Origin: Stramenopiles sp. TOSAG23-3 | Lineage: Eukaryota > Sar | Length of the DNA: 37,778 nucleotides | Assembly (NCBI GenBank): GCA_900128585.1 | Contig: LT642190.1 | Coordinates: 1 to 37,778, forward strand | Direction of reading: 5' to 3' | Shown: positions 1-37,778 of the stretch, piece by piece | Layout: each line of letters starts with the position of its first letter | Numbering within the stretch: position 1 is the first letter of the stretch | The notes under the pieces: generated by a model | The model's database searches: none | Told to the model about the DNA's origin: nothing | What the model saw: the letters and a program-made list of their open reading frames with translations, nothing else | Position numbers and translations under genes: made by a program

Positions 1-75
1 TTCGATCGCTCCTACATTGTTTTTGGTGGAGTGTTGTCCGTCCGTGGCTCTATACCTCTATCAACCCGTTTGGAA

Positions 76-2028
76 ATGCTTTTCCTGGCGTCGGTGACCG
101 TCCTTCTCTCTTCGGAAACGTTTCGGCATGCGATCGAAGGCTGGTTTGCGGACGGGTCGATGGTGGCGGCGGAGAACGTACTGATCGCTTTTTTTACGAT
201 TGTGATCGTCGGTTGCGCCATGCTCTTGTACAAAGTATTGACCACGCCCGACCTGCCGGACGGCGCAAAGTTGCCCCCCGTGGTGAGCACGGGACTCCCG
301 GTTTTCGGCCCCGTGCTCGCCTTTCTGAAGAACCCCCTGGAAGCAGTGGACAACGCCAGGAAGGAGTACGGGGACGTGTTCACCATCAACATGTTTCATA
401 TTAAGTCCACGTTTCTCATCGGGAGCAAGGCCCACAAGGCCTTCTTCGAGGCAATGGACGACCACCTCGACCAGGCCCCCTGCTACCGGTTCATGATCCC
501 GGTCTTCGGGAAGGGGGTGGTGTACGACGCCCCGCTCAAGAAACGAAGACAGCAGATGCGGTTCCTGGGGGGGTCCCTCCGGCCCTCGGAGCTTCGAAGG
601 TACCCGGGCATAATTGCCAAGGAGGCCGCTGACTTCTTCAAAGCGTACGGGGCGAGCCACACCAAGGACTTGCTCCACGCGATGGCGGACCTGACCATCC
701 TCACCGCCAGCGCGACCCTCCACGGCCCGGAGGTACGGCAGCACCTGTACAAGGACGTCAGTCGCCTGTTCGCGGAACTCGACAAGGGAATTTCCCCCCT
801 CTCGATCCTGTTCCCGTACCTTCCCACCCCCGCCCACCGAGGGCGGGACAAGGCAAACAAGGGCATGATAGACCTGTTCACGAAAGTCATCCGGGAGCGC
901 CGGGCGAAGCAGCAGGCGGAAGGCAAGGCGGCCAAGAAAGGGGTCGACATGCTGCAGAAGCTCATGGACAGCACGTACAAGGACGGGACCCCGGTCCCCG
1001 ACCACGAGATTGCTGGCCTCCTCATCAGCGCCCTCTTCGCAGGGCAGCACACGTCGTCCATCACGCTCACCTGGACGCTCCTCTTTCTCCTGAAGGACGC
1101 CCGGAACGGCGGGAAGTGGCTGAAAAAGGTCAAGGACGAGCTTGCGGCCGTGGAGCCGTCCCCGGGGGCCTTTGCCCGCGGGGAGGTCGACCACGAGACC
1201 GTCTCGAAGATGGACGTCCTCCACGCCTGCATCAAGGAGACCTTGCGCATGTACCCGCCGCTGATCTTTTTGATGCGGCGGGTCGTGAACAAGCCCCTCG
1301 AGGTGTGCGGGTACCACGTCCCCGAAGGGCACAACGTCTGGGTGTCCAACGCGGTCGCCCAGCGCTTGCCGGAGGTGTTCCCGAACCCCAACACGTACGA
1401 CCCGTCGCGCTGGATGACCTTTGACATTCGGAAACTTCCCCCGTACTCGTTCATCGGCTTCGGCGCTGGCATTCACACCTGCATGGGCGAGTCGTTCGCG
1501 TTCATGCAGCTGCGCACTGTGCTCTCGGTCATCCTCTCGTCGTTTGATCTAGAGATGATGGGCGAGTTCCCGGCCCCAAGCTACGAGGCCATGGTCGTCA
1601 TGCCCAAAGGCCCGAACATGATACGGTTCACTAGGAAGACGTCGGCGGGCACGACCGGGAAAGGGGTCGCCGGGCCGCGCGCAGGCGCCGCCAAAAAGGC
1701 CAAGAAGAAAAAGGCCGTGGCGGCGACAACGGCTCCGTCGGCGCATGGCGCCGTGTCAATGAACGCGGCGGTGGACGCCACGTTTACGCCCAAGGAAGTG
1801 GCGAAGCACAACACCGCCGACGATTTGTGGATCATCGTGAAAGGAAAGGTCTACGATGTCACCACGTACCTGCCGGTGCACCAGGGGGGGGACGCGATCT
1901 TGAAATTTGCGGGGAAGGACGCGACACAGGGTGTCTACGGTCCGCAGCATCCCAGCACGGTCCCGAAACTTTTGGAACGCTACTACATCGGCGATTTGGC
2001 CGCAGAGTATCATAGTAAATTAAATTAA
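76..2028 (+). CDS. CYP51: Sterol 14-alpha-demethylase (CYP51) fused to a C-terminal cytochrome b5 domain
   Basis: Removes the 14-alpha methyl group of sterol precursors, normally at the ER membrane. I start at the first in-frame ATG (76), giving 650 aa; the frame is open back to base 1, so an upstream start outside the window is possible. Residues about 37-52 form a membrane anchor. CYP51 hallmarks are the B-C region FGKGVVYDAP, the I-helix AGQHTSS (about 322-328), the ExxR helix KETLR (E388, R391) and the heme loop FGAGIHTCMGE (Cys469). A Lys/Ala-rich linker follows (about 525-560). Residues about 571-641 are a cytochrome b5 fold with heme ligands His602 in HQGG (usually HPGG) and His625. 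Their 23-residue spacing resembles flavocytochrome b2. The fusion probably supplies an electron donor in cis (inference). The gene converges on the next one. Confidence 0.93.
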   Translation: MLFLASVTVLLSSETFRHAIEGWFADGSMVAAENVLIAFFTIVIVGCAMLLYKVLTTPDLPDGAKLPPVVSTGLPVFGPVLAFLKNPLEAVDNARKEYGDVFTINMFHIKSTFLIGSKAHKAFFEAMDDHLDQAPCYRFMIPVFGKGVVYDAPLKKRRQQMRFLGGSLRPSELRRYPGIIAKEAADFFKAYGASHTKDLLHAMADLTILTASATLHGPEVRQHLYKDVSRLFAELDKGISPLSILFPYLPTPAHRGRDKANKGMIDLFTKVIRERRAKQQAEGKAAKKGVDMLQKLMDSTYKDGTPVPDHEIAGLLISALFAGQHTSSITLTWTLLFLLKDARNGGKWLKKVKDELAAVEPSPGAFARGEVDHETVSKMDVLHACIKETLRMYPPLIFLMRRVVNKPLEVCGYHVPEGHNVWVSNAVAQRLPEVFPNPNTYDPSRWMTFDIRKLPPYSFIGFGAGIHTCMGESFAFMQLRTVLSVILSSFDLEMMGEFPAPSYEAMVVMPKGPNMIRFTRKTSAGTTGKGVAGPRAGAAKKAKKKKAVAATTAPSAHGAVSMNAAVDATFTPKEVAKHNTADDLWIIVKGKVYDVTTYLPVHQGGDAILKFAGKDATQGVYGPQHPSTVPKLLERYYIGDLAAEYHSKLN

Positions 2029-2257
2029 AAAGCAAGAAAATTGGCTGTTGTTTAAGAAAAAAACAAAAAGCTTCCTCATACATAAACTAAATGAAAAACG
2101 AACTTTGATACGTTTGAACGCTGGCCGTAAGTTAAAGTTAAAACACGAAAGCTAAATACTTCGCGGCCGTATAAAACGTATCCATAAAAGAATAAACGAA
2201 ACAATATCGTATGATGAGTCAAGCCTTGAAAAAAAAGGTGATTTCTTTATAATATTT

Positions 2258-2334
2258 GATTTAGTGCCGGGTATAATTTGTTTTTTTTGATTTAGTGCCG
2301 GGTATAATTTGTTTTTTTTGATTTAGTGCCGGGC
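2258..2334. repeat. 31-bp tandem repeat, about 2.5 copies, in a convergent gap
   Basis: Units begin at 2258, 2289 and 2320 with GATTTAGTGCCGGG; the first two are essentially identical and end in a T run. The array sits in the 319-bp gap 2029-2347 between two convergent stop codons, so it lies in the 3' UTR or termination zone of both genes. The rest of the gap is AT-rich and holds nothing else I recognise. Confidence 0.9.
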
Positions 2335-2347
2335 TACACGTTTTTAT

Positions 2348-3853
2348 TTAATTCAAAAAAATGCTGACAGCGCGATCTTTCGGTTCAAGTTCAACCCGAC
2401 TGAAGTGCCAGCGGATGTCAGATTTTGATACTGGTTGGAGAGATCCACTCCTTGGCCGAGACTCTTGCGTCGAGGCATTACGGTCCGCGAGGTCATCAAA
2501 GTCTTCGAACGAGTCTGTCGGCGGAAGAGGCATCGTACAGCCTTCGGAATCAAATCTCTCGAGCGATCCCGCGCGTTGTCGGTACCCCCCATTCTCTTTG
2601 TCATGCAGGGACTGAAATGTCTTGTAGCCGTGTGGTTGGTTGGTCCTGAACGTCTGAGCTACCTCCAACGAACCACCCCTTGATCGGAACTCTTGCTTTT
2701 GTTCAAATGGTGTGAAGGAACTAGTCCTTGACAGGCTCTCGGTGGTTGTTTCGTCGAACTCGAAGTCTCCGAGCGAGGTCGTGGACTCGTCCATGTCGAA
2801 GTCGTCTACCTCAACAGATTCACCCCTTGACCGGGACTCTTGCTTGAATGCATTGCGGTCCACATAGTCATTTTGTTCCAATGCCACGAAGGATTCAGTC
2901 CTTGGCCGGCTCTCGGTGTTCCTGCCGAAGTCGAGGTTTCCGAACGAGCTGCCCGTTGCTCTGCTCAGCGCCAGCAGCAAGGGGCCATCATTACCTTCGG
3001 GGTACACTCTCTCGGGCAATCCCTCTTCTTGTCGATTCCCATTCTCTTTGCCATACAGGACCCGAGATGACTTGCACTCTTTCGGGTGCTCGGGCCTAGA
3101 CGTCAGAAATACCCCCTCCTCGATCTTTACAGTCTTCGGCGACGCAGGTCTGGGGGAGAGTCGCTTCCCCTCCATGGAGACCACCTTGGAGACAGGTCGA
3201 ATGTTGTCTGGATCTGGGTCCAGCCTGTTTGTGACCTGCAAATAGCCGGCCGTGTGCTGCACCTTTCCCTGTCCATCGACCATAGCAATCTTCAAATCTT
3301 CGCCCCCGTTCTTTGGGCGTAGCACGAGTTCATGGTACACGCAGCGAAACGAAAGGCTGCACGATTCTTTCCCTTTCACAGCTTTCACCTCGGCCTGGTG
3401 ATTGTGCCGCTCACAGAATATAAGATCCCCCTGCTGCACGATAACGCCGTTCTTGTCGTAGAGCTCGATCCTGTCGAAGATACCTTTGCTCCCCGGATGC
3501 ACCTTGATGGCCTGGGTCGTGCCAGTCACCAACCTTGCATAAGTGTCTTTTATCACCATGGGCACGCCGTTCGGCATTCCAGGGATGTCGAACGTAGGGT
3601 TGGTGAGCGAGACGCTGATCGTGTCCTCCTTGAAGCAAATGACCGGCGCCTTCTTCTTCTGCTTCTGCGCCTTCTTCGCGCCCTTCTTTGCGTACTGCTC
3701 AACGTCGCTGATAAGGCACAGCGTCATCAAGGAGATCATGGACGTGGCCATCGAATGAGGCCTCACCTTCTTTTGTTTCGCGTGGTTCGAACGTTTTTTT
3801 CTCTTGTTGTGACCATTGCTGCCACGGAGGGCACTGTTGCTGCGCTTGGCCAT
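2348..3853 (-). CDS. Hypothetical protein with basic N-terminus and RxRxxS-repeat C-terminal half
   Basis: 501 aa from an ATG at 3853; family not recognised. Residues 1-70 are strongly basic (clusters such as NKRKKR and KKAQKQKKK), suggesting nuclear or nucleolar targeting (inference). Residues about 72-215 look like a compact globular domain (ICFKEDTISVSL, then FDRIELYDKNGV) of unknown fold. The C-terminal half is low in complexity and internally duplicated: about 265-321 and about 415-475 share DKEN/GKEN, then acidic text, then ESRPR-x-x-S. Five sites fit RxRxxS (RPRTES, RSRGES, RSRGGS, RQRAGS, RPRSGS), the preference of AGC kinases such as Akt. This is probably a phosphoregulated scaffold; function unknown. 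Confidence 0.75.
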   Translation of the reverse strand: MAKRSNSALRGSNGHNKRKKRSNHAKQKKVRPHSMATSMISLMTLCLISDVEQYAKKGAKKAQKQKKKAPVICFKEDTISVSLTNPTFDIPGMPNGVPMVIKDTYARLVTGTTQAIKVHPGSKGIFDRIELYDKNGVIVQQGDLIFCERHNHQAEVKAVKGKESCSLSFRCVYHELVLRPKNGGEDLKIAMVDGQGKVQHTAGYLQVTNRLDPDPDNIRPVSKVVSMEGKRLSPRPASPKTVKIEEGVFLTSRPEHPKECKSSRVLYGKENGNRQEEGLPERVYPEGNDGPLLLALSRATGSSFGNLDFGRNTESRPRTESFVALEQNDYVDRNAFKQESRSRGESVEVDDFDMDESTTSLGDFEFDETTTESLSRTSSFTPFEQKQEFRSRGGSLEVAQTFRTNQPHGYKTFQSLHDKENGGYRQRAGSLERFDSEGCTMPLPPTDSFEDFDDLADRNASTQESRPRSGSLQPVSKSDIRWHFSRVELEPKDRAVSIFLN

Positions 3854-3864
3854 TGGGGTTGAAT

Positions 3865-3888
3865 GGGGGAGGGAGGGGGGAGCGGGGG
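3865..3888 (+). other. G-run cluster, potential G-quadruplex
   Basis: Four G runs (5, 3, 6 and 5 bases) lie 12-35 bp upstream of the ATG at 3853 of the minus-strand gene. The mRNA leader would be C-rich and the non-template strand of that gene could not form it; the quadruplex strand is the + strand. Seen directly; function inferred. Confidence 0.45.
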
Positions 3889-4381
3889 TGTAGAGCTAGG
3901 ATGCGAACTGGTCTACGGGAGTAGTAAATGCTATAGTTAAACTCCAACTATCTTTTTCTGAGATAGTTTGAAAAAAAGAATTAAATATTCGTAAGTTTAT
4001 TTACGTAATTGAATTGAATTGAATCTTTATTCTTACCCGTGTTCTTTCTCTTGAATTCATTTCAATATAGTATTCTATCTATAGTAGAACATACCTTCTC
4101 AAATACATACATACCCTCCCCCCCGCCGCCGCCGCCGCCCACTTTTTTTCTTCTTCTTTTTTTTTTTGTTGGAAAATCACACCTTCTTTTTGTCCTATGC
4201 TGTGTCTATGTATTACACAATCATTTTTCATAAAAAATAATTTTAGATCGACGCGCCAAACCTTTTTTTCTTCTTTTTTCTTTTCTTTTATCTGGGTTTT
4301 CCTATACTGTGTTTATGTAAAGTCAATGTCATTTTCTATTTTATTTAACACCGATGAACCTACTACTACTTTTCTTTTCTT

Positions 4382-4465
4382 TCAATGCTGTGTTTATGTA
4401 TATAATCCAGTTGGATCTATTTTCTTTTCCATAAATAACCTTTTATTAGTAGGTAAATAGCATAG
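4382..4465. repeat. Small inverted-repeat element, copy A
   Basis: The left end is TTCAATGCTGTGTTTATGTA (from 4381). The right end, AGGTAAATAGCATAG (4451-4465), is the same motif inverted (CTATGCTATTTACCT). It is about 84 bp, non-coding, with imperfect terminal inverted repeats. It is close in length to the elements at 4547-4633 and 24938-25027. Confidence 0.55.
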
Positions 4466-4546
4466 AAAAAATGAATGGTTTCTTCGATTATTATATATAT
4501 ACTACACAGCATTAAAAATAACAGAAAACCCTCCAGATGCCGCCGT

Positions 4547-4633
4547 TTCAATGCTATGTTCCTATTCCATTCTCCCAAAGCCACCGTTCTTTCTTGATGG
4601 AATTTTATTAATAAAACAGGTAAATAGTATAGG
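4547..4633. repeat. Small inverted-repeat element, copy B
   Basis: The left end is TTCAATGCTATGTTCCTATT. The right end, CAGGTAAATAGTATAGG (4617-4633), is the motif inverted. It is about 87 bp, non-coding, with an unrelated interior. Isolated single motifs lie nearby at 4195-4212, 4301-4320, 4501-4514 (inverted) and 4745-4765. Confidence 0.55.
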
Positions 4634-5318
4634 AAAGAAAGAATTCAAGAAAGAATTAAGATCCAAAAATGAAAAAAAGAAAAGAATAGGAAAATAAATA
4701 TGTTGAGCGAGAACACAAAAGAAACTTCTTTTTATTCTTCTTTTTTCTATGCTATGATTATGTTAATTCTATTATACTTTTTTTTATCTTTTAAAGAAAG
4801 AAAGAAAGAAGAAAGAAAGAATGGAATAATGAAATCTTTCTTTATATTTCTTTCTTTCTTTCTTTCTTCTTTTGAGTTCTTTCTTTCTTTCTTTCTTTAA
4901 AACACGCGAGTGCGCCAAAACCTCAAATAATAGAAAACCAACCCACCAAAATAAAAAGTATAGAATTATGTATACTTATACTTATAATGATAGGATATAT
5001 TTATACATCGAAAAGAGAGGAGGGATGGCGCTTCTGCTTCTGACTGTTTTGTTGAGGGTCACAGATTACAGCTTACAGCTTACAGCATTGTAATTTCATT
5101 TGGGGCTTCTTTTTGTTTTGCGACGATCGACCTTTCAGCATTTATGAATTGGACCATCTGTGGGAAGTTATTAATACCAGGGTCGGACGTCGATAGTCAT
5201 TGGATGATTTTAGTAAGAGAGTCTTGGAACTTATAGTGCAAGTATCGGTCTTTCGACGGTTTACGATGAAACGGATTAATTTTTGAAGAGGCTAACCTGG
5301 GTTAAGTTTATACTGCAC

Positions 5319-5438
5319 CGAGGTAGCTCAGTCACTAAACGGCACTCGGTAAGTTTGCGACCTTCGCCACGGAGACCGATTCGAACCCTACCCTCGCGCT
5401 CCCCCCTCCCCCAAACAACCCATATCTCCTTCCCCCCG
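5319..5438 (-). other. GC-rich structured island and C-run cluster just beyond the MCM2 stop
   Basis: Two things sit immediately 3' of MCM2. At 5319-5396, CGAGGTAG can pair with CTACC-TCG (one bulged base), TCGGT with ACCGA and GCGA with TCGC, giving nested stems. It contains tRNA-looking pieces (TAGCTCAGT; GATTCGAACCC), but no cloverleaf forms. At 5401-5438 the + strand has C runs, so an MCM2 transcript reading through would carry GGGGGG, GGG, GGGGG and GGGGGG shortly after its stop, a possible RNA G-quadruplex in the 3' UTR. Role unknown. Confidence 0.35.
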
Positions 5439-5439
5439 C

Positions 5440-8307
5440 TCAGATCGAGTGCTTGATGACTTTCCGCTTCAGGTCCAGCTCCAGGTTGTGGGCGGCAAAA
5501 TTTTGGGACTTGAAAAATTCCGACAAGTCGTGGATGTCCAGCTCCCGTGCCCTGCTCTTCAACAATTCTACACTAACTTCGACGTCGTCCATGTCATGCT
5601 GCTGCTGGCCGCGGTGGCGGCTTCTCAGCTGCGCGTACTGCTGCGCTTCCCGGACCAGCTGCTCCAGCACGTACATCAGCAGCGAATTGTTGTGCTTCTT
5701 GAACACCAAGTATTTTCTAAACTTTCGCCGCAGCGTCCGCTGGACGCTAAACTTCTGGGCGTCGATGAACGACTCGATCATCACCCGGATGGCCATGTCC
5801 AAATCGTCGTCCCGGACGTACTCCCGAAGGTGCATCTTTGCGTGGGCCTCGGACATGCGCATGATTGACTCGATGTGGCGGACCGTGATCGGCACGCCGC
5901 CCGCGTTGTGGGCCTCCCGCCGCAGGTCTGCGTACAGCTTCTTGACCTTCTCCTGGTCGATGTTCTGCAGCTGGGGCTTGATCTCTGCCCGGGCGAACAT
6001 GATGTACTTCCGAAGCAAATCCTGGGGGATGGTCTCCTGCCCCGCGTCGCCGATGATCCCCTTTTTGACGGGGGACTTTCCGGGCGACGCGGCGGGCGGG
6101 TGGTCTGGGGCAAGGGCGGTGCTGGCGGTCTCCTTTCCCGGGGTGGCCGCGTCGGCGCTCGCGGGGGCGTCGTCGGCCCCCTCCGGGCCGTTGGCGCCGT
6201 ACGAGGGGTGGCTGCGAATGTGGCTGCCGACGACGAACCGGGCGAGCCGCTCGTCCTGCACGGGGTTGACTTCGTCGATCAGGACGCAGAGGTTGTCGAA
6301 CCGGGACAGGATCGGGTCGGTGAGCTCGACGTTCTCGGCGAACGTGCGCTGGGGATCGTAGCGCCCGCCGATGGGGTTCGCGGCCGCGATGATCGCGCAC
6401 CGGGCCTTGAGGGTGGTGACGATCCCGGCCTTGGAGATCGAGATGGACTGCTGCTCCATCGCTTCGTGGATGCTGGTCCGGTCGGCGTCGTTCATTTTGT
6501 CGAACTCGTCGATCAGGCAGATCCCGCGGTCGGCCAGGACCAGGGCCCCGCCCTCCAGGGTCCACTCCCGGGTCACCGGGTCCTTCTGCACCGCTGCCGT
6601 GAGCCCGACGGCCGAGGCCCCCTTCCCCGTACTGTACACTGTCCTGGGCGCCGTCTTCTCCACGTACTTCAAGAACTGCGACTTGGCGCACCCCGGGTCC
6701 CCCATGATCAGGCAGTTGATGTCCCCGCGAACGTGGTGCTTGTTGTTGATGTTCTTCTCCCGGCCGCCGAACATGGACAGGGCGAGGGCCCGCTTGACCT
6801 TCTTCAGGCCGTAGATGGACGGGGCGATGCTGTCGACGATCCGCTCCCCGATCCGCGGGTCCCTTGCCAGCTCGCGAATGTTCCGTTTGTCCTCCTCCGT
6901 CAGCAAGTGGCGGGCCATCATGGTCTCCCCTTTCTGGATGAAGTTGGCCTGGATGACGGTGGAGAAGACCGGGAAGCCCTGCATGGCGTTCATCCGCACG
7001 TCGTACGTGTTCATGTAAATCCCGGTGACCTCGACCTCCTCCCCGGGGCGGGCCGTGTCGATCAGGTCGTCCAGCAAAATGACGTCCTTGTGGCGCGGCA
7101 CCCGGCCGGCCGGGACGGTCCCGGGGCTCTCCTGGAGCGTGAGCCGCTGGTAGTTCCGGTACAGGGTACGCTCCATGTCGATGGTGAAGTTGGCGCCCTC
7201 GCACTGGGGGCACATGGACGGCTTCGGGACCTCCTGGCCCTCGACGTGGTACGGGTCGGTGACGTACTCGCAGGCCATGCACTTGAACCGCATAGCTTTG
7301 AACTGGGGAAACACGGACGTTCGCCGGGTCACGACCCCGCCCACCTTGATCAGGGCGTTCAGGTGGATCTGGCGAAGCTCCCGCAGGTTGTCCCGGATCG
7401 GAAGGTCCGTGATGCGCACGAAGATCTGGTCGTGGATCTCCTTGTAGTCCGCGAACTGCTGGAGGACGACGTCCCGAGAGACCTCGTTGAAGATGTTCAG
7501 CATGTCCTTGGGCGCGTCCGCGAGCCAGATCGCCAGCAGCGGCGCGCTCCGGCTGAGGTGAAGGTAGGACACCTGGAGGCTCTGGTCGTTCGCCGCGCAC
7601 ATGGCCCGAATGCGCTCCTCGTAGACGTTGTTCTCGCCCTCGTCGACGTACATCCGAATGAAGTTTCGGAAGCGTTTCTTGATCTCCCGCCGAGGGCGCT
7701 CCTGGGCGATCCACTCCTTGAGCGGGACGTTGAAGTCGTCCAGGGCGAACTGGATGTCGTCCTCGTCGAAGTCAACCTCCCCCGCCGCCCGCTCGGCCAT
7801 GCGCCGGCGCTGGCGGGAGGGCTCCAACTCCGAGTGCTCGTCCTCGGAGTCTTGCAGGGCCAAGGGCAGGCGCTGGCCCTGGCGCCGCATCTCGTCCCGG
7901 TCCCGATGCCGCATTTCGACCTCTGCGGCGTGCCGTGCGTCGTCGGAGATCCGTTCGTACTCTCGCCGGTCCAGCCCTCGGCCCTCGTATGTGTCCAGAA
8001 CGGGCATTGCCCGGTAGTCCTGCTCAATCCCCTCGTCGACAAGCTCTTCCCCGTCGTCCTCGTCGTCCCCCAACCGGTCCAAATCGTTCTGGAGCGCGGC
8101 CGGGCCACGCCGGGCGTTCCCCCCCCGTCGCTGGTCCGTCCGCCGCCGTATCACCCCGGGGGACGAGTCCGGGGCGTCCTGCCCTGGGCCCATTGATCGG
8201 TTCGGCGCGCTCGCATCGTCGTCCGACGAGGACGCAGACGAGGCGCCGTCGCTGTCGTCCTCGTCCCGACGACGTTTGCGTCCAGAGGAGGACGGGCTGG
8301 TCGACAT
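5440..8307 (-). CDS. MCM2: DNA replication licensing factor MCM2
   Basis: A subunit of the MCM2-7 replicative helicase in the nucleus. 955 aa from the ATG at 8307. The N-terminus (1-100) is acidic and Ser-rich, with a basic stretch at 10-14, as usual in MCM2, where this tail is a kinase target and histone-binding region. A C4 zinc finger has Cys343, Cys346, Cys366 and Cys369. The AAA+ core has Walker A GDPGCAKS (536-543), Walker B LIDEFDKM (about 598-605) and arginine finger SRFD (668-671). HLSRSAPLLAIWLADAP and GVVTRRTSVFPQ are typical of MCM2. An Ala/Pro-rich insert of about 50 aa (about 703-755) precedes the C-terminal lid. Family length is normal (about 890-950). The gene diverges from the TM9SF gene across 1.75 kb. 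Confidence 0.97.
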   Translation of the reverse strand: MSTSPSSSGRKRRRDEDDSDGASSASSSDDDASAPNRSMGPGQDAPDSSPGVIRRRTDQRRGGNARRGPAALQNDLDRLGDDEDDGEELVDEGIEQDYRAMPVLDTYEGRGLDRREYERISDDARHAAEVEMRHRDRDEMRRQGQRLPLALQDSEDEHSELEPSRQRRRMAERAAGEVDFDEDDIQFALDDFNVPLKEWIAQERPRREIKKRFRNFIRMYVDEGENNVYEERIRAMCAANDQSLQVSYLHLSRSAPLLAIWLADAPKDMLNIFNEVSRDVVLQQFADYKEIHDQIFVRITDLPIRDNLRELRQIHLNALIKVGGVVTRRTSVFPQFKAMRFKCMACEYVTDPYHVEGQEVPKPSMCPQCEGANFTIDMERTLYRNYQRLTLQESPGTVPAGRVPRHKDVILLDDLIDTARPGEEVEVTGIYMNTYDVRMNAMQGFPVFSTVIQANFIQKGETMMARHLLTEEDKRNIRELARDPRIGERIVDSIAPSIYGLKKVKRALALSMFGGREKNINNKHHVRGDINCLIMGDPGCAKSQFLKYVEKTAPRTVYSTGKGASAVGLTAAVQKDPVTREWTLEGGALVLADRGICLIDEFDKMNDADRTSIHEAMEQQSISISKAGIVTTLKARCAIIAAANPIGGRYDPQRTFAENVELTDPILSRFDNLCVLIDEVNPVQDERLARFVVGSHIRSHPSYGANGPEGADDAPASADAATPGKETASTALAPDHPPAASPGKSPVKKGIIGDAGQETIPQDLLRKYIMFARAEIKPQLQNIDQEKVKKLYADLRREAHNAGGVPITVRHIESIMRMSEAHAKMHLREYVRDDDLDMAIRVMIESFIDAQKFSVQRTLRRKFRKYLVFKKHNNSLLMYVLEQLVREAQQYAQLRSRHRGQQQHDMDDVEVSVELLKSRARELDIHDLSEFFKSQNFAAHNLELDLKRKVIKHSI

Positions 8308-8608
8308 GACGGGTGGTAAAACCGGAAAGAAAGAAAGAAATACGTATATATATATGTATAAAACAAAAGTGCAAACGTCTCAGAAAACGGTCTCTACCTG
8401 TCCTAAAAAAACTCTTTCCCGTTACAGTAGTGTTGTCGTATCTCTTTCTCTTCTTCATTTGTTATTCAAAGGAAAGAAAAACCAACGAAAAAAGGAAATG
8501 AAAACGAAATGAAAAGGAATCGAAAATGGAATCGAAATAAAAGCAAAAGATTCCTTCTTTTCTTTCTTCTTACTTTTCTTCTTTCCACCAAAACCATGAT
8601 TTCTTCTT

Positions 8609-8957
8609 CTATGCTATGTACCTGTTATAGAATAAAGAAAAAGAACTCCTATTCGAAATCCCAAAAAATCTCAACGAAAAAAGATACTTTTATCCTTTTC
8701 TATTTCAATAATTACAATTCATTCATTCTTACATAATCATAGCATCGAACATCCTTTTGAAATATTTTTGCTTTCTATAAAATACGTCAAATACTTTAAA
8801 CGGGCTTTGTCATTTCCCGCCTTGGAACTCGCGCAATACTGTGTTCCTGTTAATAAGAAAAGCAAACCCTTCCTGCTATGTTCCTATTAATAGTGTTATG
8901 GTATGTGCCTGTTTCTTGAAGCATGGTTTTGGTGTTAATGCTGTGACGTTGTAATTG
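8609..8957. repeat. Cluster of dispersed TGCTRTG motifs
   Basis: Six copies lie in about 350 bp. Forward copies are CTATGCTATGTACCTGTTA (8609), CAATACTGTGTTCCTGTTAA (8834), TGCTATGTTCCTATTAATA (8874), TTATGGTATGTGCCTGTT (8896) and AATGCTGTGACGTTG (8937). An inverted copy, TTACATAATCATAGCAT, ends near 8746. The 8609 and 8746 copies face each other about 140 bp apart. All are non-coding and in the MCM2 upstream region. Confidence 0.6.
8813..8821 (+). promoter_or_regulatory. E2F-like site TTTCCCGCC upstream of MCM2
   Basis: TTTCCCGCC lies about 500 bp upstream of the MCM2 ATG, and an inverted relative (GGCGGGAGAA) is at 9008-9017. E2F/DP factors bind TTTSSCGC-type sites and commonly control MCM genes in animals and plants. 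Both lie in otherwise AT-rich sequence, which makes chance less likely but does not exclude it. Confidence 0.3.
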
Positions 8958-9422
8958 TATCTATATAGAATAATATTTAGTAGTCTTAATATGTACTTGT
9001 AATTGTTGGCGGGAGAAGGATTACCGGTTGGTATTATAAAATAGGTAATTATGAATTTATACAGGTATTATAATATGTATTAGAAGGGATATTGATAGGA
9101 TATGTTCGTAGTCATTGATGTACTAAAAAAGTTCACTCCTCCATCACCGAATCGTTCTTTTTATTTAAGGTATATGGAAATAGTGTATTCTTTAGTTCTA
9201 TCGTATTAGCTGTATTCATAGGTTCACTCTTTTCCATTTTAAAAGTAATTAAACAGAACTGAACAGAATGAAACTTAATTTCAATTGAATCTTTTTAATT
9301 CTTCTTAATATATACACAGTATCTCTTATTTATATTTATGAAATTGCATCTAAATCCTGAAATTCAATTTGCTTTTTTGGGACACCATTCGTTGAAGGAA
9401 ATCTCAAGAATTAAAAGATGGA

Positions 9423-9468
9423 CAATGCTGTGACAGTATTAATATATATTATACACATCATAGCATTA
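9423..9468. repeat. Palindromic pair of the dispersed motif
   Basis: CAATGCTGTGACAGTATT is followed by an AT centre and then by ACACATCATAGCATT, which is the inverted motif (AATGCTATGATGTGT). Together they make an imperfect palindrome of about 46 bp, the tightest head-to-head arrangement of this motif in the window. Confidence 0.6.
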
Positions 9469-9544
9469 ATTGATATTGCCTATCATAATACTCACTAGAC
9501 TATGCATTATTTTATTATAACTATGTAGAATAGGATTGAAGTTG

Positions 9545-9839
9545 TCTTTCTTTCTTTCTTTCTTTCTTCTTTTCTTTCTTCTTTTCTTTCTTCTTTTCTT
9601 TCTTCTTTTCTTTCTTTCTTTCTTCTTTCTTTCTTTCTTTCTTCTTTCTTTTCTTACTTTCTTCTTTTCTTTCTTTCTTCTTTCTTTCTTCTTTTCTTTC
9701 TTCTTCTTTTCTTTCTTCTTTTCTTTCTTCTTTTCTTTCTTCTTTCTTTCTTTCTTTCTTTCCTTTCTTCTTTTCTTTCTTCTTTTCTTTCTTTCTTCGT
9801 TTCTTTCTTCTTTTCTTTCTTCTTTTCTTCTTCCTCCTT
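9545..9839. repeat. Pyrimidine microsatellite, TTTC and TTCTTTTC units
   Basis: About 295 bp of uninterrupted or nearly uninterrupted C/T on the + strand, built from TTTC and TTCTTTTC units. It lies about 220 bp upstream of the TM9SF start. It has the mirror-repeat character that can form triplex (H-DNA). The Lys/Glu/Arg-only or Phe/Ser-only frames across it are artefacts of the repeat. Confidence 0.95.
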
Positions 9840-10057
9840 CAAAAGCAACGGCCACCATTTCATTTCCATCCATCCCAATAATAATAGTTTTAAATGAAGA
9901 CTAATAACAATCTCACAACCTCACTCTCTCTCTTTGTCTATCTTTTTTTGACCGATGGTTAACGTTTTAGTGTTCCTCTTTTCCCCTGTTGCCCAGTCTC
10001 ACTCCCTCTCTCTGTCTCCCCTGCCCTTCCCCTTTCTTACGACGTAAATAGTCAAAC

Positions 10058-11903
10058 ATGAGCGGACGAACGAGTACACCGACGAGCGGGCGTGCCATGG
10101 CGTGCGGCTGCCTTCTTCTCCTCCTTCTCGTTCACCCGTCCGTGGTGCGTGCCTCGGAGGAAAACCACGAGTACCAGGAGAAGGAGAACGTTTACCTGTG
10201 GCAGAATAAGGTCGGCCCGTACCACAACCCGCAGGAGACATACCCGTACTTTCAGCTGCCGTTCTGCAAACCGGTCGACACCCCGCCCGACCTTCCGGAG
10301 GCCAAGTACGGGGGCCTCGGGGAGGTCCTCGAGGGGCACGGGTTCGTCCAGAGCGGGATCGCCGTCCATTTCGGGGAAGACGTCCAGGACAGGAAGCTGT
10401 GCCAAAAGGTATTGACGAAGGAGGACGCCGACGTCTTCGACAACGCCGTGCGCCACCACTACTGGTACCAGTTGTACCTCGACGACCTGCCCGTGTGGGG
10501 GATGGTCGGACAGATAAACCAGGACACCACGCGGACCGGGGCGGACGTCGACGAGCGGGGGGCCGCGGACGTCCAGACCTTCGTGTACACCCGGAAGGAG
10601 CTGACCATCTTTCGGAACAAGGGGCAGATCATCGAGATCAACCTGAAGTCGAAGAACCCGGTCGAAGTCAAGGCCGGGGCCGAGCTCAGCTTCACCTACT
10701 CGGTCGCGTGGACGGACACGGAGAAGGCCTTCGGGACGCGGTTCAACCGGTACTTGGACAACACGTTCTTCGAGCACCAGATCCACTGGTTCTCGATCTT
10801 CAACTCGTTCATGATGGTCGTCTTCCTGGTCGGCGTCGTCTGCCTGATCCTCCTCCGCACGCTTCGGGCGGACTACGCAAAGTACATGCGGGACGAGGAC
10901 GACTTGGACTCCACGGAGCGGGGGGTCGGGGAAGACGTCGGGTGGAAGCAGGTCCACGGGGACATCTTTCGACGGCCGAACTACATCATGTTCTTCACCG
11001 CCCTCCTCGGGACCGGGGTCCAGCTCGTGTTCCTCATCTTCTTCATGATAGTCTTGGCGATCGCCCAGTCCGTATACTCGGAGCGCGGGGCCATGGCCTC
11101 CAGCTTCATCGCGTGCTGGGCGCTCACGTCCTTCCCGGCCGGGTACTACAGTGGCTCGTTTTACAAGAGCCACTTTTACCCAAACCCCTCGCCGGACTGG
11201 ATCAAGGTCTTCGTGCTCACGGCCACGATCCTGCCCTCGATCGCGGGGGGGCGTGCTGCTCTCGCTGAACTCGATCGGGCTGACGTACGGGACCCACACC
11301 ATCCCGACGAGTGCTGTCGTCACCATCGTGGTCATATGGCTCGTCGTGGTCGTCCCGCTGACGCTAGGGGGGACCATCTTGGGGCGCCAGTGGGGCGGGG
11401 CCTCGGACTGGCCGTGCCGGATCAACGCCTTCCCCCGCCCCATCCCGGCGAAGCCCTGGTACTCCCAGCGCTGGTTCCTGGTCCTGGCGAGCGGGGTCCT
11501 GCCCTTTGGGAGCATCTTTATTGAAATGTGGTTCATCTTTACCTCGTTTTGGAACTACAAGTTCTACTACGTATATGGGTTCATGATGCTTGTGTTCCTG
11601 ATTTTGTCGATCGTTACCATGTGCGTCGCGATCGTGGCCACCTACTTTTTAGTCAACTCGGAAGACTGGAGGTGGTGGTGGACGTCCTTCCTGGCCGGGG
11701 CGTCGACGTCCATTTACGTGTTTTTCTACAGCGTGTACTATTTTTTTGCAAAGACCCACATGCACGGGTTCTTGCAAACGGCGTTCTACTTTGGGTACAC
11801 ATTCCTGTTTTGTGCGGCCCTTGCGCTGGTGTGCGGGACCACCGGGTTGATCAGTAGCAAGTGGTTCGTGTCCCGGATATACGGCAACATCAAGATCGAT
11901 TGA
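10058..11903 (+). CDS. Transmembrane 9 superfamily (TM9SF/nonaspanin) protein, interrupted by a single-base frameshift
   Basis: A Golgi/endosomal nine-span membrane protein involved in sorting and adhesion-related traffic. It starts at the ATG 10058 (a second Met, residue 14, begins MACGCLLLLLLVHPS, a signal peptide). The luminal domain has the family signature NKVGPYHNPQETYPYF followed by LPFC. The frame breaks at a run of seven Gs (11245-11251): upstream reads to ILPSIAGG, and the family continues one base on as VLLSLNSIGLTYG to the stop at 11901. Dropping one G gives about 614 aa, the usual length, ending in KID, the KxD/E Golgi-retention signal of TM9SF tails. The second half remains conserved and membrane-like, so a sequencing or assembly indel is likeliest; a real mutation or a programmed shift is possible. 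Confidence 0.9.
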
Positions 11904-12089
11904 AGCAAGGGAGGGGAACTGACGCGTGTTAAAAACAACGAAACAAAACCATTCGGGAAGCGTTTGGTCAGCTCAACAACTTTCTCTTGAGATAAGTACA
12001 TATACGATTCTTATGTTGTAAAGAGTACTCTTTCTAACCTTACATACGTACCTACGCAAATACCTTCTCAAATCTCTTCGCCCTGAACT

Positions 12090-14549
12090 CTACGAATGGT
12101 TCAACACGCCGAAGAACCTGGCCATCCAGTATGGCAAGAGCCAGGCCCCCGCGTCGTCCTCCGACATTCCCGAGCCGGAGGCGGTCACGATCCAGGGGTT
12201 TCCGTTCCAAAGCCCTTGCATGCGTTCGTTGCTCGGGAGGGGCGGCCTGGTGTGGAGGGATTGGACATCCTTGACGCCGAAACGGGTCACGGCAAGGTCG
12301 TAAAGGATGTCCTGCCGTTCGGCGTTGCTCACCGGCCAACGGATCAGCTCCAATGGCCACGTCCGCAAATTCCAGACAATGTCCCGGACGATGCTGTCGT
12401 CCTGGTTTCCAGACGTTGCCAGGTAGATGGCGTCCCACAAGTCAGGTCGCTCGGGCCGAACGATTTGAAACGTGCGCTCCATGCTTGTCAGCACTGGCGC
12501 GCGGTCAAACGGGCACGTCGAGCTGTTCTGGCAGAAAAACAAAAACGTAAAGTATGGCAGGAACGTTAGCTCGTCGTCGCTGTAATTATCGTCGGACGGG
12601 GCCGTAATCTTCAAGTTCATCACGTTTTCGTTGTACTGGTTCGTCTCGTTCGTCAATTCGCGGTAATGCCCCAGAAGTTCTTCCCGGCACGTATCGTTCG
12701 CAAAGTGGTACGCTGCCGAAAGGTAGGCCAACATCTGCATCGAGTTCACCCCTCGGCCGTCGCTCCATGGACGAAAATCGTTCAATTGGGCCGGGTCCCA
12801 CTGCCCCCACGACGTTGGCTTTCCCGTCCAATCGATCAACTTGTACCCGTTACGGACAAGGCCAAGGACAAAATTGCTCAGCAGCGTTCCCGCCAGCTCG
12901 CGCTCGGACGGGACTGGGGACAGTTTTGCGACCAGGCTGAGCGCAAACACGTGCCCGGTCGTCTCATCGCTCGACGTGTCGCTCTTCCAGCTCCAACCCT
13001 CGTAGTTCGGGTTCGTAGAGTTGCGCCACTGCCCGGGTTTTCCCCCCGTGCCGCACTTTACAAACGGTTCTTCGCTGGGGGCACACAGGCTTCTGGCCAT
13101 CAGCCCACGAATCCCCGTCACCTCGTTCAGGCGAACCATCCCCCCAAAAAAGGTGGACGCGAATTTAAGATCTTCCGGGGCCTTGGTGATGGAATACTTA
13201 AAGTACCCTGCCGCGACGACAAGGGACGTCCACAACCCGTTGTTGTCGTTGTCGGAACACACCGTCTTTGAATTGTCTCCAAACGATGGCAGTTGACACT
13301 GCGCCGTCAGCCCGTTGCGGTTGTGGCGTTCCAATTGGATGGTTTGGAACACTTCGGCCTTGCCTTCCAGTGTCCACTCCTGCTGTTCAAGGACTGTGAT
13401 GCCCTCTTCCGCCACTGCAACGATCGTGTCCCCCATCAGCTTCGCGTCCACCTTTCGCGGGACCACCGCCAATCGTTTTATTGTGCTGCCGGCAAGCCAC
13501 CGCTCTTTGTGCAAATACCTGAATTCGGGGTCGCTCCCTTTCTCCCACACGGACAGGCCGGAAGTTGTCCCGATCCATAGCTGGGCAACGTTTTCCCCTT
13601 GCACGTTGCGAACGGCAGTTGCAAACGCAATGCAGGTGATGTTGGATGTGGGGAGGCCCTTGTCGCCGTTCACGGTCGTGTACGTCCCGTTGTCCCCAAA
13701 CCGAACATTCAAATTGTTCTGCGTTCCAATGAATAGATCAGCGCCGCCGTTGAAATCATTCGAAAATGCGAGGGAAGTGACCGTCGAAGACAGGACGCCG
13801 CCCGCACCAGATTCAATGTCTGTCACCCATTCAAACCTCATAATGCGCTCCGCATTGAAATAATCGATGTGCCAGAGCTTTTCACTACTTCCGACCACCA
13901 CGGTCGGGGGACTGGCCAACCCGCTCGCGGCATTGCCCGACACGGCGACGGACAGCAACGGCAAAGTAGACATCCCCGGGACTTCCTGGACCTGCCCGAT
14001 CTTTCCCGCAGCGTCGATGGCAACTGTCAGTAGCCCCGCGGTCCCAACGCACCACACCCTGGTCACCTCCCCGGCCTTCGTCTGGTCCAAGCTAGCGGCC
14101 ACGTCGTTGATATCGCCGCGAGAACCAAACGCTTTGCAGTCGATGGCTTTGCATGATGACTGGGACGCGGAAAACGAGCAGCTCAGCGAGCAGAACTGGT
14201 CCGGGGATGCAAACCCTACAAGCGCCCCGTTGAACGCGACGAGCCTGGACCCTCCCGGAAGGTCGGCCTGGTCAAACGCAACCGCAGCAAAGGCCGGGCC
14301 AAAGAACATCTTCCCCTCTGCCAACACGACGAACCCTTCCTTGACAGCCACCACATCCTTCCCTGGCGTAGCAGTAGGAAATACAGGCCAGGACGGCGGA
14401 ACGTTGGATTTTGCCCCCTTGTAAAGTGCACGCTGCGGGACAACTTCAACGTACGAAGCCGGGGGGCTAAACGCCGCCGACGCCACACTGACCCCAAACA
14501 CCACTACCACCAAACGAAACCACCGATTTTGTAGTAGAATTCCCATCAT
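12090..14549 (-). CDS. Secreted beta-propeller plus alpha/alpha-barrel-like protein
   Basis: 819 aa, function unknown. A hydrophobic N-terminus (about 11-25, ending near ASA) is a signal peptide, and several N-x-S/T sites and Cys pairs fit an extracellular protein. Residues about 160-400 contain short recurring segments such as LFIGTQNNLNVRF, LWIGTTSGLSVWEKG and TIVAVAEEGITVLE. These match the two-component-regulator-propeller type of beta-propeller blade. Residues about 430-820 carry SDNDNNGLWTS (432-442), WKSDTSSDETTGH (521-533), DWTGKPTSWGQWDP (573-586) and GRGVNSMQ (598-605). I recognise this helical module from large uncharacterised propeller-linked proteins of bacteria and protists; it resembles six-hairpin glycosidase folds (inference). 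It converges on the TM9SF gene with 186 bp between. Confidence 0.75.
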   Translation of the reverse strand: MMGILLQNRWFRLVVVVFGVSVASAAFSPPASYVEVVPQRALYKGAKSNVPPSWPVFPTATPGKDVVAVKEGFVVLAEGKMFFGPAFAAVAFDQADLPGGSRLVAFNGALVGFASPDQFCSLSCSFSASQSSCKAIDCKAFGSRGDINDVAASLDQTKAGEVTRVWCVGTAGLLTVAIDAAGKIGQVQEVPGMSTLPLLSVAVSGNAASGLASPPTVVVGSSEKLWHIDYFNAERIMRFEWVTDIESGAGGVLSSTVTSLAFSNDFNGGADLFIGTQNNLNVRFGDNGTYTTVNGDKGLPTSNITCIAFATAVRNVQGENVAQLWIGTTSGLSVWEKGSDPEFRYLHKERWLAGSTIKRLAVVPRKVDAKLMGDTIVAVAEEGITVLEQQEWTLEGKAEVFQTIQLERHNRNGLTAQCQLPSFGDNSKTVCSDNDNNGLWTSLVVAAGYFKYSITKAPEDLKFASTFFGGMVRLNEVTGIRGLMARSLCAPSEEPFVKCGTGGKPGQWRNSTNPNYEGWSWKSDTSSDETTGHVFALSLVAKLSPVPSERELAGTLLSNFVLGLVRNGYKLIDWTGKPTSWGQWDPAQLNDFRPWSDGRGVNSMQMLAYLSAAYHFANDTCREELLGHYRELTNETNQYNENVMNLKITAPSDDNYSDDELTFLPYFTFLFFCQNSSTCPFDRAPVLTSMERTFQIVRPERPDLWDAIYLATSGNQDDSIVRDIVWNLRTWPLELIRWPVSNAERQDILYDLAVTRFGVKDVQSLHTRPPLPSNERMQGLWNGNPWIVTASGSGMSEDDAGAWLLPYWMARFFGVLNHS

Positions 14550-15312
14550 TCAATGCTGCTTATTCACAGATACAGATAGAATATATTGACAAATTGATAG
14601 ACAAGCGTGCATTAATTGTATCTAATTTCTTTCATCGTTTTGTTAACATTCCTTTGTTATATATATACTCGGAGAATATAAAGGGAAGATTAATAACTTC
14701 AAATGTTTATAATATACTTTCTTCTTTTCTATTATTGTGTTCTTCTTCTTCTTTCCTTTCTTCTTTCTTTCTCCTCTGTGAAAAAAAAGAAAGAAACGAA
14801 AGAACTCCTCCTCTGCTCAAACCATTTAGATTAAGGAAACTATCAGATTACGCTCAACTCTTTCTATCTTATTAAATATTAAATAAATAAATAATAATAC
14901 AATAATACTTAATTATAGAAGAAGAAATGAGAAAAAAGTTCTTCTTTCTTTCTTTCTTTCTTCAATCAATCAAAAAAAATAATCACAAAAATTTCTTCAT
15001 TCTTCTTTTTTCTTTTTTTCATTCTTACTTCTCTCTTCTTTTCTTCATTCATTCTTTTTCCTTCCCTAATTTTTCTTGGCGGAGCAACGAGAGGAAAGGA
15101 GGGTAGAAGAAGTTCTTCTTTCTTCGTTCGGTACCCGTTTTTTTTTGTAGGTTTGTTGTTTCTTCTAGACTGAGAAGAGTTGAGTTCGGGTTTCTTTGTA
15201 TGGTTTGGTTTTGTGTGAATTTATCCTTTTCGTCCTTTCTACTTTCTACCCTGCTCTGATCGTTTGGTTGAAACGATTGTTGTTTTTTAAACGAAGAAAC
15301 CCCTCAAACAAT
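14550..15312. other. AT-rich divergent gap between propeller and U-box genes
   Basis: No supported gene. It holds AT-rich sequence with pyrimidine tracts (about 14720-14775, 14938-14963, 15000-15065) and a Thr/Leu-poor leader region before the U-box ATG. A lone TTCAATGCTG, a partial copy of the dispersed motif, sits just beyond the propeller ATG. Confidence 0.6.
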
Positions 15313-16245
15313 ATGGCGTTGAATATGCACGAGGAAGGGGTGAACCCCCCGGACAACGGGTGGCAACAGTCAGTTGGGTTGAAGTATTTGCCTGTGCGTT
15401 TGTTTGGTGTGCCAAGGGAACATTTGCCCCGCGACTTGCTCGAGAAGCGCAACGCGGCCCTTCACGCCGTCGTCGCAGAGGTGTGTTTCTGTGCGGTGTG
15501 CATTCCGGTAGGGGCTGCGGTACGGTCCGGGGTGTTGAAAGCAAGTGTCTACCTGAACGTAATCACGTTGTTGATGGGATTCCTGGGGCTTTGGGCGTCG
15601 GCCGTGTTGCGCGGGCCGTGGATCATGTCACATTACACTTCAATCTTTGCCACGTCGATTCTGTTTATTGTCTACTGCACAATTGTTTTTGCCGCTACCC
15701 AGAGCGAAAGCGCGCTGGTGCTCTTGGTCCTTGTCGTTTTTATCGTACCGGACATTATCGCCGCAGTGCTTACCATGCGTCTGTTTAAAGCGTACTTGGG
15801 TTTCAGGAAAAACGTTGCCGGGGGTCAGTTTGCAGCGGTCATAACGGCCGCCACCAACGAGGACGCAACGGTAGCGCCGGGCATCGAAGCATTACCGCGC
15901 CCTGCGGAGCCACGGCAAGGACCAAGTGGCGACCAAACGAGGGCCAACGTGTCCGAACAGTTAGCGAGGCACCACTCCATCCCCGACACCCCGGAGCTGT
16001 ACCGCTGCCCAATTACAACAGAAATTATGAACGACCCCGTCAACGCCGAGGACGGATACACGTACGAGCGGGCATCCATATCGGAGTGGTTAAAAAACAA
16101 CAACAAAAGCCCGATGACGAACTTAGAAATGGGGAAAAACCTTGTGCCAAACAACAGCCTGCGAAGTGCGATCATGGAGTTTGTCGAGTCCTACGAGCGC
16201 CAGAGCAAAGGCACGGACACTGATGTCCCGGACGCTGATTGTTAA
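15313..16245 (+). CDS. Four-span membrane protein with C-terminal U-box (putative E3 ubiquitin ligase)
   Basis: 310 aa from the first in-frame ATG (15313); the frame is open upstream but has no earlier ATG. Four hydrophobic spans lie at about 51-70, 79-101, 107-129 and 133-157. A polar linker then leads to a U-box at about 228-292: LYRCPITTEIMNDPVNAEDGYTYER, then ISEWL and SPMTNLEM, then LVPNNSLRSAI. These are the diagnostic U-box elements (Pro after the Cys, GYTYER, PNxxLR). U-boxes recruit E2 enzymes without zinc. The tail after the fourth span would face the cytosol. A membrane-anchored E3 acting in organelle quality control is plausible but inferred. It converges on the ankyrin gene with a 150-bp gap. 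Confidence 0.85.
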   Translation: MALNMHEEGVNPPDNGWQQSVGLKYLPVRLFGVPREHLPRDLLEKRNAALHAVVAEVCFCAVCIPVGAAVRSGVLKASVYLNVITLLMGFLGLWASAVLRGPWIMSHYTSIFATSILFIVYCTIVFAATQSESALVLLVLVVFIVPDIIAAVLTMRLFKAYLGFRKNVAGGQFAAVITAATNEDATVAPGIEALPRPAEPRQGPSGDQTRANVSEQLARHHSIPDTPELYRCPITTEIMNDPVNAEDGYTYERASISEWLKNNNKSPMTNLEMGKNLVPNNSLRSAIMEFVESYERQSKGTDTDVPDADC

Positions 16246-16395
16246 GTTCTTATACAATGCAAAGTGCGGGAGAGAAGAGGGTGCCGAACAGAAAAATGGC
16301 TGTAATTTAATGACGTAATTCAAATTTATCTTCTATATCATCAATATACCGCATTGACCTGGGGATTCCTTCAATCTGTGTTGCTGTGAAGAATC

Positions 16396-17838
16396 TTAAA
16401 AAAAGCCATCGTTTGATTTCGAGCGGGTGCTGATTTTTGAGAGTTTCATGGCATCGGCTGCGTCGGCCTGAAGACTCAGCCACTTCATCGTTTCGATAAA
16501 TGCTTCGAAATCCACTCGATGTGTCTTGTCGCTCATGCGAAAGCCCTCGAGTCTCTCCAGCATGGCATACGCCTCGTCCAGTTCCAGGCAGTTCCCTTTC
16601 TGCATCAGCAGCTTAATAAGGTCATTCTTATCGATGGTGCTCTCTCCTTTCGCCAGAATCTTAAACGCGTCCTTTATGTCCGCCTCCGTATCAAGTCGAA
16701 AAAATCCTGCCGGCAGCGGCGCCCTCGCGTTCACGGCAGCAGGCAGCGTGCGCGGGTTCTCGTTTGGCTGTGGGACGGGCATGCAGCGCGGCGTGTTGCA
16801 CCGGCGCCGTGACAAATCATTTTTGCGGTGGATTGTGGCCAGCATATGCCTCATGTCTTTCTCACGGTTTTTGTACTCGTACCCCGACTTTCGCTTTCGG
16901 TAGTACGCATTCATTTCTTTTTGCAATGCTTTCTTCCGTTCGATCCGGTACAACCGCTTTCTAATTTCCTCCGCCTTCGGCTTGGAGTACGCTTTTACCG
17001 TTTTCAGCTTCATCAGATCCAGCCTGTCTCGAACGCGAATCTTTCTATTCCACTCTACCATCTTTTGCTGAGTAGAAGTCGCCATGCCTGCGTTGAACAA
17101 AAACACCTCCTCCTTTGCCCATGCATTTCGCCATTCTTTCTTCGCCGTGCTTGGTCGACTTTTCTTCCGAGACGATGACCGTGCCGATCGAGCGTTGGCC
17201 GTCCGGGGCCGGGGCTTTCGTGCCTCCCTCCTCCCCAACTTCTGCACCATTTTCTTCCGTCGCTCCTCCCGGTGTTCCTGCTTATGTCGCTTTATATTTT
17301 CTTCCCACTTGGTCTGGGCCGCAACCATGCGTTCTTCCTTCTTCAACCCCATTTCACGCGCCCGCAGCAAAAACTTGTACTCTTCGTCCGTCAACGACCC
17401 TTTCCACTTCAGGAACCTCTTGAAAAGCGCGGCCATGATGGGGGAATACTTGCACGCAAGCCACAAGGGCGTCTCTCCAATGGTGTTTCTAGCGTGGAGA
17501 TCGGCGACTTCTCCGGACCCCCCACCGTGCAACAACAGTGCCCCAATCCGTACGCAGTCACCCAGCCGTTTTGGACTCCCGTGGTGCTTGCGGGCAGCCT
17601 GTACACAGTAGTAGAGGGGCGTATTCCAATGCATGTTCCGTTGGTTTGCCGTATATTTTCGTAATGCCAAGTATCGTCTCACCAAAACAACATCTACCCT
17701 TTGCACCGCGGACCATATCGTTGCCTTACGGTCTTTCTTCAACCCAGAACACCCCTCAAATCCTACAGGCGTTACTGCCGGATCTTGCGCCGGGGTCAAG
17801 AAAGGGGGTTTCAAGATTTTGGGAGTCGGAGTCAACAT
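16396..17838 (-). CDS. Ankyrin-repeat protein with basic coiled-coil centre and degenerate EF-hand pair
   Basis: 480 aa from the ATG at 17838. Residues about 38-145 contain ankyrin-type repeats (WNTPLYYCVQAARKH; GETPLWLACKYSPIMAALF). Residues about 160-345 are very rich in Lys/Arg/Glu and probably coiled-coil, with a Ser/Arg patch at 213-235. Residues about 385-452 resemble an EF-hand pair of the calmodulin/centrin type (IKDAFKILAKGESTIDKNDLIKLL; then VDFEAFIETM), but the loops lack the full set of acidic calcium ligands. Such combinations are common in cytoskeletal or axonemal proteins; no specific function can be assigned. Confidence 0.8.
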   Translation of the reverse strand: MLTPTPKILKPPFLTPAQDPAVTPVGFEGCSGLKKDRKATIWSAVQRVDVVLVRRYLALRKYTANQRNMHWNTPLYYCVQAARKHHGSPKRLGDCVRIGALLLHGGGSGEVADLHARNTIGETPLWLACKYSPIMAALFKRFLKWKGSLTDEEYKFLLRAREMGLKKEERMVAAQTKWEENIKRHKQEHREERRKKMVQKLGRREARKPRPRTANARSARSSSRKKSRPSTAKKEWRNAWAKEEVFLFNAGMATSTQQKMVEWNRKIRVRDRLDLMKLKTVKAYSKPKAEEIRKRLYRIERKKALQKEMNAYYRKRKSGYEYKNREKDMRHMLATIHRKNDLSRRRCNTPRCMPVPQPNENPRTLPAAVNARAPLPAGFFRLDTEADIKDAFKILAKGESTIDKNDLIKLLMQKGNCLELDEAYAMLERLEGFRMSDKTHRVDFEAFIETMKWLSLQADAADAMKLSKISTRSKSNDGFF

Positions 17839-18180
17839 GTAAAAAAGCCCAATATATAAAATCCCAAGTTCAATTCATTCAATCAATCCATACGTTTCTA
17901 CAATTCTTAACAAATATAATTCATTTTTATCTAAACAAACAGATGGATTAAAACCTTTCATTTAACTATTTTGATTAAAGACTTCCTCTTCTTCTTTTTA
18001 TACATAACGCTTTTTCGTTCTTCTTTTCTTTTCTCGTCCCTCTCATTCATATATTTCGTTTCTTCTTTTTTTTGTAACGGAACATTTTTTTTATTATTAT
18101 TATTATTTGTTTTAGGAAGATATTTTGGTTTAAGGTATTTGTCTCTGAATAAATCTGAGATTTTTTGAGCGGCGGTTGAA

Positions 18181-18211
18181 GTGGGGAGGGGAGGGAGGAG
18201 GGAGGGAGGGA
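18181..18211 (+). other. G-run cluster, potential G-quadruplex upstream of the phosphatase gene
   Basis: GGGG, GGGG, GGG, GGG, GGG and GGG are separated by one or a few bases, about 180-210 bp before the phosphatase ATG on its coding strand. This is the strongest quadruplex-forming pattern in the window. Seen directly; regulatory effect is inferred. Confidence 0.5.
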
Positions 18212-18216
18212 CAATA

Positions 18217-18279
18217 GAAATTAAATTTAAGAAAGAAAGAGTCGAAAGAAAGAAAGAAATTAAATTTAAGAAAGAAAGA
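18217..18279. repeat. 24-bp purine-rich direct repeat with a TTAAATTTAA core
   Basis: Two identical 24-bp copies at 18217-18240 and 18256-18279 (period 39) consist of a TTAAATTTAA palindrome followed by GAAAGAAAGA. They lie 110-170 bp upstream of the phosphatase start. Confidence 0.75.
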
Positions 18280-18389
18280 AAGAAAGAAAATCAAAGACCA
18301 GAGACCAGAAAAGAAGAAGGAAGGGGAAGTTTATATTCTGTTCGTACTTACAAGTTAATGAACACTTGTGGACTGGCTCTCAACGCACA

Positions 18390-19850
18390 ATGAGCACCCG
18401 AATGGTCGTATTGGCAGTCTTTGCATGGTTCTGTGCCACCCTCCAGTTCGCTGCGGCGACCCCCTCGCAGGTTCATCTCTCCTACACAGGGAGCGACGAG
18501 GGCGAAATGATGGTATCGTACGTCACGATGAAAGACACGGTGGATTCTGTTGCGAAAGTGCGACCGTACCAATCACAGGAACAGTGGACGGAGTTTTCTG
18601 GGAACAGTGTGAAATTTGTCGACGGCGGGTCGAAGAGGTCCGTCCGTTTTGTGCACCGTGTTGTGATGTCCGGGTTGCAGGCGGCAGCAGCGTACGAGTA
18701 CATGGTCGGGGATGAAAAGGATGGGTGGTCGACGGTGTACAAATTCAACGCAATGCGTTCGATGGAGAACAAAACAAAGGATGCTCGCCCGTGGCGTTTC
18801 ATCTGCCTAGCCGACATGGGGCTCGATAACGACCGCACGCTGGAGAACATTACAAACCTGGTACAGACAAGCGCGGACGCTCAGGCACCCTACGACGCAA
18901 TTCTTCACGCCGGCGATTTGGCGTACGATTTTCATGAGAAGCAAGGGACCGTAGGGGACGAGTTTATGGCCGCAATCGAACCCGTCGCTTCCACAGTACC
19001 GTACATGACGTGCCCAGGAAATCACGAGTCCCGTTACAATTTTTCGCACTATCGCAACCGCTTCAGCATGCCGAACTACGAAAGCACTGAAAATTTGTGG
19101 TACAGTTTTAACGTTGGGCCCGTACATTTCGTCTCGTACTCGACCGAAAGTTACTTTGACTACCAGAAAGGAAAGGCGCTGAACGACACTCTGCAGCGCC
19201 AGTACGAATGGCTGCAACAGGATTTAGAGGCCGCCAACAGTGCACGATCCACGCAGCCGTGGATCATTGTCCAAGGGCACAGGCCGCTCTACTGCACGAA
19301 CTGGTACAATGCAACTGTCGGTTGCGGCCCAGAACAAGAACAGTCGAGGCACGGTTCGTACCGACCTGGTGCTGGGAACAATTTCGCTGTGGAGCCGTTG
19401 TTTTACAAGTACGGTGTCGACTTGTGGATTGGTGGGCATGTGCACGATTACACGCGGTACTGGCCAGTCTACAATTTGGAAGTGAAAAATGGAACGACTG
19501 ACCCATCGAATCCTTACCACAACCCGCGTGCGACAACGTACATGACCATCGGTGCGGCGGGAAACCACGAGATGCACTTTTACAACGGCTGTATTCACGA
19601 CGGGGCGTGCGTTTACCCTAGCGAGTCCCCTTACGCCGGCGGCCCTTCCCCCTTTGCCGCATGCACGGCAGGAACGGCGCCAAACTGCCCCGATTTTAAT
19701 TTTGGGGAGATGACCGTGTACAACGAAACACATCTGCACTGGGTCCAGCATTCGAGTGTGCAGAGGAAAACAATCGATGAAATGTGGCTGATTCAGGAAC
19801 ACCATGGAAGCTTTGAAGGTAGAAAATTGTCGGCCGGTAATGCGACTTGA
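18390..19850 (+). CDS. Secreted purple acid phosphatase (metallophosphoesterase)
   Basis: Hydrolyses phosphate monoesters with a Fe(III)-M(II) centre, outside the cell or in the endolysosome. 486 aa from the first ATG (18390). Residues 1-23 are a signal peptide ending in FAAA. An N-terminal fibronectin-like domain (about 25-120) starts PSQVHLSYTGSDEGEMMVSYVT. The metal ligands are present in order: Asp142 (ADMG), Asp176 and Tyr179 (GDLAYD), Asn211 (GNHE), His297 (GHRP), and His350 and His352 (GHVH). The YTRYWPVYN stretch after GHVH is typical of the animal/plant high-molecular-weight class. Many N-x-S/T sites fit secretion. It converges on the cyclase gene. Confidence 0.95.
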   Translation: MSTRMVVLAVFAWFCATLQFAAATPSQVHLSYTGSDEGEMMVSYVTMKDTVDSVAKVRPYQSQEQWTEFSGNSVKFVDGGSKRSVRFVHRVVMSGLQAAAAYEYMVGDEKDGWSTVYKFNAMRSMENKTKDARPWRFICLADMGLDNDRTLENITNLVQTSADAQAPYDAILHAGDLAYDFHEKQGTVGDEFMAAIEPVASTVPYMTCPGNHESRYNFSHYRNRFSMPNYESTENLWYSFNVGPVHFVSYSTESYFDYQKGKALNDTLQRQYEWLQQDLEAANSARSTQPWIIVQGHRPLYCTNWYNATVGCGPEQEQSRHGSYRPGAGNNFAVEPLFYKYGVDLWIGGHVHDYTRYWPVYNLEVKNGTTDPSNPYHNPRATTYMTIGAAGNHEMHFYNGCIHDGACVYPSESPYAGGPSPFAACTAGTAPNCPDFNFGEMTVYNETHLHWVQHSSVQRKTIDEMWLIQEHHGSFEGRKLSAGNAT

Positions 19851-20137
19851 TGCTTCACCAGTGCCTGACAACGGTTTGAATGGTTTTTGCATGTCTTTCC
19901 GCGTGGGTACAGTGTAACATGTGTATGTTTGTTATGTTTTATCAGGTATTAACAGCCATTGTTTTGTTTTAAAAAGAGTAAATAAGAAAATTACGTACGC
20001 ACACGTATGATATATATCTCAAGTGTGATTAATCATTTTTAAAATAAAAATCCTTTTACAATTTTTTATTATTGGGTGTCAAAATTTTGCCTTCATCTCA
20101 GTCTGCTTTGCTCAGCGAGAAACACAGTATATTTTTT

Positions 20138-23100
20138 CTACAGTTTCTCTAACGTGTCTTCGATTTCCGCGGAAGTCATATCTATCTTGGAGTCCACCGA
20201 CTTTCCTGATCTTTTGGAGGATCGAAACAATGGGTTTTCGAACGACGCTAAGCTGTCCCTGATTCGGCGCACCGAAGATCGCGCCCCCCTGCCAACCCCG
20301 CCCGTGTTCGGGTTCAAACCGTTTGTGGGAGAGTTATTTTTCGATCGTCGGTTGTTTGACCTTCTCGAACCGTGCCTGCGCAGCTGCCCCGTTTGAGCGT
20401 CGCCGCAAACGCCTTCCAGCCAAGACTCGACGTCGGAGGGTATGATTGCAAGGTAACTTTGGCCACCCGTGTAGCCTTCCTCGGGCAAACGGTCCAGCGG
20501 CTCAAAGGACAAGGAGGATTCCTTGGAGGCACGGACGTACGTCGTTTGACTCACATGAGTCCGTTCCGGGACCCCTCCACTTTCCATGACCTCGGCTTCT
20601 TCTACCGTTTCCCCCCACACGTCGAATATAAACTTCTTTCCACCGACCACACCGCCAACAACAGCACCGGACGCGACGCCCACACGGATACGAAGGTCTT
20701 TCCCGAACGGCCCTTTCCCGTTCAATTTGTGGCGGATGTTAAGTTTTGCCATAACCCAGTGCATTCCTATCCCAAACTGCACCATCGACGCTGCATGATT
20801 CGCAAGGGGCGACAGGACGCCGGTGCAGGCAACGTAGCAGTCGCCCAGCGTTTTTACTTTATCGACGCCGACGCGCTTTGCCAGCTCGTCGTGCATGGCA
20901 AACATGTCGTTCAATATTTGAACCAGCCGGATGGGGACCATGTTGGTGCTGAACACGGTGAACGATACAATATCGGCGAACAGGATTGTGCCATAGGCGT
21001 CCAGAACGACCTGCTTGCCACTCTTCAAGCCCTCGACCAAAATCGGTGGCAACGAAATAAGTTTCCCATGCTTTCCCTGCTCCGTTTCGATGGTTTCTTG
21101 CTGCTTTTTAATCCCCATCAACTTCATGAACATGCCACGGTGGCGAGCGTCCAGTTTGTAGCCAATGACGATGCTCACCAGCATCATGTGGACAAACTTT
21201 TCCACGATAAAGTCTAACGTGTTGCTGCAGAGTTTGTTATCGTGCAAGCCTATGAAGCACGATTGGTTCGTGCCCAAGACGACATACAGCAGTGCAAGCA
21301 ACGTGCTCAAAACCGCGGCAAACAGGTACGGCATGGTCGAATAGGTATTGATCAGGGTCAAATAGAACAGCATGACCCAACCGTAGTAATGGGCTTGTAC
21401 GGCCAAATTCAAAAAGACCCCCCCGATGATGACTTGAAGCACGCTTCCGAGGATTTCCAATCGAATGTCGTACGACAAACGGGTAATGAAAACGTACACG
21501 GTTGTGATGGGGATGACAATGCAGGACGTCCAGAAGCGGGCTTGGACCAACATGTCCTCGTCGTACGCCCGGACGCGCTCCCCAGGAAAGCACGCCGTGT
21601 TGTTGGTCGTATTGATCGGAAGGTTGAGGTCCGTGCAATACTTCAACTTGGCGCAGGACTCTTCCGCATTTTCCCAGGACATTTCGCTTGCGGTGGTCGT
21701 TATCAACGGGTCGATGCACTTGTCGTTCATGATGTTGGACGTGTAAATGTTGTTCAGTATTGCTACGCAGCAGATCATGATGAGCCAAATGGTTAAAATT
21801 GGAATCGATATTGCTTCCTTCCGGTCTTTATTGAAACTGAACTCTATCCCGCGCAGCGTACCGCTTCGGATAGTATGCAGCACGGCACGGATAGGGTTCA
21901 AAAAGTTCATGGTCGCACGCCGCAGTTTGTCATCCTTTCGCGTCTTCTCCGCTTTGCGCAGCATTTCGTGCGCATCCACCAAATCATCCTTCATGGCAAC
22001 ACACTGTTCGCACGAGCGCTGCTTGTATATTTTCTGGTTCGAGCAGTTATCGCACAGCAGCCGACCGCAGAACCGGCAGTGGTGTCGCCTGAAACAGATG
22101 GTGAAGCGAGCGTTGCACTCCTCGCAATGTTGGGACGATTCATCCCCGGTCCACAAGTGCTTTCCAATTTTCAGGTCGTCCTTGTTCGCCATCATCTCCG
22201 CAATTTTATCGTTGCTGTAGTTTGCGATCATGTGAATCGGGGCATTCTTGTGGATCGAGCTGCGCCTTCGGCCGCGATCGTCGGAGACCCCGCGCCGCAA
22301 CTGGCGCTTGTTGACCCGGGCGTGCATTTTGTTGTTCGGTTTTCGAATGCCGATCATGGGGTCGCTGGCATCGCGCTTCTGCACGAACAGGAAACACTCC
22401 ATCATCCCTTTCCCTTTCACGTTGATCATGCCCCTAGACTCAAACTCGAACTCATCCTTCAAGATCTCCGTAGTCGCCTTGGTCGTCTGGATCCTGCCCT
22501 TGACACCGCAGCTGTACATTCGACTGGCAGTGTTTGCCGCGTCGCCCCAGAGGTCGTACGTAAAGTTCTGGGACCCGATGACCCCGGCAACGACGGGGCC
22601 ACTACTGACACCGATTTTGTAGCTCAGGTCATCCTGGAGCATGGTGCCATTGTTGAAATCCTTTATGTTCTCTATCATGGCGAACGCAAAATGGGCCATG
22701 TGGGAGGCGTGGTCGTCGTCTGGGACGGGCAGCCCGGCCCCGGCCATGTAGGTGTCCCCCACCGTTTTAATTTTCTCAATCATGTGCTTGTCCGTCAGGT
22801 CGTCGAAACGCTTGTACAGCATGTCGATGACTTCAACGACTTGGACGGTTGGGAGCTTGTCGAACAGGTCGTGTATCCCCAAAACTTTGGCAAAAATAAT
22901 AGTGACAGAGTTGAACTCGTCTGCGATCGCGGCGCCGTTCCGCAGCGTTTTGATCCGGGGGATGATTGCCCGCGGCAGCACCCGCTCCAACAGCGTTTCG
23001 GACTTCTTTATGTTCTCCATCAAGATCTCCTGCTCCTCGTCGAAGCTCAAATGCAGCAAGTAGTTCTGCAGCTGGAGCGTTTCCGGCAGCTTTGTATATA

Positions 23101-23962
23101 TGTGCTGCACGACCCACCAGCCGAACAACGGGGCGAGCTTGTGCAGTTTGTGCTCCCGTATAATGGCAAAATTGACGAGTTGGCAAAGGCAGTAAAACCC
23201 CGAGCCGTACGCGACCGTTTTCCACGACCGATGAACACCGACTTTTCCGGGAAAGTGGTGCACGGCGCTCACGAACAGAATCATCGAACTGTCGTAAAAG
23301 GTCGGGGCCCCCAGGGCCACTTCGGCAATGCCCGTCAAAATCGGGAACAACAGGTAGAGGCCGAGAAGCGCCCGCCTCTTGCTGTAGTCGGATTGGATTT
23401 TCGGCAGCTCCCCGTACATCATGGCAACGATGACGATGTTTGCCACCCCGTACAGGGCGATCGGCGACCAGCACCAATTGAGCCGCTCGGAGATTTTCAT
23501 GTCCTCCCCGTTCCCATTGCGCACCGCTGCGTAGTGCCCCTTTTCTAAATCATACCACGTGAAAACGATGGAGCCCAAGAACAAGATGAAGCTTTGGACG
23601 GCGTGCTTGAACTCGAGCGACCCGAGCATTTCGTCCTTCATGTTCGAAATATACTCGTCGTCCTTCTCTTCCGCTTGGTGCAGGAACATACTGTTCGCCT
23701 TGTCCATGCTCGCCTTCAGCGTGAGCGTCTCCGAAAACGTCAAGCGCTTGTGCTTTGAATCGAACATCAGCTTTTCCGACCCACGCGCTTTGTTGAAGTC
23801 ATCAAACCCCCCCTCCGTCTCGCTGCCCCTGCTCATGTTCCTTGATCGCAAGGTATCAGGAATGTTCAGCTCTTCCGCCATTTCCGGCGCGGCCTGGGAT
23901 TGCCGACGCACGCCAGACCGTTTTCGCCGCGGCCTCTTCCCTTTTCCACCGTTACCGGACAT
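20138..23962 (-). CDS. Membrane adenylyl cyclase with two catalytic domains in C2-C1 order and an internal FYVE finger
   Basis: Predicted to make cAMP. 1274 aa from the first ATG (23962). Order: basic tail; a first group of membrane spans (about 120-290); cyclase domain 1 (about 325-525); FYVE finger (about 604-655); a second membrane group (about 715-935); cyclase domain 2 (about 965-1170); Ser/Arg tail. Domain 1 lost the first metal Asp (FAK, Lys359) but keeps Asp403, the purine-selecting Lys399 and Asp470, and the catalytic Asn477 and Arg481; it is C2-like. Domain 2 keeps both metal Asps (997, 1041) but has Glu1121 and Val1125 in place of Asn/Arg; it is C1-like. One composite active site is expected. 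FYVE motifs WTGD and RRHHCRFCG are intact, implying PI3P binding on endosomes (inference). Confidence 0.9.
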   Translation of the reverse strand: MSGNGGKGKRPRRKRSGVRRQSQAAPEMAEELNIPDTLRSRNMSRGSETEGGFDDFNKARGSEKLMFDSKHKRLTFSETLTLKASMDKANSMFLHQAEEKDDEYISNMKDEMLGSLEFKHAVQSFILFLGSIVFTWYDLEKGHYAAVRNGNGEDMKISERLNWCWSPIALYGVANIVIVAMMYGELPKIQSDYSKRRALLGLYLLFPILTGIAEVALGAPTFYDSSMILFVSAVHHFPGKVGVHRSWKTVAYGSGFYCLCQLVNFAIIREHKLHKLAPLFGWWVVQHIYTKLPETLQLQNYLLHLSFDEEQEILMENIKKSETLLERVLPRAIIPRIKTLRNGAAIADEFNSVTIIFAKVLGIHDLFDKLPTVQVVEVIDMLYKRFDDLTDKHMIEKIKTVGDTYMAGAGLPVPDDDHASHMAHFAFAMIENIKDFNNGTMLQDDLSYKIGVSSGPVVAGVIGSQNFTYDLWGDAANTASRMYSCGVKGRIQTTKATTEILKDEFEFESRGMINVKGKGMMECFLFVQKRDASDPMIGIRKPNNKMHARVNKRQLRRGVSDDRGRRRSSIHKNAPIHMIANYSNDKIAEMMANKDDLKIGKHLWTGDESSQHCEECNARFTICFRRHHCRFCGRLLCDNCSNQKIYKQRSCEQCVAMKDDLVDAHEMLRKAEKTRKDDKLRRATMNFLNPIRAVLHTIRSGTLRGIEFSFNKDRKEAISIPILTIWLIMICCVAILNNIYTSNIMNDKCIDPLITTTASEMSWENAEESCAKLKYCTDLNLPINTTNNTACFPGERVRAYDEDMLVQARFWTSCIVIPITTVYVFITRLSYDIRLEILGSVLQVIIGGVFLNLAVQAHYYGWVMLFYLTLINTYSTMPYLFAAVLSTLLALLYVVLGTNQSCFIGLHDNKLCSNTLDFIVEKFVHMMLVSIVIGYKLDARHRGMFMKLMGIKKQQETIETEQGKHGKLISLPPILVEGLKSGKQVVLDAYGTILFADIVSFTVFSTNMVPIRLVQILNDMFAMHDELAKRVGVDKVKTLGDCYVACTGVLSPLANHAASMVQFGIGMHWVMAKLNIRHKLNGKGPFGKDLRIRVGVASGAVVGGVVGGKKFIFDVWGETVEEAEVMESGGVPERTHVSQTTYVRASKESSLSFEPLDRLPEEGYTGGQSYLAIIPSDVESWLEGVCGDAQTGQLRRHGSRRSNNRRSKNNSPTNGLNPNTGGVGRGARSSVRRIRDSLASFENPLFRSSKRSGKSVDSKIDMTSAEIEDTLEKL

Positions 23963-24937
23963 TCTCTTTATGGTTAACAAATTGAAACACTCTCTGAAAA
24001 AACCGTTGGTCCGTAGGTTCTTTCTTCCGTTTCCGCTGCTTTCAAACCACACGTTCAAGACCTACCCGTCCTCTTCATATCTTTTCAGTTCCTTTCGGTT
24101 CTGTCAAACCTTCCGCCCCTTTTCGATTACTTGTTTCCTCTTGTGCGTGCTTTTATTTTCCAAAACATTTTGTATCAAAAATCTTACTCCAATGTACTTC
24201 ACACCCGAAAGACAAGGCTTCTACATTCCCCATCGATACCAACTTCTTGGATTAAATAAAGCAGTAACATTCGATTGTAAAGTAGTCATACAAATCGATA
24301 CAAAATTCTCATATTTTCAAGTAAGGTATGATTGTATACTCTTCATAGGCAATGCACGAAGGGAAGGAGGTGGACTGGTAGTGTACATAGAAATAGCATT
24401 GATGCGTGACCACGTATTGGTTGGAATACATGGCACAGCAAAGGATTTTCTAATTTTTGTGCACAGTTGTACCAAACGAATTGAATAGGGTGAATGAATC
24501 GTAATAATACAAACATATAAGTACAGAATAAAAGAATATGAGTTGATTGTTTAATAGGTAAGGATATCGTTGTATATTGGAATCGTACGGTTTTGTTTTA
24601 GGTAGAAAAGTGGTAAGAAGACAATGGGAAAAAGAAAGTGGATTGATGAAGCAATGGCAAAAGAAGGAAACTTGATCTTAATTCTTAATTCATTCTGTGG
24701 AATTCTTTGGGAATTCGGAAGGGAGGGAAATGTTCTTTGCTTTTTCTGGGAGAATGTAGATAGATATTATGGGTATATTAAATTGTATGGGTTAACCTTG
24801 TAATTATGAAATACTTTAAATGGAATTCAGTTTTTGAAGAATGAAAATGAAAACTTCTAAATTTTATGAAAGTTTTGTTAGAATTAACAGGACACAGGGA
24901 GAGAGACAAAAGGGAAGGAGACCAACCAACCATATAT

Positions 24938-25027
24938 TCAATGCTGTGTATATGTTTTCATCAAATATTCATTAAATTTCTTTGATTTCCTTCCCTGCAT
25001 CTTTCTTAGAAGGAACATAGCATTGAA
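24938..25027. repeat. Small inverted-repeat element, copy C (best example)
   Basis: 90 bp with ends TTCAATGCTGTGTATATG and AAGGAACATAGCATTGAA. The right end inverted reads TTCAATGCTATGTTCCTT, so the first 13 positions match except one. The interior is AT-rich, non-coding and unrelated to copies A and B. Family assignment rests on the ends and the length. Confidence 0.65.
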
Positions 25028-25452
25028 AAAAGGAAAACGGAAGTGAATTGGGTGATTGTAAAGTTCACCCATAATAGAATTGGTTTTATTGTAGTAACAT
25101 ATAGGAACATAGAAGTACTTGAAGTATTATTGTTTTTTATTTAAAGGTATACTGACAAAAGGACCATATATATGAAGATTCATATAGGGGAACATTATTA
25201 AAGTATACGAAGAATGTACAAGGTGGCCATTACTGCAGATCTGATTTTAGGTGCAACATTACACAGCATAAGATACGGAATATTCCTTAAACTTGATGTA
25301 GAAGACCTTGACCAAAAATGGCTTGTCAGAGCTGTTTGAACAATCCAAATGTTTAATAGTCTCAAACACACCTCCATGTATATATAAAACCAAAACTGTG
25401 CCCATTGGCACTCAAACTACTGTAATAATGCAAAGATATCATATTGAAATGA

Positions 25453-25534
25453 AAAGTTTGGAGCAGATCGATTGGGTCAAATGAAAACCTGAAGACAGCT
25501 ATAGAAAGCCCTGTATCCATAGAATAAGTCCTAG
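25453..25534 (+). pseudogene. Remnant 3' end of a second copy of the downstream orphan gene
   Basis: Bases 25478-25534 match 26285-26341 at 55 of 57 positions. Read in frame, the upstream copy encodes GSNEN directly joined to LKTAIESPVSIE and a stop, whereas the intact gene reads GSNENPQIANTCPNKN and then LKTAIESPLSIE with a stop at the same place. The homologous frame is closed by a TGA at 25450-25452, and the stop falls only about 49 bp before the intact ATG. This suggests a tandem duplication whose upstream copy decayed; recombination between 57-bp repeats is the alternative. Confidence 0.45.
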
Positions 25535-25575
25535 TTAAGATCGATCGGAATCGAGGAGATATATGTACTGCACAA

Positions 25576-26334
25576 ATGCTGTTGGCTGAATTAAATGCCA
25601 GTTTGAAAGCTGAACGCACGGAAGCCAAGCGTATCTACCAAGCGGACGTGCAAGGAAACAACGGGAGTGCGAAGAAATACCCGAACAAATATTGCTTGGG
25701 ATCGAAGCTCCCCAGGATTAAAGGCAATTATTATCGATTGATAGAAATGTTTGGGCAATATGTGTACGACAGAAGGGATTTGGATGCAGCGACCACGAGA
25801 AAAGAGAACGCCATGAAGGCGGAGTTGCACGCAATGCGCAAACGGATTTGGGTATATCGAAAATTCTATGGGACTGACAGGACGAACGAAGACTATCAGC
25901 AGCTTTTGGACAAAGCTGACGACAAATTTGCTTACTACGATTCTGGTTTTGAAGAAAAACAGGCGGCAATAAGCGACACCGAATCGAACAGCAGTAGCAG
26001 CTCAGACGGGCTAGAGGACGGGCTAGTTCTCATTGAAACTGGTAACGCCAATTTCGACAAAGGACAGCAGGATGGCAAAAGAGCAGTAAAAAAAATCAAC
26101 AAGGAAGCGAGGAAAATAAGAAGAAATTTGGAGAAAAATAAAAAGGACATTGCGGAAATTATTGGACCGTTGACAGCAGGTGACCCGCCGATGAATGCGT
26201 TTGACAGAGACCACTACGCACCCCAAGATCAGGAACAAAGATTGGATGGGAGTAACGAGAATCCGCAAATCGCGAATACTTGTCCAAATAAAAACCTGAA
26301 GACAGCTATAGAAAGCCCTTTATCCATAGAATAA
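25576..26334 (+). CDS. Orphan charged protein, 252 aa
   Basis: Not recognised. The ATG is at 25576; the frame is open upstream to the stop at 25525. Residues 1-120 are rich in Lys/Arg/Tyr and mostly helical in character (for example NYYRLIEMFGQYVYDRRDL). Residues about 131-150 are an acidic Ser tract (SDTESNSSSSSDGLED), 165-195 are Lys-rich and 200-252 are polar. No signal peptide or membrane span. Codon use is visibly more AT-rich than in the neighbouring genes, so it may be young, fast-evolving, transferred or a spliced fragment of something larger. The last 50 bases of the gene belong to a 57-bp direct repeat shared with 25478-25534. Confidence 0.5.
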   Translation: MLLAELNASLKAERTEAKRIYQADVQGNNGSAKKYPNKYCLGSKLPRIKGNYYRLIEMFGQYVYDRRDLDAATTRKENAMKAELHAMRKRIWVYRKFYGTDRTNEDYQQLLDKADDKFAYYDSGFEEKQAAISDTESNSSSSSDGLEDGLVLIETGNANFDKGQQDGKRAVKKINKEARKIRRNLEKNKKDIAEIIGPLTAGDPPMNAFDRDHYAPQDQEQRLDGSNENPQIANTCPNKNLKTAIESPLSIE

Positions 26335-26341
26335 GTCCTAG
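26285..26341 (+). repeat. Downstream copy of the 57-bp direct repeat
   Basis: 55 of 57 identical to 25478-25534; the copies are 807 bp apart and bracket the orphan gene. The repeat contains the last 16 codons of the gene, its stop codon and 7 further bases. Both copies stay in frame. Confidence 0.9.
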
Positions 26342-27326
26342 AGATTTGGTAGCAAATGCGCAATCAGTTCGAAAGTTGAGAGTCTAGTGGCCTTCTTGCG
26401 TTGCTTGTCTTCTTCCCTTTTTTTTCCTTCTTCTTCTTCTTTTTCTTCTTCCTTTTTCTTCTTCCTTTTTCTTCCTAGGAGAAGGAGTGTAATTTGTACA
26501 TTCTGTTATTGTTTACAGGGCCTTCTCCTCTTCTTCCACCTCTATTTCATTGATATTTATAATTATTATGCATGGTTTTCCATAAGAAACTTTTGTTGTA
26601 ATTGCAGAGAAGGCATTTTTAAGGTCCAATTAATAATTATTTCATAACATAAACAGAGCATTCGAAAATGTCATTATATTTATAAAGAAAATAGCAATCC
26701 CTTTATTTAGACTAGCTTGTTGATTTGATCTAATAATACTGTGATTATATGTTATATGTTGTAATCAGTAGTAATCAGAGGAAGTCTTCGAGTCATTGGC
26801 ATCCATCGAGCATCGACTCTCCGTCCGTCCTTCCTTCCTTCCTTCCTTCCTTCATTTGTTAACTTGGAGCTATTTCCATGATATACAATATTACATAATT
26901 ACAGCATTGAAAGAAGAAGAAGAAGAAGAAGAACACTGCTTCTTTCCAATTTAACTATACAATATATTCGTACTATTCATTTCCTATCATTCCCTACTAC
27001 AATTACAGTACATGCTATTTAATGTATTAAATAACACCTCCTCCTCCTCTTCTTTCCTTTTCTTTCTTTCTTTCTTTCTTCTTTCTTTCTATCTTTTTCC
27101 TCTGCTCTTCTCTTTCTTCTGCTCATCATCATCAATCATAACAACAAAATAAGTGCGAATCTTTTCAATTTACTATACTTCACAAACTTTCGTTTGGAAC
27201 GAAATATATTTACGCCTTCAAATTTACCATCAACATGCAAAGACATTTGTTCAATTTAGAACTATTGAATATTAGCATACGTATACGGTTTATTGACGGA
27301 ACAGAGCCGAACACGATTTGAACACC
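26335..27326. other. Gap with simple repeats between the orphan gene and the PAC1-like gene
   Basis: No gene seen. It holds a TTC/TTCT tract (about 26405-26480), a CCTT run (26829-26854), a GAA run (26910-26933) and a pyrimidine tract (27037-27118). The dispersed motif occurs at 26735-26754 (forward, AATACTGTGATTATATGTTA) and inverted at 26891-26912 (TTACATAATTACAGCATTGA), facing each other about 175 bp apart. Confidence 0.6.
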
Positions 27327-28196
27327 ATGGCAGCACTCGCCCCGCCTTCTTATGGCTCCCGAAATGCCCACATAGAGCAGCCGGTTTCAAACGGGCCGTA
27401 CACCACGCCCAGGTTCGTTTGGAATGCAAAATGTACTGATTCCCTGATAGATAATCTGCAGAGGGCCGTCTTTGCACTGAGTGCGTCGGCATCTATGTTC
27501 GTCTGTGACAGTTACATCATAGGGGGGCAAGACGCTCAGCTTGTGGGACGCGTATTTTTCCCAAAACTACCGTACGGACAGTTCTGCGGCCCGGAGGATT
27601 TCCGCGAGCCCCAAGCAAGCACGTGCTCTTTGTACGCCACCAAAGACTGCCTTTTTGTTCTTCTCGGCACCAAAACCGACCAACGAAGCATTCACGATGT
27701 TGTAGACGGGATATTTTCAAAGTGGGGGGGGCTCAAGGACGTTGTTGCGCTGGACTCGGTTGCTTTGGAAGAAGTCGAGCGCGCCAATTCGTCTGCGGCC
27801 CCAAGCCCGGCCACCTCCTCCAAGCTGTGGTCACTTAGTACGTCCTGTGGCACCAGCGTTGCGACGGTGTCCCCTTTGCCAACGGAATGTTTGGTGCAAG
27901 GAACGTGCGCAACCGTGCTCTCTTACTGTGAGGCCAGAGGATTAGCGGCTAGCGCAGTTTTTACCACGGTCGACGTGTTAAACTCAGACATTGATAGTGA
28001 TGCCAAATCTTTCTGCAAGTTGCAGAGTTTGCCCTCTTTCTTGCCGCCTTCCGCGGAGAAAAGTGGAGACGATAGAACGCGCGCCTTGAACAATGCCAGG
28101 GCAGTCTTACGGGGGGAAGCTATGTGCTGTGTTATCTCCGCCGCAACGGCAGCGAGTCCAGCTGGGCGCACTGCTGATTCGGGTTTGTATTTATAA
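27327..28196 (+). CDS. Putative proteasome assembly chaperone 1 (PAC1/PSMG1-like)
   Basis: 289 aa from ACACCATGG at 27327, a strong start context. The best family clue is residues about 188-221: LVQGTCATVLSYCEARGLAA, then a hydrophobic strand and VDVLNSD. This resembles the region of PSMG1 that reads xxLPAAVLSYC followed by a hydrophobic strand and TDV. An earlier Cys-rich central part (about 90-115: STCSLYATKDCLFVLLG) would correspond to its core sheet. PAC1 pairs with PAC2 to guide assembly of the 20S alpha ring. Similarity outside this block is weak, so this stays tentative. It converges on the cold-shock gene with a 212-bp gap. Confidence 0.4.
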   Translation: MAALAPPSYGSRNAHIEQPVSNGPYTTPRFVWNAKCTDSLIDNLQRAVFALSASASMFVCDSYIIGGQDAQLVGRVFFPKLPYGQFCGPEDFREPQASTCSLYATKDCLFVLLGTKTDQRSIHDVVDGIFSKWGGLKDVVALDSVALEEVERANSSAAPSPATSSKLWSLSTSCGTSVATVSPLPTECLVQGTCATVLSYCEARGLAASAVFTTVDVLNSDIDSDAKSFCKLQSLPSFLPPSAEKSGDDRTRALNNARAVLRGEAMCCVISAATAASPAGRTADSGLYL

Positions 28197-28408
28197 TAAT
28201 ATAGTTGGTGTGAATACGAAAATAACTTTTAAACCGATGCAAACATTTTTAGTTATGATAGAGGATTTTAAAGTTCTGATTTCAATTTAATTCCTCAGTT
28301 TATCTAAAATTACTACACCCCACCGCATAATTTTTTTGCTCTGTTATTTAAGATTAAATTTATCTTATGATAAAAAGGCTATAATGCTAAATTAAGTATT
28401 TTCACTGT

Positions 28409-31400
28409 TTAGTCTTTCGACGGTACCGCCGTGTCCTCGGCTACCAGCGCTTCCTTTTCCTCGACTTCCACCGCCTCCCGTTCCTCGGCTGTCACTTCTT
28501 CCTCTTTTTTCTGGTTTTCTTTTCCAACGCTTCCCACCGTTCGTTTCAGCGTAAACCCCCTTGTGCCGTCTGGGGCTTTCGCGACTTTGCTCAGAACCAT
28601 CCCCCCTTTGTGCCCACCACTTTCCAGCCTTGCCAGTAGCAGGTTTTGGTTGACGCGCTGGCGAGAGGTGCGAAACTTGGGCGCGGCTTTGATCAATTCA
28701 ATGTTGACCGCCTTCAGTGGCGCTCGACTGTGTGGTTTGCCTTTGCCCGACAACGTTTTCTTGCCAACATTGACCAAGAGGTAGCTGACTTCATCTCCCG
28801 TGCTGAGAGCAATTTGCTCCCCGGCACCGTTCGGAAAAATATCGCTTGCGTCGAACCGAACACTGTTTGTGCGGAACTCATACGACCTTATATTGCCGCC
28901 AATAACTTCGCTGTCCTCGCCCAACCGAACATTTTCTACGACGCCTTTGTCGGCAACACCGTGCTGTGACTTTAGCTTGATGTCGTACGCAACGACCGTG
29001 TCCTTCAAGAGCTTGTCTTGGGCGATCGAGAATTCCACCACATCCCCAATTCGCGGTATCCACACACGGCCGTCAGAGAAACGGCAGTCAAACGTTCGGA
29101 AAGAAACGGGTAGGAACGCCTTTCGGGGCGGTTTCGCTGCATCGGAGTCTTCGAGTTTCGCCTTCTCCAAGCGCTCGGTAAGGCTGGTCAGCTCTTCCAA
29201 GGCGCCCGACAGCTTTTCCTTAGGGTGGGATTCCTGGACACTTTCCCCAGATGCCTCTTCCGTACCCGCTGTTACAGGGTCAGCTTTCACTGGGGCTGCT
29301 TTGACGGGGTCAGCTTTTTCTGGGGCCCCTTTCGCTGGCACCTGGTTTCGCCGTGGTTTGGTATGCTGGGTCAGCATTGCCTCAAAGCGCTCCTTAAGCT
29401 CATCCTCTCCGGAGACGTCGATCTTGCCCAGCTGCCGTCGCCTTGGAACAGGACGGCCCCGCACCCCACGACCGCGGCGCTCGCTGGCCCCCTCGACGTT
29501 TTCCGAAACGACGACACCTTCAAACTTTCCCGCAAACCCTTCTATTTCTACAAAACGGTATTCTTTCCCGAGCTTTTTGGCAATGGTGCCCTTGGCCAGG
29601 CGTTTAACTTTCAGCGCACTGGCTTTATCGCCGTCTGCGTCTCTGCGGCCGGGCCGCTTGGTCCTGCGGGAGTCTTTTTCGATGTTACCGACGACAAACT
29701 CGACCTCGTCGCCAGTGCACAACGGTGGGCTGGATTTCTTCGCTTTCGATTTGGACGAACCTTTGCCCCGTTTGTCGCGGTTAGGCGCTTGGCCGGCCAG
29801 TTCATTTTGGTGGAACGAATACCGCCCCCTCGTTTTGGACACGCACTCGATGTAACCAACAGGTTTGTTCTTGTTGTAAAAGGCAACGATGCCGTACTCC
29901 TTAGGGATCACAATGGGTTTTTTCTTCGTTACTTTAATTTTTCGACCGTGTAGCACTTCGCCAGAAGAAAGGCTTACGTTTCGCACGAACAGTTCGCATT
30001 CGACCTCGTCCCCGACGCCCAGGTTCGTCCTTATGCTTTCGAGCGCATCAGGCATGAATTGTACTTGGACCGGTAACTCCGTCGCTGCTGGATTGTCCTC
30101 TTCGGGTTCTGCTGCGTCCTCGGCCTTCAGGTTTTGGCCCTTCTTCTTTCTGTCCGGTTTTCCCCGTTTCACGCCCTTGCTCTTCTTTGCCCCATTCTTT
30201 CCTTCCCCATCGGCCGCTCGTCGAATGGTGAACTTTGTCAAAGGGACCCTGGACCGTGATTTGGTAGGGGATGCTTCCTTGACTTGAAACCCAAACTCCC
30301 GGCAAGTCTCCGTCAAAAAATATCGTTTCAATGGAGAACATCTCAGTGCCTCCACTTCTAACTGCTTGGCACTCTTCGCGGCTCTAAAATCGAGCAAGCG
30401 CGCCTGAAGCAGGGGAAACAACGCCTGGAGGTTCTTCCATCCGATCGCCGAGGCATTCACCTCGATTGTTCCGTTGCCCTTCTCGTGCCCTCTCCCGCTG
30501 CGACCGCCAGGGCCGTGGTTCGATGCAACTTCCGTGACCACCCCCGGCACTTTCGTCGACACAACGCTCGTTTTCCGCTTCGCCAAAGCCCCTTTTGGAA
30601 GAATGACTACACGGGTGGCAATCTGGCGCTTGTTGCCTTCCTTGTCGTTCGAATACGGATCGTCCTCCACGTCGAACGAAATATCGTAACGTTCTTGCAA
30701 GGGCGGGGGCATGCCACGTTGGTTCCCAGCCGTTCCACCTGCTGCGGAATTGCGAATGTTGGCGAACACGGAACTGAAACTAAGTAAAATATTTCCTCGC
30801 TGCGTGCTTCTTTGGCTTAGTGCGAACCCCTCTCGAACTTGCATGACTGTTCCATACTCTCTGCTGGCTCGTTGCACGTGGCTGCCCCGTTTGTACGGGG
30901 CGACCATTGCAATGTTCGAGACCCGCAGCTTTCGGTCTTTCCCATAGTTTGCTCTGGTGATGTCAAGCTTCACCTGGTCCCCGGGCAGAAACTGGGCGGG
31001 CAGGTCGCGCCCGAGCCATGCCCAGTCCGTGTACAGTACGTCGTCGCTCGAGAAAGAGATATCGCTCTTGAGGTTGCTGGAAACCGACCGGGACCGGCGG
31101 CCGCCGCCCTTCTTCTTCTTCTGCGTGGGACTTGCCCCAGGGCCAGGGTTAAGGAGCGAGGCGTCTTCCAGTTCTATCACCCCGCCTCGTCCGACGGGTT
31201 TCGCAGTCTGGTGGCCCTTTCTGCCCCGTGAAGATCGGGAGGTGCGGGGAAACTCGACGCCCTTAGTGACGTACCCGAAGGCGCCTTTGGCTACGACTTC
31301 AAAGAACGACACCGTTCCGGCTTTCAATTTCTTCAGCTGCACGGCGAACTCCGTCGCATCGTCGTCTTTTGCGGCCGATGGCAAGTTCGGGACGTCAACG

Positions 31401-33175
31401 ATTTTGAACTCCACTTCATCGTCGACTTTAAAGGCCTTCCCTTTCGCGCCGCTTTTCGTCGAAAGGCCCAGGTCAAACGCGATTTGCGACGTCCGCGTCC
31501 CGACCGGGACGATGCTACCCCTCCTCCCACTGATGGCCGAGATTTTTCCCTGGAACGACGGCATTTTCCCTTTCAGCTGCTCCGAAACAAACGCTTGCTT
31601 CTGTTCCAACAACGTCTGGGTCACCTCTATTCGCAGGGCGTGCTTCGTCCCCGTTCGTTTCTCGACGGCGACTTGAAATGTACACATGTCCCCGACACGA
31701 ACGCACTGCCTTCCTTTGTCCTTGGTTTTACCAGACTGGGCGTCCGCCACCCCGAACGAGAACTGGGCCTCCTTGCCGTCATGCTCTACCTGGCGGACCC
31801 TTCCGGATCGGTCTGCTTTCCCTTTTCTACTTTTGTCGCCCCGATAGTCCCTTCGCCTCTCGATGGCTTCGCGGGTGATGACCCCTTTGTACACTGTCTG
31901 ATCGCTGACATCGTCCCACTGAACCGTTCCTGGTTTTAATTTCGTCACCCCAACGGCGTTGTAATCGCCTCCTTTGCGTCCTTTGTTACGCCTTGATTTG
32001 ACAACTTCGTACTCGACCTCGTCTCCCACGCGTAGATCGTTCGCGCTCGTCTTTGTGTCCCGAAAGCTGAAGAAGAAATCCCGGTCTTCGCTGCAGCTTT
32101 TGATGAACCCAAACTGCGAATCGCTCATCGTTGACACGATTACTCCCTGGTCCATCTGTTTCGGCGGCTCCGGTTTCTTGAGAATTTTTACCTTTTGCGG
32201 ATTCCGCAGCCCCCCTCCCGTCTTTCTACTCGGTGTTGGGCCTGCCTGTTCGGCCGGGGCTGGCGCAGGGTCGAGGCGATCGGCAGGAAGCGACGATGCT
32301 AAATTCTCCCCCGTTTTCCACTGGTTGACAGAGGGGTCGTGGGGTCTACTGCTGCGGACAATCACGCCCGGTGCCATGCCTGGGCCGTCGCTTCGCGCGC
32401 GATAATCGTTGCTCCCACGGGCACCGTCGTTACGGTCACCGCCATGGGAGCGGTAGTCTTGCCCTCCCCGGTCGTTGCGCCCCCGACCATCGTAGCCACG
32501 ATCGTTGTACCCGCCGCCACGGCCACGGTCGTTGCGCCCCCGACCATCGTAGCCACGGTCGTTATACCCACCGCCACGGTCACGATCGTTGCGCCCCCGA
32601 CCATCGTAGCCACGGTCGTTATACCCACCGCCACGGCCTCGGTCGTTGTATCCACCGCCCCGGCCTCGGTCGTTGTACCCACCACCACGGCCTCGGTCGT
32701 TGTACCCACGGTCAGACTGCCGCCTGTCCTGTTGCTGGTACCCATCACTTCTGGATCGCGAATCTCCCCGTCTATCCCCATACTGGTCGTTCCTGCCGGC
32801 ACTGCCCCTTGCGTCCCCGCGCTGGTAACTAGGGGCACGCTGCTGCTGCTCAGGTCGCCGTTCGAAGCTGTTGCCTCTGTCACGACGGGACGGTTGGGCC
32901 TGCGGCGCACGCTGGTGCTGCTGCTGCTCAGGTCGCCGTTCGAAACTGTTGCCTCTGTCACGACGGGGCGGTTGGGCCTGCGGCGCACGCTGCTGCTGCC
33001 GCTGCTCAGGTCGCCGTTCGAAGCTGTTGCCTCTGTCACGACGGGACGGTTGGGCCTGCGGCACACGCTGTACGTCTACCTGGGGTTCTTCTTCCGTCTC
33101 TTCTTCGGACAATGACTTCTTGCCATCGCTGTAATCATCATCATCGTCCGAAGACAATTGATCTGCCCAATCCAT
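28409..33175 (-). CDS. Unr/CSDE1-like protein with about eight cold-shock modules and RGG-type N-terminal repeats
   Basis: 1588 aa from the ATG at 33175; an RNA-binding protein, probably a cytoplasmic translation or mRNA-stability regulator (family knowledge). After an acidic start come three 24-26-aa repeats with RRDRGNSFERRPEQ (38-112), then YNDRGRGGG and YDGRGRND repeats (155-238), typical of disordered RNA-binding RGG tails. The first clear cold-shock fold is about 344-411 (GVIVS, FGFIKS, DFFFSF, then GDEVEYEVV). Similar terminal GD-x-V strands recur near 495, 585, 732, 1055, 1155, 1378 and 1460. Other openings include EYGTVMQVREGFALSQ and EYGIVAFYNKNKPVGYIECV. The alternation of canonical and degenerate modules matches CSDE1 (nine in animals). 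A Lys/Ala/Pro repeat lies at about 1284-1302. It is twice the usual length. Confidence 0.85.
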   Translation of the reverse strand: MDWADQLSSDDDDDYSDGKKSLSEEETEEEPQVDVQRVPQAQPSRRDRGNSFERRPEQRQQQRAPQAQPPRRDRGNSFERRPEQQQHQRAPQAQPSRRDRGNSFERRPEQQQRAPSYQRGDARGSAGRNDQYGDRRGDSRSRSDGYQQQDRRQSDRGYNDRGRGGGYNDRGRGGGYNDRGRGGGYNDRGYDGRGRNDRDRGGGYNDRGYDGRGRNDRGRGGGYNDRGYDGRGRNDRGGQDYRSHGGDRNDGARGSNDYRARSDGPGMAPGVIVRSSRPHDPSVNQWKTGENLASSLPADRLDPAPAPAEQAGPTPSRKTGGGLRNPQKVKILKKPEPPKQMDQGVIVSTMSDSQFGFIKSCSEDRDFFFSFRDTKTSANDLRVGDEVEYEVVKSRRNKGRKGGDYNAVGVTKLKPGTVQWDDVSDQTVYKGVITREAIERRRDYRGDKSRKGKADRSGRVRQVEHDGKEAQFSFGVADAQSGKTKDKGRQCVRVGDMCTFQVAVEKRTGTKHALRIEVTQTLLEQKQAFVSEQLKGKMPSFQGKISAISGRRGSIVPVGTRTSQIAFDLGLSTKSGAKGKAFKVDDEVEFKIVDVPNLPSAAKDDDATEFAVQLKKLKAGTVSFFEVVAKGAFGYVTKGVEFPRTSRSSRGRKGHQTAKPVGRGGVIELEDASLLNPGPGASPTQKKKKGGGRRSRSVSSNLKSDISFSSDDVLYTDWAWLGRDLPAQFLPGDQVKLDITRANYGKDRKLRVSNIAMVAPYKRGSHVQRASREYGTVMQVREGFALSQRSTQRGNILLSFSSVFANIRNSAAGGTAGNQRGMPPPLQERYDISFDVEDDPYSNDKEGNKRQIATRVVILPKGALAKRKTSVVSTKVPGVVTEVASNHGPGGRSGRGHEKGNGTIEVNASAIGWKNLQALFPLLQARLLDFRAAKSAKQLEVEALRCSPLKRYFLTETCREFGFQVKEASPTKSRSRVPLTKFTIRRAADGEGKNGAKKSKGVKRGKPDRKKKGQNLKAEDAAEPEEDNPAATELPVQVQFMPDALESIRTNLGVGDEVECELFVRNVSLSSGEVLHGRKIKVTKKKPIVIPKEYGIVAFYNKNKPVGYIECVSKTRGRYSFHQNELAGQAPNRDKRGKGSSKSKAKKSSPPLCTGDEVEFVVGNIEKDSRRTKRPGRRDADGDKASALKVKRLAKGTIAKKLGKEYRFVEIEGFAGKFEGVVVSENVEGASERRGRGVRGRPVPRRRQLGKIDVSGEDELKERFEAMLTQHTKPRRNQVPAKGAPEKADPVKAAPVKADPVTAGTEEASGESVQESHPKEKLSGALEELTSLTERLEKAKLEDSDAAKPPRKAFLPVSFRTFDCRFSDGRVWIPRIGDVVEFSIAQDKLLKDTVVAYDIKLKSQHGVADKGVVENVRLGEDSEVIGGNIRSYEFRTNSVRFDASDIFPNGAGEQIALSTGDEVSYLLVNVGKKTLSGKGKPHSRAPLKAVNIELIKAAPKFRTSRQRVNQNLLLARLESGGHKGGMVLSKVAKAPDGTRGFTLKRTVGSVGKENQKKEEEVTAEEREAVEVEEKEALVAEDTAVPSKD
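32462..32713 (-). repeat. Coding minisatellite (YNDRG/RGGG units)
   Basis: Tandem units of 21-48 bp encode alternating YNDRGRGGG and YNDRGYDGRGRNDRGRGGG blocks of the cold-shock protein. The copies are nearly identical at DNA level, which implies recent expansion by slippage or unequal exchange. Confidence 0.9.
32840..33064 (-). repeat. Coding tandem repeat, three units of about 72-78 bp
   Basis: Three near-identical units encode QAQPSRRDRGNSFERRPEQ plus a variable Gln run. RRDRGNS is a basophilic-kinase-like site repeated three times. Length variation between strains is likely. Confidence 0.9.
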
Positions 33176-34337
33176 TCCTACCCAATCGGTTTGTTTATTT
33201 CGTTTCTCCCACCGAAGTGTATTGTTGTATTTATGTATATATAGATACGCGGCTTCTGAGTCTTATGTGTTGAAGAAGGGGGGCAGTCGTATCTATTATT
33301 AATAACACGTTTCTCCGTTCGATATGTATTCAAACTCCAATATTCAATTCTTAACTTTTCTCTCTTCCTTTCTTTAAATCTTTCTTTCTCTATATTGTTT
33401 GTTTCTTTCTTTCTTTCCCTCTTCCTTTCTTTCTCTCTGTCTTTCTCTCTCTGTCTTTCTTTCTTTCATTCTTTCATTCTCTTTCTTTCTTTTGCCACCA
33501 CCACTGCCCGCGAGGACCGCCATTCTTCCCAATGGCGGGAACATATAATATAAGGATAAAAATAAATAAACTAAAAGTAAACTTTCTTTTCGTTTTAATT
33601 ATAATAAATTTAAAATAAAAAAAAGATAAATAAAACTATATTTATTTATGTAAAGATTGTACTTTGTAATTAAAATGTATATAAAAATGAAATAATAAAA
33701 GTGTTCTTTTTTACTTAAAAAGAAAAGAATTTAATTTTACGAGATCCTACAATTTTAGCATAGAAATAGAATGAGTTTGATATTATATGCTATGTGTATG
33801 TATGTACTACTTCTTGAGGTTTGAAATTATTGTACTTTATATAGGAATTGTTGAAACAAGTTATACTTAATAAGTGTAGTAAAGTATTTATAAATATTAC
33901 ATTATTGTAGTTAATTTATTACCTTTATTCCTATCATTATCGAAATGAAAAGAAGACAAAAGAATTTTATTTTTTCTTCTTTTTTTTTGTGTTTCTGAAG
34001 AAATTCAGGTATTTTAACAGGTACATAGCATAGAATATTGAAGTAAAAGACCTTCACTTTTTTTAACTTTTTTTTGTTTTTCAATGTTGTGTCTATGTTA
34101 TTTAAAAAAATAAGAAAGACATCCTCTTTTTTTTCTTTTTTTTTCTTTTTTCTTCTTCTTCTTCTTCTTCTCTTCTTCTCTTCTTCCGTGCGCGCCCACG
34201 CCCACACGCGGACACTTTATGGTTTACTCTACAGTTCGTGTTGATGAATGGATTGATATGAAAGATAGAAAACGAATTGAAGAAGAAACTTACACGAAAC
34301 ACTTTTGTTTAGTTACAAAAAATTTAATAAACCCTCC
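33176..34337. other. AT-rich gap upstream of the cold-shock gene
   Basis: No gene seen. It holds a pyrimidine tract (33357-33493) and a perfect 8-bp hairpin at 33517-33538 (CCGCCATT, 6-base loop, AATGGCGG) in a small GC-rich patch. Then come dispersed-motif copies at 33755-33769 (inverted), 33785-33804 (forward), 34017-34035 (inverted, ACAGGTACATAGCATAGAA) and 34080-34100 (forward), and another pyrimidine tract (34122-34187). Confidence 0.65.
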
Positions 34338-34552
34338 TAAGCATGAGGCTAAACTGCAAACGTATTCGTGAAGTGGAAAGACTGGGTTGAGCGCAAACCG
34401 TTCCCGTCCGCATCCTTCGGGTGTGGCCGCATCCCTCTTCGAGGGGGTGTGGTGTGCGGTATGGGAGCGGGCAAGTGCCTGCTGAGGAGAGAGGGTCATG
34501 TGGTCAGGTGAATCTAAGTAGCCGGTTCCGCCTCCTCCAACACTCATGTTTG
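34338..34552 (+). ncRNA. Candidate structured non-coding RNA, about 215 nt, class unknown
   Basis: A GC-rich island in AT-rich DNA that folds well. The ends close a 10-bp helix (34338-34347 with 34543-34552). Inside, CCGTTCCCGT (34398-34407) pairs over 10 bp with ATGGGAGCGG (34461-34470). This encloses two adjacent, similar hairpins: CCGCATCC-TTC-GGGTGTGG (34408-34426, 8 bp) and CCGCATCCC with GGGGTGTGG (34427-34452, 9 bp). GAGGAG (34484-34489) pairs with CTCCTC (34532-34537). At least six pairs are G-U on the + strand and would be A-C mismatches on the other, so the transcript is +. GTGGAAAGACTGGG faintly recalls the CR-I box of RNase P/MRP RNA, but CR-V is not evident. Confidence 0.5.
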
Positions 34553-34987
34553 TTGCTACGTGACAACTTTAGTTTACTACACTTTCTCGTCTGGGAGTGC
34601 TCTACTGGGAGCTTTCTGGAGTGTAAAATGGTTTTCCTGAAAAGGTACATGTTATTCGGTGATGGACCGGCGCTCGTTTGCGCAACCCATCTGCCTTGGA
34701 CGGGATAGGGGGGAGCACATCAATGGGAGTGCTCTTACACGGGATTGTGATATTGAAATTTTCCCCTGGTTCCCTGAACGCCATCTCTTGTTAGTTTTAC
34801 GAAAATTCTCTCGCTGATCACCGGCCGTGGGCCCCGACGTTTTGTGCATGCTAGCGTTTTCCTGCTACTTAGCAGGCCTGCATCATGAAAGTCGGATGGC
34901 GCCATGGCCGCGAGAAAACGGTCAACTATGATCAGCCATAATGTTCCATTTTTTTTTCTCATTACGACACATATCACAAAACCAAAA
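34553..34987 (+). promoter_or_regulatory. Promoter and leader region of eIF4A with hairpin and direct repeat
   Basis: This stretch is less AT-rich than the other gaps. GGGAGTGCTCT occurs twice (34593-34603 and 34725-34735). The second copy overlaps an 8-bp hairpin, GGGAGCAC (34711-34718) with GTGCTCTT (34729-34736). GCAGGCCTGC at 34872-34881 is a perfect 10-bp palindrome. An upstream in-frame ATG (34904, GCCATGG context) precedes the start I chose. Confidence 0.4.
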
Positions 34988-36241
34988 ATGGAGAAAGTAG
35001 ACGATGAGCGGAACGGTGCCCCACTGGTGGGGGCTAAGGAGGAAAAGGAGCGGAGTGCCGATGGCGACGAGTCGGAGGACGTGGGCACGGAGGTGTACAA
35101 CACGTTCGACGACATGGGAGTGAAGGAAACCCTACTCCGAGGGATCTATGGGATGGGCTACGAACGGCCATCGGCGATCCAAAAGCGGGCGATTGTACCC
35201 GTTTTTCGGGGACACGACTGTATCTGTCAGTCCCAATCGGGGACCGGGAAGACGGCGGCGTTTTGCACGGGGGTCCTGGAGCGTATGGACCTCTCGTTGA
35301 GGGAAGCGCAGGCGATCGTGCTGTCGCCCACCCGCGAGCTTGCGAAACAGACGTACAATGTTTTGTCGAGCATTGGTTCGTACATGGAGGGGATAAAGGT
35401 GCACCTGTTAATCGGGGGGCGGGGGCAACCGTCCAACCGAACGCACGCGCAGATGCTGGAGGAAGGCGTGCACGTCGTGGTTGGCACCCCGGGGCGGGTC
35501 CTGCAGATGGTCGCGGACCTAGGCGCGTTGCGGGTCCATGCGTTGAAGATGCTGGTCTTGGACGAGGCGGACGAGATGCTCTCGATGGGGTTTCAAGAGC
35601 AAATCTACGATTTGGTAAAGTACCTCCCCGAAGAGATGCAGCTTTGTCTTTTTTCGGCGACAATGCCGGGGGAGGCTCTGGCGCTGACCAAAAAGTTCAT
35701 GCGAAACCCGGTGACGATACTAGTCAAGCGAGAGGATGTCACGCTACTTGGGATCGAGCAGTTCTTCGTCAACGTCGAGCGTGAGGAGTACAAGGTTGGC
35801 ACGCTGATGGACTTGTATGAGCAGTTGACGATCACCCAGGCGGTCATCTTTTGCAACATGAAACGGAAGTGCGACTGGATTGCGGAGAAGATGACCGAGA
35901 ACGATTTTACCGTAAGTGTGCTGCACGGGGAGATGGACCAGCAGGACAGGGACCTGGTTGCCAAAGAGTTCCGGTCGGGGACTAGCCGCGTTTTGATTAC
36001 CACGGATGTGTTGGCCAGAGGGTTCGACTGCCAGCAAGTGAACTTGGTGATCAACTACGACTTGCCTCGAAACAGGGAAAATTACATCCACCGGATAGGG
36101 CGTAGTGGGCGCTTTGGGAGGAAAGGCGTTGCAATCAACTTCGTGACGGCCGGCGATTTGCGGACTATGCGTGACATAGAGAGCTATTACCACACGTTGT
36201 GGACGGAAATGCCTGCAGATTTTGACATTGCGAGTGGTTAG
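34988..36241 (+). CDS. EIF4A: eIF4A-type DEAD-box RNA helicase
   Basis: The ATP-dependent helicase of the cap-binding complex, which unwinds mRNA 5' leaders. 417 aa from ATG 34988, which places the Q-motif [26 protein letters not shown] at about 40, as in eIF4A. An in-frame ATG at 34904 with a better context would add 28 aa, including a hydrophobic VPFFFLITT patch, and cannot be excluded. Motifs in order: Walker A SGTGKT (84-89), PTRELA, GTPGRV, DEAD (192-195), SATMP (223-227), then HRIGRSGR (368-375). The ending [17 protein letters not shown] matches eIF4A more than FAL1/eIF4AIII or other DEAD-box families. Asn-Tyr-Asp-Leu-Pro and [21 protein letters not shown] are intact, so it should be active. 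Confidence 0.92.
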
Positions 36242-36475
36242 GGGGACGACCCCCTGGGGGTTTTGTTGTTTTTTTGTTTTACTGCCTTGGCGAGGCAATT
36301 AGCAGGACGGCGAACAATTTGGACGTTCGTGACGTGAGGCAATTTACGGTAGAAGTGACACGTAATAATTTTAAAGTAGAATTTTTTTTTTAATGAAACC
36401 ATCAGTTCGCTAACCTATTCGTACAAGAAATTATATTTTTATAATTTTAATATTTTATATACACTGTTCAATAAT

Positions 36476-37645
36476 TTACAATCTGCGAAAGATAGATTTC
36501 GATTTCGTTTTCTTTCGTGGCATTACGGAGCTCAAGGCCCTGTTTGTCAACCATCGACCGAACATGGACGACTTTTCCATCGTCGTTTCCCATTTAGACT
36601 CGTAGTTCTTCCGTGTCGATACACGCGCGTCATTTAATTGCAGCATTTTTAGCAGCGGTGTCGTAATGAACGAAGGCAACCATTGGTGTTTGACTTTGGC
36701 CTTGAAGTCGTCAAAATCGATTTCGAATTTGTGGCCACCTTGGCGGCTCGCATCGGGACTGTAATCCGTGGTGAGTTTCAATCTAATGTTCGTGTACGTA
36801 AGGTCCTGGATCACGACCACTGGTTTGAACAGTCTTCCTGTCTTCTTGCTGACGGAATCAGTGTTCAGTACTGATTTCTTCGTGATAATCGAAATGGACG
36901 GCTTTTGCTGCAATATTTGCCAAATGTTGTAATACAGCGCCTGCTTTCCTGCCTTGGTGTTGCCAGCCGCCCGTAGTTGCTCAGTCGATTGGCCCTCCCA
37001 CGGGTTGCGAATGAGGCTGTTCACCTTGTTCATGGCAACGTCGGTAAGTTTCTCTATTATCATCTGGCTAAATTTATTAATAATCGGCAAATTCGTTCCG
37101 CGCATGACAGCGTTTGCCAGCTTGGAAACGGCCTTCTTCAACAAAAGGTGCCCCTTCCCCTCTTCCCCCTTGTGGTTCTTGTGGTCCAGGTAGAGTGGCG
37201 CAACTGTGTGGAGGTCTTTTGTGTTTGGGTCGTAGCACGAGATCTTCGATTTGTGATCCTCTGCTTTCTCAAATGCGTTCATATCCTTGTCGTACGACAG
37301 CTGAAAATCAAGCAGAACGCCAGGTTTCTCTCCCGACATGTTGCAGTTTGATAAAACGTCAAAGTCAGACCGACCAAATTTGCCCATAAACGTATCGGTA
37401 AATACGAGTCTGTCGAACACCAGAACGGCTTTCACGTCCATAAGCGTGTCTTCGTTCTTCCGGAGCAACTTTATGTCAATGGAGGGCATCGCAAAGTTGA
37501 CACCATCCGCCTTGACTTTTTTAATAGAAATGAGATTCACGTCTTGTCGGAGACCTTGGTTGATCGTCTCTCTCAACCCCATAGGTTCCGTTGCGGCGGC
37601 GCAAACCGCGAAGACCGCAAGTAAAGCAACTACAGTAACCTTCAT
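36476..37645 (-). CDS. Secreted or luminal hypothetical protein
   Basis: 389 aa from the ATG at 37645; family not recognised. Residues 1-18 (MKVTVVALLAVFAVCAAA) are a clear signal peptide. The mature protein alternates beta-like segments (IDIKLLRKNEDTLMDVKAVLVFDRLVF; GHKFEIDFDDFKAKV) with an amphipathic helical centre (about 165-215). It ends in a basic tail (PRKKTKSKSIFRRL) without a membrane span or GPI-type hydrophobic end. The pattern would suit a lipid-binding TULIP-type fold, but that is a guess from texture, not a match. It converges on eIF4A with a 234-bp gap. Confidence 0.75.
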   Translation of the reverse strand: MKVTVVALLAVFAVCAAATEPMGLRETINQGLRQDVNLISIKKVKADGVNFAMPSIDIKLLRKNEDTLMDVKAVLVFDRLVFTDTFMGKFGRSDFDVLSNCNMSGEKPGVLLDFQLSYDKDMNAFEKAEDHKSKISCYDPNTKDLHTVAPLYLDHKNHKGEEGKGHLLLKKAVSKLANAVMRGTNLPIINKFSQMIIEKLTDVAMNKVNSLIRNPWEGQSTEQLRAAGNTKAGKQALYYNIWQILQQKPSISIITKKSVLNTDSVSKKTGRLFKPVVVIQDLTYTNIRLKLTTDYSPDASRQGGHKFEIDFDDFKAKVKHQWLPSFITTPLLKMLQLNDARVSTRKNYESKWETTMEKSSMFGRWLTNRALSSVMPRKKTKSKSIFRRL

Positions 37646-37778
37646 GTTGACGTGTCAGATCTCAGTGCTCTGGTACTATTCCGTTGCACGAGAATGGAAT
37701 TGATACGAAAGAGCAAACGTTGATGCTGTGGCGAAAGTACAGTTGGAACTTTACAAAACTGTTTACTACACTGCATGA

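Follow-up and report, generated by a model that had tools for sequence, protein, structure and literature searches.

Gene organization and domain layout

The window (the whole stretch of DNA analysed, 37,778 nucleotides) carries on its minus strand a gene for a putative adenylyl cyclase with a FYVE finger. The start, stop and frame were checked, and the coordinates given by the first-pass annotation proved exact: the ATG lies at 23962, the stop codon ends at 20138, and the single reading frame between them is uninterrupted, with no internal stop. The encoded protein is composed of a transmembrane cluster, a first cyclase domain (D1), a FYVE finger, a second transmembrane cluster and a second cyclase domain (D2), in this order (Table 1). 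Pfam PF00211 matched two stretches of the protein (whole-protein E of 1.4e-94, above the curated cut-off), and PF01363 (FYVE) matched residues 604-655 with an E of 2.1e-12 and 47.4 bits, against a curated cut-off of 27.8. Clear hydropathy peaks in the two membrane clusters numbered 4+5, as compared to 5+6 in the AC9 control; the predicted models contain approximately six helices per cluster, the first cluster having been modelled in a low-confidence run only.

Table 1. Features of the FYVE cyclase gene (positions are those of the window)
Feature	Position	Strand	Remarks
FYVE adenylyl cyclase gene (putative)	20138..23962	-	single ORF, 1274 aa plus stop
N-terminal tail, basic, poorly conserved (residues 1-110)	23633..23962	-	20% mean identity, six relatives covering it
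First transmembrane cluster (residues 111-300)	23063..23632	-	four clear hydropathy peaks; ~six helices, low-confidence first model
Cyclase D1 (337-533), C2-like: K359, K399, D403, D470, N477, R481, K518	22364..22954	-	
FYVE zinc finger (597-656): WxxD, RRHHCR, RxC, eight Cys	21995..22174	-	
Linker from FYVE to second membrane cluster (657-710), largely helical in model	21833..21994	-	44% mean identity
Second transmembrane cluster and stalk helix (711-968)	21059..21832	-	five hydropathy peaks; helices in model
Cyclase D2 (978-1178), C1-like: D997, D1041, R1093; E1121, V1125 at Asn/Arg positions	20429..21031	-	
C-terminal tail, poorly conserved (1179-1274)	20141..20428	-	21% mean identity

Catalytic residues and predicted structure

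The five residues singled out by the first-pass annotation (K359, K399, D470, N477 and R481) were all located in D1, where K359 occupies the first metal position and the second metal Asp, D403, is kept. D2, as had also been claimed, has both metal Asps (D997 and D1041) and lacks the Asn/Arg pair, with E1121 and V1125 at these positions. A full class III residue set is divided between the two domains, whose metal Asps and Asn/Arg would face each other across the dimer interface. The Lys/Asp purine-selecting pair (K399/D470) is common to every family D1 scored, and K399 stands where the P4-ATPase-linked guanylyl cyclases have a GTP-type Glu in their first domain; the pair is that of an adenylyl rather than a guanylyl cyclase, and its sequence thus suggests ATP selectivity, as first proposed.

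The order of the domains was examined with C1 and C2 profiles built from 179 two-domain adenylyl cyclases, mostly from named animals. D1 preferred the C2 profile in 21/21 family members and D2 the C1 profile in 17/17, the short second-domain fragment of P0025 being excluded by the length filter; a phmmer comparison to AC9 gave the same assignment. The proposed C2-then-C1 order is borne out by both comparisons, and it is not the TM-C1-TM-C2 order of the animal 12-TM adenylyl cyclases. Animal AC1-AC9 resemble the FYVE cyclase in their two membrane clusters, their pair of class III domains, an ATP site made up by both domains (predicted in the FYVE cyclase) and the Lys/Asp pair; they differ in having C1 before C2 and in the absence of a FYVE finger, at the position of which they have the C1b segment.

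AC9 was the closest entry in a PDB sequence search, and its catalytic pair resembles the predicted one. An initial model, made from 18 sequences (pLDDT 61.6, D2 poor), was replaced by a second (pLDDT 84), in which D1 and D2 form an intramolecular pair that overlays that of AC9 at 2.5 Å over 425 residues; the input alignment of this model (A5) included animal adenylyl cyclases, so that its resemblance to an AC pair is in part a product of the input. Taken together, the two domains, the split residue set and the AC9-like modelled pair point to membership in the PF00211 class III cyclases.

Relatives of the FYVE cyclase

At least 17 relatives combining FYVE and PF00211 (P0001 and 16 others) were found among the best 120 matches listed. 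P0001 lies on a separate contig (JGI, 25,908 bases) and is near-identical (100% after rounding), with one 3-residue insertion and one substitution visible. The P0001 copy and the 16 relatives indicate that the architecture is neither chance nor chimera, and an assembly chimera or annotation artefact is ruled out by them. The wider proposal that the locus is a chimera, or encodes an inactive or a guanylyl cyclase, has nothing in its favour except the odd architecture; the one full catalytic residue set and the uniform Lys/Asp pair speak against its latter two forms, and we regard it as highly improbable.

Mean identity in the family is 59% in D1, 54% in FYVE, 24% in the linker preceding FYVE and 44% in the linker following it. 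One relative, P0004 (49% identical), keeps both cyclase domains without FYVE, showing that the cyclase can persist without the finger. Seven more eukaryotic cyclases (P0250, P0262, P0021, P0022, P0244, P0246 and P0256) are C2-C1 by profile, with first-domain margins of 8.3-49.3 bits, and have the Lys/Asp pair in the first domain; they differ in that the precomputed Pfam lists (best 120 listed) show no FYVE for them, and P0021, P0022, P0244, P0246 and P0256 retain both metal Asps in their first domain, unlike D1 of the FYVE cyclase. A scan of GTDB yielded two loci, one on a eukaryote-like contig filed under a bacterial MAG (L013) and the other a distant bacterial cyclase (L014), and a scan of viral contigs yielded a single bacterial-type cyclase (L015).

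An inverted order is also shared by the alveolate P4-ATPase-linked guanylyl cyclases. In Toxoplasma TgATPaseP-GC the nucleotide and transition-state residues are reported in the first domain and both Asps in the second, and the same inverted topology is reported in Paramecium and Tetrahymena; no FYVE is mentioned in the passages covered of this source (PMC6592433). The GTP-type Glu/Ala pair and N-terminal P4-ATPase of these enzymes are both absent from the FYVE cyclase, whose 1274 aa gave no Pfam match to a P4-ATPase. The first-pass annotation had considered the whole combination new. No precedent for its FYVE part was found among the titles and opening lines of abstracts listed from open-licence PubMed Central, and the word 'cyclase' is absent from a survey of FYVE proteins (PMC2837644); the transposed order with ATP-type residues is not unique, as demonstrated by P0250, P0262 and the P0021/P0244 group. 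The new part is thus the FYVE finger and not the C2-C1 order.

Origin of the C2-C1 order

Two trees, with 12 animal adenylyl cyclases picked from match lists, were compared: a full tree of 88 domains, and a pruned tree from which 15 rows had been removed because their branches were long or their partners divergent (the two Fulvivirga rows, ownGC_C539, P0254_d2, P0262_d1/d2, P0027_d1/d2, P0272_d1/d2, P0276_d1/d2, P0250_d1/d2 and P0263_d1). In the pruned tree, family D2 fell on the C1 side (97/91) and family D1 adjoined animal C2 (94/81, not starred), which lends no support to a homodimeric origin of both domains, the finding that the first-pass annotation had named as contrary to its proposal. 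The same check was weaker in other respects: the base of the 88-domain tree was without resolution, D1+C2 support fell to 51/58 when catalytic columns were masked, and a joint D1+D2 clade was not rejected (p-AU 0.173; 0.351 masked).

The survival of that clade also bears on a tentative alternative that deserves serious weight, namely that no transposition took place and the C2-C1 order arose by convergence, the halves of an ancestral tandem duplicate having degenerated independently of the animal enzymes by loss of a metal Asp from the first and of Asn/Arg from the second. The poorly resolved 88-domain tree is in line with this, as animal C1 groups there with the P0021 group's second domains (98/93) and not with family D2, which groups with P0250_d2 (92/38) and P0027_d1 (87/87). 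Convergence is opposed by the two placements in the pruned tree, by rejection of D1 with C1 (p-AU 0.031; masked 0.069) and by the large whole-domain profile preference.

The FYVE finger and its possible roles

Residues 597-656 were read against the FYVE consensus motifs (WxxD, R(R/K)HHCR and RVC). All elements of the complete motif claimed earlier were found (W604..D607, RRHHCR at 625-630 and eight Cys), the third in the form RSC instead of RVC, with R649 and C651 retained. W604, RRHHCR and R649 are invariant in the 14 FYVE-bearing rows of the alignment, and D607 is changed, to Asn, in P0013 only. The finger matched ZFYVE16 with an E of 1.6e-10; ZFYVE16, RUFY1 and EEA1 share its zinc and PI3P-site residues but are not known to have a cyclase or a 12-TM body.

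FYVE domains are mainly targeting modules, and Vps34 is the usual maker of PI3P. The assembly gave five ORFs with a PIK domain and nine PI3/PI4-kinase matches, not all of which were classified, and none was recognised as Vps34. This, the RSC variant and the loss of FYVE in P0004 would fit a finger that has no PI3P function and serves as a structural zinc knuckle or for dimerisation, in a cyclase located at the plasma membrane; we consider this improbable, as the conservation described above extends beyond the cysteines to the PI3P residues.

As the protein is already membrane-embedded, its FYVE finger would retain or gate rather than recruit. A somewhat unlikely variant makes it a gate and not an address label: placement of the enzyme would be left to the transmembrane clusters and to further signals, and PI3P on FYVE would alter D1-D2 geometry, turning cAMP synthesis on or off as the membrane matures. 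The finger occupies the position of the regulatory C1b segment of animal adenylyl cyclases, the linker following it is better conserved than that preceding it, and recruitment would not be needed; the coupling is hypothetical, FYVE domains mostly serve targeting, and P0004 retains both cyclase domains without one. Endosomal AC9 of animal neurons is reported to rely on an N-terminal dileucine trafficking signal (PMC11436756).

Cyclic-nucleotide and phosphoinositide signalling in the genome

The same genome encodes a PKA-type regulatory subunit; G-alpha genes are present as well, G-alpha-s being, like forskolin, a stimulator of the animal 12-TM adenylyl cyclases. Of the five PI3-kinase-type ORFs with a PIK domain, three carry cyclic-nucleotide-binding domains, with three pockets, all RTA, in C498, RSA in C7 and RAA in C564. 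The RTA pocket is presumably the cGMP-like form, which weakens a direct cAMP-to-PI3K loop through C498. Under the gate reading, a cyclase with FYVE and PIK ORFs with cyclic-nucleotide-binding domains would imply two-way wiring through domain fusion. This most elaborate version, in which FYVE occupancy switches cAMP on maturing phagosomes or endosomes and the two signalling systems are hard-wired in both directions, is doubtful. A 'nucleotide cyclase' orthogroup is listed among 28 indicators of phagotrophy in a genomic study of MAST (PMC8163842), and may or may not correspond to the FYVE-cyclase family.

Proposed mechanism and significance

The protein is probably an ATP-selective adenylyl cyclase of the membrane-bound, pseudo-heterodimeric kind, from an uncultured and probably stramenopile protist, and membranes bearing PI3P would hold or tune it. 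This putative class III enzyme would be embedded through two membrane clusters, each predicted to have approximately six helices. Its single intramolecular ATP site would draw on D1 for the residues that bind adenine and the transition state and on D2 for the pair of metal aspartates, similarly to animal C2 and C1 but with the halves swapped along the chain. On the cytosolic side the FYVE finger is most likely a PI3P binder, and the enzyme would be retained on, or tuned at, endosomal or phagosomal membranes. Weighing against this reading are the FYVE-less P0004, the lack of a recognised Vps34 among the kinase matches of the assembly, the RSC variant and the low number of clear hydropathy peaks. 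Since FYVE normally grips an endosome-marking lipid, cAMP, the expected product, may be made on endosomal membranes, and local cAMP could act on the PKA-type regulatory subunit.

How cells produce cAMP at one membrane as opposed to another is an open question. If the proposed mechanism is true, a lipid would directly address, or switch, cAMP synthesis through the built-in PI3P finger, and a natural FYVE adenylyl cyclase would offer a ready-made means of confining cAMP to endosomes. Such an enzyme would also mean that eukaryotic transmembrane adenylyl cyclases are not bound to one order of C1 and C2.

Architecture of the FYVE cyclase

The cyclase gene was found to be a single unbroken ORF encoding 1274 amino acids, with its ATG at window position 23962. 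Pfam identified in the product two class III cyclase domains (D1, residues 337-533, and D2, 978-1178) with a FYVE finger between them, all above the curated cut-offs, and the order along the protein is transmembrane (TM) cluster, D1, FYVE, second TM cluster, D2. By hydropathy, four clear peaks lie N-terminal of D1 and another five in the stretch from FYVE to D2; one further peak (985-1003), the tenth, falls within D2. The same script applied as a control to AC9, an animal transmembrane adenylyl cyclase, gave five and six. The predicted structures contain approximately six helices per TM cluster, those of the first cluster coming from a low-confidence model only. The neighbouring MCM2 was examined in a tree of 40 rows (the window's own MCM2 and 39 chosen from 120 listed matches), and fell in a set of 18 rows (100/99) whose members include brown algal, thraustochytrid and dinoflagellate sequences; the first named organism among the matches listed was Ascophyllum (55% identity). 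On this placement the source organism probably belongs to SAR and is likely to be an uncultured stramenopile.

Features of the window and of kinase-type ORFs elsewhere in the same assembly
Feature	Coordinates	Strand	Remarks
Cytochrome P450 fused to cytochrome b5 domain	window:31-2028	+	Pfam
Long ORF	window:2348-3853	minus	no Pfam match reaching its cut-off
MCM2	window:5440-8307
Long ORF	window:10052-11536	minus	no Pfam match reaching its cut-off
Long ORF	window:12090-14549	minus	no Pfam match reaching its cut-off
Long ORF	window:16396-17838	minus	no Pfam match reaching its cut-off
FYVE cyclase	window:20138-23962	minus
C498	L025:577-6957	+	2127 aa; class-I-like PI3-kinase; SH3, three cNMP-binding domains, RBD, C2, PIK, kinase
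C7	L026:1840-7653	minus	1938 aa; PI3-kinase type; cNMP-binding domain, GAF
C564	L035:293-5536	+	1747 aa; PI3-kinase type; partial cNMP-binding match
C428	L037:1647-3560	+	638 aa; FYVE and PI3/PI4-kinase domain

Conservation of the FYVE finger

The complete FYVE motif that the first-pass annotation had placed between the cyclase halves was confirmed: WxxD, RRHHCR, RxC and all eight Cys were found, and the matching solved FYVE domains were those of ZFYVE16, RUFY1 and EEA1. Among the matches listed, 17 relatives bear FYVE, 13 with both cyclase domains and FYVE in a single record and four as fragments. In an alignment with relatives (A1), all scored positions are kept in the 14 FYVE-bearing rows, the sole exception being P0013, where D607 is replaced by Asn. 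Eight relatives were on average 70% identical to the FYVE cyclase in D2, 59% in D1, 54% in FYVE, 44% in the post-FYVE linker, 24% in the pre-FYVE linker and 23% in the second TM cluster; for the first TM cluster the mean was 18% over six relatives, P0004 being excluded from all these means. No FYVE was seen in P0004 (49% identical to the FYVE cyclase), in P0025, a more distant relative that covers the region, or in the Pfam lists of the single-cyclase-domain fragments P0017, P0019 and P0243.

Order of the catalytic domains

In phmmer, residues 301-531 matched AC9 in its second (C2) half, and residues 992-1142 in the first (C1). The catalytic domains of 179 two-domain adenylyl cyclases, picked by hit-list position, were used to build profiles, the first domains for C1 and the second for C2; named animals are in the majority beside some unnamed records. 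D1 scored as C2 over C1 by 46.7 bits, as did all 21 family D1s scored (23.6 to 69.7 bits), and D2 as C1 over C2 by 58.5 bits, as did 17/17 family D2s (38.3 to 58.5 bits). The residues agree with this assignment, and the suggestion of a C2-like domain preceding a C1-like one was thus borne out. All covered family members have K359 (at the first metal position), K399, D403, D470, N477, R481 and K518 in D1, and D997, K1037, D1041, D1114 and E1121 in D2, where position 1125 is hydrophobic throughout. R1093, also in D2 and invariant across the ten rows of a second alignment (A2), should from its motif position be the phosphate-binding Arg, which PMC6592433 assigns to the C1-type half. The residues predict one complete ATP site at the D1-D2 interface and one degenerate site. 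K359 and E1121, both fixed, face each other across the latter and could, by inference only, form a salt bridge.

In a tree of 88 domains, family D1 (100/98) and D2 (100/100) formed separate groups, as did animal C1 and C2. The base was without resolution; animal C1 grouped with P0021-group second domains (98/93), and family D2, with weaker support, with P0250_d2 and P0027_d1. Once 15 of the 88 rows were removed, D2 fell on the C1 side (97/91) and D1 adjoined C2 (94/81, not starred); forcing D1 with C1 was rejected (p-AU 0.031), and forcing D1 with D2 (0.173) or D2 with C2 (0.174) was not. With the catalytic columns masked, D2 stayed in one group (88/84) with C1 and second domains of the P0021 type, support for D1 with C2 dropped to 51/58, and p-AU became 0.069 for D1 with C1 and 0.351 for D1 with D2. 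A true transposition is the favoured origin of the C2-C1 order, and convergence a less probable one.

Other cyclases

Seven FYVE-less eukaryotic cyclases (P0250, P0262, P0021, P0022, P0244, P0246 and P0256) are also C2-C1 by profile, with first-domain margins of 8.3-49.3 bits, and have the Lys/Asp residues. Therefore the transposed order with ATP-type residues, although present here as first annotated, is not unique to the FYVE cyclase. P0272 and P0276, also eukaryotic, are C2-C1 by profile with first-domain margins of just 10.3 and 4.3 bits, a Glu at the purine position and no FYVE in their Pfam lists. The assembly containing the window also holds a two-domain cyclase ORF (C486, locus L005) with a weak AAA_16 match below cut-off, an arrangement that recalls soluble adenylyl cyclase, and a single-domain cyclase with the guanylyl-type Glu (C539, L003). 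A eukaryote-like cyclase gene in pieces split by stops, possibly introns, occurs in a record titled Verrucomicrobiaceae MAG (L013, JAIYDP010000396.1), and looks like contamination of the bin. The inverted order itself, shared with the FYVE cyclase, is published for an alveolate P4-ATPase guanylyl cyclase (PMC6592433). No FYVE-cyclase fusion was found in titles and abstract openings of the open-licence papers on FYVE that were listed, and the word cyclase is absent from a FYVE survey (PMC2837644).

Possible role of the FYVE finger

The finger occupies the position that in animal adenylyl cyclases belongs to the C1b regulatory segment, and would lie on the cytosolic side, shared with the catalytic pair. 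Because the protein already sits in the membrane, FYVE is predicted most likely to retain the cyclase in PI3P-rich endosomes or phagosomes, or to relay PI3P state to the catalytic pair; location and lipid control are both predictions. Counting against such a PI3P mechanism, no Vps34 was recognised among five PIK-domain ORFs and nine PI3/PI4-kinase matches in the assembly (12.9 Mb, 660 contigs), which may be incomplete. The three PIK-domain ORFs compared with PDB (C498, C564 and C286) are class-I-like, and C649 is DNA-PKcs-like. As a separate observation, C498, C7 and C564, out of five PIK-domain ORFs found, have cNMP-binding domains, all three pockets of C498 reading RTA.

A cAMP response in this organism is plausible, since the assembly has a gene for a PKA-RI-like regulatory subunit (E 6.3e-69 against an RI-beta chain) whose two pockets read RAA, presumably the cAMP type, together with three PDEase_I matches, a full-length G-alpha and 62 cNMP-binding matches (E up to 0.001, some below cut-off). 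The FYVE cyclase is real and conserved, a known enzyme class in a new form, and the FYVE insertion is its surprising part, open to direct testing.
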